Part shown: piece after piece, positions 1 through 64,000 of the stretch | Layout: each line of letters begins with the position of its first letter | Numbering within the stretch: the stretch's first letter is position 1 | Source of the DNA: Thiomicrorhabdus indica | Lineage (GTDB): Bacteria > Pseudomonadota > Gammaproteobacteria > Thiomicrospirales > Thiomicrospiraceae | Length of the DNA stretch: 64,000 nt | Direction of reading: 5' to 3' | NCBI RefSeq assembly: GCF_004293625.1 | Contig: NZ_CP033040.1 | Coordinates: 992,001-1,056,000, forward strand | Position numbers and translations under genes: made by a program | The notes under the pieces: generated by a model | Database searches by the model: none | What the model saw: only the letters and a program-made list of their open reading frames with translations | What the model was told of the DNA's origin: nothing

Positions 1-360
1 GGTGATTTCAGAAAAAACAGCAAATATTATGAAATCAAAACATCTATATTGACGGTAACAAATAAAGCAGCAAACATAACTGGCGTACGCCCCTGGCAAC
101 CCATTGATGGGTATTACATTCTTATTATAGATGCTAGAGATTTCGAAAATATTTGCACATATAATTTTCATTTAACTAAAGAGCAGATGAGTGAGGAATT
201 AAAATGTCTAAAAGCTTTACCTCTTAATGGGACTAAAAGGGCAAACGAAGGCAACATAAACTTGCCTCAGAGATTTCAACTATCTTTAAATGATGGGAAT
301 TTCAAAAGATGGGTTCAACGTTACTCATTCGATACAGATGAAGTTATTAAAAAGTTATAA
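1..360 (+). CDS. Restriction-endonuclease-like protein, 5' truncated by window edge
   Basis: The frame is open from base 1, so the true start lies upstream; a TTG at 49 is probably internal. The visible 119 residues carry a short E-x-K motif (YEIKTS, residues 11-16) followed by a stretch ending DGYYILIIDAR, then a C-terminal part rich in Lys/Asn ending VIKKL. The E-x-K followed by hydrophobic strands is the arrangement seen in PD-(D/E)xK nucleases, so a restriction-type endonuclease is my inference; the upstream Asp motif would be outside the window. The gene runs straight into an attC-like site, which suggests it is an integron cassette. Function is not proved. Confidence 0.5.
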   Translation, partial: GDFRKNSKYYEIKTSILTVTNKAANITGVRPWQPIDGYYILIIDARDFENICTYNFHLTKEQMSEELKCLKALPLNGTKRANEGNINLPQRFQLSLNDGNFKRWVQRYSFDTDEVIKKL

Positions 361-407
361 CAATTCACTCAACCCGACCGCGCTGCCGGTTAGCTTAAAC
401 GTTATGA
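355..407 (+). repeat. Integron attC-like recombination site
   Basis: It begins with TTATAAC at the stop codon of the nuclease-like gene and ends with an ACGTTATGA box. The two outer 7-mers are near-complementary, as R'' and R' are in attC sites. The left arm (AACAATTC, then CTCAA, then CCGACCGC) closely resembles the left arm of the well-known aadA-type attC as I remember it, and the right arm has GGTT..CTTAAACGTTA. The site is short (about 53 bp) and has a small central part. The next gene's ATG lies inside the R' box, as is usual for cassettes. No integrase gene is in the window. Confidence 0.65.
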
Positions 408-835
408 ATATCGAGATCGTAGAAAAAACAGATCACCTTAAGCTGATAGAGATATGGGAGGCATCGGTCAGGGCAACCCACGACTTTTTAGCTGAAGCTG
501 ATCTACAGGAGTTAAAGACGTTAATTCTAGAACAGTATTTTGACGCTGTTGATTTAAGGTGCGTTAAAAATGGCAACGGTGAAATACAGGGATTTTGCGG
601 CGTACATGACGGTAGTATTGAAATGCTGTTCATCTCACCTGATACGCGCGGAAAAGGCATCGGTGTCATGTTAGTGTCAAATGCTATCAATGAGCAGGGA
701 GCATCAAAGGTCGACGTTAATGAACAGAATGAGCAGGCGCTAGGTTTTTATCAGCATATTGGTTTTAAGGTTACAGGACGCTCTCCAGTCGATGGGCAGG
801 GTAAAGCCTATCCGTTGCTGCACATGGCGTTATAA
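404..835 (+). CDS. GNAT acetyltransferase, YjaB-like
   Basis: A 143-residue GNAT protein; acyl-CoA-dependent transfer to an amine is the family reaction, substrate unknown. Visible marks are IWEASVRATHDFL near the N-terminus, the acetyl-CoA loop RGKGIG (about residues 78-83), and the C-terminal run VNEQNEQALGFYQHIGFKVTGRS. These match my recollection of E. coli YjaB closely. A longer frame begins at 290 but would overlap the upstream gene; ATG 404 lies in the attC R' box, the usual arrangement for a gene cassette. No good Shine-Dalgarno sequence precedes it. The cassette position suggests lateral acquisition. Confidence 0.85.
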   Translation: MNIEIVEKTDHLKLIEIWEASVRATHDFLAEADLQELKTLILEQYFDAVDLRCVKNGNGEIQGFCGVHDGSIEMLFISPDTRGKGIGVMLVSNAINEQGASKVDVNEQNEQALGFYQHIGFKVTGRSPVDGQGKAYPLLHMAL

Positions 836-1079
836 AAATTTAACAAGCCAGCCACGGCGACGTTTTTTTCGTTGCGGCTTCTCCTTCACTACAAAGCCGC
901 TGAGTGAAACCTATCTACGGGATAAATCATGAACCACAAAATTCTCGATAAAAAAGCTAAGAAGAGGTGACGAGTCTTTTCACGCCTGTTTTCCCCTCAT
1001 CTGAGGAGAAGGAAAAAAGAAGGCTAATTAGTAACCTTGCCTCAGAGCTATCTTCAAGAGCCGATAGAAGTACTACTTC
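836..1079. other. Gap with degenerate attC-like left half
   Basis: Just after the acetyltransferase stop there is an ATTTAAC box fitting the R'' consensus RYYYAAC, followed by AAGCCAGCC and an imperfect GC-rich inverted repeat around a T7 run (about 852-880). I could not find a matching GTTRRRY right end, so this looks like a truncated cassette end. A 13-codon frame starts at 929 but has no supporting features. Nothing else recognisable lies here. Confidence 0.35.
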
Positions 1080-2651
1080 ATGGAGATGATCCTCATTATT
1101 TTTCTGCTCCTCTTGCTGACCGGCATACTCGTTCTTGCCATTAGGTTAGTCAAGTGGATTTTAGTAAATAAAATAAGATCATGGATATGTTTAGGCATTG
1201 TGCTTGTCGGTTCGGTAGGATTGGGTATTCATCATTTCTTTTTCAAACAGATGATGCTCATCCAATCTGAAGTCTATCCTAATCTTTACTTAGTCAAGTA
1301 TTATGAAAATGATGAAAATCAATTCCATTCATTAATCAGAGAAAAAATAAAAAATCACCTGAGTCATCAGATTCCCGATGGTAAAAAACTGAGCTACCAA
1401 AAAGACAACGTCATTTTCTTTTATGCGTATTACAAGGCATTTCCTATCAGTGTGTTTCAAGATGAAGGGACCGCATATTTCTTAGAAAATGAAGAAGACC
1501 TCGGTGGATTAGTGACTGAAGAGTTGGGGATGTATTTCAGATACAAGTTAGCAGAGTTTTATTATGCTCCCTGCGAATCTGAGCCAACACTTTATTGTGG
1601 TGAAATCAGTTATTTCAACGACGGTAACTTGGTTAAGTTTGAGCGTCTTACTAATCTTCACGTATATCAAAGCGTTGAAAAACCAATAGATACTGAGACT
1701 CTCATAGATCAACTTCAGTTGGCTTATTCAACAAAAAATGAAGAGCAGTTTCTAAATCAATTTCCGTCAGACTTTCAGCAGTTTGTCACTCTTTTTGGCT
1801 GGGATGAGCAAGCTGATCGTCCTAATAAACTATATAACGTGAGTGATGCGTATATTACTTATTTCTTCACGTTAATCGATAATGAAAGGTATCGAGAATT
1901 TGACGATAAGATAATTAGCATTGCTAAAGGTGGCAGATGGCAAGCGGACGCCGTCAATTATTTTCAAAATAAAGCATTAGTTTATATCAGGGATAAGCGT
2001 CGATATTACCTTATCAATGATCTGGACTACAGCGATGCAAAATCGGTTCTGTTTTTCCTTTTTGATGGACCTCATCCTAAGTTTGACAAAGTATTTACTC
2101 ACAGTCTCAACAACGACAAAATGCATATCGTTTACGATTTGTTTGCGAATGAGTTTGCAGGATGGGAAGAGCGTTTGAACCCAATCAATAAAGATTTTTC
2201 CTATTACGTGGATAACGAAAACTACTTCATTAGAGATATTGATGTTAACAACGACTATGCAATGGATAAGGTTGTCAGTGCCAAGCCTTACCAATCAGAT
2301 GACTTGTTGGTGTTTATCAATTCAGACGGGGTATATCGATTTGCTTTTAAAACGACCAATTTTTCACAAGATGGTGGCCAGCAAATTGTCGATGTGATTG
2401 CGGAGAAAAACGGATTTTACGTTCACACAAGGTTTCCAGATCGTGGCCTAAATGAGGCTTATCATCATATTGCTTTTATCGATCGAAAATTCATTTTCAC
2501 CCATTCCGTAGTCAAGTTCAAAAAAAGTAATGAAGAAGGAGCGCCTACTTATACCTGTAATATCAAGCAGGGTATAGACTATAGTCATCCCAACTTATTG
2601 AACAAAATGGAATCGTTGCCAAATGAAGGGGAAGGCCAATCGCCTTGTTAA
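1080..2651 (+). CDS. Unknown membrane-anchored protein (first gene of three-gene operon)
   Basis: 523 residues, not recognised. There are two hydrophobic segments at the N-terminus (about residues 4-22 and 37-54) and then a long hydrophilic domain rich in Tyr, Phe, Asp and Asn, which is probably periplasmic. The domain contains a close Cys pair in YYAPCESEPTLYCGE, which could form a disulfide. No enzymatic motif is visible. The stop codon overlaps the next start (TAATG), so translation is probably coupled. The gene follows a degenerate cassette end and no iterated palindrome occurs here, which fits acquired DNA. Confidence 0.7.
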   Translation: MEMILIIFLLLLLTGILVLAIRLVKWILVNKIRSWICLGIVLVGSVGLGIHHFFFKQMMLIQSEVYPNLYLVKYYENDENQFHSLIREKIKNHLSHQIPDGKKLSYQKDNVIFFYAYYKAFPISVFQDEGTAYFLENEEDLGGLVTEELGMYFRYKLAEFYYAPCESEPTLYCGEISYFNDGNLVKFERLTNLHVYQSVEKPIDTETLIDQLQLAYSTKNEEQFLNQFPSDFQQFVTLFGWDEQADRPNKLYNVSDAYITYFFTLIDNERYREFDDKIISIAKGGRWQADAVNYFQNKALVYIRDKRRYYLINDLDYSDAKSVLFFLFDGPHPKFDKVFTHSLNNDKMHIVYDLFANEFAGWEERLNPINKDFSYYVDNENYFIRDIDVNNDYAMDKVVSAKPYQSDDLLVFINSDGVYRFAFKTTNFSQDGGQQIVDVIAEKNGFYVHTRFPDRGLNEAYHHIAFIDRKFIFTHSVVKFKKSNEEGAPTYTCNIKQGIDYSHPNLLNKMESLPNEGEGQSPC

Positions 2652-3010
2652 TGAGAGCCGCCATGTTAAAACGGATTTTTGAATATGTACTTTGGGCCAT
2701 AGCCGCTTTCTTGCTTGGCATGGGGTATATTTTCCTGCTCTTTACCTTTATTCTTGGAGAGATACCCGAAGAAACTAGCCTTATATCATTCGTTACTTTG
2801 AAACTATTTATTTTTGGTGTGATTTATGTTGGCTCCACCTTCGGTGTGATTTTGGCCGCGTTATTTATCTTGCTTGATGTTTTTTATTTAAAAAGAAAAT
2901 GGCAGCAATCTAAACATTTTTTCCTAAAACGTGTGATTTCGCTGTTGCTTCTGTTAATCGTTGTGGCTGTGTTGCACTATCTTCTTGAAAAAACTTTTGA
3001 TGTGATATGA
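2651..3010 (+). CDS. Small unknown integral membrane protein
   Basis: 119 residues with three predicted membrane segments: about residues 14-35, 45-70 and 88-110, the middle one preceded by Lys/Leu-rich sequence. ATG 2651 overlaps the preceding stop as TAATG; a second in-frame ATG at 2663 is an alternative. The 3' end overlaps the next gene by four bases (ATGA). It is not recognised by sequence; its position between a membrane-anchored protein and a secreted protein suggests a common envelope complex. Confidence 0.65.
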   Translation: MRAAMLKRIFEYVLWAIAAFLLGMGYIFLLFTFILGEIPEETSLISFVTLKLFIFGVIYVGSTFGVILAALFILLDVFYLKRKWQQSKHFFLKRVISLLLLLIVVAVLHYLLEKTFDVI

Positions 3011-4305
3011 CTATGAACTCTTTGAGAACTGTCTTTTTGATGTCAGTCCTACTGCCTTTTTATGTTTTTGGGGGTGAGCAGCCTGATGTGGAGGATGCCG
3101 CATCAGAAGTTGAAATGGCGGTTGAAGTTGATACAAACCAGAGTACGAAAATTTCAGATTTTCAAAATGCACTTAAGTCGATACCAGAGAGAAAAGTGCC
3201 ATTCATTGATAACACCAACTTTGATATTTTCATTGAACCAGAAGATTTTAAACCCATTGATGATGGTGCTTTAAATATTGAAGCGGTGTATCCGGATTTT
3301 TATCAAGAGACATCTAAGTACCGATCAGTGATGTCGTATAAAGTCAGCTTGTCACAACACTTTTATACGGTAGTTGTGACGTATTGGGTAGGTAAGTACG
3401 AAATGGAGTCTACCCTCATTAACTATGATATGCAGGGTAATGTCATTGACCATCAATTAGTTGCTTATGACGAGATTGGTAAAGGTCAAACGATAACAAC
3501 GTCAAGAATCAGCGAACATGCGATAACCAGCCAGCACAGTTCTTGGGGATTGACTAAGGCGATTATTGAGGAGGAGTTTGTTATCAATCAAGATGGCACT
3601 ATAGACAAGCTAGAGTCAAAAAATCTGAACGATACCATTGATAATGATGCATTGGTTTTATACGTTTTAAAAGAGATGGATCTTGCTCCGCTCTCGGTCA
3701 AAACAGATTTAGTTGTCTCCAAAACTAATCCAGAAACATCGCATGAAGTGATCGTGGTTATCCCTGAGATTGTCGATGAAGGAGAGGGCTATTTTGAGTT
3801 GAATAGCCATATCGTTATAGCTGATGATCGGTCTGGAAAAGTCACGCATCAGTATTTTGAAACTAGTCAAACAAATGGCTGGTATTCGGATGCTATCCGG
3901 CTTAGAGAAATTAACTTAGACACGGCGCCATACCGAGTAACACATGATATTCGGGCTTTTGGTGTTCGGGTACGACATGCTGGTACGTCTAGGGTGACTC
4001 AGTATCAAAGTGAAACGTTGAGCCTGTTTATCAAGACCGGCGATAAGCTAGAAAAAATTCTTGATAAATACCCGGTTAAAACCTTGAATGGTCAATGGGA
4101 TGGTGAGTGTTCTGGTGAATTTACCGAAACTGACAGCATCTTGATGATGTCAGAACAACAATCCAATGGTTTTAATAACATCATCCTCAAAACCAAAGTT
4201 AAAACCATTACAGATAACGTGAGTGATGACGGGGAATGTAACTCTAACGAAAAGACTGCAACAAAAACAACGGTACTAAAATACAACGGCAAAGAGTACA
4301 AGTGA
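3007..4305 (+). CDS. Unknown exported protein (third gene of the operon)
   Basis: 432 residues. The N-terminus (NSLRTVFLMSVLLPFYVFGG) is a good Sec signal peptide with likely cleavage near residue 22. The mature part is acidic, beta-rich in appearance, and has two Cys near the C-terminus (in WDGECSGEF and DDGECNSNE) that may pair. No catalytic motif is recognised. The start ATG overlaps the preceding TGA as ATGA. With the two upstream genes it forms a translationally coupled envelope operon of unknown role. Confidence 0.7.
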   Translation: MTMNSLRTVFLMSVLLPFYVFGGEQPDVEDAASEVEMAVEVDTNQSTKISDFQNALKSIPERKVPFIDNTNFDIFIEPEDFKPIDDGALNIEAVYPDFYQETSKYRSVMSYKVSLSQHFYTVVVTYWVGKYEMESTLINYDMQGNVIDHQLVAYDEIGKGQTITTSRISEHAITSQHSSWGLTKAIIEEEFVINQDGTIDKLESKNLNDTIDNDALVLYVLKEMDLAPLSVKTDLVVSKTNPETSHEVIVVIPEIVDEGEGYFELNSHIVIADDRSGKVTHQYFETSQTNGWYSDAIRLREINLDTAPYRVTHDIRAFGVRVRHAGTSRVTQYQSETLSLFIKTGDKLEKILDKYPVKTLNGQWDGECSGEFTETDSILMMSEQQSNGFNNIILKTKVKTITDNVSDDGECNSNEKTATKTTVLKYNGKEYK

Positions 4306-4326
4306 ACTTGATGAGATAAAAGATTA

Positions 4327-4503
4327 GTGGCGATTCAAGCTTTCCCAACAGCTGAAGTGTCTAGAGCGATTAGATTATCTGAAGAAAGGTCAAGAAGTGA
4401 TGTAATGCCAATGAATCATGCTCTTGCTACTAATTTCTCGCAAGATATGAAGTATAAAGGTGTCAGAGTAAAATTAAATTTCCCCGTGGGAATGCATATC
4501 TAA
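4327..4503 (+). pseudogene. Short ORF fragment, unknown
   Basis: A 58-codon frame opening with GTG and ending TAA at 4501-4503. It reads like part of a folded protein (AIQAFPTAEVSRAIRLSEER, then a mixed polar stretch and a KLNFPVGMHI tail). There is no Shine-Dalgarno sequence and an in-frame stop lies a few codons upstream, so I read it as the 3' remnant of a longer gene. It may equally be non-coding. It marks the end of the accessory region. Confidence 0.3.
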
Positions 4504-4600
4504 CGAGGCGCACGATAATATCGACAAGCGGGTAATTAAAGGTTTTTGGATAGGAGTTGCAGAATTTTAATAAAAATATGTACTTTTTGAAATTTTTTCC

Positions 4601-4629
4601 TTGTAATTCCTGAGGTTGTTCCGTATACT
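4601..4629 (+). promoter_or_regulatory. Predicted sigma-70 promoter of the cold-shock gene
   Basis: TTGTAA at 4601-4606 and TATACT at 4624-4629 are separated by 17 bases. Transcription from here would give a leader of about 150 nt before the cold-shock ATG, similar in scale to the long structured leaders of cspA-type mRNAs. Confidence 0.5.
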
Positions 4630-4786
4630 CAACGAGCTAGAAAATTCTTTACGATTTACATCCTTCATTTCGCTGTTTTATTTTGTGTAACACCTCGTCC
4701 TGCAGTATCTAAGTTTCATCAGGTTTATCTCTAAGCAAGTCAGGCCTCTTGCAGGCGTCAATTTATTCAAAATTTAGGATGGTATT

Positions 4787-4996
4787 ATGTCTAATACAGT
4801 AAAAGGAACCGTTAAGTGGTTCAATGAAACAAAAGGTTTCGGATTTATCGAGCAACAGTCTGGGCCGGATGTTTTCGCCCATTTCAGCTCAATTGTTAGC
4901 GATGGTTTTAAAACGCTAATGGAAGGACAAGCGGTTGAGTTTGTCGTTAAGTCGGGGTTAAAAGGCCCGCAAGCTGAAAATATCGTAGTGCTGTAA
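4787..4996 (+). CDS. Cold-shock-domain protein (CspA family)
   Basis: 69 residues, the usual family length. It is a single OB-fold nucleic-acid chaperone with RNP1-like KGFGFI (residues 16-21) and RNP2-like VFAHFSSI (25-32). It probably binds single-stranded RNA/DNA in the cytoplasm and relaxes mRNA structure. A long leader precedes it and a strong terminator follows, so it is a single-gene unit. Whether it is cold-induced cannot be told from sequence; some CspA paralogs are constitutive. Confidence 0.95.
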
Positions 4997-5040
4997 AGTC
5001 TGCACTTTCCTGCGCGCTTGTGTAGGAATACGAATTTGTT

Positions 5041-5077
5041 AAAAAGAGGCCTAGATTCGTTCTAGGCCTCTTTTTTT
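5041..5077 (+). terminator. Rho-independent terminator of the cold-shock gene
   Basis: GAGGCCTAGA and TCTAGGCCTC form a 10-bp stem around a short loop, followed by T7. Confidence 0.9.
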
Positions 5078-5226
5078 ATTTATATCTTTTTATTTATCTC
5101 GTCAATTTTAGGTCGCCAGTGTTTGAAATCTGTGTTCTTTGATTGTGATTTCCTTATTGCTTTTGTAAAGCACAGAGCGGAAATTTGTTTGTGTTCGTTG
5201 GCAAATGAAATATAAGAAAAAACGCT

Positions 5227-5236
5227 ACCGGCCGGT
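5227..5236. repeat. Highly iterated palindrome ACCGGCCGGT (family entry)
   Basis: First of 22 exact copies. Start positions: 5227, 7282, 8690, 9943, 10477, 13616, 13951, 14221, 20322, 21829, 23954, 26248, 32701, 35905, 38444, 42236, 42261, 44681, 46811, 47852, 53217, 60350. Variants keeping CCGGCCGG start at 7854, 9080, 23636, 39091, 47053, 56658 and 57417. Eleven exact copies are intergenic. In genes they appear in different reading frames (for example Pro-Ala-Gly, Thr-Gly-Arg, Tyr-Arg-Pro-Val), so selection acts on DNA, not on peptide. About half are extended to TACCGGCCGGTA. Confidence 0.95.
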
Positions 5237-5280
5237 AATCATTTGAATAAATCTTGCCTGTGTAAAATACAAATATCTTA

Positions 5281-5306
5281 AAGCCAGCATTATGCTGGTT
5301 TTTTTG
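5281..5306 (+). terminator. Orphan rho-independent terminator
   Basis: GCCAGCA-TTA-TGCTGGT hairpin followed by T7. No coding sequence lies between the cold-shock terminator and this one, so it may end a small RNA transcribed from about 5100-5280. No convincing promoter for such an RNA was identified. Confidence 0.7.
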
Positions 5307-5379
5307 TTTTTGGAATTTAGTGGGGGGTTTAAAGGGCGTAAAATAAAAGTGTAAGGTTAATCCATTTGAGGAGGATGTT

Positions 5380-5757
5380 ATGAAGTCTCATGGAATTTCA
5401 GTTGGTTTACATCGTTATGAGGGTGAGTTTTTTATTGTGCTTAAAGCATTTGGTGTTTTAACGCATGATGATTACAAAGTATTAACACCAATGCTGGAAA
5501 GTTTTTTAGCGCAATCAGATGCGCCAAATATTCGGATGTTGTTTGACGCACGAGAATTTGAAGGTTGGGAGTTACATGCTGCTTGGGATGATTTTAAAAT
5601 CGGTTTAAAGCATGGTTCTCAGTTTGAAAGAATTGCGTTGTTGGGCAGTAAAGCGTGGCAAAAATGGGCGTCAAAAATCGGTAGTTGGTTTATTTCTGGT
5701 GAGATGCGTTATTTTGAATCCGAATCTGAAGCCATCGCATGGTTGAAATCCGATTAA
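5380..5757 (+). CDS. SpoIIAA-like (STAS-fold) protein
   Basis: 125 residues, the typical length of the SpoIIAA-like family that resembles anti-anti-sigma factors in fold. Recognisable features are the opening strand GEFFIVLKAFGVLTHDDY, the central LFDAREFEGWELHAAWDDF and the late KIGSWFISGEMRYF. These proteins are cytosolic and may bind lipids or partner proteins, but their role is poorly known. An AGGAGG ribosome binding site precedes the ATG. It stands alone, with no anti-sigma or sigma gene nearby. Confidence 0.8.
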   Translation: MKSHGISVGLHRYEGEFFIVLKAFGVLTHDDYKVLTPMLESFLAQSDAPNIRMLFDAREFEGWELHAAWDDFKIGLKHGSQFERIALLGSKAWQKWASKIGSWFISGEMRYFESESEAIAWLKSD

Positions 5758-6010
5758 TGGTAGTTATTTGCAAGAGTGAAAATCTGTAAATAAAAAACAA
5801 ACGTGTCAGCTAGGTTCTATTGCATCTTATTCCTACCGTCTGTTTGGAAGCGTACGCGTCTAAATTGAACGGTTTACTCGATGTCAGCATGATTAAAAAT
5901 AATTTTATTTGCTATTGAAACTTTTTATTGTATTTGTGTCTACAAGGTTATTTTTCGTTCTATTCTTTACGGTCTGGAATTTGAAAACACATAATAAGAT
6001 GGAGTCGTGA

Positions 6011-7207
6011 ATGTCGTACTTAAAAAACAGTCCGAATGCAGAAGGATATTTTGGTGAGTTTGGTGGGGCATTTTTGCCGCCTGAGTTGGAGCCGCATTTT
6101 GCGGAGATCAACAAGGCCTATCAAGAGTTGGGGCGTTCAGCAGATTTTTTAAATGAACTGAAATATATCCGTAAGCACTACCAAGGTCGCCCGACACCGG
6201 TTTATTATGCGCATAATTTGAGTAAAGAAGTTGGAGCGCATATTTATTTAAAACGTGAAGATCTTAACCACTCGGGCGCGCATAAGTTAAACCACTGTAT
6301 GGCTGAAGCACTTTTGGCGAAGCATATGGGAAAAACCAAATTAATTGCTGAAACCGGTGCAGGACAACATGGTGTTGCTTTGGCGACAGCTGCGGCTTAT
6401 TTTGGTATGGAATGTGAAATCCATATGGGTGAGATTGATATTGCGAAAGAAGCTCCGAATGTCACGCGCATGAAATTATTGGGTGCAACGGTTGTTCCGG
6501 TTTCGTTTGGTGGTCGCAGTTTAAAAGAAGCCGTGGATTCCGCATTCCAATCCTATGTCACGCAAGCAGACAGTGCAATTTTTGCCATTGGTTCGGTTGT
6601 GGGTCCGCACCCATTTCCATTAATGGTGCGTAACTTCCAGTCGGTGATTGGTCATGAGGCGCGTGAACAATATCTTGAGATGACGAATGAGCTGCCGGAT
6701 CAAGTGGGGGCTTGTGTTGGCGGCGGTTCTAATGCGATGGGCTTGTTTGCCGGCTTTATCGAAGATCAAAATGTTGGACTAAATGGTGTTGAACCATTAG
6801 GGCGCGGCACTAAATTAGGTGAGCATTCTGCGACCATGACTTATGGAAAACCGGGCATGATTCACGGTTTTAAATGTATGTTGTTGTCTGATGAAGAGGG
6901 CAATCCTGCACCAGTCCACTCCATTGCATCCGGCTTGGATTATCCAGGTATCGGCCCAGAACATTCTCACCTTAAAACGACGGGGCGGGTTGATTATCAT
7001 GCGGTCACAGATGAAGAAACACTGGATGCTTTTTATAAACTTTCCCGAATGGAAGGAATTATCCCTGCGTTGGAAAGTTCGCATGCCGTAGCATGGGCCA
7101 TGAAGCATGGACGAGATAACCCAGGTTCGACCATGCTAATTAATCTTTCTGGACGTGGTGATAAAGATATTGATTATGTGGCGGATAATTTTGGAACGGA
7201 AGGTTAA
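6011..7207 (+). CDS. trpB: Tryptophan synthase beta chain, unlinked to trpA
   Basis: 398 residues, the normal TrpB length. It is a PLP enzyme that condenses indole with serine. The PLP lysine is K92 in HSGAHKLNH, the catalytic glutamate is E114 in AETGAGQHG, the phosphate-binding loop is GGGSNA, and the C-terminal LSGRGDKD is conserved. Several positions deviate from housekeeping TrpB as I recall it: HKLNH instead of HKINN, and FLPPELEP at the N-terminus. There is no trpA, trpF or trpC next to it; a terminator follows. It could be the only TrpB of the cell or a paralog acting as a serine deaminase or indole scavenger. Confidence 0.85.
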
Positions 7208-7244
7208 GTACAAGAAGAGTGAGTTGAAAATTTAACTTTTTATA

Positions 7245-7267
7245 AAACCGGTGCAATGCCGGTTTTT
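7245..7267 (+). terminator. Terminator after trpB
   Basis: AAACCGG/CCGGTTT stem with a 7-nt loop and a T5 tail. An iterated palindrome copy lies 15 bp further on. Confidence 0.75.
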
Positions 7268-7408
7268 GTATCGAAATATTTACCGGCCGGTAGATTAAGT
7301 CCATGAGTGCTTTTAGTGTGTTGGTAAATGTTTTTGTTACGTTCATTATTCATTGAGCTTTTACAGAGAAAAGTACGCCACAATAGAGGAAGTCAGTTTG
7401 GGGTGTGT

Positions 7409-8317
7409 ATGTTTTCTCGCTTAAGAGTATTTGTCTTTGTTTTCATCATAACGTTGTTGTCGGGTTGTACCTTAAAGTTCGCCTATAACCAGTTAGAGTG
7501 GTTAATTCCTTGGTATCTTGAGGATTTTATTGAGTTTGAAGGTGGGCAGATTGAGTTATTCGATTCCCAGTTGGACGATTATTTGTCTTGGCATCGACAT
7601 CAAGCGTTACCCGAGTATGCGAATTTCTTAGAGCGTTTATCTGAATTATCTTCTCAAAGCTGGAATCCACAGAATCAGGTATTTGAACCGTATAGTCGAG
7701 CAAAACTTTTAGACTTGGAACGTCAGCTTAACGTTTTATTGAGTCAAACGGTTTCGCCGCTTGTTCAGCCGAGTGTGGTGTTGATTCGCCAGCTCTCTGC
7801 TGACCAAATTGAACAAATTCGCCAAGGTTTTACCAAATCGAATAAAAAGTTTTCCGGCCGGTTTGAAGGCAAGTCGGAAGTAGAAATTAGAGAAGAACGC
7901 GCTCAGAAAGTGACTGACTTATTTGAGAGTTTTCTGGGTGAGCTGAATGAACAACAACAGCAATTGATTGCTAAATGGCAAAAAGACTATATCCCTATGG
8001 AAGATGTACTTTTAAGCACACGTCAAAGGTGGCAAACGAAATTTTTGGAAGTTCTTACCTTCGCACCGCAAATGACTGACGAAGTTTTGTCCAACAAACT
8101 TACTCATCTTTACACGCAAGGGGAGTCTTACCGTTTACCAGAGCATCAGTTGATTTATGATGCAAATAAACAAGAATTTTTTAAGCTTGTTCAAGTGATT
8201 CAATCCAACAGCTCACATATTCAATATGAATATTTACAGGAAGAGTTGTCTGAATATCAGCAAGATTTAACGGAGTTGGCTCAACGAGTTGAACCAGAGC
8301 CGATGTTTGAATTTTAG
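7409..8317 (+). CDS. Predicted lipoprotein, DUF6279-like
   Basis: 302 residues from ATG 7409; the frame is open from 7328, but only the later start gives a lipoprotein signal peptide (hydrophobic core, then LLSGC lipobox, Cys about residue 19). The mature part has the pattern YNQLEWLIPWYLEDF...LDDYLSWHRHQALPEYA and long charged helices typical of the DUF6279 lipoproteins. It is probably anchored in the outer membrane facing the periplasm; function unknown. Its stop overlaps that of the convergent NifX-like gene by four bases. It carries a variant palindrome at 7854. Confidence 0.8.
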   Translation: MFSRLRVFVFVFIITLLSGCTLKFAYNQLEWLIPWYLEDFIEFEGGQIELFDSQLDDYLSWHRHQALPEYANFLERLSELSSQSWNPQNQVFEPYSRAKLLDLERQLNVLLSQTVSPLVQPSVVLIRQLSADQIEQIRQGFTKSNKKFSGRFEGKSEVEIREERAQKVTDLFESFLGELNEQQQQLIAKWQKDYIPMEDVLLSTRQRWQTKFLEVLTFAPQMTDEVLSNKLTHLYTQGESYRLPEHQLIYDANKQEFFKLVQVIQSNSSHIQYEYLQEELSEYQQDLTELAQRVEPEPMFEF

Positions 8318-8640
8318 TGACGTGTTAATTCAATGCGATTGACTGCCAATAATGGGTCTATATCTTTGGTCTCAATGACTTTAATGTTGTCGCTTTCCAA
8401 ACGTGCCTGCAATCCATCACCTAATCCTTGAGTTATAAACACATTAATCCCTGCCAAAGGATGATCGGGATAGCCGGAAATCGGGTAGCTGAATTCTCGA
8501 AGTAGTTGGTCTCGACTTAGTTTGATATGCGTTTGGCGAATGGTTTGATTTTTGTTGATTTCATAAATCAAATATCCAGGACATTTGCCAGCATGCCCGC
8601 AAATAGTTTTCCCATTCGCGCTTGTAACCGCAATTTTCAT
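8314..8640 (-). CDS. NifX/NifB-type iron-molybdenum cluster-binding domain protein
   Basis: 108 residues with the dinitrogenase cofactor-binding fold: MKIAVTSANGKTICGHAGKCPGYLIYEI at the start, and GINVFITQGLGDGLQARLES in the second half. Family members bind or carry metal clusters. No nif gene is in view, so a role in nitrogen fixation is not implied; stand-alone copies are widespread in non-diazotrophs. The two Cys (14 and 20) and His16 are candidate ligands. Confidence 0.8.
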   Translation of the reverse strand: MKIAVTSANGKTICGHAGKCPGYLIYEINKNQTIRQTHIKLSRDQLLREFSYPISGYPDHPLAGINVFITQGLGDGLQARLESDNIKVIETKDIDPLLAVNRIELTRH

Positions 8641-9106
8641 GCATTTTCCTTTATGTCAAATTTATTTTTCTCTATTCATTAAGGTTTTAACCGGCCGGTA
8701 TAAAGTCTGTGATTTAAAAAAATGTTATGAATAGATAATTGAAATTTATGGTTATTCTACGGCAAGCTAATGGAATTCACTCATGAATAAATCAATCGTT
8801 TCTCAAAAAAAAAATTTATAAGAGTACCTGCTTTTTAAAGGGTTATCACACAACGATGTTTTAATTGGAGATAGCTAAGTGTTTGATTTGTTTGTCTATA
8901 AAAGCGCATTAAATTTTTTAAGGGTATTTACAATCAATCAAAATAGATGGTTAAGGGTGCAACCAGTAAAGTGACATAGTTATAGAGTGGTTCGTATCAA
9001 AGCCGCAGAGGAAGGGAGTGTGGTCTTTTTTGTTTTATTTACGAGAGTTGTTAATCAATAAAATATGTGTATCGATTTTCCGGCCGGTAAATTCAGTCGG
9101 CATAAA
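8641..9106. other. Non-coding gap of about 470 bp
   Basis: It holds an exact iterated palindrome at 8690 and a variant at 9080, an A10 run near 8806, and otherwise AT-rich sequence. I see no convincing gene, tRNA or promoter. A 12-codon frame beginning near 8783 crosses the A10 run and has no other support. Confidence 0.6.
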
Positions 9107-9129
9107 AAAGCCAGCAAATTGCTGGCTTT
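9107..9129 (-). terminator. Terminator of the histone-like gene
   Basis: AAAGCCAGCA/TGCTGGCTTT hairpin; on the minus strand the stem is followed by T6. Confidence 0.8.
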
Positions 9130-9188
9130 GTGAGTCTGTTGACGTGTTTGTAACGTTCTACTGACTCTTTTTTATAAATCTGTCGAAA

Positions 9189-9389
9189 TTATGCAGATTT
9201 TTTAACCGCTTTTTTGGTTGCAGCTTTCATTTTCTTTTGGCTTGAAAGACCTTTCTTCGCCACTTTTTTAGTCGCTTTTTTAATTACAGAGGCAGCTTTT
9301 TTCTTTTTAAGGTCGTTTTTTTTAACCATTTTCATTGCTACTTTGGTCGCTGTTTTTTTGATTGCTTTTTTCTTAATTGCTTTTGCCAT
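9189..9389 (-). CDS. Lysine-rich histone H1-like protein
   Basis: 66 residues, of which I count 27 Lys, with most of the rest Ala, Val, Thr and Met. Repeated KKA, KKAT and KKV units resemble the C-terminal tail of eukaryotic H1 and bacterial AlgP/HC2-type proteins. It probably neutralises and compacts DNA as a nucleoid-associated protein; there is no globular domain. Followed on its own strand by a terminator and preceded by a perfect inverted repeat. The opposite strand is open here only because lysine codons read as Phe/Leu in reverse. Confidence 0.8.
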   Translation of the reverse strand: MAKAIKKKAIKKTATKVAMKMVKKNDLKKKKAASVIKKATKKVAKKGLSSQKKMKAATKKAVKKSA

Positions 9390-9441
9390 TTTAACTATTC
9401 CTAATGATTATTACTGAGTTGGTTTTATATATTTATTACGT

Positions 9442-9462
9442 TTAGTAATAAATTATTACTAA
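9442..9462. promoter_or_regulatory. Perfect inverted repeat upstream of the histone-like gene
   Basis: TTAGTAATAA and TTATTACTAA are perfect complements separated by one base. The repeat lies about 50 bp upstream of the gene start, in its likely promoter region. Further TTATTAC units occur at about 9408 and 9434. This arrangement suits a dimeric repressor or the protein's own binding site; it is also simply AT-rich DNA, so an operator role is inference. Confidence 0.4.
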
Positions 9463-9588
9463 CTATACGCATGAGGATTTTAGAAATCAAATTTTTTAAC
9501 AAATTAATTTAGGCGGACTTTTTGCAGTTTTTTGACCTTGCTATGCGATAATTAACGCGCAAAATTGTCGCAATCTTAGGGGGAGACG

Positions 9589-9879
9589 GTGACGTTTATC
9601 GAATTTAAAAAATACTTATTAGACGCGGAGATTAGTCTGCCTAAATTCAGCAAACTGATCAAGGTGAGTGAAAAAAACCTACAGTCCTATAAAAAGAAGG
9701 GTGAAGTACCAAACCCAATTGCTGTGGTGGCCGTTTGTTTTGTGGAGATGCATCGTCAGGGAATGGATTATAGACAAATTGTGGAAGCTTTGAACCTTCA
9801 GGCGAAAACTAAGAAAGGCGCAGGGTTTGCCAAGAAAAACAAGGAATTAAAAAGTGAGTTGGCTGATGTTAAGGTTTAA
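9589..9879 (+). CDS. Small protein with helix-turn-helix-like N-terminal half
   Basis: 96 residues from a GTG start preceded by AGGGGGAGAC, a strong ribosome binding site. The segment LPKFSKLIKVSEKNLQSYKK looks like a helix-turn-helix of the XRE/phage-repressor kind, and the Lys-rich tail could bind nucleic acid. Cytosolic; target unknown. It overlaps the next gene by 14 bp, so the two may be coupled. I do not recognise the family. Confidence 0.65.
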   Translation: MTFIEFKKYLLDAEISLPKFSKLIKVSEKNLQSYKKKGEVPNPIAVVAVCFVEMHRQGMDYRQIVEALNLQAKTKKGAGFAKKNKELKSELADVKV

Positions 9880-10165
9880 ACAGATTGTTTGGATTGTTTC
9901 CATCTATGTTGTCGGTTTGAATGCTGTTTTTGCACAAGCTTTACCGGCCGGTCATCATTGTGCAAAGCCGGAGAAACCAAAAGTATTCCAGTCACTTGAA
10001 GAGGTCGCCGAGTTTAATGAAGCACATGAGAAATATAAAACCTGCATTTTGGACTATATAGAAAGACATAAAGCGGCTTCACAACAACATTATCAGGCGG
10101 CGAGTTCTGCGATTGGTGAATGGAATCGATATGTCAGGGAGCAAACAAACCCCAGTGGGAGTTGA
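9866..10165 (+). CDS. Small exported protein of unknown function
   Basis: 99 residues from ATG 9866 (a GTG at 9854 is possible). The N-terminus FKQIVWIVSIYVVGLNAVFAQA is a Sec signal peptide. The mature part contains two Cys (in HHCAKPEKP and KTCILDY) that may form a disulfide, followed by a basic helical tail. Its start lies inside the preceding gene. An exact palindrome copy at 9943 encodes Pro-Ala-Gly at the signal peptide junction. Function unknown. Confidence 0.65.
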   Translation: MLRFKQIVWIVSIYVVGLNAVFAQALPAGHHCAKPEKPKVFQSLEEVAEFNEAHEKYKTCILDYIERHKAASQQHYQAASSAIGEWNRYVREQTNPSGS

Positions 10166-10336
10166 GGCTAATCAGTTCGATTTTTACAAAACAATTTTAA
10201 TAAGTGAATAAAAAATTCTTTTATTAGAAGCTAATACACTGTAAAAACGCTCGTTATAATAACCCACCGAAAACGCCCTTTTGGGCGACAATCAAAATAA
10301 AGCTATAAAATATATTACTTTTTGAAGGGTTATAGT

Positions 10337-10408
10337 ATGGAAAGAGTTATTATTCCAGGCGCATTGGTTTTTGCTAGCGTCCTTGTTTTCTCATTAATGA
10401 ACGTTTAA
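10337..10408 (+). CDS. 23-residue single-span membrane peptide
   Basis: Sequence starts MERVIIPGALVFASVL and ends FSLMNV: one hydrophobic helix. Support comes from a GAAGGG ribosome binding site 7 bp before the ATG, a TATAAT box at 10255-10260, a CGCCC-TTTT-GGGCG hairpin in the leader (10274-10287), and a clean terminator 19 bp after the stop. So it is a complete small transcription unit. Role unknown; such peptides often modulate membrane complexes or are stress-induced. Confidence 0.55.
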   Translation: MERVIIPGALVFASVLVFSLMNV

Positions 10409-10427
10409 TTTCGTTATTTGAAGAGTG

Positions 10428-10453
10428 AAAACCGGCTTAGATGCCGGTTTTTT
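10428..10453 (+). terminator. Terminator of the 23-residue peptide unit
   Basis: AAACCGGC and GCCGGTTT stem with a 6-nt loop, then a T tail. An exact iterated palindrome follows at 10477. Confidence 0.85.
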
Positions 10454-10652
10454 CGTTTCTTAATACTACCTTTTTTACCGGCCGGTATTTCCTCAAGATC
10501 ATTTCCATACTCATTTTCAATTCTCTTCACAACGATAAACACGATAAACGCTTTGGATTGCTCTCATGACAAGAGGTTTAATTTCTCAAATAAAATGGCA
10601 CGCCTGAGGTTGTGTCGTTTAATATTGAGACAAAGAATCTGGGAGCTTGATT

Positions 10653-13280
10653 ATGCATCAAAAAACCGATCGATTTGCCAAACAACCGATTGAATCGACC
10701 ATTCAAACATTACAGACCAATATTGATTCTGGGTTATCCAGTGACGATGTGCAATCTCGTCAAAAAAAATATGGTCTCAATGAAATTCTGGCACCAGAAG
10801 AAGGCGTGCTAAAGCGCTTCTTTAAACGTTTCTGGGGGCCGATTCCTTGGATGATTGAAATCGCAGCCATTTTGTCAGCGTTGGCCGATAAATGGGAAGA
10901 TTTCACAATTATTTTAGTGATGTTACTCGTGAATGCGCTGTTAGACTTTCTGCAAGAACATCGAGCTCTAAATGCATTGAAGGTTTTAAAAAATACGCTT
11001 GAAGCGCAATCCATGGTATTACGCGATGGCGTTTATCAACAAGTTGCCAGTAAATATCTGGTGCCAGGCGATATTATTGAGTTGAAGATGGGAGATCTTA
11101 TCCCTGCTGATGTTCAGTTGATTTCAGGGGATTATTTACTGATTGATGAGTCTGCATTAACGGGAGAATCCTTACCTGTTAGCAAACAAGCGACTGATGT
11201 TGCCTACGCCAATACACTTGTTCGGCAAGGCCAAATGCTTGCAGTTGTGCTTAATACCGGGGCGCAAACCCGTTTTCAATCAGTCGTTGCCTTGATTACT
11301 CGTGCTCAACATAAAGAAACCAGTCACTTCCAAAAGATGGTCATTCATATTGGCCACTTTCTAATTGCCCTGACATTGATTATGGCCAGTATTATTGTAC
11401 TGGTCTCCTTGAATCGCGGTGATCCATTAACTGAAATCTTACAATTTGTCTTAGTTCTTTCTGTTGCTTCGATACCGGTTGCGCTTCCTGCTGTTCTGTC
11501 CGTCACCATGGCCGTCGGAGCCATGAATTTGGCAAAACGCCAAGCCATCGTCTCTAAACTTACAGCCATTGAGGAGTTGGCTGGAGTAGATGTTTTTTGT
11601 TCAGATAAAACAGGGACTTTAACGCAAAATCGTATGCAAATATCAGAACCGATTGTGGCTGAGGGGTTCGATTTATTTTCATTAATGCAAAATGCCTTGG
11701 CCGCCTCTAAGCGCGAAAATAACGACCCGATTGAACTGCCATTATTTGAGTATGCGCAGCAAAATTTAGAGTCAACGGCATTTGAATTCAAGCAAACGCA
11801 TTTCACACCTTTTAATCCCAACGAAAAGTTTTCAACAGGCACTTATCACGTTGATGGTAACGGTGAGGCGCAAACTTTTACCGCTTTTAAAGGGGCGCCA
11901 CAGGTTATTTTTAAAATGTGCAATTTGACGCCAGAGGGTTATGCGCAAATGACGCAAAAAGTGAGCACTCTGGCTGCACAAGGTTATCGAACCTTAGCGG
12001 TGGCTCGTAAAGGCGAGTTGCAGATGGAGTTACTTGGATTATTGCCTTTTTATGATCCTCCACGAGAGGATTCGCAGCAAACGATTGAACAGATGATAGG
12101 ACATGGTGTTCAAGTCAAAATGATAACTGGCGACAATCTGGCAATAGCAGAAGAAATCGGCCGTTTATTAGGGTTGGAAGGCAAGGGATTACAAGCCTCT
12201 AAGCTAACGGGGGGAGGAGGTCAAACCTTACTTGAACTTGCGCAAGTATTAACTCAGGCGATTTATCAAAACCTTGATCAAGAGGTAACTCGCGTTGAAG
12301 CGAGCCGATTTGCGCAGAAGGTAATGGAACAAGTTACCCATCTTTATGATACTTCGGTCTTAGATCGTGAATTCATTTATCAACATGAATCAGCAATTGT
12401 ACAGCTAATAGAAGAAACCGAAATTTTTGCCGAGGTGATTCCTGAGGATAAATATAAAATTGTCTCGACCTTGCAGCAGGGCGGACACATGGTCGGTATG
12501 ACCGGCGATGGTGTCAATGATGCGCCAGCATTGAAAAAAGCCGATTGTGGAATCGCGGTGTCCGGCGCAACGGATGTTGCCAGAGCCTCCGCAGATATTA
12601 TTCTGACTCAACCGGGATTGTCGGTGATCAATGAGGCAATCGTACAATCTCGAGAAACCTTTAAACGAATGCAGACCTATGCGACGTTTCGAATTACAGA
12701 AACCATTCGTTTGATTTTGTTTATTACCCTAGCAGTGGTGATTTTTAATTTTTATCCCATTTCGGCGATTATGGTGATTTTATTGGCGTTGCTCAATGAT
12801 TTGCCGATTTTAGCAATCGCTTATGACAATGTACGCAGCAACGGCACACCGGTTCGTTGGAATATGAGGCGACTGTTGACTCTCTCCACCATCATTGGGA
12901 TTTCTGGAGTGGTTTCTTCTTTCTTATTGTTCTATATTTTAGAGATACAAGGTCTGCCTCAAGAAACGATTCAGAGTTTGATTTTTTTGAAGTTGCTTAT
13001 AGCGGGACATTTTACTCTCTGGATTCTGCGAAGTGATGGGTGGTTTTGGGAGCGCCCATTTCCATCGAAGTATCTGTTTTGGAGCATTGTGGGGACGCAG
13101 ATAGCCGGCACCCTTTTTGCCGTTTATGGCATCTTTATTGCACCTATTGGCTGGGAAATGGCCGGTTGGATTTGGTTGTATGCGACGGTTTGGATGTTCA
13201 TCAATGATGCCGTCAAAATAACCGCGGTAAAAGTTTTGAACCGCTATCAAAGAACTGATCTTAAAGGAATTCGCTTGTGA
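10653..13280 (+). CDS. P3A-type proton-pumping P-type ATPase
   Basis: 875 residues from ATG 10653, which has GGGAG upstream. It has the cation ATPase N-terminal domain, the actuator motif TGES (residues 170-173), the phosphorylated Asp in CSDKTGTLT (about D318), and the hinge TGDGVNDAPALKKADCGIAVSGATDVA, with about ten membrane segments. Sequence and length match the plasma-membrane H+-ATPase group (fungal/plant Pma1 type) found in some bacteria and archaea. It probably exports protons at the cost of ATP for pH homeostasis. Ion specificity is inferred from overall similarity. It overlaps serA by four bases. Confidence 0.9.
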   Translation: MHQKTDRFAKQPIESTIQTLQTNIDSGLSSDDVQSRQKKYGLNEILAPEEGVLKRFFKRFWGPIPWMIEIAAILSALADKWEDFTIILVMLLVNALLDFLQEHRALNALKVLKNTLEAQSMVLRDGVYQQVASKYLVPGDIIELKMGDLIPADVQLISGDYLLIDESALTGESLPVSKQATDVAYANTLVRQGQMLAVVLNTGAQTRFQSVVALITRAQHKETSHFQKMVIHIGHFLIALTLIMASIIVLVSLNRGDPLTEILQFVLVLSVASIPVALPAVLSVTMAVGAMNLAKRQAIVSKLTAIEELAGVDVFCSDKTGTLTQNRMQISEPIVAEGFDLFSLMQNALAASKRENNDPIELPLFEYAQQNLESTAFEFKQTHFTPFNPNEKFSTGTYHVDGNGEAQTFTAFKGAPQVIFKMCNLTPEGYAQMTQKVSTLAAQGYRTLAVARKGELQMELLGLLPFYDPPREDSQQTIEQMIGHGVQVKMITGDNLAIAEEIGRLLGLEGKGLQASKLTGGGGQTLLELAQVLTQAIYQNLDQEVTRVEASRFAQKVMEQVTHLYDTSVLDREFIYQHESAIVQLIEETEIFAEVIPEDKYKIVSTLQQGGHMVGMTGDGVNDAPALKKADCGIAVSGATDVARASADIILTQPGLSVINEAIVQSRETFKRMQTYATFRITETIRLILFITLAVVIFNFYPISAIMVILLALLNDLPILAIAYDNVRSNGTPVRWNMRRLLTLSTIIGISGVVSSFLLFYILEIQGLPQETIQSLIFLKLLIAGHFTLWILRSDGWFWERPFPSKYLFWSIVGTQIAGTLFAVYGIFIAPIGWEMAGWIWLYATVWMFINDAVKITAVKVLNRYQRTDLKGIRL

Positions 13281-14461
13281 AAATTTGCTTAATGAATCAT
13301 TTTTCGGACAAGATGCACCCTCAGTTGCAATCTCAGGGTTATGAGGTTGTTTCCGAGAATCAATGTGACTTGGCCAGTTCTGAGATTGAGGCGATTTTAC
13401 TCCGTTCAAAAAATCTTCACAATTTATCCTTGCCCAAAGGATTGTTGGCTGTAGCACGTGCTGGAGCTGGGGTAAATAATATCCCTGTCGAGCGGATGAG
13501 TGAACAAGGGATTGCGGTTTTTAATGCACCTGGAGCGAATGCCAATGCGGTAGCAGAGATGGTTTTGACTGCAATTCTAATGCAAGTTAGACATGTTGAA
13601 CCAGCGTTAGAGTTTACCGGCCGGTTAGATTCCCATTCGGAAAATTTAGCGCAACAGGTTGAGTCTGAAAAATCCCAGTTCCAAGGGCGAGAGTTACAAG
13701 GTTTAAAACTTGGGATTATTGGTTTAGGTGCGATTGGAGTTTTGCTTGCTAATAAAGCCGTCGCATTGGGAATGAAGGTTTTTGGTTTTGATCCACATAT
13801 TTCGGTTGAAAATGCATGGCGACTGTCTTCTGAAGTGATTCATAAATCCAGTTTGACGGCTTTGTTAAATGATTGTGAAGCGCTATCGATTCATGTGCCT
13901 TATATGGAAGCAACTCATCATCTATTGAATCAGGAAAAACTCGCTCTGTTACCGGCCGGTAGTTTTGTGTTGAATTTTTCCAGAGATGAAGTAGTCGACC
14001 GGCAAGCTGTTTTATCGGCTTTGGAAAAGGAACAATTAAGTGCTTATATTACAGATTTTCCTGAAAGTGCACTTTTGCAACATGACAAAGTTATGTGCTT
14101 CCCTCATATAGGTGCATCGACCAAAGAGGCGCAAGAAAATGCTTCCACACAAGTGATTCATTCATTGGATGCATTTTTAAAACGAGGTGAGATTCGTTAT
14201 TCAGTTAATTTACCAGAGTTACCGGCCGGTGAGATTCCAAACGGTTGCAGTCGACTGCTCGTAATTCACCAAAATAGGGTGGGGATGATTGCGCAAATTA
14301 CCGATTGTATCGAAGAGGCAGAAGAAAATATTATAGAAATGAATAACCGTTCAAGAGAAGCGCTTGCAGTGACTTTGATTGATTTACAGTCGGATAAAAA
14401 CCAAGAGTTGCTCTCGGAGGTTGAACGTTTAGAGGCGGTTTTATCGGTGCGCTACTGTTAA
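13277..14461 (+). CDS. serA: D-3-phosphoglycerate dehydrogenase-like
   Basis: 394 residues starting GTG within the ATPase stop (GTGA). It oxidises 3-phosphoglycerate to 3-phosphohydroxypyruvate with NAD+, the first step of serine synthesis. Visible are the substrate loop ARAGAGVNNIP (residues 59-69), the Rossmann motif GLGAIG (about 149-154), the catalytic His in HIGAS, and a C-terminal ACT domain (LLVIHQNRVGMIAQI). It carries three exact iterated palindromes (13616, 13951, 14221). Coupling to a proton ATPase is unusual. Confidence 0.85.
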   Translation: MKICLMNHFSDKMHPQLQSQGYEVVSENQCDLASSEIEAILLRSKNLHNLSLPKGLLAVARAGAGVNNIPVERMSEQGIAVFNAPGANANAVAEMVLTAILMQVRHVEPALEFTGRLDSHSENLAQQVESEKSQFQGRELQGLKLGIIGLGAIGVLLANKAVALGMKVFGFDPHISVENAWRLSSEVIHKSSLTALLNDCEALSIHVPYMEATHHLLNQEKLALLPAGSFVLNFSRDEVVDRQAVLSALEKEQLSAYITDFPESALLQHDKVMCFPHIGASTKEAQENASTQVIHSLDAFLKRGEIRYSVNLPELPAGEIPNGCSRLLVIHQNRVGMIAQITDCIEEAEENIIEMNNRSREALAVTLIDLQSDKNQELLSEVERLEAVLSVRYC

Positions 14462-14530
14462 GTTCTTGAAGCCGTTTTAGAAACGCTTTAAGTGTTTTTT
14501 ATAACGAAATGACTGACAAATTTTACCCAC

Positions 14531-14560
14531 AAAAAAACCCAGCTTGTGCTGGGTTTTTTT
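14531..14560. terminator. Bidirectional terminator between serA and the cytochrome operon
   Basis: A7-CCCAGC-TTGT-GCTGGG-T7: a T run follows the stem on both strands, serving both convergent units. Confidence 0.9.
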
Positions 14561-14578
14561 ATGACCGTTCTTAAAAAC

Positions 14579-14674
14579 TTAGTTTACAACGGTAATCGTA
14601 CTTAGCCACCACATGAGTGCGATGGAACCGAAAGTGAGGATGAGTCCCCAAACAATTGCTGTTTTTCCGTTCAT
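14579..14674 (-). CDS. 31-residue single-span membrane peptide, candidate small oxidase subunit
   Basis: It starts MNGKTAIVWGLILTFGS and continues IALMWWLSTITVVN: one transmembrane helix with a Trp pair at its outer end. The ATG overlaps the stop of the dihaem cytochrome gene as TAATG and has AGAGGAG 6-8 bp upstream, so it is very likely translated as the last gene of the operon. In known bd oxidases a peptide of about 30-40 residues (CydX/CydS type) is the small third subunit; the context suggests a comparable role, but I see no clear sequence identity. Confidence 0.7.
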   Translation of the reverse strand: MNGKTAIVWGLILTFGSIALMWWLSTITVVN

Positions 14675-15390
14675 TATTCCACTCCTCTAGGTTTGAGCTG
14701 TGCGTAGTAGTCAGCCAGCTGTTGGATCTCTTCATCGGTAAGATCCCTAGCAAACTGAGCCATACCTGACATCACATCATTGTGACGAGTACCGTCGCGA
14801 TAAGCTTCCATATGTCGAATAAACATACGTGGACTCAGGTTGGTGAGCGCAGGGGTTTCATTCATGCCGCCTTCACCATGAGCACCGTGACAAGAAGCGC
14901 AAGGCACAATCATACGTGAAGTATCACCCTTAGCCACTAAACGAACAATCTCAGGTGCGACATCGACTTCTTTTTCGATGTATTGCGCATAAGGTCGTTC
15001 TTGTGCTGCAAAATAAGCGGCCATGTCAGCAAGATCTTGGTCATTGTAAATTTTGACCAGGTTGACCATGACATCGGATTTGTGATCCACAATAAAGCGT
15101 CCAGACTGATAGTCTTTTAACATTTTGTAGGTGTAAGTCGCATTTTGTCCAGCCAGACTCGGCGTGGCTTGGGTTGGATTATTGCCACCGACACCGTGAC
15201 AGCTATAGCAATAACCGTCATTGGCTAGTTTTTCACCGCGAATAATATCGCCTTCTGGCATGTTGTTTTTCGCCTCAAGCCATTCAGACATTGTCCAAGG
15301 CTCAGAGTGCGGCATATTTGGGCTTGCCATGGCTGAACTCATTCCTAGAACACTTAAGCCAGTGGCGATTAATAAAGCCTTAATTTTCAT
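14674..15390 (-). CDS. Dihaem cytochrome c, c4-like, exported
   Basis: 238 residues with a Sec signal peptide (cleavage about residue 22, after AMA). Two haem c motifs are present: CYSCH (61-65) and CASCH (164-168), each in a class I-like domain, as in cytochrome c4 or dihaem FccA-like subunits. It is a periplasmic electron carrier. It follows the FCSD flavoprotein gene by 19 bp, so it probably receives electrons from sulfide oxidation and hands them to the bd-like complex or another oxidase. The order and partners are inferred from the operon. Confidence 0.85.
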   Translation of the reverse strand: MKIKALLIATGLSVLGMSSAMASPNMPHSEPWTMSEWLEAKNNMPEGDIIRGEKLANDGYCYSCHGVGGNNPTQATPSLAGQNATYTYKMLKDYQSGRFIVDHKSDVMVNLVKIYNDQDLADMAAYFAAQERPYAQYIEKEVDVAPEIVRLVAKGDTSRMIVPCASCHGAHGEGGMNETPALTNLSPRMFIRHMEAYRDGTRHNDVMSGMAQFARDLTDEEIQQLADYYAQLKPRGVE

Positions 15391-15409
15391 AAATCGACTC
15401 CTGTCCTAA

Positions 15410-16708
15410 TTATTCAAACATATCGCGACGGAAAGCACGTTGCCAGTTCATAGCAAGTGAAGCGCGAATATGGTGAAGTCCGTCATTGTCTAATTCAGTC
15501 GACTGATGACCGTACTGTTTAACGATTTTTCCATTTTGAACGCGGAAAGTATCCGTGATGGTCATACCGTAGTCTTCACCCGTTAGTGCCACACAGTTAT
15601 TGGTGTATAGCGGTTGAACCGGCGGTTTACCTGCAAATTCGTTGACAATCGATTGTGCAACGGCCTTTGAATGGTTAGATGCCAAATAGCCGGTTTTAAC
15701 CATTGGGCTAGACTCTGTAGTATCACCGACAACATAAACGTCTTTATCAACGACTGAGCGATAGTCAATTGGGTCAATCGGTACAAATGTTTGACCTTGG
15801 GTTAGGCCTGTGTCTTTCGTGAACTGAGCCGCTGAATGGTTTGGAATAATGTTGATGACATCTGCTTTAATTCGTTCACCATCAGCGGTCACCAATGCGT
15901 GGTTTCCAACATCAAGCTGAGTAACTTTTCCACCTTGTTCCATTGGAATCCATTCAACCATGGCGTCTTTGGTTCCGAAGCCACGACGCTTGGTCCAGTA
16001 GTCAATGTAATGCTTACGGAAAGTGAAACTGTTTTTAGAATCCAGAATCAATACTTTCGCTGTCGGGTTGTGGTGAGACAACCATTCGGCAATAAAACTG
16101 GCACGCTCATAAGGTGCCGGTGGGCAACGATATGGCATAGGAGGTGATGAAATCGCAACCACACCACCTTGCTTCATTGAGTGAATTTGCTCACGAAGTT
16201 TTAGAGTTTGTGGCCCCGCCTTCCAAGCGTGAGGAAAATCGCCATCTGCTAATTCTTTTGAATAACCTTCAACCGCCTCACAGTCATAAGAAGGGCCTGG
16301 AGAGACGATTAACTTGTCATATTTGATATAACCGTTTTGTGCCGTTTTGACTCGTTTACCTGTGTAATCGATATCCGTCGCTTTATCTTCAATCAGATTG
16401 ACCGCATAACGCTTTTTGAAAGCGTCATAAGTCATTGTCAGCTCATCAATTGAAACAAAGTCATTCAAGACTTCGTTTGAACCCGGACAGAAAACATATT
16501 CTTTATTCGGTTCGATAATGGTGATTTTGACATTCTTATCTAAGATTCGAAGATACTTAGCAGCGGAAACACCACCAACACCACCACCAACAATAACAAT
16601 ATGCGGCGCAGTTTTTGCAAAAGCCGCTTTTGATGCACCAAATAGCCCAGTTGTTAGGCCGGCTGCACCCATGTATTTAATTAATTCGCGGCGTGTAAAA
16701 TTACTCAT
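15410..16708 (-). CDS. fccB: Flavocytochrome c sulfide dehydrogenase flavoprotein subunit
   Basis: 432 residues. The N-terminus FTRRELIKYMGAAG is a twin-arginine export signal. FAD-binding GGGVGG (41-46) follows. The two cysteines forming the redox-active disulfide in FCSD are at MPYRCPPAPYERA (C195) and TNNCVALTGEDYG (C372). It oxidises sulfide to sulfur or polysulfide in the periplasm and passes electrons to a c-haem subunit. Its start overlaps the upstream monohaem cytochrome by eight bases, so this pair probably forms an FccAB-like enzyme. SoxF is the close alternative. Confidence 0.9.
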   Translation of the reverse strand: MSNFTRRELIKYMGAAGLTTGLFGASKAAFAKTAPHIVIVGGGVGGVSAAKYLRILDKNVKITIIEPNKEYVFCPGSNEVLNDFVSIDELTMTYDAFKKRYAVNLIEDKATDIDYTGKRVKTAQNGYIKYDKLIVSPGPSYDCEAVEGYSKELADGDFPHAWKAGPQTLKLREQIHSMKQGGVVAISSPPMPYRCPPAPYERASFIAEWLSHHNPTAKVLILDSKNSFTFRKHYIDYWTKRRGFGTKDAMVEWIPMEQGGKVTQLDVGNHALVTADGERIKADVINIIPNHSAAQFTKDTGLTQGQTFVPIDPIDYRSVVDKDVYVVGDTTESSPMVKTGYLASNHSKAVAQSIVNEFAGKPPVQPLYTNNCVALTGEDYGMTITDTFRVQNGKIVKQYGHQSTELDNDGLHHIRASLAMNWQRAFRRDMFE

Positions 16709-17093
16709 ACTGGCCTCCTTTCAACACATTCTCTTCTTTCCAAGGACGGTCTGTTTGAGCTGCAAAGTAATCTGCCATGCGCTCAATTTCATCGTCTGTA
16801 AATACTTTGGCAACATGATTCATAACAATCGATGGGCGGACTTCATTTTTAAAGTCTTGCATCAATTGGATAAAAACATCACGTGGAATGCCCGCCAAAG
16901 GTGGCATTGATTCATCGTAAAAGCGTCCGAGTGTTCCATGGCAAGCTGAGCAGTTATCGCCTAACATCTTACCTGGGATTTGTGGATCATTTGCAAAGTC
17001 CTCTGGTGGCATTAAGGCACCCGAAGCTTGAGCCTGCGACATTCCCACTAGGGCGGAAGCAGAAAGTAATCCGATCATTAATGATTTTTTCAT
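16701..17093 (-). CDS. Monohaem cytochrome c, FccA-like
   Basis: 130 residues with a Sec signal peptide (AQA cleavage about residue 23) and one haem motif CSACH (48-52). The C-terminal half has FTDDEIERMADYFAAQ, the usual last helix of class I cytochromes. It overlaps the FCSD flavoprotein gene by eight bases and is the likely cytochrome subunit of that enzyme. The upstream bd-like subunit ends 10 bp before its start, so all are one transcript. Confidence 0.85.
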   Translation of the reverse strand: MKKSLMIGLLSASALVGMSQAQASGALMPPEDFANDPQIPGKMLGDNCSACHGTLGRFYDESMPPLAGIPRDVFIQLMQDFKNEVRPSIVMNHVAKVFTDDEIERMADYFAAQTDRPWKEENVLKGGQYE

Positions 17094-17103
17094 TCCAAAC
17101 TCC

Positions 17104-18354
17104 TTATTGAACCCAAGTGTAGATACCGATTGCGAAGAACTGAATCATCCATAAAACTAGAATCCAGATTGCAACTGTACCCATTTTGTTGACGGTCGCA
17201 CTTGGTGTATAAACACCTTCGGTTTGACCTGCTTTCCAAGCAATGGTTAGGTAGTAAGCGAGTACTGCTCCACCTACGATGGCAAAGGTTAAGAAGAATA
17301 GCCCAGTAGAGTACCAGTCCATCACCACTTTGTAGTCAAAGAAGTTGTAACTAAAGAAACCGTTTAGGATGTCATAGCGAAGAATCTCACGAGAGATGGC
17401 AACCACTAATCCGATGACCAGTGCCATTGGCAATGCCATGTAACTACACATATCTTCAGATTTGCCATTTAGGCGAACTTTTGCCCAACCAGCATAAGCC
17501 AGTACCGCAACACCACCTAAGATTCCCCAGAATGAGGTGCCGAAGTTTCCTGCCGTTTCTGGAAGCGTCATCATCCAAGCAAAATACAAAACAGTTGAGA
17601 TAACAGAACCAACTAAAATCCATTTTTTACCGACTTCAGCAGCGAAGCGTAGGTAGTCTTGGTCATAATCACTACGTACCATTTTAAAACGACGGTAGGT
17701 TACAAGCATTGCACCAGTGACAGGGATTGCCATTGAAATAAAGAATGCATAGCGCCAAACATTATAGGCATGCAAAGTATCACCACTGTAATCCATTTTG
17801 CCATTTTGCATGTACCACTCTTTCCAAAGCTCAGGGTGAAGGATCTGTGAAGTTAGGCTGTGCATAATGAAACCAACCAGCAACATTAAACCTAAGCTTA
17901 GAATCAAAGACCAACGGGATTTTGGCTCGGCAGTCTTGTCTTCTCGCTTATAGTTTTGGAAATAGAAGTAGTACATAGCCCAGTATGCAAAGATCAAAAT
18001 AATGATGAATGCAATAACCCAGTCGGCTGACAGTACGTTAGAAGTGTACCAGTGCGGATCGTAGACTACTTGTACAAACAGTAACGGAGCCACGCCGATA
18101 ACAATGGCCACCGAAACGGAGACCTTGGCAATATCAATCATGGCCGCACCCAGTTTGCGCCAATAAGCGTTGTTGGTATAGGCGGCATAAAGTGCGACAG
18201 CAGAAGTTCCTAGCATTAACTGCACAAATAAAATGTGCATGGCAAAGGTTAGAACTCCAAGTGCAATAAAGATAACCGGATAGGTTGGTACCCCTGCTGG
18301 GTTGCGCAGGGCGTACATCATTTCGGTAATTTCAGCGATATTTTGCGCGTCCAT
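17104..18354 (-). CDS. bd-oxidase-like membrane subunit II
   Basis: 416 residues and about nine membrane helices, beginning ALRNPAGVPTYPVIFIALGVLTFAMHILFVQ. I see no haem c motif. It follows subunit I with a one-base TAATG overlap and must be its partner, in the position of CydB. Sequence similarity to canonical CydB is not obvious by eye; it looks more like a second CydA-type helical bundle with its own N-terminal His (residue 40 in FAMHILFVQ). So the complex may be a pseudo-symmetric dimer. Function inferred from the partner. Confidence 0.65.
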   Translation of the reverse strand: MDAQNIAEITEMMYALRNPAGVPTYPVIFIALGVLTFAMHILFVQLMLGTSAVALYAAYTNNAYWRKLGAAMIDIAKVSVSVAIVIGVAPLLFVQVVYDPHWYTSNVLSADWVIAFIIILIFAYWAMYYFYFQNYKREDKTAEPKSRWSLILSLGLMLLVGFIMHSLTSQILHPELWKEWYMQNGKMDYSGDTLHAYNVWRYAFFISMAIPVTGAMLVTYRRFKMVRSDYDQDYLRFAAEVGKKWILVGSVISTVLYFAWMMTLPETAGNFGTSFWGILGGVAVLAYAGWAKVRLNGKSEDMCSYMALPMALVIGLVVAISREILRYDILNGFFSYNFFDYKVVMDWYSTGLFFLTFAIVGGAVLAYYLTIAWKAGQTEGVYTPSATVNKMGTVAIWILVLWMIQFFAIGIYTWVQ

Positions 18355-19808
18355 TATTTCGTCTCCTGTACATCAAGAGCGGCGATTTTGTCTTCAGCAT
18401 CTTTTTCAGCTAAAGCACGGTTACGTTGCTCAATTTCAATGTCAATCGCTGCCGATACGGCGGCCTGACCACCATCGTTATTCATTACTAAGAAGGCAGC
18501 AAGCGCTTCTGCTTCAGAATCAAGCATTGGCATTTTAGGCATATAAGCAATGTTACCAGTGGTAAGAACACCTTTTACATATTGCTCCATGCGTGCTTGT
18601 GAAGTCCCTTCAGGGAAGTAACGATGCAGTGGACGAATTCCTGTTTCAGAAGGTGAGTGACAGTTCGAACAGTAAGTCATCGCAATGAATTCACCGGCTT
18701 GAATTTTATTGCCAGCATTTACTTCTTTTAGATGATCCGGTGTGAAAGGGTGTGCTTTCAAAATACCGACTTTTTCAATAATCGGTAGTTGAGATTGAAT
18801 ATCCATACCAGGGACATCTTTACCGATGACTTGGTTAGAGTAGACATACTGACCAGCAACCCAAGGCTTACGCATTGACTCACGTGCGGTCTCTTCTGGC
18901 CATAGGCCGGCAACCAAAATAATGATCGTCATTGCACCGGCAAAACCTTGCACAATCATTTGTGGACGAAGCATAGTGATAATGAAATAGGCAAGCGTAC
19001 CAGCAAGTACAATCATAATGCTTGGACCAAAGTAGTCAGGCAGACGGTTTTCCATAACCAATAGCGCTTGGTCGGGAACAGAAGCCAAATACATTTGGAA
19101 GAAAGAAGCACCGGCAATCGTTGCGATAATCCCTAGCCAGCCTAATTTGCGAGCCATCTCTTTTTTGAATGCTGGATCTTTAATGCCAGCAATCACGATT
19201 CCACCTACAACAGCAGTCATAGTGAACATGAAGGCAATACGCATACCCATTTGAATAAAGGTGTTAGTGCCGTAGAAACCATTTAGGTATCCACCTTCAG
19301 CAAACCATTGTTCTTTACCTGGCATCATCATAAACGACAAGATACCGATGATAATTACCATAGTGGCAAGAGAAGAGATACCGAAAATAACCGCGATTTT
19401 CATGTGAGTGCGCTTGTCCACTTTCCCGACAAGATAGACCAACATATAAACACCGACGACTTCGATGACGAAGAAGACCCACTCAGTTGCCCATTTCCAA
19501 ACGAATGAATGAATCAGCGCACCAATCCCGTTCGGGCTAGCAACTGTTGTCGAGTACCAAATACCAGGACCTGTGATGGAACCGGCAACATAGGTAAAGA
19601 CCATTAAGAAAAGACCGTATTTCTTAACAAAGTCAAGAAGGTCGTCGCGATCCTCGCGATAGGCCTTGTGTGAGAGATAAGCGAAAAGCATTGCTGCACC
19701 AACCGAGGTGTGCGATGCCAACACATGGAACGTTGCAATGAGTGCAACGACCCAACCAGAACCGACAGTCGGTTCGTACCACGTTGGATAAAGGCTAATC
19801 AAATCCAT
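18354..19808 (-). CDS. Cytochrome bd-like subunit I fused to a C-terminal cytochrome c domain
   Basis: 484 residues. About eight helices occupy residues 1-305 with CydA-like marks: an N-terminal His in ATFHVLASHTSVG (H28), and ATEWVFFVIEVVGVY (E109, E116) followed by LVGKVDKRTHMKIA, the counterpart of the CydA helix 3/4 region. The quinol-binding Q-loop of CydA is not seen. A C-terminal cytochrome c domain carries CSNCH (380-384) with likely Met ligand at 424 or 427. This resembles the bd-superfamily branches proposed to take electrons from cytochrome c rather than quinol. Ribosome binding site is GAAGGA. First gene of the operon. Confidence 0.75.
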   Translation of the reverse strand: MDLISLYPTWYEPTVGSGWVVALIATFHVLASHTSVGAAMLFAYLSHKAYREDRDDLLDFVKKYGLFLMVFTYVAGSITGPGIWYSTTVASPNGIGALIHSFVWKWATEWVFFVIEVVGVYMLVYLVGKVDKRTHMKIAVIFGISSLATMVIIIGILSFMMMPGKEQWFAEGGYLNGFYGTNTFIQMGMRIAFMFTMTAVVGGIVIAGIKDPAFKKEMARKLGWLGIIATIAGASFFQMYLASVPDQALLVMENRLPDYFGPSIMIVLAGTLAYFIITMLRPQMIVQGFAGAMTIIILVAGLWPEETARESMRKPWVAGQYVYSNQVIGKDVPGMDIQSQLPIIEKVGILKAHPFTPDHLKEVNAGNKIQAGEFIAMTYCSNCHSPSETGIRPLHRYFPEGTSQARMEQYVKGVLTTGNIAYMPKMPMLDSEAEALAAFLVMNNDGGQAAVSAAIDIEIEQRNRALAEKDAEDKIAALDVQETK

Positions 19809-20312
19809 GATAACGTCCTTCTATTATAAAAGTTAATAGGGGTATTAATTTGTACCACTAGGGCACGCATTCTAAGTGGGTTGGTGAAATAGTTCCAAAC
19901 AAAAAGTTAAATTAATAGGTATAAAAAATTTTTCTATCAATAAACTCTGATGGATTATCAGCAGTGCAACCTTTAACCTATGGGATAAATGCCGTGCACC
20001 TAAATTGAATTTCAATTTTGAAGTTTAAGGAAAATTGCTTATTGACTCAATTATGATGAGGGGGAATTGAGGTCAAAATCTAAGAAATGAATTCAAAAAT
20101 GATTTGGCTCAATAGAATTTTCGCATTCAGATTGAATTTACGTATTTATGGCAAGGATATTAAATAAAAAATAGCTAAAAAAGGACTAATCTGTAGGGAT
20201 TTACTTAACTTTTATGGTTTAAGGTCAGTTCTACAAACATGAAGCTATGCCGTTTTTTGTGGGAATTTTGTATAGGCTAGGGAGATTGGTATGGCGAGAA
20301 TCTTTGTATCGA
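19809..20312. other. Non-coding gap of about 500 bp upstream of the cytochrome operon
   Basis: AT-rich; it should hold the minus-strand promoter of the bd-like/FCSD operon. A TATAAT-like box lies at about 19823 on the minus strand but is too close to the ribosome binding site to be certain. No gene or repeat recognised. Confidence 0.6.
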
Positions 20313-20340
20313 TTGTTTCCTACCGGCCGGTAGGAAACAA
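20313..20340. repeat. 28-bp perfect palindrome built on the iterated 10-mer
   Basis: TTGTTTCCTACCGG followed by its exact reverse complement. It contains the 10-mer at 20322 and lies 12 bp beyond the stop of the methyltransferase gene on the minus strand, where a 14-bp stem could act as its terminator, though no T run follows on that strand. Confidence 0.85.
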
Positions 20341-20352
20341 AATTAAGCTTAA

Positions 20353-21000
20353 TTAGAATTCAAAGCTTGAATTTTCATTGGCATTAACTAGTCGTTCCAA
20401 TACGGTTTCGAAGAGTGTTTCTTCTGACCATTCTGTGTCTGAAACACGAGTGATAAGTTTTGCTGTCATTGCTGGTGCATCTCCGGTCACTACCGCTAGT
20501 CGCCCACCTAAAGATAATTTTTCTTTATAGGTTTCTGGAACGTCTTGAATAGACCCAGTCAATAGAATAGCATCGTAGTATTGGTTGTCATCCCAACCCT
20601 GGCTGGCATCACCTGTTTTAAAGTTGATATTGTTGTAGTCGGTTAAACGCTGAATCGCTTGCTGTTGGATTTCTGGTGCAATTTCAACGGTAGTAACTTC
20701 TTTTGCTAGCTGCGCAATTAATGCGGTGACATAACCACTTCCAGTACCAATTTCCAATGTTTTTTCATTGTCTTGAATCGCCAAAGCTTGCAACATTTTT
20801 GCAGCGACTTTCGGTGCGAGCATTTTATTCGAATCAGAAATAGGGAGCTCAATGTCACTATAGGCAAGTGATGTGTATTCTTTATCAACAAAATTGTGGC
20901 GAGGCGTTTTCATTAAGATATCTAAAATTTTTGGGTCAAGAACGTCCCAAGGACGAATCTGCTGTTCAACCATGAAATAACGCGCTTGCTCTAGATTCAT
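20353..21000 (-). CDS. Protein-L-isoaspartate O-methyltransferase family protein
   Basis: 215 residues. The N-terminal MVEQQIRPWDVLD and RHNFVDKEY are typical of this family, and LEIGTGSGYVTALIA is the S-adenosylmethionine-binding motif I (about residues 82-96). Classic Pcm repairs isoaspartyl residues; this branch often lies upstream of tolC in gammaproteobacteria, and its true substrate is uncertain. No tolC is in the window. Cytosolic. Single gene. Confidence 0.85.
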   Translation of the reverse strand: MNLEQARYFMVEQQIRPWDVLDPKILDILMKTPRHNFVDKEYTSLAYSDIELPISDSNKMLAPKVAAKMLQALAIQDNEKTLEIGTGSGYVTALIAQLAKEVTTVEIAPEIQQQAIQRLTDYNNINFKTGDASQGWDDNQYYDAILLTGSIQDVPETYKEKLSLGGRLAVVTGDAPAMTAKLITRVSDTEWSEETLFETVLERLVNANENSSFEF

Positions 21001-21172
21001 TTAATCTTCCTCATTCACTGATTTAGACTTTTTTGAAAAAGCCATAAAAATTGGATGCGTGATTATAGCTAAATTTTTCTTTTAGTAAAAACTTTCCATA
21101 AAAATGCTTTATTATCCGTTGGCAAAAAGATAAACAGACAGACAGAAAATAATTGTGAATTGGGGTTCGGTC

Positions 21173-22234
21173 ATGGCGACAGAAGTTTTCGGAGATGTGG
21201 AGAGTTTTGAGCAGATTTTTGAAGCGTTAACTGTAGAAGAGTTAGACCGTCTACGCCGTCGTTTCGGTCGTTTGCAGGCCTATGAAGTGGTGCCAAAGTT
21301 GTTTGAGGACAGTACGCATCACATTTTTAAGTTATTTTTTTCTGATACCCCCGTTCCCTTGATTTGCAAGCTGTGTGTTCCAATGGCTCTTCAAGAAAAC
21401 TTTTCGGATGAGCCTGAAAATTCTCTGTCGCCAAGTATCATTTTTTGGTCTCGTATTCGCCAGCTATTTGATTTTAATGCTTGTCAAAGTTTAAAAAACG
21501 CGCAGATTCATTATCAATGGATGCAAAAACATACAACATTTCATATTGCCAAGCTTTATGGAGTAGCCACATCTACTGAGCCTTTCGAGTGTGGTTTTTT
21601 ATTGCAAGAGTTTATTGAAGGGATTAATTGTCACCGTTCATATTACACTCAAGAGCGTGCTAGAAAATTAGCCGATCATTTAATGGCTATGCATCAACAT
21701 CATTTTCAACGTTTTGGCGTTCTAGCAGAGGTCTTTCAGCAAACAACTGATTCACAGGATTCTGAAAGACTTAAGGCAGAATCCACAGAGTTGTGGTGGA
21801 CAAACATTGCAAAAGTGATCGAAACCATACCGGCCGGTAAAGTTCTTGCGACGGAGAAAACAGAAGCGTTGGTGACGATAGAAGCTCTTAAAACCAAAAG
21901 AGTGGATTTTGTTCCACAGCTTGTGGATTTTCGTTGGGATCAGATTCGTTCAGGTTTGCCGTCCACTGAAATATCTAAAAGTGATGTTGGACAGTGTTAT
22001 TTGTTAGATTTAGATGCTTTGGTGATTGCGCCACTTGAATTTGAATGGGTGATGTTGGAGTTGGTTTTAACTCAAGAGGATATGGAATATCTCATTTATC
22101 ACTATCACCAAGGGATTAAAATACCGTTAATTCATGACCACCGGCTTGTTTATCGAATGGTGTTTTTCGCTATGAACCTATTAGGGGAAATGTCTTGGGA
22201 AGAGTTTAAACAGCAACCCAAGTTGTTAAATTAA
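21173..22234 (+). CDS. Aminoglycoside-phosphotransferase-like kinase-fold protein
   Basis: 353 residues from ATG 21173 (a GTG at 21155 is an alternative with weaker ribosome binding signal). The middle has FLLQEFIEGINCHRSYYTQERARKLADHLMAMHQ, which looks like the hinge and helices of APH/choline-kinase-type enzymes. Late in the protein VDFRWDQIR and YLLDLDAL take the places of the catalytic loop and the metal-binding D-x-D segment, but the canonical HGDLHxxN is not present, so it may be a pseudokinase. Substrate unknown. Its stop overlaps the convergent pnuC-type gene by four bases. Confidence 0.55.
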   Translation: MATEVFGDVESFEQIFEALTVEELDRLRRRFGRLQAYEVVPKLFEDSTHHIFKLFFSDTPVPLICKLCVPMALQENFSDEPENSLSPSIIFWSRIRQLFDFNACQSLKNAQIHYQWMQKHTTFHIAKLYGVATSTEPFECGFLLQEFIEGINCHRSYYTQERARKLADHLMAMHQHHFQRFGVLAEVFQQTTDSQDSERLKAESTELWWTNIAKVIETIPAGKVLATEKTEALVTIEALKTKRVDFVPQLVDFRWDQIRSGLPSTEISKSDVGQCYLLDLDALVIAPLEFEWVMLELVLTQEDMEYLIYHYHQGIKIPLIHDHRLVYRMVFFAMNLLGEMSWEEFKQQPKLLN

Positions 22235-22860
22235 TGTTTCGAATGCGCTTTCGCGTAAGTCTTTTTCCATGCTATATAACCATAGGCTGCAAGTACCAAA
22301 TAAAGCATAAACATAATCATTGTTGGATAGTAGCCATTTTGCCAATAAAGAATAATTGACGCGCTTTCAACGAACAGCCAGTAAAGCCAGTTTTCCAGAA
22401 TTTTTTTAACCATCAAATAGGTGGTCATGACTGAGAAAACCATTACGCCGGCATCTAAAAAAGGTGCCACACTCCATTTTTCAATATGCATCCAAGTTCC
22501 CAACATAAAACTTAAAATGGCACCTGTTGCAGTAAAGCCTAAATGAAATTTTAAGGGTTTTTTAGAAATTTCAAGCGGTTCTTCGAAGTCTTGAGCGCCA
22601 TGCCGGCCTTTTTTCCATTGTTGCCAACCATAGAGAGCCATGATGAGGTAATAGAGGTTGAGTAGTGATTGCAATGGAAGTTGCCCATGCCAAAAGAGAA
22701 GTGTGTAAATTAATGTGCTAATAAATGCAGAGGGCCATGCCCAAGGGTTTTCTCTCGCAGCAAGCACGACATAACCAATTCCGAAAAGGGCGGCCAGCCA
22801 TTCCCAAGGTGATTGAGCTGCAAAGCCGGCTAAACCCTCGTTAATTATGGTTTCAATCAC
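22231..22860 (-). CDS. pnuT: PnuC-family transporter, probable thiamine transporter PnuT
   Basis: 209 residues from GTG 22860 (a TTG at 22896 would add 12 residues). Seven or so membrane helices with PnuC marks: SPWEWLAALFGIGYVVLAARENPWAWP, LLNLYYLIMALYGWQQWKKG and a late FMLYLVLAAYGYIAWKK. PnuC takes up nicotinamide riboside; members under TPP-riboswitch control are assigned to thiamine (PnuT). Here the upstream operon carries a TPP riboswitch, two YkoF-like proteins and a TonB receptor, so thiamine is the best guess. Its start overlaps the upstream gene by eight bases. Confidence 0.85.
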   Translation of the reverse strand: MIETIINEGLAGFAAQSPWEWLAALFGIGYVVLAARENPWAWPSAFISTLIYTLLFWHGQLPLQSLLNLYYLIMALYGWQQWKKGRHGAQDFEEPLEISKKPLKFHLGFTATGAILSFMLGTWMHIEKWSVAPFLDAGVMVFSVMTTYLMVKKILENWLYWLFVESASIILYWQNGYYPTMIMFMLYLVLAAYGYIAWKKTYAKAHSKH

Positions 22861-23122
22861 AGTGATCAACCTTAGCTTTATTGCGATCGATTCCAATCAG
22901 CTTAATCACAAACACTGTTTCGGGGATTAGTTCTAATACGTTGTGTATCTCTTGGTTTAAGCAAGTCATGACATCGGCATAATCACCATAAATATGTGTG
23001 CTCATGGAGTTCTCTTGAACACTGACTGATGGATGTGTTTTTAAGGTATTAATAAAATCAATAATCGGTTGGCAATACTCTTCATTGAGAGGATACATAC
23101 TGATGTCAACTGAGACTTTCAT
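22853..23122 (-). CDS. YkoF-like thiamine/HMP-binding domain protein (copy 2)
   Basis: 89 residues, one ferredoxin-like domain: VSVDISMYPLNEEYCQPIIDFINTLK, a short central NSMSTHIYGDY, then VLELIPETVFVIKLIG. It resembles the single domains of YkoF and MTH1187-type thiamine-binding proteins. It probably binds thiamine or its HMP moiety in the cytoplasm, perhaps as a carrier for the transporter next to it. It starts 2 bp after the methyltransferase stop with GGAG upstream and overlaps pnuT by eight bases. It is a close paralog of the gene at 23793. Confidence 0.8.
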   Translation of the reverse strand: MKVSVDISMYPLNEEYCQPIIDFINTLKTHPSVSVQENSMSTHIYGDYADVMTCLNQEIHNVLELIPETVFVIKLIGIDRNKAKVDHCD

Positions 23123-23124
23123 CG

Positions 23125-23751
23125 TTAAATTTTCTCCGCATATATGACGACAAATAAGCCTTGGTCATGGCCGTCTAATATATTATTTGGTTGTTGGGAA
23201 TGGGTTTCTGGAAGGACGGTTTGCACACTTTTAAAATTGCCAAATCCGGCTTGAGTCAAAAAGTCGGTGATTTCAGCGTAAGTGTAGAAGGTGGCATCAC
23301 AATAAAATGGACTTTCGTTTTTGTGTGTTTGGTAAATTTGACCCAGTTCTGATTCGCGTTCTAAATAGGCGACTAAAATTTTACCCGTGGCGTGAGTCAC
23401 TCTGTGTGCTTCTTGGTATGCCTTGACAGGGTTGTCCAAAAAGCAAGTTGAAGTGACAAAGATTGCAAAATCAAATTGGTCATCTTTGAGAGGCAAATTT
23501 TCTGCTGTGCCTTCAATAATGTTTAAACCTTGCGCCAGTGATTTTTCACGCATGGCTTTGGCAGGCTCAATACCTGTATGGATATTGAGAGGTTTGGTAA
23601 AACGGCCACTGCCGGCACCGATTTCCACACCTTTGCCGGCCGGCAAAAGTTTTTTAATCGCGGCGATTTCGGCAGCATAGAGTTCTGCATTTTCTTCAAA
23701 CCACTGGTCATACATATCCGCATGTGACTCATAGCCTTGAGTTTTAGGCAT
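23125..23751 (-). CDS. Class I SAM-dependent methyltransferase in the thiamine operon
   Basis: 208 residues. Motif I is GVEIGAGSGRF (about 40-50), followed by IIEGTAENLPLKDDQFDFAIFVTSTCFLDNP (motifs II-III) as in UbiE/COQ5-type small-molecule methyltransferases. The substrate is unknown; no methylation step belongs to standard thiamine synthesis. It lies between two YkoF-like genes in a TPP-riboswitch operon, which suggests it acts on a thiamine precursor, breakdown product or analogue. It carries a variant palindrome at 23636 coding for Pro-Ala-Gly. Confidence 0.8.
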   Translation of the reverse strand: MPKTQGYESHADMYDQWFEENAELYAAEIAAIKKLLPAGKGVEIGAGSGRFTKPLNIHTGIEPAKAMREKSLAQGLNIIEGTAENLPLKDDQFDFAIFVTSTCFLDNPVKAYQEAHRVTHATGKILVAYLERESELGQIYQTHKNESPFYCDATFYTYAEITDFLTQAGFGNFKSVQTVLPETHSQQPNNILDGHDQGLFVVIYAEKI

Positions 23752-23792
23752 GATCGTTCCTCACTATTTTTACTTTATTTTTGGCATTCATA

Positions 23793-24044
23793 TTAGTTCT
23801 CTGTATGGCAACCGCCTGAGATTTTGAGCACAAACACGCTTTCTGGTATGTTTTCCAAATGGTTTTCAAAGGCTGTTTCTAGTAAAGGCATGATGACAGA
23901 GTATTCTCCAAAAAGAGTCGTACTCATTGAGTTGTAGGTCAGCTCGATTTCTGACCGGCCGGTTAAATGATCAATAAATTCAAAAATTGGCTGCCGGTAG
24001 GCTTTTTTTAATGGGTATAAGCTTATATCTACTGTGACGTTCAT
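23793..24044 (-). CDS. YkoF-like thiamine/HMP-binding domain protein (copy 1)
   Basis: 83 residues from ATG 24044, which has GGAG five bases upstream; the frame stays open to 24098 but that start lies in a hairpin. The sequence NVTVDISLYPLKKAYRQPIFEFIDHL and NSMSTTLFGEYSVIMP is clearly paralogous to the gene at 22853. One ferredoxin-like domain, presumably dimerising with itself or with the other copy to make a YkoF-like two-domain unit. Carries an exact palindrome (23954). Confidence 0.8.
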   Translation of the reverse strand: MNVTVDISLYPLKKAYRQPIFEFIDHLTGRSEIELTYNSMSTTLFGEYSVIMPLLETAFENHLENIPESVFVLKISGGCHTEN

Positions 24045-24058
24045 CAGAGCTCCAAAAT

Positions 24059-24082
24059 AAAAGAGGCTCTTCGGAGCCTCTT
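24059..24082 (-). terminator. Intra-operon hairpin terminator
   Basis: AAAGAGGCTC-TTCG-GAGCCTCTTT with TTTTATTTT following on the minus strand. It lies between the TonB receptor gene and the first YkoF-like gene, so expression of the downstream genes may be reduced relative to the receptor. Confidence 0.75.
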
Positions 24083-24099
24083 TCTGTTGATCGTGCAAA

Positions 24100-26193
24100 T
24101 TAGAAATAGATGCGAGCGGTTACGCCGATTTGACGAGGGTCACCTAAACGAACGTACTGTTGTTCGCCATCACCATCGAAGTGGTCAAATTGGAAACCGC
24201 GGGTTGCGTAAGTCTCATCGGTGATGTTTTTCCCCCATAGATAGACTTCGTAGTTTTCTTGTTCATAACCAATTCTTGCGTTGACTAAAGTGTAAGAATC
24301 AGACTTAAAGTCATGAACATTGTCGAAATAAAAAGCATCCATGCCGGTGATGTCGGCCATCAAATAAAGTCCGGATGCACTACGATATTTTGCGCCAAAG
24401 TTGTATTGGTAAGAGGGGGCGTGAGCATATTCTCTGTCATCCAATGTAAAGTTTGCAAAAGTCGGCGTTCCTGAAATGTCGGTTTTCATGACCGATACGG
24501 CACCAAATAGATTCCAAGTGGTATTTACGCGCCAATCAAATTCAGCTTCTAAACCATAGGCGTTTGCGGATTCAAAGTTTTCTGTGAAGTACACCCAGTG
24601 TGCATAGCTTGATTCATATCCGTAGCCATCAAATTGTGGGTTTTTACGGTCCATGTAAAACAGGTTTGTAGAGGTTTTTAAGTTACCGTCTAAGTAGTTG
24701 GATTTCAAACCGATTTCATAGTTATAGAGTGTTTCAGAGTCATAGGCTCCGCTCTCAATGCTTGATTCTGTCAGGTTGGTATTGAAACCGCCCATTTTAT
24801 AGCCGCGCGTTACCCCTGTAAAAGCCGTATGTTTTTGATTGTATTTATATGAGTAGATGATTGAACCCCCCCAGAGGTTTTCAGTGGGGGAACTCGATTC
24901 AGGGTTTGAGTAATCGTAAGCACCTCCGCCATAAGAGGTATCAAAACCACTTAGCTGAGTATTTAAGTCGAAATCTTTCCAATTTCGTTCTAAGCGTGCA
25001 GAAAGCGCAACGGTTGCTTTTTCACTAAATGCCAAGTCGTATTGCCCGTAAATAGAGGCTTTTTTCAGCACGTAATCACTATTTGCATCGGTTTGATAGT
25101 TATCTCCCCAGCTTGGGTAGTCATACCGTTCATACCGTGTATTTTTCTCATCCATTTTTGAGAAATAAGCACCAATCAGCCAGTTTTTGTCAATGACTCG
25201 AATGTCTTGGCTAAAGTTTTGGCGGTCTTGTTGATTATCAAATAAACCTCGGTAAGTTGTATCATCCGCTTTCCAATCCGTGTCGTAGGCATACCGAAGT
25301 TCATTGTCAGAAAAAGAGGTAATACTTTGTAAAGTTCGATTGCTATTGAGTTGATGTGTCACTTTTGCAGAAAAAGCGTTTGAAAGTAATGTGTCTTGAC
25401 CAGGCTCATTAGATAGGTTGGTAAAAGAGTTATCTCTTGACCATGCATCATAACCATTGTCTAAATCGGCATGCAAAAGTGTGACATCAACCGTTGTGTC
25501 ATCACTAGGAAAGAAGCGCAGCTTTGCTCTTGCGGTTAATTCATCGCGACCATTTGTATCTGAACGGTTGAGTGTTTTATTGTCTCGGAAGCCGTCGCTG
25601 TCGTGTTTAAATATTGCAATGCGGTACTGTGGCGATTTTTCAGCTGACGAAAAGGGACCTGAAGTCATAATTCCGAGTTCTGTCAGGCTATCTTGCCCAG
25701 CCGTCGCCTCAATCATGGATTCGCGATATTCGGTAGGCTCATTGCTTTTGACATTAATGAGCCCAGCAATGGCACTTTGACCATAACGAGTGTTTTGAGG
25801 GCCGCGTAATACTTCAATTTGTTGAATGTCAAATGTGCTGGCCGCCATTCCAATGCCGCTATAGTCAATGTCGTCAATGGCAAATCCAACGCTCGAATTG
25901 GGTGCTCCTGTATATTCATCTCGCTCCCCTATGCCTCGAATTTGAATATGACGAGCTCGAGACGATTGACCTGAATAATTCACATTTGGGGTTTTTAAAA
26001 GCACATCGTCAAAGTGACTAGCACCTTCGTCTTGAAGTTCTTTCTGCGTTTTTACCGATATGCTTGTCGGCATTTCTTGTTCATTGGTTCCTCGAAGATC
26101 CGCGTTAATGTTAATGGTTTTTAATTCAGTCGCGAATGCTGGTTGGCTCATTAAAATAATGGCCAAAGAAAGCGGCTTTAGTTGAGTTTTCAT
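24100..26193 (-). CDS. TonB-dependent outer-membrane receptor, probable thiamine receptor
   Basis: 697 residues from ATG 26193 (MKTQLKPLSLAIILMSQPAFA signal peptide); an ATG at 26238 is in frame but sits beside a palindrome without a ribosome binding site. The plug domain has PTSISVKTQKELQDEGA and QQIEVLRGPQNTRYGQSAIAGLINVKS, and the chain ends VTARIYF with a terminal Phe, as in TonB-dependent barrels. It would import a scarce nutrient across the outer membrane using TonB. The TPP riboswitch directly upstream points to thiamine (a type of receptor described as OMR1 in comparative work). Confidence 0.9.
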   Translation of the reverse strand: MKTQLKPLSLAIILMSQPAFATELKTININADLRGTNEQEMPTSISVKTQKELQDEGASHFDDVLLKTPNVNYSGQSSRARHIQIRGIGERDEYTGAPNSSVGFAIDDIDYSGIGMAASTFDIQQIEVLRGPQNTRYGQSAIAGLINVKSNEPTEYRESMIEATAGQDSLTELGIMTSGPFSSAEKSPQYRIAIFKHDSDGFRDNKTLNRSDTNGRDELTARAKLRFFPSDDTTVDVTLLHADLDNGYDAWSRDNSFTNLSNEPGQDTLLSNAFSAKVTHQLNSNRTLQSITSFSDNELRYAYDTDWKADDTTYRGLFDNQQDRQNFSQDIRVIDKNWLIGAYFSKMDEKNTRYERYDYPSWGDNYQTDANSDYVLKKASIYGQYDLAFSEKATVALSARLERNWKDFDLNTQLSGFDTSYGGGAYDYSNPESSSPTENLWGGSIIYSYKYNQKHTAFTGVTRGYKMGGFNTNLTESSIESGAYDSETLYNYEIGLKSNYLDGNLKTSTNLFYMDRKNPQFDGYGYESSYAHWVYFTENFESANAYGLEAEFDWRVNTTWNLFGAVSVMKTDISGTPTFANFTLDDREYAHAPSYQYNFGAKYRSASGLYLMADITGMDAFYFDNVHDFKSDSYTLVNARIGYEQENYEVYLWGKNITDETYATRGFQFDHFDGDGEQQYVRLGDPRQIGVTARIYF

Positions 26194-26238
26194 AGTCAAT
26201 TTTCCCCATTGGAAATAGGGCAAGAGAGAGGAGTTCAT

Positions 26239-26266
26239 TGTTTATTTACCGGCCGGTAAATAAACA
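26239..26266. repeat. 28-bp perfect palindrome between riboswitch and receptor gene
   Basis: TGTTTATTTACCGG plus its exact reverse complement, built around the iterated 10-mer at 26248. It lies just downstream of the TPP aptamer and ends one base before the upstream in-frame ATG (26238). Its 14-bp hairpin could be part of the expression platform. Confidence 0.85.
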
Positions 26267-26278
26267 TATTGTGTTTTT

Positions 26279-26388
26279 TTCCTTCCCTACGCCAGTATTA
26301 TCTGGATCAGGTAATAAGGGTTTTTCGAAACATTTCGAATTCTCAGGCTCAAAACACATGGTTTTGATGGCCTCCCCTAGGTTAGCTG
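26279..26388 (-). promoter_or_regulatory. TPP riboswitch (THI element)
   Basis: Read on the minus strand, the conserved parts occur in order: CTAGGGGAGGCC, then GCCTGAGA, an extra hairpin (TTCGAAATGTTTCGAA), ACCCTT, ACCTGATC, CAGATAATACTGGCGTAGGG. These are the hallmark blocks of the thiamine pyrophosphate aptamer. It lies upstream of the receptor gene and should shut the operon down when TPP is abundant. AAACATATT (5' side, 26390-26398) and AATATGTTT (3' side, 26262-26270) pair around the aptamer. Confidence 0.95.
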
Positions 26389-26515
26389 AAATATGTTTGT
26401 GATCAGTTTTTATTTAAGTTTCGGGATTTTAACGAAAAACGTCATAAAAATCAGCTTAAAATATAACTCATTTATTTTTAGTAAAACTTAATTCATTAAC
26501 GACTAGAGAATCTAT

Positions 26516-27424
26516 ATGTCAGAGAATACAAGTCATTCCGCTTCATCCACTTCCCAAGTGAGTAAGGAGATGGTTGAACACCTAGCAGAACTTGGTGATC
26601 TTCCAAGGATGCCTCAAGCGTTAATGAAACTTGAAAAAATGTTGGCTGATGATACGAGTCACGATGTTTCTGAAATTGTCAAAGTGATTACGCTTGATGC
26701 ACGGCTTACGGCCGGTATTATCTTTATGTCGAACACCGCTAAATATTCTCTGGGTGAGGCGGTAACTGATTTATCGGAAGCAGTGGTTCGCATCGGATTA
26801 GACGATGTACGACTGCTTGCACATACCATTTCTTATAGAGAAACCTTTCACCGTAAACCTCCATTTAGTGTCGACTTGTTTATGAAACATGCCGTGATGG
26901 CGGCGTTTATTGCTCAACTTTTGTCTAAAAAATTGAACCTTAATCCAAGTGATGCGTTTTTGTGTGGATTAATGCGTGATTTAGGTATTTATCTGTTGGC
27001 TTTAGAAAGTCGCGAAAAATATCAAGAAGTCCTAAAAGCAATTGATTATGACATCACGGTACTGCCTGTTGTCGAAAATAAAACCTATGGCACCTATCAT
27101 GCCTTGATGAGTGCTCGACTGCTACAATTGTGGAAGTTTTCAAATGAAGTTGTTATGGGGGTGGCTTATCACCATATTCCTGAAAAAGCGCGTGAAGAAT
27201 TTCAGCCTTATGCCAACCTAACCTATCTCGCTGAGATGGGGGTGTTCCGATTGGGGCATGATAATGGGATTGGTGAGGTGCCAAGCACTTACTGGGATTT
27301 AGAGGATTCAAAGTTTCAAAAAGCACTTGATTTCTTTGGTATGTCTATAGAGGTCTTTGATGCCGAAATTCAAGCTGCTGAAGCAGAATATGAAAAAGCG
27401 TATCCAGCCAATCCACAGGACTAA
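26516..27424 (+). CDS. HDOD-domain signalling protein
   Basis: 302 residues. The HDOD domain covers about residues 25-230: LPRMPQALMKLEKML, IVKVITLDARLTAGIIFMSNTA, LGIYLLALESREKY and VAYHHIPEKA. HDOD proteins are degenerate HD-type domains with no phosphodiesterase active site assumed; they act in signal transduction, motility and stress control. No output domain is attached. Two further HDOD genes lie at 40400 and 41336. Confidence 0.85.
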   Translation: MSENTSHSASSTSQVSKEMVEHLAELGDLPRMPQALMKLEKMLADDTSHDVSEIVKVITLDARLTAGIIFMSNTAKYSLGEAVTDLSEAVVRIGLDDVRLLAHTISYRETFHRKPPFSVDLFMKHAVMAAFIAQLLSKKLNLNPSDAFLCGLMRDLGIYLLALESREKYQEVLKAIDYDITVLPVVENKTYGTYHALMSARLLQLWKFSNEVVMGVAYHHIPEKAREEFQPYANLTYLAEMGVFRLGHDNGIGEVPSTYWDLEDSKFQKALDFFGMSIEVFDAEIQAAEAEYEKAYPANPQD

Positions 27425-27544
27425 TCGTATTAAGTTCTATTTTCTTTGAATTTTCATTGATAAAACTTTTCTTAATTGTCTAGCCGACAAGTCTGAATGC
27501 TGTTAAAATTTCGCGTTCTTAAAAATTTACACGAGAGAAGTTTC

Positions 27545-29488
27545 ATGCCTATTGTCACGTTACCTGATGGGTCGAAGAAAGAGTTCGACCAAGCTGTATC
27601 TGTCATGCAAGTTGCCGAAAGTATCGGTAGTGGACTTGCTAAAGCGACGATTGCCGGCCGAGTGAATGGTCAGTTAAAAGACGCTTGCGATTTAATCACT
27701 GAAGATGCGACGTTAGAAATTGTGACAATGAAAGATGAAGACGGCGTTCATATCATGCGCCATTCTTGCGCTCACCTTTTAGGCCATGCGCTTAAGCAGC
27801 TTTATCCAGATGTTAAAATGGCGATTGGACCGGTGATTGATAACGGTTTTTATTATGACATTGATATGGATTACAAAATCACGCCGGAAGATTTGAAGAA
27901 AATCGAAAAGCGTATGCAAGAGCTTGCGAAGACCAAATATCCAGTTGTTAAGAAAATGCTACCACGTTTTGAAGCGATCAAAACATTCCAAGAACGTGGT
28001 GAAGAGTACAAGCTTGAATTAATCCGTGATTTGCCAAACGAAACCGAGTTTGGTTTCTACTTTCACGAAGAATATGTGGATATGTGTGTTGGGCCACACG
28101 TGCCAAATATGTCATTCACCAAAGCGTTTAAATTAACGCATGTGGCAGGGGCATACTGGCGTGGCAATTCAGATAATAAAATGTTGCAACGTATTTATGG
28201 TGTGGCTTTCCCTGATAAAGGTGCGCTAAAAGACTATTTGAAAATGATGGAAGAGGCGGAAAAGCGTGACCATCGTAAACTGGGTAAAACTTTGGATTTA
28301 TTCCATGTTGATGAACTTGCTCCTGGTATGGCGTTCTGGCATCCGAAAGGAACCACTTTGTATCGTGTTGTGGAAGAATATATGCGCGGACAGCTGGTTG
28401 CTAATGACTACGATGAGATTCGTACGCCATTCATTATGGATCGCTCTCTTTGGGAAAAATCCGGCCACTGGGATAAGTTCAAAGATAATATGTTCACCAC
28501 AGAAACGGATAACCGTGATTATGCGGTGAAGCCAATGAACTGTCCGGGTCATATTCAGGTTTACAATCAGCATTTGCATTCTTACCGAGATTTGCCAGTT
28601 CGTATTGCAGAATTTGGAACGGTTCACCGTAATGAGCCTTCTGGAACGCTACATGGTTTAATGCGTGTTCGTTCCTTTACTCAGGATGATGCACATATTT
28701 TCTGTACCCCAGAACAAATCAAGGCTGAAGTTCAAGGGTGTATCGATTTGGTTTATGAAACCTATGCGGATTTTGGTTTCGATAATATCGCGGTTAAGTT
28801 CTCAACCCGTCCAGAAAAACGTGTTGGCTCTGATGATGTTTGGGACTTGGCAGAAGCGGCGCTTGAGGAAACATTAAAAGATGCTGGTCTTGAATATGCG
28901 CTTCAGCCTGGAGAAGGTGCGTTTTATGGTCCGAAGATTGAGTTCCAATTAAAAGATTGTATTGGTCGTGTTTGGCAGTGTGGAACCATTCAGTTGGATT
29001 TCTCAATGACCCAGGCTGAACGCTTAGATGCGGTTTATGTTGATTCCAATAACGAGAAACAACACCCTGTTATGATTCACCGTGCAATCTTAGGATCTCT
29101 TGAACGTTTTGTTGGGATTTTGGTCGAACATTACGAAGGGAAATTCCCAACATGGTTAGCGCCAACACAAGTGGTTATTGCGTCAATTTCTGACGTTCAC
29201 AATGAATATGTGCAAGATTTTGCGAAAAATCTGAAAAAACAGGGCTTTAGAGTCGAAACAGACTTGAGAAATGAGAAGGTTGGGTTTAAAATTCGCGAGC
29301 ACACTATGCAGCGCGTGCCATATATTTTTGTGGTCGGAGACCAAGAGATGGAAAATGGCGCAGTAAATGTTCGCGCTCGTGGCGGTAAGAATTTAGGATC
29401 ATTCGATATTGAGCAGGTAACAAAACTGCTGTTGGATGATGTATCGAATCTAGGTCGTGTACTAGATTCTACCGATGCACAAAATTAA
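27545..29488 (+). CDS. thrS: Threonyl-tRNA synthetase
   Basis: 647 residues from ATG 27545 ([14 protein letters not shown] is the usual start of the TGS domain; a frame open to 27497 is ignored). Order: TGS domain, editing domain with [13 protein letters not shown], class II catalytic core with zinc-binding Cys in [10 protein letters not shown], and an anticodon-binding C-terminus. It charges tRNA-Thr. First gene of the thrS-infC-rpmI-rplT block. Confidence 0.97.
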
Positions 29489-29514
29489 TTTGAAATAAAC
29501 TGGAGGATATTGCT

Positions 29515-30069
29515 ATCGCAATTCGAAGAGGTCGAGGCAGACCACAACAACCTGAAGCACCAAAAGACAGAATTAATAAGGCAATTACGTCACCTGAAGT
29601 ACGCCTGATTGCTGCAGATGGTGAGCAGCTAGGGATTGTTTCTATTAAGGAAGCTATGGCAGCCGCGCAAGATGCCGGTTTAGATCTTGTTGAAATCACC
29701 GCCAAGGCAAACCCTCCGGTTTGTAAAGTCATGGACTATGGTAAGTATTTGTATCAGCAGCAGAAAAAAGCGCATGAAGCAAAGAAAAAGCAGAAACAAG
29801 TCCAGCTGAAAGAAGTTAAGTTTCGCCCAGGAACTGAGGAGGGAGATTATCAGGTCAAACTACGCAACCTGGTGAAATTCCTAGAGAAAGGGGATCGAGT
29901 CAAGGTAACCATTTGGTTCCGTGGTCGTGAAATTACCCATAAGGAACTGGGATTGAAGATGTTGGAGCGCGTTCGCGACGATATTACGGAAATCGGTACT
30001 GTTGAGCAGATGCCGAAGATGGAAGGTCGTCAAATGCAAATGATGGTCGCTCCAATCAAAAAAGGCTAA
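29515..30069 (+). CDS. infC: Translation initiation factor IF-3 with non-ATG start
   Basis: 184 residues if translation starts at ATC 29515, eight bases after GGAGG; ATT 29509 is the alternative but lies only two bases after that site. IF-3 genes characteristically use rare start codons that the factor itself discriminates against. The chain reads [16 protein letters not shown], then [40 protein letters not shown] and [14 protein letters not shown], a complete IF-3. An ATG at 29656 is internal. Confidence 0.93.
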
Positions 30070-30240
30070 TTTATTAGTCTAACTACAACAATCGGGGTCT
30101 ATTGTATATAGATTTCTGGTGCAGCTCCCTCAGTGCTGTTTGTTGTCCCTAAGAGATAGTGTTTTACACTATTAAAACTGAAATCAAGTCGTTCAATGGG
30201 CGTAATCTCAAAGAACAGGCTTAAATGCGGAGTTTATTTC
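30070..30240 (+). promoter_or_regulatory. Leader between infC and rpmI, possible L20 autoregulatory region
   Basis: About 170 nt without a gene inside the operon. In other bacteria L20 represses rpmI-rplT through a structured leader here. I see a small TCTAT/ATAGA hairpin near 30110 but could not fold the region, so function is inference from position. Confidence 0.3.
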
Positions 30241-30438
30241 ATGCCTAAGATGAAATCTAACAGCAGCGCTCGTAAGCGTTTCAAAAAAACAGGCTCAGGC
30301 CGTTTTAAGTGCAAACAGTCTCACCTTCGTCATATTTTGACGAAGAAATCGACTAAGCGTAAGCGCCAGTTACGTTCTGGTTCTATGATTCACGACAATG
30401 ATGTAGCAATGGTTCGCCGTATGCTACCTTACGCTTAA
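30241..30438 (+). CDS. rpmI: Ribosomal protein L35
   Basis: 65 residues from ATG 30241 with GGAG upstream; [20 protein letters not shown] and the [15 protein letters not shown] segment are typical of bL35. It binds 23S rRNA in the large subunit. Translationally close to rplT (15-bp gap). Confidence 0.97.
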
Positions 30439-30453
30439 TTGAGGAGATAAAGC

Positions 30454-30810
30454 ATGGCAAGAGTTAAAAGAGGCGTAATCGCACGTCGTCGTCATAACAA
30501 AGTATTGAAACAAGCAAAAGGTTATTACGGCGCGCGTCGTAAAGTCTTCCGTGTTGCTCGTCAAGCGGTGATTAAAGCAGGTCAATATGCTTACCGTGAC
30601 CGTCGTCAGCGTAAGCGTCAATTCCGTCGTTTATGGATTGCACGTATCAATGCGGCAGCTCGTATGAATGGAATGACTTATAGCCGTTTCATCAACGGTG
30701 TTTCAAAAGCAGGTATTGAAGTTGATCGTAAAGTACTAGCAGATATTGCTGTACATGATATGCCAGCATTCAGTGCAATTGCTGAGAAAGCAAAAGCAGC
30801 TTTAGCTTAA
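30454..30810 (+). CDS. rplT: Ribosomal protein L20
   Basis: 118 residues, standard length. [20 protein letters not shown] is the conserved start, followed by the basic helix [24 protein letters not shown]. It is an early assembly protein of the large subunit and often represses its own operon. A terminator follows. Confidence 0.97.
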
Positions 30811-30834
30811 TTTATTAAGTTTTAGTCAAAAAAA

Positions 30835-30870
30835 GATAGGGAGTCTACCTTGAGTGGTCTCCCTATTTTT
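30835..30870 (+). terminator. Terminator after rplT
   Basis: ATAGGGAG and CTCCCTAT stem with about a 15-nt loop, then T7. pheS therefore probably has its own promoter. Confidence 0.85.
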
Positions 30871-30946
30871 TTGTCTAGAATAAATCGAAAGAATAAAGTC
30901 AGAATTTACTTGGAAAAAGTTCCCAAAAAACTGGCTAATTCTGTAA

Positions 30947-32086
<1,140 letters not shown>

Positions 32087-32113
32087 TCAGACTGCGCAAT
32101 AGGGATTTAGAAA

Positions 32114-34501
32114 ATGAAATTTAGTGAAAATTGGTTACGTGAGTGGACAAGCCCAGAATGGGATACCAATACGCTTTCTGAAGAATTGAGCCTCGCTGGT
32201 CTTGAAGTGGACGGGGTTGAGCCGGTGGCTGGCACTTTTAACAATGTGGTTGTAGGTCATGTTGTGTCAATGGAAAAACATCCTGATGCCGATAAGTTGA
32301 ATGTCACGCAGGTGGATGTAGGTGAAGAAGAAAATCTACAAATCGTTTGTGGTGCGAAGAATGTTCGTCCAGGCCAAAAAGTTTGCTGTGCCAAAGTTGG
32401 CGCAAAACTGCCCGGTGATTTTAAAATAAAAAAAGCAAAGCTTCGTGGAGTGCCATCTCACGGTATGTTATGTGGTGCGACAGAAATCGGCTTGCCAGAT
32501 GATGGCGTGGATGGGTTATACATTCTTCCGGCTGATGCGCCAATTGGGATGGATGTCCGTGATTATTTGGATTTGGATGATTCTTCGATTGATGTAGATT
32601 TAACTCCAAACCGTGCGGATTGTTTTTCGGTAATGGGAATTGCTCGAGATGTGCATGCTATTTCCAATGCGCCATTTGCAGTGCCGTTTACTGAAACTTC
32701 ACCGGCCGGTGACAAACCGTGTTCGGTGGATATCCAGATTGCGGATTCGACTGCTTGTCCAAAATATTTGGGTTGCGTCGTTACTGGTTTTGATGCTCAA
32801 GCGACAACGCCATTGTGGATGAAACAACGTCTAGAGCGTTCTGGTTTGCGTCCATTGAGTTTAGTCGTTGATATTACCAATTACGTTTTGTTGGAAATGG
32901 GTCAACCGATGCATGCCTTTGATTTAGCAAAATTGCAAGGTGCCGTGCAAATTCGTTATGCGAATGAAGGTCAAAAACTGACCACGTTGGATGAAAAAGA
33001 AATCGTCCTAGCATCTGATACCTTAGTGGTTGCGGATGATTCCGGTGCGATTGCGCTGGCTGGAGTTATGGGTGGTTTATCGACGTCTGTTACTGATGAA
33101 ACCTCAGAGATTTTCTTTGAGTGTGCGCACTTTTCACGTCTATCGATTGTTGGTAAAGCTCGAAAATATGGTCTTCATACCGACTCCTCAATGCGTTTTG
33201 AGCGAGGTGTAGATCCACAGTTGCCTGAGCGTGCATTGAATCGTGCATTAGCATTATTTACGGAAATTGCTGGTGGTGAAGTATCTAGCGTGAAATCGAT
33301 CATCGATGAAGCGTCTCTGCCTAAAGCTCAAACCATTGAATTGCGCAAAGCGACGATTTCCGATCGTTTGGGTGTTGAGATTGACGATTCTGTTGTTGAA
33401 GAAATTTTTGAGCGCCTACAGTTCGGTATTGAGAAAACGGGGGCAGGTTGGATGATGTCTGCGCCGAGTTTCCGTTTTGATATGGCGATTGAAATGGATT
33501 TGATTGAAGAAATTGGTCGTGTTTATGGTTACAACAACTTGCCTGAAACACCTGTGCATGCCCCAATGACTCTCAATGAACTGCCTGAGTCTGAACAAGA
33601 ATTAATGGCTCTGAAAAATGCGTTAGTTCAACGAGGCTACAATGAAGTGGTTACATACAGTTTCGTTGAAGAGAAAAAACAGAAATTGATTGCACCAGAT
33701 TTACCTTATGTTTTGGTACAAAACCCGATTTCAGATGATATGAAAGCGATGCGAACAACTTTGTTTCCAGGATTGTTACAAAGCATTGCTTACAACCAAA
33801 ATCGTCAGCAACCTCGTGTACGTATTTTTGAAAGTGGCTTAGTTTTTTATAAAAATGATCAAGATTCAACCGGTGCCACGCAAATTCCAATGGTGGGTGG
33901 AGCGATTGTCGGCAAAATGGCTGCTTCAGGTTGGGATGAAGCTGACCGTGCAGTGGATTTCTTTGACTTAAAAGGGGATGTTGAAACATTGCTGAGAATG
34001 AGTCATCAATTAGGAAAGATCCGTTTTGAACGATGCAATAACCCAGCATTGCATCCCGGGCAATCTGCTGCGTTAGTGAAAGAGGGAAAAGAAATTGGAA
34101 TAATGGGTCAACTACATCCTTCTTTAGTGAAAGAAATGGGGGTGTCTGGCAATGTATTTATGTTCCAAATTCGTCAAGATTCAATCTTGACCATGGATGT
34201 TCCAGCTGCATCTGCTATTTCTAAATTCCCAGAAACCCAACGAGATTTAGCATTTGTGATTGATGAATCGGTTGAAGTACAAAAACTCCTAGATGCTGTG
34301 CATGTGGAATCACAAATTTTGAAAACAGTGGAAATTTTTGATATTTACCGAGGGCAAGGGATTGAGGCGCATCAAAAGAGTGTTGCATTGACCTTGAAAA
34401 TCCAACACCAAGATCGCACGTTAGAAGATGCAGAAGTCGATGAATTAGTTGAAGTTATTTTGAAATCAGCAGAAGAGAATGTCGATGCAAAACTACGATA
34501 A
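32114..34501 (+). CDS. pheT: Phenylalanyl-tRNA synthetase beta subunit
   Basis: 795 residues, full length. N-terminal tRNA-binding domain ([22 protein letters not shown]), B3/B4 editing domain, B5 domain and C-terminal anticodon-binding FDX-ACB domain ([19 protein letters not shown]). Carries an exact palindrome at 32701 coding for Pro-Ala-Gly. Its 3' end is close to ihfA. Confidence 0.97.
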
Positions 34502-34586
34502 AAAAACCTCTAATATTCAGCCTGAAACAGAATTAACCTTGTTGCAGGGCGGCAAAACAGACCAAAATCAAACTCGGGAAAAAGCT

Positions 34587-34901
34587 ATGACAGAATCGAA
34601 AGGGCAAACGCTAACCAAAGCGAATATTGCACAGGAACTTGCCGATACGTTTGGTTTTAATAAACGTGAATCGAAAGAATTAGTCGAACAGTTTTATGAG
34701 GAAATCAGTAGTGTATTGATTTCTGGAGAGCAGATTAAACTTTCTGGTTTCGGTAATTTTGAACTGCGTGATAAGGCATCTCGTCCAGGTCGTAATCCTC
34801 GTACAGGAGAAGATGTTCCCATTTCTGCACGAAGAGTGGTAACATTTAAACCAGGTCAAAAATTACGCTCGAAGATAGACGCTTTTGATGGTAACGAATA
34901 A
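34587..34901 (+). CDS. ihfA: Integration host factor alpha subunit
   Basis: 104 residues from ATG 34587 ([23 protein letters not shown]), the normal IHF-alpha length; the frame is open from 34479 but those residues are not typical of the family. The DNA-binding arm is [26 protein letters not shown]. With IHF-beta it bends DNA at specific sites. In the standard place after pheT. Confidence 0.93.
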
Positions 34902-35346
34902 TTTAGAAAATTCTCAATCTGCAGCGCAAGACGTTGAAATCCCAAATAAAAAATATTTTATGATTGGGGAGGTCGCTAAGATGTGCGGTGTTAAAACCCA
35001 TGTCTTGCGCTATTGGGAAGGGCAATTCCCCCAACTGAAACCGAGTAAACGCCGTGGTCGTCGTTATTATCAGCGCAATGATGTTTTGTTGATTCTACAA
35101 ATTAATGATCTATTGAATGCTCAAAGGTTTACGGTTGAGGGAGCTATCGCTCAGCTAAGTGACAAAAACGCCAAATCAACCTCTTCAGAAACTTCATTAG
35201 TTCCATCAGACAATCAAACTGAATTACCATGTGCGCCCGTTGAAAATGCGGCAAGCAACATTGATTTGTTAGGTTTAGTTGGTTCTCTTAAATCTTTGCT
35301 CAAAGAATGCCAAAGTTTCCAATCCCGTGTAAAAGAGCACTTGTAA
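34888..35346 (+). CDS. MerR-family transcriptional regulator
   Basis: 152 residues from ATG 34888, overlapping the ihfA end by 14 bp. The N-terminal winged helix reads [39 protein letters not shown]. The C-terminus lacks Cys metal ligands and resembles the short MerR-like gene that usually follows ihfA in gammaproteobacteria; its target is not known. Confidence 0.88.
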
Positions 35347-35409
35347 TATTTCTTTGATTCATTCATTGCTTTTTCTGTTACCACTTATATAATAGCCAAC
35401 CTCAAAAAT

Positions 35410-35486
35410 CGGAATGTAGCGCAGTCTGGTAGCGCATCACACTGGGGGTGTGGGGGTCGCAGGTTCAAGTCCTGTCATTCCGACCA
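35410..35486 (+). tRNA. tRNA-Pro (GGG)
   Basis: A 77-nt cloverleaf. The acceptor arms CGGAATG and CATTCCG pair, D-loop has AGTCTGGTA, anticodon arm is CACAC-TGGGGGT-GTGGG giving anticodon GGG, T-arm has GGTTCAAGTCC, and ACCA is encoded at the end. Confidence 0.97.
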
Positions 35487-35623
35487 TTTCATTTTCTGTA
35501 TAAACGTTTCTATTTATCTTTCCGAGATTTTTATTAAATTTACGCATGCTCACTTTCTGTATTATCATGGTACGTATAGTTATTTAAGTAATTTTACTTC
35601 CTTGGTAGCTCGTTGAGAATTTT

Positions 35624-35857
35624 ATGGAAAGTCATTCTGTCGATTTAAAAAGTGTAGATATTGCCATCGTGAAGTTTTCACAACTGGCTAAAGACGCGCG
35701 TCAAAATCTCATTGAGCTTCAAGCAAATCGTGATGCTTATGAACCAGAGTTTTATAAGCTTGCTGTAGAAAACAACGAAGACATCATTAAATTTTGTCAG
35801 CGAAAAATTAAGAAGTTACAAAAATATCAGTATGAGATGTATTATCCAATGAGGTAA
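35624..35857 (+). CDS. Small hypothetical protein
   Basis: 77 residues, helical and charged; the tail IIKFCQRKIKKLQKYQYEMYYP is basic and rich in Tyr. No family recognised, no signal or membrane segment. ATG has GAG at -9. It stands alone after the tRNA gene, and an exact palindrome lies in the convergent gap that follows. Confidence 0.6.
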   Translation: MESHSVDLKSVDIAIVKFSQLAKDARQNLIELQANRDAYEPEFYKLAVENNEDIIKFCQRKIKKLQKYQYEMYYPMR

Positions 35858-35933
35858 TAAGTCGTTAGATGGGCAGATATTTTAATTTTAGCCGGTAATT
35901 GTTTACCGGCCGGTAGGGAATTTTCTATATCAC

Positions 35934-36155
35934 TTAGAGCTCTGCTTGAAAGAAATTTCCAGTTTGTTGGCATTTTACGACGAGCTTTTCACTTGCACGA
36001 AAATTGAGTTTTTCAATTGGCTTCAAGGTGACTGATCCGCCTAGTTTTTCGAGCTTATGTTGCAATTTTTGACCATTTTTTAGCTCAATATAGCCAGCGT
36101 TGATTTCATCAATCATTCGGAATTGCGTTAGGTTTCCAGCGTTTAACGTCTGCAT
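35934..36155 (-). CDS. Small hypothetical protein
   Basis: 73 residues from ATG 36155, which has AAGG at the right distance (an ATG at 36182 lacks one). The sequence MQTLNAGNLTQFRMIDEINAGYIELKNGQKLQHKLEKLGGSV looks like a small beta-rich domain. Unknown function; no neighbour link. Confidence 0.55.
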   Translation of the reverse strand: MQTLNAGNLTQFRMIDEINAGYIELKNGQKLQHKLEKLGGSVTLKPIEKLNFRASEKLVVKCQQTGNFFQAEL

Positions 36156-36283
36156 ATTTTTACCTTGTTCAATTATTATCAAAATTTGATTTTGGTCAAT
36201 AATTATAATGATATTCCACTTAGTGAGTATCCGTTAATTTACGTAAAAATTTGAAGGCTCTTTCGTTAAGTATCTGATTTATG

Positions 36284-38809
36284 CTAATTTTGAATAATTT
36301 GTTTGAGTTGTGAGGCTGACAGTTTTAAAAAGTGTCTTTGTGTGAGCCAAGCAATCAATAAGAGAACGCTGACTCCCAAAGTTAAGCTAGTCATCCACAG
36401 TTCAAATGAGAATGGTGCCGCTTTTTGCAGCCAAAAGGTGCTGATTAACCAACTGGTTATTTGAGCCAGTGTCGCAGCAATCGCCCCCGCAAGAATTCCT
36501 GTCAACACAAACTCGGTCAGGCCTATCTTGGTGATGATTTTTTGGGTTGCTCCAAGGCTACGAAGCAAAAACCAGTTTTGTAGGCGATTTTGTTGACTCG
36601 CGAGTGTTGCTGTAAATAGCACGAGAATACTTGCAATTAATGTAAAGAAATATAGACCCGTTACTGCCCAAGTTGCTTGATTCATGATGTCTTTAATTTG
36701 AACCATAATGGCACTCACATCGATCAGCAAAACGCCCGGCGTTTGTTGCGCTAAATTCTGAGTAATTTGGGTGGAAGTTGACGATTTTGTATTGGTTGAT
36801 TCTGGTAAGTAGAAATTACTGATATAACTAATAGGTAAATACGCTTGTGTTGAGTCATTTTTCTCATAGCTAAATGGTTCAATAATAAAGAAGAAGTTGA
36901 GTTGAAAACTTTGCCATTCGACCTGTCGAAAGGAGGTGACTTGGTAACTGAATTTTTGACCTTGAAAGTCAAATTGAAGAGTGTCACCTAGCTTAATACC
37001 GAATAATTCCGCAATACTTTGCTCAACTGATACTGAAGGTAGTGCGCCATTTCTTTGAGAAGATTCAATCTCTGCCAAGATTAAGTTGTGTTCAGGTAAT
37101 TGTTGCATTATGCCTATGTTGGCCTCGCGTTGCAGTAAGCGTTGGCCTCGAGGGGAGGCTTGTTCGCTGACTTTCATAGTCATACCATTTTTCTCAATTA
37201 AACGACCTTTGACCATTGCGGTTAATGTAGGGTGAAGATCAAATCCCGCTAGAATTTTTTCAACCTCATTTTTTTGGTCGGGTTGAATATTCATCATAAA
37301 AACATTTGGCGCATTTTCGGGAAGTGAGTTTTGCCAAGTTTGCAAAATGTCTTGCCGAACAAATGTCATGAGTAATAGTACGAATAAAACAATGCCAACT
37401 GAAATCAATTGGATTTTAAGGAGACCTTTCTCTTTCAATACATTCGAAATGGCGATTTTCTTCCAGCCGTTTATTCGATGATTTAGCTTTTCTAAAGCAT
37501 AAATCAGCAGAGTAGCGGATAACCAAAAAACTAGACTGAGCACTAAAAGTCCGAGCATCACCCACATTAACAAGTCCCAACCAACCATTAGGCTTATCAA
37601 GAGCGTAATCAGTAACAGACTAAAACCCCAATGAATAAGACTTTGTTGTCTGGGGACAGATTTTAGAAGTCGCATAGGGCTAGTGTTAATTGCTTCGGTT
37701 AATGCTTGCCAAGCAAAACTCCACAGAACCAACATACCACTCATAGCTCCGACCCAAAATGCTTGCCAAGGTGAGCTGAGTATAAAAGGATCAAAAAATT
37801 CTGTCAGGGTTGGCGCCAATAGCCATGAGGCTAGTAGCCCAAGTAGTGCACCAATGATACTGCTGAAAAAAGATAACCAGAAAAGTTGTCCAGCAAAGAG
37901 ACGCATCATTTTTGCATTATTGGCCCCAGTGGCTCTGAGCAATGCCATGGTATTTTGCCATCGTCTTAAGTAAAAGCGACTGGCTATTAAAATGCTCATT
38001 CCCGCAATTAGCACAGCTGATAAACTTGATAAATCCAAGAAAAACCAAGCTCGATCTAAGGTTTTCCCTAAGTCTTCAGAAGGCGCTTGTGCTGAAATGA
38101 GTGTCCAGGGAAGCGGGCTGTCTGCTTGGCTGTTTTGTATTCTCTGTTCGACCTGTTTTTTAAAATCTAAAACAGCGCTATTTTGCCCAGAGATTTGAAG
38201 TTCATAGGTGGCACGGCTACCAGGGCCAAGTAGTTGGGTTTGTTCAAAGTTTTCCAATGACAGTAACGCTTGAGGAGCAAATTGTGCCATTGGATTAATT
38301 AAACTATTGGGAGTTAATTGACCAATGATTTTAAATGTTTTTTCACCTAGTGTGATGTCATCACCCTGTTTTAGGTTTAACAACTCAAATAATTTTGGTT
38401 CAAGCCAAACACCTGAATTAAAATCATCTGAAATTGGGTGTTGACCGGCCGGTAAACGAATAGGGTTGAGTTTTGAGACGCCTTTCAAAGAGATTAATTG
38501 AAATTGATCATTGGCAAAGGCCATTGTGACGACTGAAGTTGTTTGACGAGTATTTAGATTAAACGATTCAGCTAATCGGAGAATCGGACTCTCAATAGGG
38601 CGAGAACTGCGAATCACTAAATCTGCTCCTAAGCTATTCGCCGCTTTAGCTAACATGCTTTGTTGAACAGAATCCCCAACTTGTTTAATCAGGGTAACGC
38701 TCAGACTGGCAATCATGATTGCAAACACCAACCAGAGCCAGTCACCATGTTTTAAGCCGCGAAAAAACCAGATGGATGCGGTGCGTAAATCCTTAAGAGC
38801 CGATTGCAT
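36284..38809 (-). CDS. ybbP: ABC transporter permease, YbbP/FtsX-like
   Basis: 841 residues. An N-terminal membrane helix, a large periplasmic region, then FtsX-type bundles and a second set at the C-terminus (about ten helices in all), like E. coli YbbP. It probably works with the ATPase gene 12 bp upstream as a MacB-type mechanotransmitter, acting on lipids or envelope substrates rather than as a classic importer. The partner thioesterase gene tesA is divergent, as in E. coli. Carries a palindrome at 38444. Confidence 0.88.
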   Translation of the reverse strand: MQSALKDLRTASIWFFRGLKHGDWLWLVFAIMIASLSVTLIKQVGDSVQQSMLAKAANSLGADLVIRSSRPIESPILRLAESFNLNTRQTTSVVTMAFANDQFQLISLKGVSKLNPIRLPAGQHPISDDFNSGVWLEPKLFELLNLKQGDDITLGEKTFKIIGQLTPNSLINPMAQFAPQALLSLENFEQTQLLGPGSRATYELQISGQNSAVLDFKKQVEQRIQNSQADSPLPWTLISAQAPSEDLGKTLDRAWFFLDLSSLSAVLIAGMSILIASRFYLRRWQNTMALLRATGANNAKMMRLFAGQLFWLSFFSSIIGALLGLLASWLLAPTLTEFFDPFILSSPWQAFWVGAMSGMLVLWSFAWQALTEAINTSPMRLLKSVPRQQSLIHWGFSLLLITLLISLMVGWDLLMWVMLGLLVLSLVFWLSATLLIYALEKLNHRINGWKKIAISNVLKEKGLLKIQLISVGIVLFVLLLMTFVRQDILQTWQNSLPENAPNVFMMNIQPDQKNEVEKILAGFDLHPTLTAMVKGRLIEKNGMTMKVSEQASPRGQRLLQREANIGIMQQLPEHNLILAEIESSQRNGALPSVSVEQSIAELFGIKLGDTLQFDFQGQKFSYQVTSFRQVEWQSFQLNFFFIIEPFSYEKNDSTQAYLPISYISNFYLPESTNTKSSTSTQITQNLAQQTPGVLLIDVSAIMVQIKDIMNQATWAVTGLYFFTLIASILVLFTATLASQQNRLQNWFLLRSLGATQKIITKIGLTEFVLTGILAGAIAATLAQITSWLISTFWLQKAAPFSFELWMTSLTLGVSVLLLIAWLTQRHFLKLSASQLKQIIQN

Positions 38810-38821
38810 AATGGATGCCTT

Positions 38822-39532
38822 TTAAGAGTGTTGGTCGGGTTTAAATGGCTGCAGTTGACCTTTAACCAATTGCAAAGTCGTTTGACATTTTTTAGCGTAA
38901 TCCATGTCATGGGTTACCAAAACCAACGCACTATTTTGTTCTTTTTGTAAATCAAATAACAGAGTTTGAATGTGTTCAGCGGTTTCTTCGTCCAAGTTTC
39001 CTGTCGGCTCATCGGCAAATAAAATTTTGGGTTGAGTGACAAATGCACGAGCAATGGCAACACGTTGTTGCTCGCCGCCTGATAATTCTGCCGGCCGGTG
39101 ATGGGCTCGGTCAGAGAGGCCGACTTTGTCTAGTGCCTCAAGCGCTTGTTTTTGGGCGTGAGGAAGTTGGAAAAGCTCTAAAGGCATTAAAATATTTTCC
39201 AGAGCTGTCATACTCGGCATGAGCTGAAAGTTTTGAAAAATAAACCCCACATCCTGTGCTCGAACCAATGCACGTTGATCTTCATTTAAGTTATGAATTG
39301 GCTGGCCTAGAAGGTGAACTTCACCGTCTGTTGGTTTTTCTAAACCTGCGACAATCGACAACAATGTGGATTTACCGGAACCTGATCGACCAATAATCGC
39401 CAACGATTCTTGGGGCTGGACGCATAGATCACAGGAATTTAAGATGTGCAGTAATTGATCTTCTGAAGGAACTTGATAATGAACCGATTTAAGTTGAATC
39501 ACAGGGGCGTTCACACTGGCTATAGAAGTCAT
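38822..39532 (-). CDS. ybbA: ABC transporter ATPase, YbbA-like
   Basis: 236 residues from ATG 39532 (a frame open to 39592 adds 20 polar residues). Walker A GRSGSGKST, signature LSGGEQQRVAIARA, Walker B ILFADEP and the switch His in LVTHD are all present. It energises the YbbP permease. Its 5' end overlaps the divergent tesA coding region by 54 bp, so each gene's promoter lies inside the other's reading frame. Variant palindrome at 39091. Confidence 0.9.
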   Translation of the reverse strand: MTSIASVNAPVIQLKSVHYQVPSEDQLLHILNSCDLCVQPQESLAIIGRSGSGKSTLLSIVAGLEKPTDGEVHLLGQPIHNLNEDQRALVRAQDVGFIFQNFQLMPSMTALENILMPLELFQLPHAQKQALEALDKVGLSDRAHHRPAELSGGEQQRVAIARAFVTQPKILFADEPTGNLDEETAEHIQTLLFDLQKEQNSALVLVTHDMDYAKKCQTTLQLVKGQLQPFKPDQHS

Positions 39533-40231
39533 AATTTTGTCGTCTTTGTAAGTTTCGTTAGCATTGTATTCATGCTTTTGATGAGTCTTCATCCTAGGCT
39601 AAGTCATGCTCAGTCGCAAGGGCAAAACGTTGGCGAAATCATGGATACTCAAACCTCAAGAGGGGAAAAGAACGTTTTGTTGGTTTTAGGGGATAGTCTG
39701 AGTGCGGCTTATGGTATTGAAGTCGAAAAAGGCTGGGTTAATTTGTTGCAGCAAGAGCTAAAAGAAAATACAAACTATGCGGACGTTGAGGTTGTCAATG
39801 CAAGTATTAGTGGTGAAACAACTTCTGGTGGAAAACAGCGATTTAATCATTTAGTCAAACAGCACGAGCCTAGCTGGGTGATTTTGGAGCTTGGAGCCAA
39901 TGATGCTTTGAGAGGGCAAAACTTACAGACGACTCAACGTAATTTAGAATCCATTATTCAAGTGTGTGCAAATGTCACACCACAATGTCACGTTATGTTG
40001 CTAGGCATCCGTTTACCAACAAATTATGGACCGGCGTACGATAAATTTTTGCAGAAGGTCTATCGTGATTTAGCACAAAAGTACAATTTATTATTTGATC
40101 CTTTTTTCTTGGAACCTGTTGCGCTTGATTCGGATTACATGCAATCCGATGGATTGCATCCCAATGCATTAGCTCAACCGATTATCTTGCAAAGATTACT
40201 CCCTAAAGTGCTGGATTTACTTAAGAAGTAG
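39479..40231 (+). CDS. tesA: Arylesterase / acyl-CoA thioesterase I, TesA-like
   Basis: 250 residues from ATG 39479, with GAAGGA eight bases upstream. Signal segment about residues 20-45 ends with RLSHAQSQG. SGNH-hydrolase blocks: GDSLSAAYG (Ser nucleophile), block II in SISGETTSGG, block III GANDALRG, and the Asp-His of DGLHPNALAQP. A periplasmic GDSL esterase that hydrolyses acyl-CoA and aryl esters. The long N-terminal part before the signal core is unusual. Confidence 0.9.
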   Translation: MNRFKLNHRGVHTGYRSHNFVVFVSFVSIVFMLLMSLHPRLSHAQSQGQNVGEIMDTQTSRGEKNVLLVLGDSLSAAYGIEVEKGWVNLLQQELKENTNYADVEVVNASISGETTSGGKQRFNHLVKQHEPSWVILELGANDALRGQNLQTTQRNLESIIQVCANVTPQCHVMLLGIRLPTNYGPAYDKFLQKVYRDLAQKYNLLFDPFFLEPVALDSDYMQSDGLHPNALAQPIILQRLLPKVLDLLKK

Positions 40232-40399
40232 AGTGATTCGAGTTCCTAAAATTTAATTCTTATCAATTTTTGTCAGAAATTCTCTAGGATTTAGCTTTTT
40301 TAACCTAAAACAACCTAAAAGTACTTGGTAAAACGTTTATGAGGAGATTATAGTAACCCTATTTTTAATGACAAGAAATTTTAGTTAAGAGGGATCAGA

Positions 40400-41239
40400 A
40401 TGGGGTTGCAACAAGACCGATTAAGAGATGCACTTGAAGCCATTCGAGGAATTAAAATTCCAGAGTTTCCGCAAGAAGTGATTGAACTTGATGCAGAAAT
40501 TCAAAGCAAATTTGCCAATGCGCAAAACATTACAAAAATCATTGAGCGAAATACGACTCTCTCTGGAGAAGTGGTTAAATTAGCGAACATGCCGGTCATG
40601 AAAGCAAAAAACCCAGTGAATACCATTCGAGATGCAGTGACTACCATGGGATTTAAAAATATCTACAATCTTGTCGTTATTGCTGCGTTCAAACGCATGT
40701 TTGGTTCGAGAGGCTTACATCGAGATATTTCAGATAACAGTGTAGACGTTGCTTTTTGTATGGCATTCTTAACTGAAGAAGTTCATGGTATTCCAAGAGA
40801 TGAGGCTTATTTAGTAGGACTTTTTCATAATGTTGGTTGTTTAATGCTAGCCTCCAAAGATGAAGAGGTCTATCAAAAAATCTTCCGTTCAGGAATGAGC
40901 AACCCGATAGGTATTCTTCAAAAAGAACAGGAAGCATTCAATACCAATCACACTTTAGTGGGACTATTGGTCGCAAAAAAATGGCAACTACCCACTGACT
41001 TACTGAATGTCATTATGTTGCATCACACACCTGACGTGTCCAAAATTAATGATGACAAAGTCCGCACTTATGTGGCTATGCTAAAAATTGCCAACGCTAT
41101 TGTTGCTGAAATCTCCCTAGGCTCGTACATTGGCGACGAAATGAAAGCCTTCCTAAAGGATGGCAAACAAGAATTAATGTTGGACACCGATTTTATTAAT
41201 GATCTACGTCAGCAGTTGCTGACGGGTGGAACGAAATAA
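40400..41239 (+). CDS. HDOD-domain protein (tandem copy 1)
   Basis: 279 residues, ATG with GAGGG upstream. HDOD marks: FPQEVIELDAEIQSKFANAQNITKIIE, VVKLANMPVMKAKNPVNTIRDAV, LVGLFHNVGCLMLASKDEE and VIMLHHTPDVS. Single-domain regulator, no output domain. Paralogous to the next gene (NNPV/KNPV and LYHLV/IYNLV blocks align), which points to a tandem duplication. Confidence 0.85.
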   Translation: MGLQQDRLRDALEAIRGIKIPEFPQEVIELDAEIQSKFANAQNITKIIERNTTLSGEVVKLANMPVMKAKNPVNTIRDAVTTMGFKNIYNLVVIAAFKRMFGSRGLHRDISDNSVDVAFCMAFLTEEVHGIPRDEAYLVGLFHNVGCLMLASKDEEVYQKIFRSGMSNPIGILQKEQEAFNTNHTLVGLLVAKKWQLPTDLLNVIMLHHTPDVSKINDDKVRTYVAMLKIANAIVAEISLGSYIGDEMKAFLKDGKQELMLDTDFINDLRQQLLTGGTK

Positions 41240-41335
41240 CCTATCTTTTACTCCAAATTGGAAAATCATTGCCAATTTGTAAGGTTTTTTGCAAAATTAA
41301 TTCTTTAAGTTATCGACCGAGACAAAAGTTAATCA

Positions 41336-42193
41336 ATGGCAGAAAACCTAACTCAGCAAGAAAAAGTTCAGGAATCGGTTTATATTTTATCCACCGTTAA
41401 GTTCCCTGCTGTCCCCACGGGAGTTATTTGGTTAGAAGAAAAGCTCCGCAATGATAACGTTAATTTTTTTGATGTTATCAGGGAGCTCGAAAACCATTCT
41501 GGGATTGTTGAAGAAATTATTAAAACGGCTAATCAAGTTCTGCATAATCTCAATAACCCTGTGTCTAATATTAGTCAGGCAATCAATTTTCTCGGCACTC
41601 AGTCACTCTATCACCTCGTCATCTCGGCGCATTTTAAAGAACTTTTTTCACAGAATGAGGTTTACGCGGCTGTCTTGGAACACTCGATCTGGACGGCTAA
41701 GGCAATGGTATTGATTGAGCGTCGCTGTGGGGATTATGAGCCGGATTTTGCTTATAGCATGGGGTTGTTCCATAATCTTGGGGCAATGGCTATGAGTATT
41801 TATGATCCAGCAAAGTACGAGGAGCTTTTCCAAAAAAGTCGAGCTTTTCCAGTAAGTGCTCTTGAAAAAGAAGAGAAACGTTATGGAACCAATCATTGTT
41901 TGCTGGGTGTCATCATTGGAAAAAAATGGAAACTGCCAAGACTCGTACTTGAGGGAATTTACCGTCATCACCAGTTGGATATTGAAGCGATTACCGATAA
42001 AGAAATCCGTAAGTGGGTTTCTCGGTTACGATTAGCGAATGAGCTTGTGGATCAAGTGTGTTATGAGATTTATCAAACGACTGAGATGAAGCAAGCTCAA
42101 CAGATAGCACTTGAAGAGCTAAAACTAAATAACCAACATTTTCAAAGTTTTAAAAACGATCTCGCACAGAACTTTTTAAAGAGTCAATATTGA
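41336..42193 (+). CDS. HDOD-domain protein (tandem copy 2)
   Basis: 285 residues. FPAVPTGVIWLEEKLRNDN, IIKTANQVLHNLNNPVSNISQAI, MGLFHNLGAMAMSIYD and GIYRHHQLDIEA mark the HDOD fold. The conserved HN..G and RHH/LHH motifs are retained between the two copies. Signal transduction role presumed; partner unknown. Confidence 0.85.
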   Translation: MAENLTQQEKVQESVYILSTVKFPAVPTGVIWLEEKLRNDNVNFFDVIRELENHSGIVEEIIKTANQVLHNLNNPVSNISQAINFLGTQSLYHLVISAHFKELFSQNEVYAAVLEHSIWTAKAMVLIERRCGDYEPDFAYSMGLFHNLGAMAMSIYDPAKYEELFQKSRAFPVSALEKEEKRYGTNHCLLGVIIGKKWKLPRLVLEGIYRHHQLDIEAITDKEIRKWVSRLRLANELVDQVCYEIYQTTEMKQAQQIALEELKLNNQHFQSFKNDLAQNFLKSQY

Positions 42194-42234
42194 GAGGTTT
42201 AGTCAAACTGTTCAGGATTGTTTGGCTTGATTTT

Positions 42235-42271
42235 CACCGGCCGGTGACTTTATAAAAGTTACCGGCCGGTA
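42235..42271. repeat. Paired iterated palindromes in a convergent gap
   Basis: Two exact 10-mers (42236 and 42261) frame ACTTTATAAAAGT. The inner sequence from CCGGTGACTTT to AAAGTTACCGG is itself almost a palindrome, so a long hairpin can form. It lies between the convergent HDOD and lon genes and could terminate both. Confidence 0.8.
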
Positions 42272-42292
42272 AAGATTATGGCGCGATTGAGA

Positions 42293-45001
42293 TTAGTTTT
42301 TATGCGATTGCTTTAAAGCGAGTGAAGGTTTCTGAATCTCAAAGGTCAGTTTTGCTACATCATTGAAATGTTTTGCAAAATGCACCGTTAAACCTTCTTG
42401 TAAATAGTCTGGTAGCTCCTGATAGTCTTTTTTATTATCGTTTGGCAAAATCAGGGTTTGTAATCCAAGACGACGTGCAGCAATCACTTTTTCACGAATG
42501 CCACCAACCGGTAGCACTTGCCCTGTTAAGCTAAGCTCTCCAGTCATGGCTAAAGGCGTTTTAATCGCTTCTCCTCGAGCGAGCGACAGTAAAGCGGTTG
42601 CCATTGTAATTCCGGCGCTTGGACCATCTTTAGGCGTTGCACCGTCCGGCACATGCAAATGGACAAATGCTTTATCGAAAAACTCTGGATCTGCTTTGTA
42701 GGTTTCAAGGTTTGAACTGATATAGCTATAGGCAATACCAGCAGATTCTTGCATCACTTCACCAAGTTGACCTGAAAGTTTAAATCCACGGTTCAAAGTA
42801 TGAACGCGGCTTGCTTCAATGCTTAGAGTCGCTCCGCCAAGTGATGTCCATGCAAGACCTGTCACTGTCCCGATTTGATGCGTTTGTTTTTCCGGCATAA
42901 AACGAGGTTGGCCGAGCATTTGTTCAAGTTCGCGAACATGGATTTTAACGGTTTCGATTTCTTTGTTGACTAAACGCATGGCCACTTTACGAACCACTTT
43001 CGCCAACTGCTTCTTCAAATTACGAACACCGGCTTCACGTGCGTAGCCTTCAATAATGTGGCGAATCGCGGGTGTGGTAATCTGAACTTGCTGTTTTTTG
43101 AGACCAGAATCTTTTAAAAGGCTTGGCCACAAGTGGTGTTTGGCAATCTGAATTTTCTCTTCGGTAATGTAACCTGATAGACGAATCACTTCCATGCGAT
43201 CTAAAAGTGGTGCAGGAATCGTGTCGAGTGTATTGGCAGTACATACAAACAACGCTTTGGAAAGGTCAAAACGCACGTCCATAAAGTGATCCATAAAGTC
43301 TTGATTCTGTTCTGGATCAAGCACTTCAAGAAGTGCTGCAGCTGGGTCGCCATGATAACTCGAACCAATCTTGTCAATTTCGTCGAGCATAATGACGGGA
43401 TTTGCCGTTTGACAATCTTTTAACGCTTGGACAAATTTTCCTGGCATGGCTCCAATATAGGTACGACGATGGCCTTTAATCTCGGCCTCATCCCGCATGC
43501 CACCGACCGAGAAACGATAAAATTTTCGACCGAGTGCTTCCGCAATCGATTTACCAATTGAGGTTTTCCCGACACCAGGAGGACCCACTAAACAGATGAT
43601 GGAACCGGAGACTTCGCCTTTGAGTGCGCCAACTGCAATGAACTCCAAAATACGGTTTTTGACATCTTCTAGGCCATCATGCTTTTGGTCAAGAATCTTT
43701 TTTGCACGTTTGAGTTTGAGTTTATCTTCCGAAATTTGACCCCAAGGTAATTGGGTTAACCAATCTAACCAGTTTCGCGTGACATTATATTCAGGCGATT
43801 GCGGGTCTAAAATTGTCAACTTGTGTAACTCTTCTTCCGCTTTGACCATTGCTTCATCGGTTAAGGCGAGCTTTTCCAAGCGTTCTTCAAAACGATCTTT
43901 GTCGAGTGTCTGGTCATCTTTAACAATGCCCAACTCTTTTTGAATTTCCTTAAGTTGTTGACGCAAAAAGAACTCGCGCTGATGTTCGGTTAGGTTCTCT
44001 TCAACGCGCTCACGGATATTAAATTGCAATTGCGTGACTTCGATTTCATGTTTGAAAAGCGCTAACACTTTCTCTAAACGATGCACTAAATCAAATGTTT
44101 CCAGAACATCTTGTAATTTTTCGTTGTCGGCTGTGGTAAGGCCAGCGGCAAAATCTGCTAAGTGTGCCGGTTCATTCGCGCTGTAACGGCTTAGGAAGTA
44201 TTTGAGTTCTTCGCTGTAAAGCGGATTGAGGGGTAGCAACTCTCGGAAGGCATTCATAATCGCCATGCCGTAAGCTTTCAATTCATTTTCTGAGCCATTG
44301 ATGTCATCTTTTGGATAAGAAACAACGGCTTTGTATGGCGCTTCGCCATGCAACCAATTTTCGATTCTAAAACGACAAATCCCTTCACCGACCATCTGAA
44401 TGTAGTCGTCGCGCTTTTTCAGGTTGCTAATTTTAACCAAGGTTCCGATAGGACGAAAATCTTCTTGTGGAGTCGTTTCGTGCTCTTCTCGATCGACATA
44501 GACAAAACCAATATATTTACTATTGGAGTTTTCTAGGCTATCGAAGGTGCTTTCCCAAGCACTTTTGCTGATTAAAACAGGCAGTTGCTGGCCTGGGAAA
44601 AATGGACGCTCTTTGACTGGCAATAATAGTAGGTTTTGTGGATAAGTGAGTTCCGGTTTGGCAAGTGCTTTAGAAACGTTACCGGCCGGTGAAGATGTAT
44701 TTTCTTCTTCTGATTCACTGTGATGAATGTGTTCACCTTCCAAAACTTTGTTGGCTTGTTCGATAATATGTGCTTTGAGTTCTTCAGAAATTTCAGCCTC
44801 CATCGCCTCTTGAAGTGTCATCTCTTCAAATTCTTCAAGATGTTGAACCTTTGAGGAATCCGCTGTCTCTGACGTCTTGTCAGAGTCTAATTCTAAAGAG
44901 TCTTTGTGTTCAACAGCATCGTCTGTTTGCTCGGTGGTTTCAGCCGTCTCTGTATTGTTCACTACGTCTAACTCATCGGGTTTATCACTGAAGTTACTCA
45001 T
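42293..45001 (-). CDS. lon: Lon ATP-dependent protease with long acidic N-terminal extension
   Basis: 902 residues; a typical Lon has about 780-810. The first 120 residues are acidic and low-complexity (many Glu, Asp, Ser, Thr), then the substrate-binding domain starts at LLLLPVKERPFFPGQ. AAA+ Walker A is GPPGVGKTS; the proteolytic serine is in DGPSAGITMAT. It degrades damaged and regulatory proteins in the cytoplasm. Whether the extension is translated from this ATG is uncertain; a shorter start would give standard size. Exact palindrome at 44681. Confidence 0.93.
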   Translation of the reverse strand: MSNFSDKPDELDVVNNTETAETTEQTDDAVEHKDSLELDSDKTSETADSSKVQHLEEFEEMTLQEAMEAEISEELKAHIIEQANKVLEGEHIHHSESEEENTSSPAGNVSKALAKPELTYPQNLLLLPVKERPFFPGQQLPVLISKSAWESTFDSLENSNSKYIGFVYVDREEHETTPQEDFRPIGTLVKISNLKKRDDYIQMVGEGICRFRIENWLHGEAPYKAVVSYPKDDINGSENELKAYGMAIMNAFRELLPLNPLYSEELKYFLSRYSANEPAHLADFAAGLTTADNEKLQDVLETFDLVHRLEKVLALFKHEIEVTQLQFNIRERVEENLTEHQREFFLRQQLKEIQKELGIVKDDQTLDKDRFEERLEKLALTDEAMVKAEEELHKLTILDPQSPEYNVTRNWLDWLTQLPWGQISEDKLKLKRAKKILDQKHDGLEDVKNRILEFIAVGALKGEVSGSIICLVGPPGVGKTSIGKSIAEALGRKFYRFSVGGMRDEAEIKGHRRTYIGAMPGKFVQALKDCQTANPVIMLDEIDKIGSSYHGDPAAALLEVLDPEQNQDFMDHFMDVRFDLSKALFVCTANTLDTIPAPLLDRMEVIRLSGYITEEKIQIAKHHLWPSLLKDSGLKKQQVQITTPAIRHIIEGYAREAGVRNLKKQLAKVVRKVAMRLVNKEIETVKIHVRELEQMLGQPRFMPEKQTHQIGTVTGLAWTSLGGATLSIEASRVHTLNRGFKLSGQLGEVMQESAGIAYSYISSNLETYKADPEFFDKAFVHLHVPDGATPKDGPSAGITMATALLSLARGEAIKTPLAMTGELSLTGQVLPVGGIREKVIAARRLGLQTLILPNDNKKDYQELPDYLQEGLTVHFAKHFNDVAKLTFEIQKPSLALKQSHKN

Positions 45002-45213
45002 CGTTATCCGGTTTCCTAGTCATTATCGGCTTTATTCGTTTTGTCTTAGGACAGAACCATATTGTGCCACTGATTAAAAGTCATAGCCTAGAAGGTCTCG
45101 TCTCTTTTGACGTTTACGGTATGATATAGGGCTGAAAAATTAAGATTCAAGGGTAAGTTTGGCGTTGCCTTTGAAATTCTTGTCTAAAGTCGCATTACAA
45201 GGAAAGCAATATT

Positions 45214-45765
45214 ATGTCGCAATCGGCAATCAAAATTGGGTTTATTACAGTTTCAGATCGCGCCTCTCGTGGAGAATACGAAGATTTAGGGGGGCCTGCG
45301 ATGCAAGAGTGGATTGGTAAAGCTTTGACGAATGATTGGCAGCCGGTAGCAAAAGTCATTGCTGACGAACAAGGACTGATTGAGCAGACCATTAAACAGT
45401 TAGCTGATGATGAACATTGTTGTTTGATTTTGACAACTGGTGGCACTGGGCCGGCAAAAAGGGATGTGACGCCTGAAGCCACAGAAGCGGTCTGCGATAA
45501 AATTTTAGATGGTTTTGCAGAGCAGATGCGTGCAGTGTCCTTGCAGTATGTCCCAACGGCGATTTTGTCACGTCAGATTGCCGGCATTCGCGGTGAAAGT
45601 CTAATTATTAATTTGCCAGGAAAACCATCTGCCATTGGCGAATGTTTGGAAGCGGTTTTCCCTGCAGTGCCATATTGTGTGGATTTGATTGATGGGCCTT
45701 ATCTGGAAACAGATGAAAACTTTGTGAAGGCGTTTCGACCAAAGCACGCGAAGAAGCCTGCATAA
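45214..45765 (+). CDS. mogA: Molybdopterin adenylyltransferase
   Basis: 183 residues. MogA marks: FITVSDRASRGEYEDLGGPAM, LILTTGGTGPAKRDVTPEAT and LPGKPSAIGECLEAVFPAVPYCVDLI. It adenylates molybdopterin before Mo insertion. Strong ribosome binding site (AAGGAA). Likely a molybdoenzyme exists elsewhere in the genome. Confidence 0.95.
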   Translation: MSQSAIKIGFITVSDRASRGEYEDLGGPAMQEWIGKALTNDWQPVAKVIADEQGLIEQTIKQLADDEHCCLILTTGGTGPAKRDVTPEATEAVCDKILDGFAEQMRAVSLQYVPTAILSRQIAGIRGESLIINLPGKPSAIGECLEAVFPAVPYCVDLIDGPYLETDENFVKAFRPKHAKKPA

Positions 45766-45820
45766 AAATTCTCTTAAATGTTATTTGCCAGAACAGACCA
45801 AATTAATAAAAGGAATCTCC

Positions 45821-46747
45821 GTGGTACCGATGAATTATCAATATGAAGGATTGGAAACGCTCATTGACTTTGTTCGTTGGGGGGGATCGCTTTTTCGAAA
45901 AAATGAACTGTTTTTTGGACATGGCACCGATAATGCTTTTGATGAAGCTCGCGTGTTAGTTTTTCATGCATTGTCATTGCCACAAGAAGTTCCAGATATG
46001 TATTGGCAGGTGCGTTTAACGCAAACTGAACGTACTGCGGTAACCGAGCTTTTTCGTCTGCGGATTGAAACACGTAAACCAGCGGCGTATTTAATTGGAG
46101 AGGCGTGGTTTGCCGGCATTCGATTTAAGGTAAATGAAAATACCTTGGTGCCGCGCTCTCCAATTGCAGAGCTGATTCAGCAGCGTTTTGAACAATGGGT
46201 CGAAGCCGATTCGGTGACGCGCGTTCTGGATATGTGTACTGGTAGTGGCTGCATTGGTTTGGCAAGTTTACAAGCTTTTCCGAATGCCACTGTGGATTTG
46301 GTGGATATTTCGCCAGAGGCTTTGGAAGTCGCTCAGCAAAATATCGATATGTATGATTTGAATGATGTGGCTCGTGCCATTCAATCGGATCTATTTTCAA
46401 ATCTTCAGGGTGAAAAATATGATTTGATTGTTTCGAATCCGCCTTACGTGGATGAAATCGAAATGGATCATTTGCCACCGGAATTTCAACAAGAACCGAG
46501 TTTGGGCTTAGCTGCCGGTAAAGATGGATTGGACTTGGTGCGTAAAATTTTGGTTGAAGCCGCGGATCACTTGAATGATGACGGAGTCTTAGTTGTTGAA
46601 GTCGGTGTAAGCCAATATTATTTGGAACAAGAATACCCAGAGTTGCCATTTTATTGGTTTGAATTTGAGCATGGCGGGGAAGGTGTTTTTGCCATTCAGA
46701 AACAAGAGTTAGAAGTGTTTGCCGAATTACTGCAACAGCGAGTGTAG
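45821..46747 (+). CDS. prmB: Ribosomal protein L3 N5-glutamine methyltransferase
   Basis: 308 residues from GTG 45821, seven bases after AAGGA (ATG 45830 is also possible). VLDMCTGSGCIGLASLQAFPNATVDLVDIS is the SAM motif and SNPPYVDEIEM carries the NPPY active motif. The N-terminal helical domain with HGTDNAFDEA matches PrmB rather than PrmC. It methylates Gln in ribosomal protein L3. Confidence 0.92.
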   Translation: MVPMNYQYEGLETLIDFVRWGGSLFRKNELFFGHGTDNAFDEARVLVFHALSLPQEVPDMYWQVRLTQTERTAVTELFRLRIETRKPAAYLIGEAWFAGIRFKVNENTLVPRSPIAELIQQRFEQWVEADSVTRVLDMCTGSGCIGLASLQAFPNATVDLVDISPEALEVAQQNIDMYDLNDVARAIQSDLFSNLQGEKYDLIVSNPPYVDEIEMDHLPPEFQQEPSLGLAAGKDGLDLVRKILVEAADHLNDDGVLVVEVGVSQYYLEQEYPELPFYWFEFEHGGEGVFAIQKQELEVFAELLQQRV

Positions 46748-46779
46748 AAGAATTTGGCTCTGAAAGAGGATTGATTGAA

Positions 46780-47823
46780 ATGTTGGATACAAAAACTGTT
46801 CAAAAAGCTTACCGGCCGGTAAAGTTTCCACACTGTTCTCAAATTGCTCATCAATTTATTCGTCAATCCAAAAGCTGGCTGGTTGCTTCGATACTCGCAT
46901 TTTCGGCGTTGGTGTTTCTGCAAGCTAATTCGGTTTATGCACAAGAACCTTTAGTTGATTTAGCGTCTGAGTTGGCCAAAATCAAAAAAGAAAACAATTC
47001 GTTAACTGTGCCTGAAGATGAAGTGCAGCTTGGCGAAGAGTCAAAAGATTTGCCGGCCGGTAAAGAAAAAGAAGTGTCCGATCATCATGGCGCGAACGGC
47101 GTTCATTGGAGCTATTCAGGTGATACAGGCCCAAGGCATTGGGGAAAGTTATCGTCCGATTATACTCAGTGTGATGTGGGCAAAAGTCAGTCGCCAATCG
47201 ATTTACGTGAAAAATCCGCTGTCGGTGCTCAAGGGTTGCCTGAGCTGGATATTCGTTACCGAGATGTTCCCTTAAAAATTAAAAATAATGGTCACAGCAT
47301 CCAAGTAGATTACCCGTTGGGGAGCTACATTAAAGTTGGTGGTAAGCGTTATGAATTGATGCAATATCATTTTCATACGCCAAGCGAACACCAAAAAGAA
47401 GGCTTTAATTACCCAATGGAAGTGCATTTGGTGCACAAGGATGGCGATGGCAATTATGCGGTGATTGGCATTCTTTTCCAAGAAGGAGAAGATAATGCGG
47501 CCTTGAATACCTTGTTGCAACACCTGCCAAAAGAAATGCACAAGTTGGAATTGCATGAAAATGTTAGTTTGAATCCGGTGAAGTTTCTGCCCGTTAATAC
47601 CGAGTTCTTTAAATATTCTGGGTCTTTAACGACGCCTCCTTGTACGGAAGGCGTTTATTGGATGGTCTTTAAACAGCCGATTCAAGCCTCTGCTAAGCAA
47701 ATTATGCAAATGAATGAAGTTCTAGGTGAAAATGCTCGGCCGGTGCAATCGTTGAATTCGCGAGCTGTATTAAAATCTTGGTTAGAAGTGGAACAAGACA
47801 CTCAATTTTATGAGTTTTACTAG
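46780..47823 (+). CDS. Periplasmic alpha-carbonic anhydrase
   Basis: 347 residues from ATG 46780, with AGAGGA upstream (TTG 46771 is too close to it). A long signal region ends in VYAQ, then about 50 linker residues rich in Lys/Glu, then the alpha-CA domain: zinc His at 197, 199 and 216 in QYHFHTPSEH and EVHLVH, plus SLTTPPCTEGVYW. Converts CO2 and bicarbonate in the periplasm. Related enzymes occur in sulfur-oxidising autotrophs of this group. Palindromes at 46811 (encoding YRPV) and 47053. Confidence 0.93.
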   Translation: MLDTKTVQKAYRPVKFPHCSQIAHQFIRQSKSWLVASILAFSALVFLQANSVYAQEPLVDLASELAKIKKENNSLTVPEDEVQLGEESKDLPAGKEKEVSDHHGANGVHWSYSGDTGPRHWGKLSSDYTQCDVGKSQSPIDLREKSAVGAQGLPELDIRYRDVPLKIKNNGHSIQVDYPLGSYIKVGGKRYELMQYHFHTPSEHQKEGFNYPMEVHLVHKDGDGNYAVIGILFQEGEDNAALNTLLQHLPKEMHKLELHENVSLNPVKFLPVNTEFFKYSGSLTTPPCTEGVYWMVFKQPIQASAKQIMQMNEVLGENARPVQSLNSRAVLKSWLEVEQDTQFYEFY

Positions 47824-47871
47824 AGTTTAACTTTTACACGTTTTAATCCTTACCGGCCGGTGAAGTTTGCG

Positions 47872-48279
47872 TTAGTTGAAATATGGCGCAATAAACTCTT
47901 TCGGGATTCGTTTGGGTTTGTGCGAGTCTAAGGTAATGCAAACGTACACACTGTTCGCCTTAAAAACGGTTTTGTTATCTTTGATTCGTACAAATTCAAA
48001 AAAGCGCTCGCGTTGGCAGCAGCCAAGTTGCTTGCCAATCCAAGTCCTCAATTCGAGTTCGTCGCCAGCATAACAACTTCCCAAATAATGCATGTGATGT
48101 TCGTAAACTGCCAAAATTCGGTTAAGTTGTTGTTGCAGCGGTTTATCAATGCCGACCGATTGCGCATGATGCCAAGCGACTTTTTCCATCCAATCTAAAT
48201 AACTTTTGTTATTCACATGACCTAAAAAGTCTAAGTCAGGGGCGTTAACGGTATAGTTTTCACTGTAAATGGGATTCAT
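47872..48279 (-). CDS. Hotdog-fold acyl-CoA thioesterase (4HBT/YbgC-like)
   Basis: 135 residues. DLDFLGHVNNKSYLDWMEKVAWHHA is the 4HBT catalytic segment (Asp near His), followed by the long hotdog helix and YLGSCYAGDELELRTWIGK. Probably hydrolyses an acyl-CoA in the cytoplasm; substrate unknown. An exact palindrome sits between its stop and that of the convergent carbonic anhydrase gene. Confidence 0.88.
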   Translation of the reverse strand: MNPIYSENYTVNAPDLDFLGHVNNKSYLDWMEKVAWHHAQSVGIDKPLQQQLNRILAVYEHHMHYLGSCYAGDELELRTWIGKQLGCCQRERFFEFVRIKDNKTVFKANSVYVCITLDSHKPKRIPKEFIAPYFN

Positions 48280-48378
48280 AGGCTAAAAATCTTGGCACTC
48301 ACAACGGTCTTAAGTGCCTCAGCGTTTCAAATAAAGTAGAATATTGCGAATTAAATTTCAGAAAAAGAAGTGTAACGT

Positions 48379-49479
48379 ATGTCAGGAAATACTTTAGGAC
48401 AAAATTTTCGCGTCACCACCTTTGGTGAAAGTCATGGTTTAGCATTGGGTTGTATTGTGGATGGATGTCCTCCAGGTTTAGAACTTTGTGAAGCGGATAT
48501 CCAAGCAGAGTTAGATCGTCGTAAACCGGGAACCTCTAAGCATTCAACCGCGCGTCGTGAAGATGATGAAGTACAAATTTTGTCGGGTGTATTTGAAGGC
48601 AAAACCACCGGTACGCCAATCGGTATGATTATTCACAACAAAGATCAACGTTCAAAAGACTATTCAAAAGTGGCGGAAACTTTTCGTCCAGCGCATGCGG
48701 ATTACACCTACACACAAAAATACGGTTTCCGTGATTATCGTGGTGGTGGACGTTCTTCAGCGCGTGAAACTGCCATGCGTGTGGCAGCAGGTGCAATTGC
48801 GAAGAAATATTTGAAAGAACGTTTAGGCGTTGAGGTGAAAGGTTATCTATCGCAGCTTGGGCCAATCAAAGTTGAAAATGTCGCTTGGCCGTTCGATAAC
48901 GACAATATTTATTTTTGTCCAGACGAACAAAAACGTGAAGAAATCCGCGTTTACATGGATGAGTTGTTGAAAAAGAAAGATTCTGTTGGCGCAAAAATTA
49001 CTGTAATAGCCAAAAATGTTCCGGTTGGATTAGGCGAGCCGATTTTTGACCGTCTGGACGCCGATTTGGCACACGCTCTTATGAGCATTAATGCGGTAAA
49101 AGGTGTGGAAATTGGTGATGGTTTTGAAGTGGCAGGGCAGTTGGGCACGGAACACCGTGATGAAATGACCTCTGAAGGCTTTGAGTCCAATCATGCCGGT
49201 GGCATTTTAGGCGGAATTTCAACCGGACAAGAAATCACTGCACACATTGCACTCAAGCCAACCTCGTCCATTATGACTCCTGGACGTTCAATTAATACCT
49301 CGGGTGAAGAAATTGAAATGGTGACAAAGGGTCGCCATGATCCTTGTGTCGGCATTCGTGCCACACCGATTGCTGAAGCACAAATGGCGATTGTCTTGTT
49401 AGACCACTTTATGCGTAATCGAGCGCAAAACGGTGATGTTGTACCGCCAATCATGGATTTGGCTTCTAAAAACGTCTAA
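48379..49479 (+). CDS. aroC: Chorismate synthase
   Basis: 366 residues, full length. [57 protein letters not shown] and [11 protein letters not shown] are the family signatures. It makes chorismate from EPSP with reduced FMN, the branch point for aromatic amino acids. Confidence 0.97.
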
Positions 49480-49868
49480 ATAAAAACGTTTAAACACTCA
49501 GTTAGTCACGAACGAGTGACTGCATTTCCCCATCATTAATTACATGGAATCGCTCAACTTCCATTCAAGAGTGATTCCATTTTCCTATTCTCGTAACGAT
49601 AATCGACTATTCAAACGGCTGATCTCACTCTGCCAGAATGCTGAATTAACACATTCTTATTGTCAATTTATAAAATATAACTCGCCATATTCAATTATTT
49701 ATGTAAATGATTGTTTTCTCTTACTCTCGATTTCAGTCTTGTTTGATTTAAAATAAGCCTTAATTTGCTATCAAAACAATGCGTATAAGTATTGTTTTGT
49801 GTCTTTAAGCCGTATTAATGGCATCTCGTATGCTTATCTGAAGGTGAAGTTATCATGGAGACGATTTT
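49480..49868. other. Gap of about 390 bp after aroC
   Basis: Holds a small hairpin (AGTCAC/GTGACT, about 49504-49521) without a T run, and otherwise AT-rich sequence. A 70-codon frame at 49544 has no ribosome binding site and an unprotein-like composition. The promoter of the next gene should lie near 49790-49850. Confidence 0.6.
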
Positions 49869-50528
49869 ATGGATATTTCAGCAGTAAATGTGGCAACTTC
49901 TGCCTATGGTGTGAATAATAAGAATTCTACGGTGGCAGCGACAAATCAAAGCGGCAATGGGATGCAAACAACTCAATCGGATACACTGACACTGTCAAAT
50001 CAAGCACAATCTACTGTGTATTCAAGGCCAATTAAAGAGCAAGTTGATGAAATGGCTCAGAGAATACAGTCAATTTATGAGAAGACTGGCTGGTTCGTAC
50101 TCGAATTTGGGAAAAAGTCTTTATCTGAAAACTTACCTGAAAATCAGCCTCTTATTGATCAACTGAAAGCTGAGTACCCAGAATCGAATACAGAACGGCA
50201 AGAAGAGATTGCTTATCGTTTACGAACGTTACAGGAGTTCGGTCATCAATATTATTTTCCAGATGAGGAGTCTTTGGTAAAAGTGCGTGATATTCAGATG
50301 ACGGCAATTAATCAATTCCTGTCAAGTCTCAGTAAAGAGGAGGTTCAAGCCCAAATGAATAATTCTAGGATTTTACGAGAGAGGATTTTATCTGGTGATG
50401 TTCAAGCCGAGCAGGAACTAAAAGCAATGCTACGCCAAGCTCAACCTGAAGAGATACGAAATATGACGGAACAAGAAGCGAATGCCCATGGAAATATGCT
50501 TCAGGAAGAGCGTTTTGGTCATAAGTAA
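49869..50528 (+). CDS. Hypothetical cytosolic protein
   Basis: 219 residues, ATG with GGAGACG upstream. The N-terminal 50 residues are Ser/Thr/Asn/Gln-rich and probably disordered; the rest is helical and charged (VDEMAQRIQSIYEKTGWF, then long Glu/Gln-rich helices). No signal peptide, no known domain recognised. Convergent with the leader-bearing gene at 50598, from which a strong terminator separates it. Confidence 0.65.
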   Translation: MDISAVNVATSAYGVNNKNSTVAATNQSGNGMQTTQSDTLTLSNQAQSTVYSRPIKEQVDEMAQRIQSIYEKTGWFVLEFGKKSLSENLPENQPLIDQLKAEYPESNTERQEEIAYRLRTLQEFGHQYYFPDEESLVKVRDIQMTAINQFLSSLSKEEVQAQMNNSRILRERILSGDVQAEQELKAMLRQAQPEEIRNMTEQEANAHGNMLQEERFGHK

Positions 50529-50547
50529 ATGTCTTTAGTTTTATTCA

Positions 50548-50597
50548 TATTTGCTGATTCACATCTGTCTTTTCTATGAATCAGCAAATAATCTTTT
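50548..50597. terminator. Terminator between convergent genes
   Basis: TATTTGCTGATTCA and TGAATCAGCAAATA are perfect 14-bp arms around a 15-nt loop, followed by a T-rich run on the plus strand (and A/T-rich on the minus). Confidence 0.85.
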
Positions 50598-51101
50598 TTA
50601 AAGAGCGCTTATTCTAGCCACTCCGATGGAAAATGTTCCATTCCAAGGTCTATCCCAGCTTTTAAAATTCTTGTACCAATCTGCGTAAACAGTATTGTTT
50701 GGTTCATCATAGAAACCATAAAGAGTATGTTCTTCAATAGTTTGATAAGTGCTTCTTGGTGCGCTTTGGCCATCATAGGTCACCAAGTAAGCTTCGCCAA
50801 TTAATGCAATATCTGATCCAGAAGAGATGCGTTTACCGCCTGTCCAAGTGCCGCCTCCTTTGTAAATGTAAGAACGATAATCACTTTTAGCACCGTAAAA
50901 GTTCCAGACGTATTCAAACTCAGTGTAAGTGAAGTTGCTAGGTAATGGCCCAGCCCCACGCACTTCATCTAGTTGTTGCTCATCCATCACTTGAATGCTT
51001 GAATCTAATCCTGCTAAAACATTTGGCATAGCATTGTCAGCCTGAGAGGCTGTAAATGGTGCAGCTGAGATAGTTAGTATTACAAATAGTTTTTTCAACA
51101 T
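50598..51101 (-). CDS. Exported protein with double-glycine-type leader, probable C39 peptidase substrate
   Basis: 167 residues from ATG 51101, with AAGGAAA upstream (the frame remains open to 51182). Residues 1-21 (ending FTASQA) form a Sec signal peptide. It is followed by IQVMDEQQLDEVRGAG, which fits the leader rule of C39 peptidase substrates: small residue pair G49-A50 at -2/-1, hydrophobic V47 at -4, L44 at -7 and M39 at -12. The mature part is rich in Tyr, Trp, Gly and Ser and shows no known domain. The divergent operon encodes a beta-barrel and a C39 peptidase. Identification as the substrate is inference. Confidence 0.65.
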   Translation of the reverse strand: MLKKLFVILTISAAPFTASQADNAMPNVLAGLDSSIQVMDEQQLDEVRGAGPLPSNFTYTEFEYVWNFYGAKSDYRSYIYKGGGTWTGGKRISSGSDIALIGEAYLVTYDGQSAPRSTYQTIEEHTLYGFYDEPNNTVYADWYKNFKSWDRPWNGTFSIGVARISAL

Positions 51102-51246
51102 AAGTATTTCCTTATTTAAGTTATTTAATGCGTTATACAAACGCATTAGTGATATTGCTATATATTCTGTTTCAATTCGCACCTAAAATAAGATTGATAA
51201 TGAGTTGTTATATGAATAGATTTTTTCTTTTTATTATGTTTTTTCT

Positions 51247-52446
51247 ATGTCGGCTTTAGCTGATCAAGTGACATTGAAAAATGGCGATAAAATAAGTGGT
51301 CAAGTTTTAACTTATGCTAAAGGAATTTGTCTTTTTAATTCACAGTATAGCGGTTTGATGAAATTGCCTTATGAGCAAATGGTTGGTTTGAGTATCGATA
51401 AACCTGCGCAAGTTATTTTTGGTGAAGATGAACGATTGTCAGGTATTCTGAAATTTGATGAAACTTCCCAAGTTCTTACCTCAAAAACGGTCGGAGAAGT
51501 ACGTTTACCTATTACGGATATTTCTCAGATTCGTCGCGATTTTGCTGAAGAAAAAGCTGAATTGAAAAAGGAGTCGAAAACTCAGAACGTTAAAGATAGC
51601 TACGGCGAAGAGGCTTCTGAACCAACACTGGATTTTTTACGCGGATCAACGGTTTTGCTTAAAGATGGACAGCAAGAGTTCAGTCTTGGATTTCGCTATA
51701 ATCGGAACCGGTATAACTACCCGACTATGTTTAACTCTAATGATATTATCAACACGACAAGTCGTCGTGTTGATACAGTCCTTGGTTATAGTATTGGGTT
51801 GAAAAACAATCTTGAACTTTGGGCTCGCGCACCCTTGGTTTACACGCATCTTAAAGATGTTTCCAGTAATGAGTTTGTTCGTAACCATGAAGAGTTGGCT
51901 TTTGGAGATATTCAACTGGGTGCTCAATACCTAATTGAACCACAGTCTTTTGATTGGCCGTCAATTAGTTGGTCAGTTCAATTGAGCGCACCGACCGGTA
52001 AAAAACTCGATTATGCTTATCCTGAAGATTGGAAAAATTTAGGTTCAACGGGTGGTGGTTCTTGGGCGATTTCTACAGGTTTAGATTTCACTAAGATGGT
52101 TGATCCCATTGTTCTGTTTGGTGGTATTAGTCTAACCCATATGAATGATTTCACAGTCAATGGACAAGAGGTTGAACCGGGAAAAGGATTCGGTGCTTAT
52201 TACGGGTTAGGGTTTGCGGTGAATAACAAGTTGTCACTTAGCAGCCGATTAAGTTGGAATTATTATGGTAATACGCGTTTAGATGGTATTGAAATGCAAG
52301 GTTCTGATTCTGAGCAAATTGACCTTGGTCTAGGGCTGTCTTACAGAATGAATCCATCTTTGACCGTTACACCCAATCTTATGTTTGGTCTTGGCAGCGA
52401 AGCGAGCACACCAGCACTATCTATGAACTTTGCATGGAAGATTTAA
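51247..52446 (+). CDS. Outer-membrane beta-barrel protein with out-of-frame signal peptide
   Basis: 399 residues from ATG 51247. An N-terminal domain (VTLKNGDKISGQVL...LPITDISQIRR) resembles the small domain of DUF481/YdiY-like proteins; from about residue 135 on there are alternating strands typical of a barrel, ending SMNFAWKI with a late aromatic. ATG 51247 has no ribosome binding site. In the neighbouring frame, ATG 51212 starts MNRFFLFIMFFL and then stops; adding one T to the T6 run at 51239-51244 would fuse it to give a perfect signal peptide. So the gene is frameshifted here by a base, by slippage or by a sequencing error. Confidence 0.7.
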   Translation: MSALADQVTLKNGDKISGQVLTYAKGICLFNSQYSGLMKLPYEQMVGLSIDKPAQVIFGEDERLSGILKFDETSQVLTSKTVGEVRLPITDISQIRRDFAEEKAELKKESKTQNVKDSYGEEASEPTLDFLRGSTVLLKDGQQEFSLGFRYNRNRYNYPTMFNSNDIINTTSRRVDTVLGYSIGLKNNLELWARAPLVYTHLKDVSSNEFVRNHEELAFGDIQLGAQYLIEPQSFDWPSISWSVQLSAPTGKKLDYAYPEDWKNLGSTGGGSWAISTGLDFTKMVDPIVLFGGISLTHMNDFTVNGQEVEPGKGFGAYYGLGFAVNNKLSLSSRLSWNYYGNTRLDGIEMQGSDSEQIDLGLGLSYRMNPSLTVTPNLMFGLGSEASTPALSMNFAWKI

Positions 52447-52449
52447 GCA

Positions 52450-53076
52450 ATGAGAGTATTGTTTGTTGGTTTTCTTTTCATAACACATAGTCAATTTGTT
52501 TTTTCTGATGAAGGTACAAAGCACTCTTTTCAATCTTGGCAAACTCTCAAATTTGAACAGGTTGTGAAACAGGGGCTGGATTATTCATGTGGCTCCGCAT
52601 CGATGGCAACAATTTTAAATCATTACTTTGGTGATTCAATTTCCGAATCATCACTAACGCTGGATATGACTGCACGCCTTTCCAAAGAAGAGCTAGCAGG
52701 TAGGATAAAAGATGGTTTTTCGATGCTCGATATGCGAGATACGTTGGTTCGATTTGGGTATCAAGCCGTGGGTGTTCAATTAAGTTTTGAGCAAGCTGAA
52801 CAGTTGAAAGGGCCGATTGTTGTGCTTTTGAGAAAAGAAGAGATTAATCACTTTGTGGTGCTGAAAGGCATTGTCAATGACTTAGTTCAAATTGCTGACC
52901 CAACCTCTGGCAACCTTAAACTAACGAAAAGTGAGTTTTTGCATTATTGGCAAGGGGAAGCACTTGCAATTGGGAAAGCGGGATTTGAATTATCGGATGC
53001 AGTTTCTCTAAAAGCCAATCAAGAGAGTTACTCTCCTGCTCAAGAATCAGCTCGATATTGGATAAAATACCGCTGA
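52450..53076 (+). CDS. Stand-alone exported C39-family peptidase
   Basis: 208 residues with an N-terminal signal (VLFVGFLFITHSQFVFS). The C39 papain-like fold shows all catalytic residues: Cys47 in QGLDYSCGSASMATIL, His134 in EINHFVVLKG and Asp150 in VQIADPTSGN. C39 domains usually sit at the N-terminus of ABC exporters and cut double-glycine leaders in the cytoplasm; this one has no transporter and is exported, so it must act in the periplasm. It follows the barrel gene by 3 bp. FapD of the functional-amyloid (Fap) system is a known stand-alone relative. Confidence 0.85.
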   Translation: MRVLFVGFLFITHSQFVFSDEGTKHSFQSWQTLKFEQVVKQGLDYSCGSASMATILNHYFGDSISESSLTLDMTARLSKEELAGRIKDGFSMLDMRDTLVRFGYQAVGVQLSFEQAEQLKGPIVVLLRKEEINHFVVLKGIVNDLVQIADPTSGNLKLTKSEFLHYWQGEALAIGKAGFELSDAVSLKANQESYSPAQESARYWIKYR

Positions 53077-53226
53077 TTGAGACAAACTGTTTTGCAAGTA
53101 TAGATTAAAAATCATCAACTTTGAATTTTTAGACTTGCCGTTCGAGTTTATTGGTTCGCTCTTTTCAGCGTTAAACCGTTCTTAAAGGTTTTAACAAAGC
53201 TTTTACAACACACTTTACCGGCCGGT

Positions 53227-53272
53227 AGAAAAACGCCCAACAGAAAAAATCCTATTGGGCGTTTTTTATTTT
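53227..53272. terminator. Bidirectional terminator between C39 gene and chemoreceptor
   Basis: AAAACGCCCAA and TTGGGCGTTTT stem with T6 on the plus strand and T5 on the minus strand. An exact iterated palindrome abuts it at 53217. Confidence 0.85.
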
Positions 53273-53316
53273 AGGTATTTTTAATATTCTTTAAGTGTTT
53301 CCTTAGGGAGGCAGTT

Positions 53317-55659
53317 TTATACCTTAAACTGATTTACCAAACCAGAGAGTTCATCAGCCGCTTCTTTCATGTTTCCAGATGAGTTGGTCGTTTCACTGAC
53401 TAATGCCATATTTTGTTGAGTGGCATTATCTACCTCATTTAATGAGTGACTGACTTGACTAATTGATTGAGTCTGTTCGCTTGAAGCTTGGTTAATCTGG
53501 CTAATAATCGCCGAGACTTGGTTAATCGACTCTTTAATGTGTTCTAGAGCTTGATCGGAGTTTTGAGCGTGTTCTGTTCCTTGTTCGACAGTCTCCACCG
53601 TATTTTCAATCAATACTTTAATATCTTTTGCCGCTTCAGCAGATTTGGCTGCAAGACTCCGTACTTCGCCTGCAACCACCGCAAACCCACGTCCATGCTC
53701 ACCGGCGCGTGCCGCTTCAACAGCCGCATTTAAAGCCAGTAAGTTGGTTTGGAAAGCAATCCCGTCAATTAGTGAAATGATTTCGACAATCTTAGCCGAA
53801 GCTTCTTTAATGTCATTCATTGATTCAACGGTGTTTTTCATAATTTCAGACCCTTTTTCGGCCTGAATCTGTGCTCCGTGAGCCAGTTTGGTTGCTTCTT
53901 CTGATTGATTTGAAGTCTGTTCAACATTCTGGGCAATTTTCTCCATCATTTGGCTTGTGGAATCGAGGGATTGAGTTTGTGTTTGCGTTCGTTGATTTAA
54001 GTCTTGTGCGCCTTGATAAATATGTGTGACGTTTTGTTGTAAGGATTGAACACTGTGAGTGGTTTGACCAATTAACTGAGATAGGCTTTGATTGGTTTGC
54101 GCCAATAACGTTGCAACATCTTTGAATTTACCAAGATAATTGCCGGCCACTTGTCGTGTCAGATCACCCGAGGCCATGGCTTCAATAACAGCGGAAATAT
54201 CATCCAAGGCGTTAGAAGTTTGGCTAACACGATGATTCAAGGCGTCGACCAATTTTCCTAAATCTCCATGTGCAGTCAGTTGAATTTGTTGAGTGAAGTC
54301 GCCTTTTGCCATACTCTCCAGCATGTGATTAATCTCATTGAAAATCGTATCCAGTTCATGCATGGTCTCATCCATTTTTGAACGAATCGACCCTGCGACC
54401 CTGTCATTCATTCGAGCAGAGAAATCGCCATCTCTCAAAGCTTTTGCCATGCGTTCGAGCTCTTTCATGGTAAAAGAAGTACTTTGTACAGATTGATTGA
54501 CGGCGGTTTGCAGAGTTTCAAAGTCGCCATGTGCACCAGAGGCTGAAATTTGTTGACTAAAATCGCCTTTTGCGACGGCTTGCATGACTCGGTTACTTTC
54601 TTTAAAGCTGTTATCGACCAGTTGTAAAAGCTGGTTAATACTGTTGGCGGCTTGTCCGATTTCATCTTGGCTTTTGACAGGAATGCGTAGACTCAAGTCG
54701 CCTTGTTGTTCGACTTTGGTCACAAGGTCTTTCATTTCATCCAGCGGTCTGAAAGCTTTAGTCAAAATCGCTTTGACCATTAAGAACGCTAATATTGCCC
54801 AGACGATGATTGCAATGGTTCCCCAAATCAACGTAGCGTCTTCGGTGGCTTGAATGTCTGTTTTATCAGAGATTGAAACCATGTATCCAAATGGTTGACC
54901 GGTAGAATCGAGAACTTGTTTTGATTCAACGTCGAAGCTCTTCGTACCATTTTCGTTTGAAAGTATTAGGGTTTCTAGGCTTTCGTCTTGAATCGAAATT
55001 TGCGCTTTTTGTAATTCTGCTTCTAAGGTTTCGTTGGAGCTGGCGAGAACTTTTTCGGCATTCAAGTCATACAACATCAAATCAAATTGCCCAACCTTAG
55101 CAGAATCAGCAATTAATGCGGAAAAGTCGAGGGCAATATCAACTAAAGCCAAAAGTTGGCCGCGTGGAGCAATCGGAAGGATAAAGTGGACTTGTGGCTG
55201 ACCTGCTCCAATGGTTTCAATTCCTCGAATCAGGTTCAATTCTTCTTTTGCTTGTGTGAGAAGTTTAGAATTAATCTTGCCAGATTCTTTTGGATTGCGA
55301 GTGAACAGTAAGTTGAAATTCGGGTCTAAAATTCGGATGTTGTTGGCAACGTTTGTGGCCTCAAGCAAGTTTGCCGTTGTGTTGGCACGCGCAATAATGC
55401 CTTCCAAATCCTTATCTTGAATTGCTTTGAGCATTTTGTCATCTCGGGTGAACGAGAAAACTTCTTTTTCCATGAGTTCCTGAGCTCGCGACACCATTAT
55501 ATTAGAGATGGCAAGGCGTTTACTTTCAATGGAATGTTGCAGTTGTTGTTTCATTTGTCCATGATTGACGACAAATAAACCTAACAAAATGGTAATGGTA
55601 ATGAATAGGACACTTAGGGTGAAAAGCTCTAATTTTTGGCGAAGTGAATTGAATTTCAT
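53317..55659 (-). CDS. Methyl-accepting chemotaxis protein
   Basis: 780 residues: N-terminal helix (about 13-31), periplasmic cache-like sensor (about 35-270), second helix (about 275-297), then HAMP and further HAMP-like repeats ([24 protein letters not shown]). The signalling hairpin tip is [41 protein letters not shown]. There is no C-terminal pentapeptide for CheR binding. It senses an unknown ligand and controls CheA. Single gene. Confidence 0.93.
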
Positions 55660-55794
55660 GATAGTCTCAATGTATTCTCAGTCTGTTTAGATGGCATTTG
55701 CTGAGAGGGGTCTGGGTTTACTTTTGACAAGAGGTTTCAGCAAATATTTTGAGTAGTAAATCTTCTTTTTAAATGTACTAAGCAGATTTTTTAG

Positions 55795-56280
55795 CTACTC
55801 GTATGGGTAGCCTGCATTTTTCCATGAAGGGAATCCAAGACGGTAGTAATAGACTTTTTGATAACCGTAGTCGACCAGTTTTTTTGCGGCATTCGCAGCA
55901 CGTTTGCATTTAATGGCATTGCAGTAAGTAACAACCGGTTCGTTGACATCCACCTGTTTAAGTAAATTTTCTTTATCAAATTCAGTTTTAATATTAATAT
56001 GCAGTGCCCCTGGGATGCGGCCTGCTTCCCAGTCACTGCTTTTTCGAGTGTCGATAAATTTAACGCCTTGTCGCCAGAGTTTTTTGGCTTCGTCTGGCGC
56101 AATTGTTGTGGCACCGGAGACGGTTTCTGGTGAGACGCCTTTGGCAGAAACAATTTGACTGAAAGCCATTAAAATGGCTAGAACGCTAACAGCTATAAAG
56201 GTTTTCGCAGCTATTGAGTTTTGAGATGAACTGGGGGGATTCAGTAGAATTTGAGCATCGAATTCTCGAATTGTTCTCAT
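55795..56280 (-). CDS. Exported rhodanese-domain protein
   Basis: 161 residues. A membrane/signal segment (about 25-46, ending IVSAKG) is followed by one rhodanese domain with FIDTRKSSDWEAGRIPGALHI and the active-site loop YCNAIKCKR (Cys120). It could bind or transfer sulfane sulfur in the periplasm, which suits a sulfur oxidiser. The long N-terminal stretch before the hydrophobic part is unusual for a signal peptide and may be a wrong start. Confidence 0.85.
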   Translation of the reverse strand: MRTIREFDAQILLNPPSSSQNSIAAKTFIAVSVLAILMAFSQIVSAKGVSPETVSGATTIAPDEAKKLWRQGVKFIDTRKSSDWEAGRIPGALHINIKTEFDKENLLKQVDVNEPVVTYCNAIKCKRAANAAKKLVDYGYQKVYYYRLGFPSWKNAGYPYE

Positions 56281-56476
56281 GAGGTATGACTCCGTCTAAA
56301 AGATTTCATTATTTTTATAATTTTTTCACGCTCAAATTTAACATCGGTAAGTGTTAAAAAACTTGCTTTGTGTCAAGAAGCTTCAAAGTTGGAAGTACGC
56401 CATAACTGAAGAGAAACTAATTTAAGTAGTTATGTTTATGTTGTTAATTTTTATACGTAATTTGTTGTGCTGTTAA

Positions 56477-57598
56477 ATGTTCAAACTCTCCGCGTTTTAT
56501 TTTTTCTATTTCACCTTATTAGGGGCTTTTTTACCTTATTTAGGGGTGTATCTCAGTTCCCTGAGTTTTTCGCCTGCTGAGATTGGGCAGTTAATGGCGG
56601 TGTTGATGATTACTAAAGTGATTGCGCCGAATATTTGGGGGATTTTTTCAGACTCTACCGGCCGGCCAGTTTTTTGGGTGCGTTTGGCACTGCTGTTTGC
56701 AACTTTAGGGGCAACAGGACTTGTGATATCTCAAAGCTATTGGGGCATTTTTGTCACTTTACTGCTATTAAGTTTTTTCTGGCATGCCTCTTTACCGCAA
56801 TTTGAGTCTTATACCTTTAAAACCTTGGGGTCTCAAAAACACCGTTATGGTCAAATTCGCCTTTGGGGATCAATTGGTTTTATTGCTGCTGTTTTGCTGT
56901 TAGGTCAGTGGTTTGATAATGCTGGACTTGAGAATTTTCCTTGGGTGATTGTTGGAATGTTTGTTGTGGTTTTGTTGAGCAGCTTTTTAAGTAGAGATCA
57001 ACAATTTGAAACCCATACCTCAGGTTTTGAAGAAAACTTTCTAAGTATTGTCAAACGGCCAGAAGTTTTAGCTTTGCTATCTGTGAGTTTTTTGGTGCAG
57101 GTTTCACATGGTGTTTATTACAGCTTTTTCACTATTCAGATGACAGAACTCGGTGTGAGTAAAACTGTCACCGCATGGTTATGGGCATTGGGTGTTATTG
57201 CCGAAATTGCGGTATTTTGGTGGATGGCTAAACTGTTTCAACGTTTTTCTGTTCGAGGGTTGATTTTACTGGCGATTGCTTTGACTGTTTTGCGCTGGGG
57301 AATTACAGGTTGGCTGGAAACTTCTTTTGCTTGGATTGTTTTTGCACAAGTACTGCATGCAGCGAGTTTTGGTTTGTTTCATGCCTGTGCGATTTACCTG
57401 ATTGATCAATACTTTACCGGCCGGCATCATGGTAAAGGGCAGGCTTTATTTGCGGCATCGAGTCACGGTTTGGGAGGTGCACTTGGCATGCTGATTGCCG
57501 GTTATGCTTGGCAAGCCGGCGGTGCAAGTTTGAGCTATAGCTTGATGGCTTTTTCCGCGATGTTAGCCGGCTTTATTGCTTGGCGTTGGGTGAAATAA
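56477..57598 (+). CDS. MFS transporter, 3-phenylpropionate permease-like (HcaT family)
   Basis: 373 residues, about 12 helices. YFFYFTLLGAFLPYLGVYLSSLSFSPAEIGQLMAV and GQIRLWGSIGFIAAVLLLGQW are typical of the PPP/HcaT branch. Substrate not predictable. Two variant palindromes (56658 and 57417) lie in it. Its stop is one base from that of the convergent ydbL. Confidence 0.85.
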   Translation: MFKLSAFYFFYFTLLGAFLPYLGVYLSSLSFSPAEIGQLMAVLMITKVIAPNIWGIFSDSTGRPVFWVRLALLFATLGATGLVISQSYWGIFVTLLLLSFFWHASLPQFESYTFKTLGSQKHRYGQIRLWGSIGFIAAVLLLGQWFDNAGLENFPWVIVGMFVVVLLSSFLSRDQQFETHTSGFEENFLSIVKRPEVLALLSVSFLVQVSHGVYYSFFTIQMTELGVSKTVTAWLWALGVIAEIAVFWWMAKLFQRFSVRGLILLAIALTVLRWGITGWLETSFAWIVFAQVLHAASFGLFHACAIYLIDQYFTGRHHGKGQALFAASSHGLGGALGMLIAGYAWQAGGASLSYSLMAFSAMLAGFIAWRWVK

Positions 57599-57599
57599 T

Positions 57600-57950
57600 T
57601 TATTTTTTCACCCATTGACCATTGATTTGAATGTATTGGCCTGGCGCGGTTTTTTGCAAAGCTTTTTTACCGGCCAGTATTTCAACTTGCTGTAAATCAA
57701 GCTGATTATCGGCCGCTAACTTTTGGTATTGCTGTTTACGAGCCTGATTAATGAGTGTCACAATTGATTGCGCATTTGCTTGGTTTTTGACGACTCCCAG
57801 ATAGCCATCTGGTTTTTCACCCACTAAACCTTGAGATTTTACCGTGCCAAGTTGAGACATTGCTTGCGATAAATTCATCGCAAAGCTGTTTTGACTGATT
57901 GCGAACAAAAAGCTGCTGAGCAAGACTGTTAATAATGTCATTTTTTTCAT
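57600..57950 (-). CDS. ydbL: YdbL family protein (DUF1318)
   Basis: 116 residues with signal peptide (ending NSFAM). MSQLGTVKSQGLVGEKPDGYLG is the family mark. It lies last in the ydbH-ynbE-ydbL order known from E. coli. In that organism YdbL modulates the YdbH-YnbE lipid bridge between the two membranes. Confidence 0.9.
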   Translation of the reverse strand: MKKMTLLTVLLSSFLFAISQNSFAMNLSQAMSQLGTVKSQGLVGEKPDGYLGVVKNQANAQSIVTLINQARKQQYQKLAADNQLDLQQVEILAGKKALQKTAPGQYIQINGQWVKK

Positions 57951-57985
57951 AAGTTCTCTCCCTAACTTTTGCCTATATCGTTTTT

Positions 57986-58195
57986 TTAAAATAGCCCGCT
58001 GGATTCACTAAACATGTTGTCGAGTTCTTTGTCGATTTTGATTAAGATTTCATGTTGAATTTTGACATTCAAATTGATGTTGATTGGTTCTTTGGGCAGT
58101 TCAACTTGAACCGCTGGGGTGCAAGCGGTTAGCAACATAAAACCTAACGCCATACTCAAGATAGAAAATAATGGAAATGATTTTTGGGTTTTCAT
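57986..58195 (-). CDS. ynbE: YnbE-like outer-membrane lipoprotein
   Basis: 69 residues. Signal peptide ends in the lipobox LLTAC (Cys25), followed by TPAVQVELPKEPININLNVKIQHEI, characteristic of YnbE. It is thought to form an outer-membrane beta-stack joined to YdbH. Confidence 0.9.
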   Translation of the reverse strand: MKTQKSFPLFSILSMALGFMLLTACTPAVQVELPKEPININLNVKIQHEILIKIDKELDNMFSESSGLF

Positions 58196-58300
58196 CTTAT
58201 AGATTCTCTCAATATTCAGATGATTGTTTTCACAATCGTTTGAAAAGTTTAGCAGAATTGACAGCAGCCGAGAGGGTTACGAAAAATTTTTCCTCCTCGT

Positions 58301-61300
58301 TTATTGAAGAGGCTTTAAACCACGCTCTTTTTGTAGTTTTTCTTGGATGCGCTGTTGAATAGTGCTATTGATTTGGTTGGTGATTTGCATACTGGTAATG
58401 AGTGCAGGTAAATCTTCTTCAATTTGTATATTGAGGTTCACCTGTCGCCCGTTTTCTACCTTAGGATTATTCCCTTCTAAACGCAGTTTCAGGCGTAGTT
58501 TTTGTTGTTCATCCAATGAAACTTGCGAGTCAAGAATTGTGTAATGAAAGTCTTCTAAAACTGTTAAAAGCGTTTCCATGCTTTTGTGAATTTGTTTAAG
58601 CCCCGCAGAGTTCGCTTGATATTGCAAAATACCTCCTGATTTCGAGGCAGAAATTTCGCCATTGGCAATTCGTAAAACCGATGTTTTTTGCGCTTGGTTT
58701 GTAAGGTTGAGTGAAAAAGGTAATTCGCCTTGTAAGCGTCCGGTTCCATAGAGTTCAGCCGTTGGGTATTGCAACAATAATGCTTGGAGGTTTACATTGT
58801 CTAAGTGAAGGTTGCCATGAATTTCTTTATCTAAATGAATGATTTTAGAGCCTAAATGGGCTTTGCCTTCAAATATTCCGACTTCGGCTTTTTGTAAAAT
58901 GATTTTAGTCGCTCGCCAGTTTTCTATAGGTGTTTGGGTTTGTGCAATAACATCGATTGGGCCGACAATTAAGCCGTGATTGAGTTGTTGAACTCGCAAT
59001 GCTGTTACGTCCGTATGAAGCTGAGCTTTTTCAAGTTGTAATTTGGCCGTCAAATCCAATTGCGAAAACGAAGTTTCATTATAAATCCCGTCTAAGCCGC
59101 TGAATTCGAGATGACTTTGTGCCTTGATTGCATCCAGTAAAGAAAAAGGCTTATCGGTTAACAAAACTTGAGGATTGAGGGTTAAGTTACCATTTGCGGA
59201 TAGCTTTCCAGAAGACAAGTTGAACAGCTTTGGCCAATTAACTAACGTTTTTTTGATTGGGTTGCCCGCCAAGAGATATTGGTCAGCCAAATTCCAATCA
59301 ATCGTGATTTCTTTTGGAGTCAGGTTGGCAAGATAGTCAGCACGAACGCCTGACGTATTTTGTAACTCACCTTTTAGTTTTATGAATTGAATTGCGTTAA
59401 TCGAGTCAGGCAAACCTTTGAAGGTAGACGATAACGTTCCTGTCGTCTGCCAACTTTGAGGTTTCAACTGTTGATGTGTAAGGGTACCAACATTGGTTTG
59501 GTATTGAACAGACAGTTTTTTTTCATGCTGATGATCGTTTTGTACTTGCAGTTGCTTCAAAGTGGTTGTGAGTTGTTGAAGTTTTAAATCTGCATTAATG
59601 TAATCTCCATCTAGGGTTAATGTTTGGGCGTTAAGGGATAAGCTGTCGGTAAGGTTTTTAAATTCTGGGATGTGTATATTTAGGTGGTTAATTTGTAACT
59701 GGTTAATCGCCAGAGAGTGCTGTTTTTGAATCAGCTTGGTGGAGGCAATGGCTTGATTTATTTGAATATCTCCACCCGTTAAATTAAGTTGGGCAGTTAG
59801 ATCGACATTGGCTCGAAGGTTTTTAAAGGCTATTTGAGGATTAAGTTTTAGTTTTGTATTGCTCAGCTTTATGTGTGCTTTCTCAACTGAAAGGCTTGGT
59901 GACTCTTCCAGTGAAATCAGGCCTTTGCCTTCTATACTCATGGATGAAGTGGACGTTTTTGTTTGCGGAAGCGAGTATAGATTCAGCTTAAAGGACAGTT
60001 GTTTTGAAGACTTTTGTTCAAACGATTGTTTACTATGAAGGGTGAGTCCGATAGTGTCAAATGTCCAGTTTTGCTCGACAAACCATTGTGGTTTGTTGAA
60101 ATCGGTTGCCACAGCATTTGCTTGAATGGAATAACTGGACACTTGATTATTATGAACCGTAACATTGCCTTTCAAACTTCCGCTTACAGAGGCAGCATTC
60201 GGCAGAGTCACGGGGCGATTTATTTGTGCTGAAAATTCTGTGGAAAGTTCACGCTGTGTTAAATCCTTAATGGACGCATTCAATAAGCTTGATAATGGAA
60301 TCTGGGTTTGCGTAGATAACTTAAATTCAGGTTTCTCAAGTGAAAAAGAACCGGCCGGTAAAAAAGGGGAAATTTGGGAGGCAAGTTGTTGAAGGTTTAT
60401 CTGGAATGGGCTCCATCGATGATACATATCAAATAATTTTTGCCAATCGTCCGAGAATGCATGCCGCAATTTATTCGCCGGATTGATTTCTGTGACTTGA
60501 GGAAAATCACTTAGAGTTTCCGTATCCACTTTTAGAGTCGTGAAGGTTGCATCGGACTGTGTTTGTGCTGAGACTTTAAGATTGATGGTTTTGGGATCGA
60601 CAAACTGACTATTGATTGAAAACTGTGAAGTATTCACAGGTTGTTTCAAAGGCAAGCGGAAGTCAGCCTCACTCCTTACCTGAAGGGTTGGATACTCAGT
60701 GTCATGTGCTTGCAACTTGATTGTTCCTGATAAAGTTTCGAGATTCAGTTTCGGCTGTATAGATAGTTTGGAAGAGATTTTGCACTGTTCGAGAGTGGAT
60801 GAAGGGCATGGCAGAAGGAAGGTAAGTTCTTGAATATCAATGTTTTTGGGAATCAGGTTGTACGTAGAGTTGTTTGAGAGCTCCATCAATTGCTGCTGTA
60901 TTGATTTGATGAGGGAGTTAATTGGAACGGGTTGCGCGTTGTTTGATGGAGTGAGCGGTTCCAATAGTTGAATCTGTAAGTGTTCGATATTGAGCTTTGA
61001 GATACCGGCATCCGATGTACGGTTTGGATGAACAAGGTTTTGAGCGGTTTTAAGCAGTGCTTCTGAGCTGGTAATTTTTAGACCATTAACGCGAATCTGA
61101 TAGTTTTTCTGGTAGCGCAATTTTAGCTGTTCCAGATAAATCTGATGCGGCTCAAATTTTGGAAACTGCCAATCTAAAATCTCTATTTCGAGGGCTTTGC
61201 TCTGTTGCTGAATGAGAGTATTTGACCAATAGATTGCTAATACCAGACTCAACATCACGAGTAGCAAAAGATAGACAGTGGTAAGGAGACAAAGCTTTAG

Positions 61301-61312
61301 AATCTTTCTCAT
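58301..61312 (-). CDS. ydbH: YdbH AsmA-like intermembrane lipid transport protein
   Basis: 1003 residues from ATG 61312. One N-terminal membrane helix (about 5-28), then a very long beta-rich periplasmic region with AsmA-like repeats, ending KLRLKLRLEGNNPKVENGRQVNLNIQIEEDL. YdbH, TamB and YhdP share the task of moving phospholipids to the outer membrane in E. coli. Length is greater than E. coli YdbH (about 880). Exact palindrome at 60350. Confidence 0.9.
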   Translation of the reverse strand: MRKILKLCLLTTVYLLLLVMLSLVLAIYWSNTLIQQQSKALEIEILDWQFPKFEPHQIYLEQLKLRYQKNYQIRVNGLKITSSEALLKTAQNLVHPNRTSDAGISKLNIEHLQIQLLEPLTPSNNAQPVPINSLIKSIQQQLMELSNNSTYNLIPKNIDIQELTFLLPCPSSTLEQCKISSKLSIQPKLNLETLSGTIKLQAHDTEYPTLQVRSEADFRLPLKQPVNTSQFSINSQFVDPKTINLKVSAQTQSDATFTTLKVDTETLSDFPQVTEINPANKLRHAFSDDWQKLFDMYHRWSPFQINLQQLASQISPFLPAGSFSLEKPEFKLSTQTQIPLSSLLNASIKDLTQRELSTEFSAQINRPVTLPNAASVSGSLKGNVTVHNNQVSSYSIQANAVATDFNKPQWFVEQNWTFDTIGLTLHSKQSFEQKSSKQLSFKLNLYSLPQTKTSTSSMSIEGKGLISLEESPSLSVEKAHIKLSNTKLKLNPQIAFKNLRANVDLTAQLNLTGGDIQINQAIASTKLIQKQHSLAINQLQINHLNIHIPEFKNLTDSLSLNAQTLTLDGDYINADLKLQQLTTTLKQLQVQNDHQHEKKLSVQYQTNVGTLTHQQLKPQSWQTTGTLSSTFKGLPDSINAIQFIKLKGELQNTSGVRADYLANLTPKEITIDWNLADQYLLAGNPIKKTLVNWPKLFNLSSGKLSANGNLTLNPQVLLTDKPFSLLDAIKAQSHLEFSGLDGIYNETSFSQLDLTAKLQLEKAQLHTDVTALRVQQLNHGLIVGPIDVIAQTQTPIENWRATKIILQKAEVGIFEGKAHLGSKIIHLDKEIHGNLHLDNVNLQALLLQYPTAELYGTGRLQGELPFSLNLTNQAQKTSVLRIANGEISASKSGGILQYQANSAGLKQIHKSMETLLTVLEDFHYTILDSQVSLDEQQKLRLKLRLEGNNPKVENGRQVNLNIQIEEDLPALITSMQITNQINSTIQQRIQEKLQKERGLKPLQ

Positions 61313-61447
61313 GGTCAAACATCTGTTTAAAATGACTCCTGAAGCTTTCGGAGTCTATTTGTAATGAACTGGCATAAAAATTTTAGTTAGACCTGAGTAT
61401 AATGCCTAGTACCAATAGATTAGAAGCGTTTATTTGAGAGGAAACTT

Positions 61448-61843
61448 ATGCGTTTATTACATACGATGTTACGAGTTGGCAATCTAGACCGTTCAATTGA
61501 GTTTTATACCAAAGTTCTTGGAATGGAGTTGCTTCGTAAAAAAGATTACCCGAAAGGTGAATTTACCTTAGCGTTTTTAGGCTATGGAAATGAAGAAGAA
61601 AACACGGTTTTGGAGTTAACCTATAACTGGGGCGTTGACTCTTATGATTTAGGCGCAGGTTATGGACACATTGCGATTGAAGTGGATGATGTCTATAAAG
61701 CAGCGGATGATGTCAAAGCGATGGGTGGAAAGATTCTGCGTGAAGCAGGACCTATGAACGCCGGTTCGACCATTATTGCCTTTGTGGAAGACCCAGATGG
61801 GTATCAAATTGAATTTATCGGTGCGGATCACGTCCGTACTTAA
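61448..61843 (+). CDS. gloA: Lactoylglutathione lyase (glyoxalase I)
   Basis: 131 residues. [47 protein letters not shown] and [29 protein letters not shown] contain the metal-binding His and Glu residues of Ni-type GloA. It converts the methylglyoxal-glutathione adduct to S-lactoylglutathione. Confidence 0.96.
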
Positions 61844-61873
61844 TTTTTAGGTTTTTAGACGAAAGGAATAAAG

Positions 61874-62191
61874 ATGTCTGAATTTAATAATGTCACAGTG
61901 GTTCGTGAAGCCAATATTTATTTTGATGGGAAGGTGACGAGCCGTAAAGTGATTTTTGAAGATGGTTCTTACAAAACTCTTGGATTGATGATGCCGGGTG
62001 AATACGAGTTTGGTACCGAAGCGGCTGAAATTATGGAGTTTCTTGCAGGACATGTTGAGGTTTTGCTGCCTGGTCAAACTGATTGGCAAACAATCAAAGC
62101 AGGGGATAGCTTTGAAGTTCCAGCAAACTCTAAATTCGGCATTAAAGTGCTTGAAGTGTCTGATTACTGCTGTACCTATATTACAGAGTAA
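61874..62191 (+). CDS. ppnP: Pyrimidine/purine nucleoside phosphorylase
   Basis: 105 residues, small cupin. [51 protein letters not shown] and [24 protein letters not shown] match PpnP (YaiE/DUF1255). Splits nucleosides with phosphate. Follows gloA by 30 bp. Confidence 0.93.
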
Positions 62192-62207
62192 TTCTTCAGT
62201 GAAATTG

Positions 62208-62240
62208 TAGAGAACCTCTGATTCGATCAGAGGTTCTCTA
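62208..62240. terminator. Long hairpin after ppnP
   Basis: TAGAGAACCTCTGAT and its exact complement form a 15-bp stem around TCG. No T run follows on the plus strand (A6 does), so it may be a 3'-end stabiliser before the next terminator. Confidence 0.65.
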
Positions 62241-62285
62241 AAAAAGCGCCGAGTCAGGTTGTCTGATTCGGCGTTTTGCGTTTTA
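62241..62285. terminator. Bidirectional terminator
   Basis: GCGCCGA-TCAG and CTGA-TCGGCG stem with short loop; T-rich on the plus side, T6 on the minus side. Serves ppnP and the small membrane protein gene. Confidence 0.8.
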
Positions 62286-62293
62286 GCCGATGC

Positions 62294-62437
62294 TTATGGC
62301 ATTGGTCGATCTTGTTCTTTAATCTGTTTGTTTTGACGTTTTTTCTTCCACTTGAAATAAAAGTGAATGCCAAAGTGTGAAGCGACTAAAACGACAACTG
62401 CCACCATGCCAATGGTTCCAATGTGCTCAATCCACAT
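62294..62437 (-). CDS. 47-residue single-span membrane protein
   Basis: It begins MWIEHIGTIGMVAVVVLVAS, one membrane helix, then a basic tail (HFYFKWKKKRQNKQIKEQ). A GGAGGAG site lies five bases upstream of the ATG and a terminator lies after the stop, so it is likely real. Divergent from the SulP gene with a 91-bp gap. Unknown role. Confidence 0.65.
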   Translation of the reverse strand: MWIEHIGTIGMVAVVVLVASHFGIHFYFKWKKKRQNKQIKEQDRPMP

Positions 62438-62528
62438 AATACTCCTCCGTAAGTTTTTGATAGTTCGGTAATTCTAACGGCTTTTTGTTAGAATCAGCGC
62501 CAAAATTTTGATTGAATTAGGAGTTGTT

Positions 62529-64000
62529 ATGGAAACCACCCCCCCAAGCCAAGGATTTAATTGGCGAACCTATAAAAACGATACGCTGTCTGGTATTACA
62601 GTCGCTTTAGCGCTCGTGCCAGAAGCGGTCGCTTTTGCCTTTGTTGCTGGCGTTCATCCGTTGGTAGGGCTTTATGCCGCCGCTATTGTTGGAATGATTA
62701 CGGCAATTTTCGGTGGTCGTCCGGGAATGATTACCGCAGCGGCAGGTTCCTTGGCTGTTGTCATGATGCACTTAGTTATGGAGCATAGTGCTGCGTATCT
62801 GTTCTTGGCGGTGATTATGATGGGGGTGTTCCAGATAATTATCGGCATAATGAAATGGGGGCGGTTTATCCGAATGGTGCCCAGTTCAGTGATGCTTGGC
62901 TTTGTGAATGGTCTTGCGCTGATTATTTTGGTCGCTCAGTTTACGCAGTTTAAGGACGTTGATGGTAATTGGTTGAATGGCGATGCTATGACCATGATGG
63001 TGGCGATTATTGCAGCAACACTGGCGATTATTTACCTATTACCGAAAATCACTACCGCGGTTCCCTCTGCGTTGGCGGCAATCGTACTGGTTGCATTGGC
63101 GGTTGTGATGTTTGACATTAATGCGGTCACTGTTGGCGACCGAGCGGCGGTTTCTGGAACACTTGAATCATTGGTATACGGCGATGGGACTGAAGGTGGC
63201 TTCCAAGGGTTGAGCTGGTTTACAACCTTGCCAGAAGGTTTTTGGTCATTGGAAACGCTTTGGATTGTATTGCCTTATGCCATTATCTTAACGATTATTG
63301 GTTCAACCGAATCTTTATTGACCATGACATTGATTGATGACATCACAGAAACGCGTGGTAAAGCGAACAAAGAGTGTATTGCACTGGGTTCTGCAAACTG
63401 TGTTGCCGGTTCTTTTGGAACCATGGGGGGATGTGCGTTGATTGGTCAGTCGATGATTAACGTCAAATCCGGTGGGACTGGACGTTGGTCAGGAATTTCT
63501 GCTGCATTGGGGTTATTTGTCATTATTTTGGCGGCCGCACCTTTAATCGAAATGGTGCCAATCGGTGCCTTAGTTGGTTTGATGTTCTTTGTGGTCATTG
63601 CGACTTTTAACTGGTCGAGTTTGCAAATCATGCGTGGTATGACCAAAGCCGATGCCTTTGTTGTGGTTGTGGTAACAGTGCTGACTGTCATGTTTGACCT
63701 TGCTGTGGCGGTTATTGCTGGGGTGATTATCGCCGCATTGGTGTTTGCTTGGCAGCACGCACAGCGTATTTTTATTACTTCATCCACTGAAACCATTGAT
63801 GGTAAAGAGAGCAAAACCTACAACATTCAAGGTCCATTGTTCTTTGCTTCTGCCAAAAACTTTATTGATGCGTTTGATCCGAAAAACGACCCAGAATGTG
63901 TGCACATTGATTTTATGTATTCGCGAGTTTATGACCATTCGGGAGTGGAAGCGATTGAGAACCTGACGCAAAAATACAAATCGGCCGGTAAAAAATTGAC
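62529..64000 (+). CDS. SulP-family anion transporter, 3' end outside window
   Basis: 490 codons visible, no stop before the window end; ATG with TAGGAG upstream. About 12 helices: SGITVALALVPEAVAFAFVAGVHPLVGLYAA, PGMITAAAGSLAVVMM, PSSVMLGFVNGLALIILVAQF, GSANCVAGSFGTMGGCALIGQSMINVKSGGTGRWSG. A STAS-like part starts about residue 430 (GPLFFASAKNFID, ECVHIDFMYSRVYDHSG). Substrate could be sulfate or bicarbonate; SulP proteins are proposed inorganic-carbon transporters in related autotrophs. Confidence 0.92.
   Translation, partial: METTPPSQGFNWRTYKNDTLSGITVALALVPEAVAFAFVAGVHPLVGLYAAAIVGMITAIFGGRPGMITAAAGSLAVVMMHLVMEHSAAYLFLAVIMMGVFQIIIGIMKWGRFIRMVPSSVMLGFVNGLALIILVAQFTQFKDVDGNWLNGDAMTMMVAIIAATLAIIYLLPKITTAVPSALAAIVLVALAVVMFDINAVTVGDRAAVSGTLESLVYGDGTEGGFQGLSWFTTLPEGFWSLETLWIVLPYAIILTIIGSTESLLTMTLIDDITETRGKANKECIALGSANCVAGSFGTMGGCALIGQSMINVKSGGTGRWSGISAALGLFVIILAAAPLIEMVPIGALVGLMFFVVIATFNWSSLQIMRGMTKADAFVVVVVTVLTVMFDLAVAVIAGVIIAALVFAWQHAQRIFITSSTETIDGKESKTYNIQGPLFFASAKNFIDAFDPKNDPECVHIDFMYSRVYDHSGVEAIENLTQKYKSAGKKL

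Follow-up and report, generated by a model that had tools for sequence, protein, structure and literature searches.

A conserved operon of Thiomicrorhabdus indica links a sulfide dehydrogenase to a pair of CydA-like membrane subunits with a fused haem c domain

Inspection of the open reading frames in the window, the whole 64,000-nucleotide stretch of Thiomicrorhabdus indica DNA that was analysed, revealed a tight operon of six ORFs on the minus strand, from position 19808 to 14579. In operon order they encode membrane subunit I, membrane subunit II, a monohaem cytochrome c, an FCSD flavoprotein, a dihaem cytochrome c and a 31-residue peptide (Table 1). The successive junctions are a 1 nt overlap, a 10 nt gap, an 8 nt overlap, a 19 nt gap and a 1 nt overlap. 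All genes and junctions were found as the original prediction had described them, namely as six closely packed genes running in the same direction.

Table 1. Features of the operon and its downstream end (positions in the window).
Feature	Position	Strand	Basis
Subunit I, CydA-like membrane protein with C-terminal haem c domain (predicted periplasmic)	18354..19808	-	ORF, Pfam, fold
Subunit II, second CydA-like protein (CydA'-like), without haem c motif	17104..18354	-	ORF, hhalign, fold
Monohaem cytochrome c carrying an export signal; FccA-like, pairs with the flavoprotein	16701..17093	-	ORF, weak matches to c-type families
FCSD/FccB flavoprotein with Tat-type signal	15410..16708	-	FCSD_central E 7e-37; 1fcd_A E 2e-86
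Dihaem cytochrome c, cytochrome c4 type, exported	14674..15390	-	two CXXCH; c4 structures E 1.6e-21
31-residue single-helix membrane peptide	14579..14674	-	coding bias among relatives
Intrinsic-terminator hairpin AAAAAAACCCAGC-ACAA-GCTGGGTTTTTTT, operon end	14531..14560	-	sequence; fold -24.7 kcal/mol in context

The hairpin may serve as terminator for both strands. It is missing from the list of the pattern scanner, probably because its T run is absorbed by the stem. A promoter scan gave a signal no higher than that of shuffled sequences. The ORF for the 31-residue peptide is real, since the differences among 19 relatives are distributed 121/94/322 on codon positions 1/2/3. The peptide, possibly a small accessory subunit, was found only within the Thiomicrospira group; outside this group the region that follows the dihaem gene offered no convincing counterpart. 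Its match to the CydH model (E 0.033, 14.1 bits) is below the cut-off of 30.

Subunit I is 484 residues long and has eight predicted transmembrane helices with the N-terminus outside, which would place its haem c domain in the periplasm, on the same side as all donors. The cytochrome c domain that had been proposed to end this protein was located by its CSNCH motif at residues 380–384 (Cys-380, Ser, Asn, Cys-383, His-384), and Met-423 is the likely sixth ligand of the haem. All 58 relatives have a C-terminal CXXCH domain, and each of them (58/58) is matched by haem c domain families of Pfam. Invariant residues are His-28, His-33, Glu-109, Glu-116, Glu-310, Arg-313, Cys-380, Cys-383, His-384 and Met-423. 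Among these, His-28, Glu-116, Glu-310 and Arg-313, the equivalents of CydA H19, E107, E445 and R448, are unchanged in 59/59 core sequences and also kept in seven outgroup homologues, with a single exception (E116D). The first was placed by hhalign, the other three by motif spacing.

The claim that subunit I retains the CydA-like His/Glu positions holds for these four equivalents. Glu-109 corresponds to CydA E99 only with a one-residue shift in its spacing to Glu-116, and the b558 ligand H186 has been lost. As the hhalign mapping of H186 was unreliable, we used instead the absence of any His in TM5 (residues 181–206), which contains Gln-186 and an invariant Arg-190. The proposed lack of a quinol-binding Q-loop was borne out, the loop between TM6 and TM7 being only about 16 residues long (244–259) and having no counterpart of the quinol-binding K252/E257.

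Subunit II (416 residues; invariant His-40, His-165, Glu-323 and Arg-326) had been taken for the second half of a CydA/CydB pair, which proved to be wrong. Comparison with the subunit I family by hhalign gave a clear homology (probability 94, E 9e-8), whereas hhalign to E. coli CydB returned nothing. When its AF2 model (pLDDT 87.5) was compared with known structures, the best chain was CydA in all ten bd entries, with Z 21.6–23.3 over about 345 residues (rmsd about 4.5). Foldseek also returns CydB chains for this subunit; CydA and CydB have a common fold. Sequence and model make subunit II a paralogue of subunit I, CydA-like and not recognisable as CydB.

For subunit I, where the model is middling (pLDDT 70.7), ten CydA structures also came out on top (Z 17.7–20.9, about 300 residues, rmsd about 4). 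The NrfD-like proteins ACIII and PsrC ranked below CydA, with Z 14–16 for subunit I and 14–17 across both subunits. We rejected this family as a placement on its rank below CydA (Z 18–23) and on the invariance of the haem-site residues. No direct sequence match was obtained between the membrane parts of either subunit and PDB chains. The hhalign match of the subunit I family to the single sequence of E. coli CydA was weak, and the use of 31 CydAs brought a modest gain only (E 0.0011, probability 21%). Pfam model Cyt_bd_oxida_I (PF01654) matched 41 of the 58 relatives (best E = 1.2e-5); the window's subunit I alone scored 9.2 bits, under the cut-off of 26.2. From fold, motif conservation and the Pfam matches of the relatives taken together, both membrane subunits are assigned to the CydA-like proteins of the cytochrome bd superfamily. 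Placement in a non-oxidase family and a canonical Q-loop, both named beforehand as outcomes that would overturn the original prediction, were not what we found: the CydA fold is best, the residues of the haem pair are kept and the Q-loop is missing.

The flavoprotein was confirmed as FCSD by its domains, by both redox cysteines and by Cys-74, the residue for covalent FAD linkage. Among the homologues, the redox residues Cys-195 and Cys-372 are present in 66/66 and 65/66, respectively, and Cys-74 in 32/66. The monohaem cytochrome gene adjoins FCSD at nearly all homologous loci. In one relative (L094), subunit II carries the dihaem cytochrome as a C-terminal fusion. The T. indica genome contains three further FCSDs next to their own cytochromes and without an oxidase, and it also carries a haem-copper oxidase subunit I.

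Every homologous locus with sufficient flanking sequence (54/54, from gamma-, beta- and alphaproteobacteria) keeps the full gene set, which is thus not a product of chance; at the seven more distant outgroup homologues it was absent (0/7). Comparison of the homologous loci revealed no additional gene recurrent in the cassette. Different FCSD clades occupy the same slot next to nearly identical oxidases, and on the oxidase tree FCSD classes A and B are interspersed, with 10 and 9 changes. In one genome (L016), two sets lie in tandem whose oxidase genes are 100% identical, one with a class A and the other with a class B FCSD; the identical 2.7 kb copies are possibly an assembly artefact. Both classes are also present on separate contigs (L019 and L070) of one MAG. 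The proposed operon link to a sulfide dehydrogenase is therefore conserved across genera and has been re-formed with different FCSD clades. A literature search that had the survey of Murali et al. (2021) outside its range found no described linkage of FCSD and bd oxidases.

The core probably belongs to the OR-C family of the bd superfamily: a CydA-type core, the active-site residues, no quinol site and a haem c are common to both. The 2021 survey by Murali, Gennis and Hemp is said to have associated this family with haem c. Additionally defined at our locus are the donor enzyme, the partners and the gene order, with FCSD, a c4-type dihaem cytochrome and a second CydA-like subunit. The family is named in PMC13189123, PMC10839748 and PMC11707229. 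Proteins of the OR-N (CydAA') type in Nitrospira and Nitrospina likewise have two CydA-like subunits without a Q-loop and lie near a lithotrophic dehydrogenase and c-type cytochromes (PMC3578206, PMC12342949). However, their donor is nitrite oxidoreductase rather than FCSD, and the OR-N-like proteins in our set (L129–L131, about 600–810 residues) have no fused haem c and adjoin separate cytochromes. Membership in OR-N, with its proteins of about 14 helices and no fused haem c, was rejected for subunit I, which has eight helices and the fused domain. Compared with the canonical quinol oxidase (E. coli CydAB, qOR1), the pair has the same fold and the H19/E107/E445/R448 equivalents but lacks the Q-loop, the b558 His and a recognisable CydB, and has gained haem c. 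Compared with FccAB (1fcd, 3vrd, 5n1t), flavoprotein type, redox cysteines and a cytochrome c partner are shared; here the partner is monohaem instead of the classical dihaem FccA, and the operon includes a terminal-oxidase-like membrane complex. The cbb3 cytochrome c oxidase is fed by cytochrome c4. It resembles our system in its c-type donors, dihaem c4 and high-affinity oxidase logic, while its haem-copper core is unrelated.

We propose, with a probability of roughly 0.6, that the operon encodes a quinone-independent sulfide:cytochrome c:O2 chain built on a c-type oxidase of the bd superfamily. FCSD, formed by the flavoprotein and the monohaem cytochrome, would oxidize sulfide to sulfur or polysulfide on the periplasmic face. 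Its electrons would pass to the fused haem c of subunit I, directly or via the c4-type dihaem cytochrome, and from there to b-type haems of the CydA-like core, which, like cytochrome bd, would use cytoplasmic protons to reduce O2 to water. The haem c domain would be the electron entry, replacing the quinol site and the low-spin haem b558. Subunit II would stand in structurally for CydB, and it may carry further haem. The idea that sulfide electrons travel through c haems rather than quinol is upheld as far as the missing quinol site and the conserved FCSD link are concerned; the route itself, O2 reduction, haem content, a physical complex and sulfide as the physiological substrate are inferences. 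The gene cluster is a sign of common purpose, not of a physical complex, and the haem-copper oxidase of T. indica could be an alternative taker of the FCSD electrons.

Alternatively, the membrane pair might be no oxidase but a c-to-quinone reductase driven by pmf, passing electrons of the FCSD cytochromes c on to quinone to feed NADH formation in autotrophic growth. Such reverse electron transport has been proposed for related bd-like proteins beside the Nitrospina nitrite oxidoreductase (PMC3578206), the host group is autotrophic, and the folds also resemble the quinone-binding NrfD-like subunits of ACIII and PsrC (Z 14–17). We consider it unlikely: both the Q-loop and the residues known to bind quinol are missing, those of the haem pair that reduces O2 are invariant, and CydA structures outrank ACIII/PsrC for subunits I and II. 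An alternative quinone site somewhere in the pair is possible, judging by the sequences. A further alternative is a role in detoxification instead of energy metabolism, in which the core would reduce NO, peroxide or another acceptor with sulfide as the donor. The separate haem-copper oxidase kept by the host would fit such a role, and literature reviews ascribe NO- and peroxide-handling side activities to canonical bd enzymes. A dedicated FCSD and dihaem c4 in the operon across sulfur lithotrophs point to energy metabolism instead, and no further gene recurs at the loci compared; we regard detoxification as distinctly improbable.

That the CydA-like pair is a non-catalytic anchor, docking FCSD and handing its electrons to a cbb3 oxidase, appears very unlikely to us. 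Invariance of the active-site His, Glu and Arg in 59 core sequences, and near invariance in seven outgroups, would be unexpected for a pure anchor, and homologues of the pair also exist without FCSD. The loss of the b558 site is a departure from canonical bd that would suit an anchor, and a membrane-bound FCSD has been reported for Thiobacillus sp. W5 (title of Visser et al., 1997, cited in PMC5733100). We give hardly any weight to a chain of different specificity, with the flavoprotein acting mainly on polysulfide, a thiol or a persulfide: several FCSD clades, with or without the FAD-linking Cys, in one slot and three more FCSD sets in the genome would agree with it, but both redox cysteines are kept in nearly all homologues.

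The quinone-independent chain from sulfide to O2 may extend to a dedicated, copper-free supercomplex, with a single conserved c-type bd oxidase that accepts interchangeable flavocytochrome modules; we put this forward tentatively, at somewhat less than even odds. Such a complex would allow sulfur oxidizers to keep respiring where sulfide is high enough to inhibit haem-copper oxidases.

The cassette, conserved in three proteobacterial classes, points to FCSD as the donor and to the c4-type cytochrome and fused haem c as the route. If our reading of the chain is correct, a branch of the oxygen reductases that is still poorly understood would gain a job that is testable in culturable strains. For Guyparkeria, one genome paper describes FCSD, no SQR and haem-copper oxidases only (PMC6504805); a related strain (L047) has the FCSD/bd-like cassette. 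The chain would then redraw the respiratory chain of common sulfur oxidizers, in which FCSD electrons have been assumed to flow to haem-copper oxidases.

The six genes form a tight operon on one strand, as the original prediction had it: neighbouring genes overlap by 1 or 8 nt or lie 10 or 19 nt apart. To judge from the genes on either side, the operon stands alone. The window belongs to a 2.83-Mb genome assembled as a single contig; at the operon locus the nearest relatives are Thiomicrorhabdus species (91% for subunit I). The 31-residue peptide is a genuine coding sequence confined to the Thiomicrospira group.

Features of the operon and its surroundings (window positions)
Feature	Position	Strand	Location	Basis
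Upstream flank: L-isoaspartate methyltransferase gene				
Operon, six genes	19808 to 14579	minus		
Subunit I	18354-19808	minus		
Subunit II	17104-18354	minus		
Monohaem cytochrome c	16701-17093	minus		
FCSD flavoprotein	15410-16708	minus		
Dihaem cytochrome c	14674-15390	minus		
31-residue peptide	14579-14674	minus		
Strong hairpin with T run	14531-14560		after operon	sequence, folding
Downstream flank: 2-hydroxyacid dehydrogenase gene, converging				

The Pfam family Cyt_bd_oxida_I gives only 9.2 bits with subunit I of the window alone. With matches accepted up to E 1, it hits 41 of 58 relatives (best E 1.2e-5); every one of the 58 has a match to a cytochrome c domain. The AF2 models (pLDDT 70.7 for subunit I, 87.5 for subunit II) both have CydA chains of solved bd oxidases as top structure matches (Z 17.7-20.9 and 21.6-23.3, respectively), with ACIII and PsrC subunits behind (Z 14-17). 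Profile comparison shows that the two subunits are homologues of one another (94% probability, E 9e-8, 20% identity, 263 columns) and revealed no match of subunit II to CydB. On this and on the ranking of the fold matches, both membrane subunits are CydA-like. In the OR-N type, CydAA' has likewise been proposed to consist of two CydA-like subunits (PMC10839748, PMC12342949).

H28 of subunit I aligns with H19 of E. coli CydA. By motif spacing, E116 corresponds to E107, each 19 residues ahead of a His, and E310-S-M-R313-K-P-W to E445-Y-G-R448-Q-P-W. None of these four residues (H28, E116, E310, R313) varies across 59 core sequences, and seven distant homologues retain them with one E116D as the sole change. 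E109 may be the counterpart of E99, its spacing being off by one residue, and H33 is an additional invariant His. The b558 ligand is lost, as TM5 (181-206) contains no His at all; Gln186 is found there in the window protein and 56 others, near the invariant Arg190. A 16-residue loop stands in place of the quinol Q-loop, whose absence had been noted in the original prediction. Subunit I would have retained the O2-reducing site and exchanged the quinol/b558 entry for covalently bound haem c. Subunit II retains H40, positioned as in subunit I, and E323/R326; by eye, it has no counterpart of the E99/E107 pair.

The flavoprotein is a flavocytochrome c sulfide dehydrogenase (FCSD; match 1fcd_A, E 2e-86). 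One redox Cys is present in 66 of 66 homologues, the other in 65, and the FAD-linking Cys in 32. Among FCSDs of the cassette (subunits I and II, FCSD and cytochromes c), about half have this covalent FAD-binding Cys, the others mostly Pro, and its presence tracks the FCSD clade. The dihaem protein belongs to the cytochrome c4 type. At one distant locus (L094, 6178-4373) subunit II carries a dihaem c domain fused at its C-terminal end, which argues for the dihaem c as part of the complex.

A scan of the genome collection yielded 60 loci; being built from the window protein it is biased toward near relatives, and several loci are MAGs with tentative names. They stem from Thiomicrorhabdus, Hydrogenovibrio, Thiomicrospira, Sulfurivirga, Halothiobacillus, Guyparkeria, Thiothrix, Thioalkalivibrio, Marinobacterium, Thiomonas, Thiobacillus, Hydrogenophilus, Sideroxydans, Rubrivivax and Roseospira. 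The FCSD gene lies inside the cluster at all 54 loci with sufficient contig reach, the remaining six (L020, L042, L055, L057, L063, L065) being cut by contig or locus ends. At most loci subunits I and II come first, followed by monohaem c, FCSD and dihaem c; in Halothiobacillus and Guyparkeria the cluster opens with monohaem c and FCSD. True homologues occur in about ten of 369 gammaproteobacterial genomes surveyed. No FCSD was found at seven more distant homologues (L002, L093, L094, L095 and plasmid copies in Methylosinus, Thermus and Agrobacterium). All 59 FCSD-linked sequences have Lys105 in subunit I, and all seven of these homologues lack it.

The copies on plasmids of Thermus thermophilus and Agrobacterium (L145, L146) carry no annotation beyond cytochrome c or hypothetical protein. 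L002 (5657-10960; about 173.7-179.0 kb of the T. indica contig) is a second oxidase pair of the same genome, 48% identical, with a monohaem c and without FCSD. It adjoins a divergent gene pair resembling sensor kinase and response regulator, as do the Methylosinus and Agrobacterium plasmid copies. Three further FCSD flavoproteins of T. indica (L147, L148, L149; about 661, 2088 and 2455 kb) each adjoin their own c-type cytochrome, and no oxidase lies beside them. The genome has one haem-copper oxidase subunit I and no canonical CydA.

In the FCSD tree, cassette FCSDs fall into several clades, with the solitary T. indica FCSDs interspersed. FCSD classes A and B are intermixed on the oxidase tree among Thiomicrorhabdus relatives (10 and 9 changes) whose oxidases are about 85-90% identical. 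Thiomicrorhabdus heinhorstiae (L016, 3996-12454) has two tandem cassettes with subunits I and II 100% identical in DNA over 2.7 kb. Their FCSD modules are of class B and class A; class A is judged here from an incomplete FCSD that shares 57% identity with that of the window. Identical oxidase genes beside different FCSD modules suggest gene conversion or a recent swap. The pattern is explained either by replacement that occurred repeatedly or by an old duplication followed by gene conversion of the oxidase, and each of these implies a single oxidase working with different FCSDs.

Surveys have already brought out non-quinol bd-like families, OR-C and OR-N (PMC13189123, PMC11707229). Our literature search found no report of FCSD linkage to a bd-like oxidase; the primary bd-family survey was outside its reach, so priority is uncertain. 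For Thiobacillus sp. W5 a membrane-bound FCSD has been reported (Visser et al. 1997, as cited in PMC5733100), which would fit a partner in the membrane.

The main rival to O2 reduction is reverse transport from c haems to quinone, already proposed for Nitrospina bd-like proteins. Homology, site residues and gene linkage, which the analysis shows, support a sulfide-to-O2 chain via c haems as the most likely function; electron flow, oxygen reduction and a physical complex are each what we infer from them. E. coli bd oxidases withstand 58 µM sulfide vs inhibition of bo3 at about 1 µM (PMC4815019), and on this basis the physiological sense of a sulfide-to-O2 chain would be sulfide resistance.

Follow-up and report, generated by a model that had tools for sequence, protein, structure and literature searches.

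Thiamine metabolism is considered to be well charted, and a methyltransferase should not be needed in an operon for thiamine uptake. Why, then, does such an operon in the sulfur bacterium Thiomicrorhabdus indica carry one? The gene lies in the window analysed here, a stretch of 64,000 nucleotides from contig NZ_CP033040.1, among the following features.

21155..22234, plus strand: convergent APH-fold kinase, likely a thiamine kinase trapping imported thiamine (weak Pfam APH match)
22231..22896, minus strand: PnuT-type (PnuC family) inner-membrane protein, putative thiamine facilitator (NMN_transporter, 162.9 bits, E = 9.7e-48; TPP-riboswitch context)
22853..23122, minus strand: YkoF-like copy 2 (YkoB; Pfam Ykof, 23.6 bits, cut-off 21)
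23125..23751, minus strand: class I SAM-dependent methyltransferase (MT), TM1293/1vlm family (Pfam Methyltransf_11, 55 bits, cut-off 21.2)
23793..24044, minus strand: YkoF-like copy 1 (YkoA), single domain, C-terminal SGGCH (weak Thiamine_BP/Ykof matches)
24054..24084, minus strand: terminator-like hairpin with U-rich tail, directly 3' of the receptor gene (RNA fold)
24100..26193, minus strand, ORF open to 26238: TonB-dependent outer-membrane receptor, OMR1/OMthi-like (Pfam Plug and TonB_dep_Rec barrel)
26267..26388, minus strand: TPP riboswitch aptamer, THI element (Rfam RF00059)

A conserved operon for thiamine uptake

An earlier, sequence-only reading had described a TPP aptamer followed on the minus strand by a receptor, YkoF-like copy 1, the MT, YkoF-like copy 2 and a PnuC-type transporter. 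Rfam, Pfam and synteny confirmed this layout. The aptamer scored 67.7 bits (gathering threshold 54.3, E = 3.7e-11 in the window) and recurs at the corresponding position in relatives, and the order from riboswitch and receptor through to PnuT is kept in the 14 relatives for which both flanks are sequenced. Because synteny is kept in this way, chance can be ruled out for the layout. With its aptamer placed ahead of the genes for a TonB receptor and a transporter of the PnuC family, the locus belongs to the receptor-plus-PnuT type of TPP-riboswitch uptake operon. Thiamine transport by its products is suggested by the genetics of PnuT and OMthi in Bacteroides thetaiotaomicron (PMC5613172) and by carriers of the MT that lack ThiE.

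The receptor ORF has a signal-peptide-like start at M16, placing the probable true start at 26193. The hairpin behind the gene folds with -16.8 kcal/mol (centroid) and a z-score of -2.6, and comparable hairpins follow the receptor in most relatives. This terminator-like structure may attenuate riboswitch control of everything behind the receptor, so the proposal that the aptamer controls all five genes does not hold securely past that point.

The APH-fold kinase is conserved at the locus in relatives and forms part of the neighbourhood. Its profile matched those of ThiK-like kinases encoded 3' of pnuT in other families (probability 92, E = 5e-7). The window kinase itself gave no match to the NCBIfam equivalog model ThiK (TIGR02721), and the in-operon kinases of other families scored 48-90 bits against this model, whose cut-off is 299.

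An accessory methyltransferase and its YkoF partner

The MT belongs to the TM1293 family, as judged by a full-length match in sequence and fold and by its class I SAM motifs. It shares 42% identity with Thermotoga maritima TM1293 (PDB 1vlm; E = 1.4e-51) over the full length, and its AlphaFold model (pLDDT 92.7) superimposed on 1vlm with Z = 33.6 and an rmsd of 1.5 over 203 residues. The modelled fold is that of a generic class I methyltransferase and names no substrate. Structural genomics labelled TM1293 a 'possible histamine N-methyltransferase', a function that is not established; the literature searched describes neither a function nor a thiamine link for this protein, and none of the family members found has an established substrate. 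The family extends across many phyla of bacteria and archaea.

Within the genus the MT is 60-70% identical with intact SAM motifs, compared with 33-57% for the receptor, about 50% for PnuT and about 25% for the kinase. Absence from orthologous operons had been named beforehand as an outcome that would speak against a role in thiamine metabolism. The result was divided: about half of the orthologous operons of the genus lack the MT and the rest contain it, and in one pair of sister genomes one has the MT while the other does not. The MT is thus an accessory gene and not a required salvage step. Its presence does not follow the type of receptor, as both receptor types were found with and without it.

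Copy 2 is the YkoF gene found in all orthologous operons. Copy 1 remains below the Pfam cut-off (16.8 and 19.9), yet it is homologous to copy 2 and forms a single clade, in which a cysteine near the C-terminus is invariant (13/13). Of 16 operons with the MT, 13 contain copy 1, against none of 13 that lack the MT (p = 1e-5, uncorrected for relatedness); some gammaproteobacterial operons have the MT without copy 1.

Recurrence in thiamine operons of other lineages

Relatives of the MT stand in unrelated thiamine operons of other phyla, which bears out the tie between MT and thiamine that had been drawn from this one locus. Among 17 Bipolaricaulota loci, 15 have the MT beside a thiamine ABC transporter, where it follows the transporter genes; 13 show the full order TPK-ThiX-ThiY-ThiZ-MT, and a TPP riboswitch was detected at 12. 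Two Coprothermobacterota genomes have the order MT-thiD-thiM-thiE. In four Desulfobacterota cases the MT follows thiC or abuts thi genes, the layouts being thiC-MT, a thiD gene convergent with the MT, and an MT with an adjacent TPP riboswitch. Another gammaproteobacterial family (locus L127) has a receptor-MT-YkoF-PnuT operon whose MT comes from a different lineage; a single origin of the operon was rejected for this case, as its MT falls in another supported clade.

As a control, 103 other MT loci (1.12 Mb) were inspected and thi genes were found in eight. In seven of these a thi cluster or its riboswitch directly adjoins the MT or lies in one operon with it, and in one the distance is 5 kb; about 95 of the 103 have no adjoining thiamine genes. 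Clustering the neighbours of remote MT homologues, before targeted thi queries, had revealed no common context, and among the Desulfobacterota neighbours the only standout was a lineage-specific J-domain-like gene. The TM1293 family is linked to thiamine across at least three phyla besides that of the host. Outside three clades most members lie away from thi genes, so that a general substrate is conceivable for the family.

None of the 17 MT-bearing Bipolaricaulota genomes encodes a ThiE scoring over the family cut-off, and Thiomicrospira WB1 has neither a ThiE over the cut-off nor a ThiC. In genomes without a recognised ThiE the MT is therefore not a step of thiamine assembly, and a role in assembling thiamine from HMP and thiazole was rejected for these carriers.

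Comparison with known systems

The Bacteroidetes OMthi/OMR1-PnuT-Tnr3 system, whose role in uptake was shown genetically in B. thetaiotaomicron (PMC5613172), shares TPP riboswitch, TonB receptor and PnuT with the Thiomicrorhabdus operon. In Bacteroidetes the pyrophosphokinase Tnr3 makes TPP, whereas here a separate APH-fold kinase and ThiL would do so, and neither methyltransferase nor YkoF has been reported for the Bacteroidetes system. The YkoF domain, a binder of the HMP moiety of thiamine (PMC5627462), is common to our operon and the HMP/thiamine transporter YkoFEDC of Bacillus subtilis; the latter is of ABC type, whereas here YkoF is a single-domain protein, present in one or two copies, alongside PnuT. 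A SAM methyltransferase under a TPP riboswitch is also found in the bacimethrin/thiaminase I operons of Clostridium botulinum and Paenibacillus (PMC5627462).

The sequence-only reading had stated that no methylation belongs to known thiamine salvage, and the literature searched agrees with it: only in antivitamin synthesis was a methyltransferase acting on thiamine or its vitamers found there, and the search returned no report of thiamine methylation and, among work on methyltransferases of TPP regulons, nothing on this MT. The main text of a TPP-regulon survey mentions no methyltransferase.

Proposed function and alternative explanations

We propose that a TPP-riboswitch uptake operon, consisting of receptor, a thiamine/HMP-binding YkoF and PnuT, would have received an accessory module of a TM1293-family MT and, in most carriers, a second YkoF. 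The MT would most likely act on a small molecule, thiamine-like or derived from thiamine, that is taken up along with the vitamin or arises from it after import. Candidates are an antivitamin, thiamine that has been oxidised or whose ring has opened, and a pyrimidine or thiazole fragment left by cleavage. The methyl cap would probably dispose of a molecule that is unusable or poisons TPP enzymes, and the second YkoF would bind the ligand of the MT or hand it over. We hold this reading tentatively, at a little below even chances. It builds on the observed anatomy, conservation, repeated operon association and retention without a recognised ThiE, from which we infer a thiamine-like substrate, methylation as a means of disposal or detoxification, and the part played by the second YkoF. 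Against this reading weigh the generic fold, the many family members away from thi genes and the congeners that live without the MT; moreover, antivitamin exposure is not documented for these bacteria, and no compound can be deduced from the MT sequence. The substrate suggested earlier, an analogue or a degradation product of thiamine, remains our best guess; a required salvage step is not upheld, as the MT is accessory, and in carriers without ThiE the MT would not feed thiamine assembly.

The MT might nevertheless turn an imported precursor or damaged thiamine into usable thiamine, as its place in uptake operons beside transporters and kinases, and next to thiD-thiM-thiE in Coprothermobacterota, would allow. 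We consider this unlikely. Thiamine import takes place without the MT in about half of the congeners, and where ThiE is missing, rescue would be limited to a thiamine skeleton that is still whole. No natural breakdown product of thiamine is known to lack one of its methyl groups. That the MT acts on an unrelated housekeeping substrate, and owes its place in the operon to chance or to regulation alone, is in keeping with its generic fold and with the many family members away from thi genes. A single chance insertion would not recur in four phyla with differing thiamine hardware, however, and the link between MT and YkoF copy 1 also argues against a passenger, so that we give this explanation a minor, though appreciable, chance.

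Synthesis of a useful methylated thiamine derivative, either a modified cofactor or an antivitamin against competitors, has a precedent in the methyltransferase of the bacimethrin/thiaminase operons of paenibacilli (PMC5627462), and antivitamins do act in nature (PMC12345177). By gene content, however, the partners of bacimethrin synthesis (thymidylate-synthase-like, glycosyltransferase and thiaminase I genes) are missing from the operons inspected gene by gene, and wasting thiamine suits expression during thiamine shortage badly; this alternative appears distinctly improbable. Least probable is a regulatory or maturation role in which the target of the MT is a protein or RNA belonging to the uptake machinery. 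Copy 1, with its invariant cysteine and its co-occurrence with the MT, would be one possible target, but no YkoF gene was seen in the MT-holding operons of Bipolaricaulota and Coprothermobacterota, some gammaproteobacterial operons dispense with copy 1, and the compact 208-residue MT, as modelled, resembles small-molecule methyltransferases.

Implications

The recurrence of the MT in thiamine operons across phyla suggests that vitamin B1 metabolism includes a methylation not yet described. Its extension to a new branch, in which TM1293-family enzymes S-, N- or O-methylate thiamine or a derivative and so dispose widely of antivitamins or damaged vitamin, is possible, though less likely than not. 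One can speculate that thiols arising from thiamine under sulfidic conditions are S-methylated; this form would fit because the MT is frequent in sulfate reducers, sulfur oxidisers and other anaerobes and because of the invariant YkoF cysteine. The release of natural thiamine analogues into waters has by now been documented (PMC12345177). A conserved MT within the uptake operons of bacteria unable to make thiamine from its parts would imply either that the vitamin has a fate not yet described or that such analogues are warded off; if true, this would also provide a lead to the function of the solved structure 1vlm and of its wide bacterial and archaeal family.

Operon organisation and identity of the methyltransferase

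The complete host genome (2.83 Mb) belongs to the Thiomicrospira/Thiomicrorhabdus group. Behind a TPP aptamer, its minus strand carries the genes of a TonB-dependent receptor, a YkoF-like protein (YkoF-1), a class I SAM-dependent methyltransferase (MT), a second YkoF-like protein (YkoF-2) and a PnuC/PnuT-family transporter. A kinase gene converges on this operon:

26388-26267, minus: TPP aptamer, 67.7 bits
24054-24084, minus: terminator-like hairpin with U-rich tail, between the receptor gene and YkoF-1
23125-23751, minus: MT
21155-22234, plus: APH-fold kinase gene, fast-evolving (only about 25% conserved), its position retained

Aptamer score and gene order bear out the sequence-only reading of a TPP-riboswitch operon with an MT between two YkoF-like genes. 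Spacing is short, with 41 nt from YkoF-1 to the MT, 2 nt from there to YkoF-2 and an overlap of YkoF-2 with pnuT. The claimed riboswitch control of the whole operon agrees with the upstream aptamer, but for the genes behind the receptor it is only plausible, as the hairpin follows the receptor gene. This hairpin, mostly GGGCTC..GAGCCC followed by a T-run, is common to most relatives, MT-bearing or MT-lacking, so that the receptor is probably produced in excess.

The solved structure nearest to the MT is 1vlm (TM1293 of Thermotoga maritima; phmmer E 1.4e-51). Superposition of an AlphaFold model of the MT (42 homologues used; pLDDT 92.7, pTM 0.90) with 1vlm gave Z 33.6 and rmsd 1.5 over 203 residues with 42% identity. 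TT1324 (2gs9; Z 25) came next, and scores then levelled off at Z 18-20 among class I methyltransferases, including ones that act on small molecules. As far as the literature found shows, the 1vlm label 'possible histamine N-methyltransferase' is a depositor's guess.

Conservation among relatives

When 58 related genomes were searched at the protein level, strong homologues of the MT turned up in 14 further genomes of the same genus, the window's own not counted, and in a single genome from another genus of the family. Among the 14, G023 has a Desulfobacter-type MT that lies apart from the operon, on a small MAG contig. A Thiomicrorhabdus MAG (loci L037/L050) holds a TM1293-family gene of Desulfobacter type with DsrE-like and persulfide-dioxygenase-like genes nearby; it is part of no thiamine operon, and its contig is short and may be foreign.

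All 14 loci with flanking sequence keep the order receptor-(YkoF-1)-MT-YkoF-2-PnuT with the convergent APH kinase; YkoF-1 is missing in one of them (L024) and in the other-genus locus. The Thiomicrorhabdus operons lie between thrS/HDOD and pcm/cytochrome genes. A TPP aptamer was detected upstream in 13 of the 14 with Rfam and in the last, L033, by genome search. The MT is the most conserved operon protein, with 60-70% identity within the genus compared to 33-57% for the receptor, whose type is independent of MT presence in related operons. Occurrence of the MT in orthologous operons holds for the 14 flanked loci but not for 13 riboswitch loci of MT-lacking relatives, whose version of this operon has a single YkoF and lacks the MT, most at the same place. 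Mapped on a PCMT+PnuT+YkoF-2 tree, MT presence requires about five changes, at least three of them forced by well supported branches, which argues that the MT is an accessory gene repeatedly gained or lost.

YkoF-1 was found solely in operons with MT (13/16 MT-bearing versus 0/13 MT-lacking; p 1e-5, ignoring relatedness). Its sequences form one clade (support 91/92), and all of them (13/13) share a Cys close to the C-terminus.

The MT family in other thiamine loci

Remote homologues were gathered from named genomes, Gammaproteobacteria, Bipolaricaulota, Desulfobacterota and Coprothermobacterota. Widened beyond the window, the observation holds: the MT family recurs in thiamine operons of other lineages. 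Locus L127, from another gammaproteobacterial family, reads TPP riboswitch-receptor-MT-YkoF-PnuT; its MT groups with Desulfobacteraceae sequences in a different, supported clade and joined the window clade in no bootstrap tree. In Bipolaricaulota, 15 of 17 loci have the MT behind a ThiXYZ-type ABC transporter (TPK-ThiX-ThiY-ThiZ-MT complete in 13, two cut by contig ends), with a TPP aptamer detected in 12; the TPK of L090 was confirmed by NCBIfam (152 bits, cut-off 76). Two Coprothermobacterota genomes show MT-thiD-thiM-thiE. Among Desulfobacterota, a thiC-MT arrangement in L267 is accompanied by thiD and a TPP aptamer, the MT is convergent to thiD/thiE/tenA in L271 and L279, and it adjoins a TPP aptamer and thiD/thiC in L292. 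A small J-domain-like protein gene adjoins eight Desulfobacterota homologues (L265, L268, L269, L270, L272, L273, L276, L290). In the gammaproteobacterial genome G181 (L183, 7014-7274, minus; L182, 4156-7281), a TM1293-family MT is divergent from riboswitch-thiC-thiO-thiG; a riboswitch-receptor-YkoF-PnuT operon is also present, as is another YkoF gene standing alone at a different site. The operon type is already known, and the MT module is new in such operons.

Most family members, archaeal ones included, are not next to thi genes. The control comprised 103 MT loci (1.12 Mb) that belong neither to the window clade nor to the Bipolaricaulota operons; eight contained thi genes. In seven of these, the thi cluster or its riboswitch is adjacent to the MT or in one operon with it; in the eighth the distance is 5 kb. 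Against about 0.7 TPP aptamers expected in the 1.3 Mb scanned, from the density in related genomes, 16 non-duplicate sites were seen (deliberately fetched ones left out), 12 of them in Bipolaricaulota operons. By parsimony, a tree with 134 family members shows about eight changes of thiamine context, only two of them forced by strongly supported branches, so this context may have arisen an uncertain number of times or may be an ancestral linkage mostly lost.

Proposed function

The window APH-fold kinase falls below the ThiK equivalog cut-off and was therefore not filed as ThiK. Four loci of other lineages within the Gammaproteobacteria (L185, L187, L188, L189) have, downstream of pnuT and on its strand, an APH-fold kinase gene distantly similar to ThiK. 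It lies behind a TPP riboswitch wherever the contig reaches that far, and these kinases match the family profile of the window kinase (prob 92, E 5e-7). The window gene probably encodes a thiamine kinase converting imported thiamine to TMP, which ThiL would convert to TPP.

Thiomicrospira WB1 has ThiL and neither ThiC nor ThiE above cut-off. ThiE was likewise above cut-off in none of the 17 MT-bearing Bipolaricaulota genomes (MAGs, the absence being systematic; best 27 bits versus 145), which have TPK in the MT operon. Judged by gene content, both depend on ready-made thiamine. A roughly 318-residue open frame, possibly a Nudix-ThiE-like fusion with its ThiE-like part below the ThiE cut-off, occurs at G000:C1:940275-940802 and in ThiE-less Thiomicrospira WB1 (G036:C3:144025-144546).

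As the MT is kept both in carriers without ThiE and in the window's genome, which has ThiC, ThiE and ThiL, a thiamine-assembly step is ruled out. Candidate substrates would be thiamine and its phosphates, damaged thiamine (the disulfide or ring-opened, oxidised or cleaved forms) and imported analogues. Thiamine itself is disfavoured, because spending SAM on it during import makes no sense; we therefore prefer disposal or detoxification, substrate and direction being what we infer. The additional YkoF protein of MT-bearing operons might serve as a ligand-binding partner. Natural antivitamins and growth-inhibiting oxidised thiamine forms are documented in waters (PMC12345177). The MT belongs to a family of known structure whose genes have repeatedly been incorporated into operons for thiamine uptake and synthesis.
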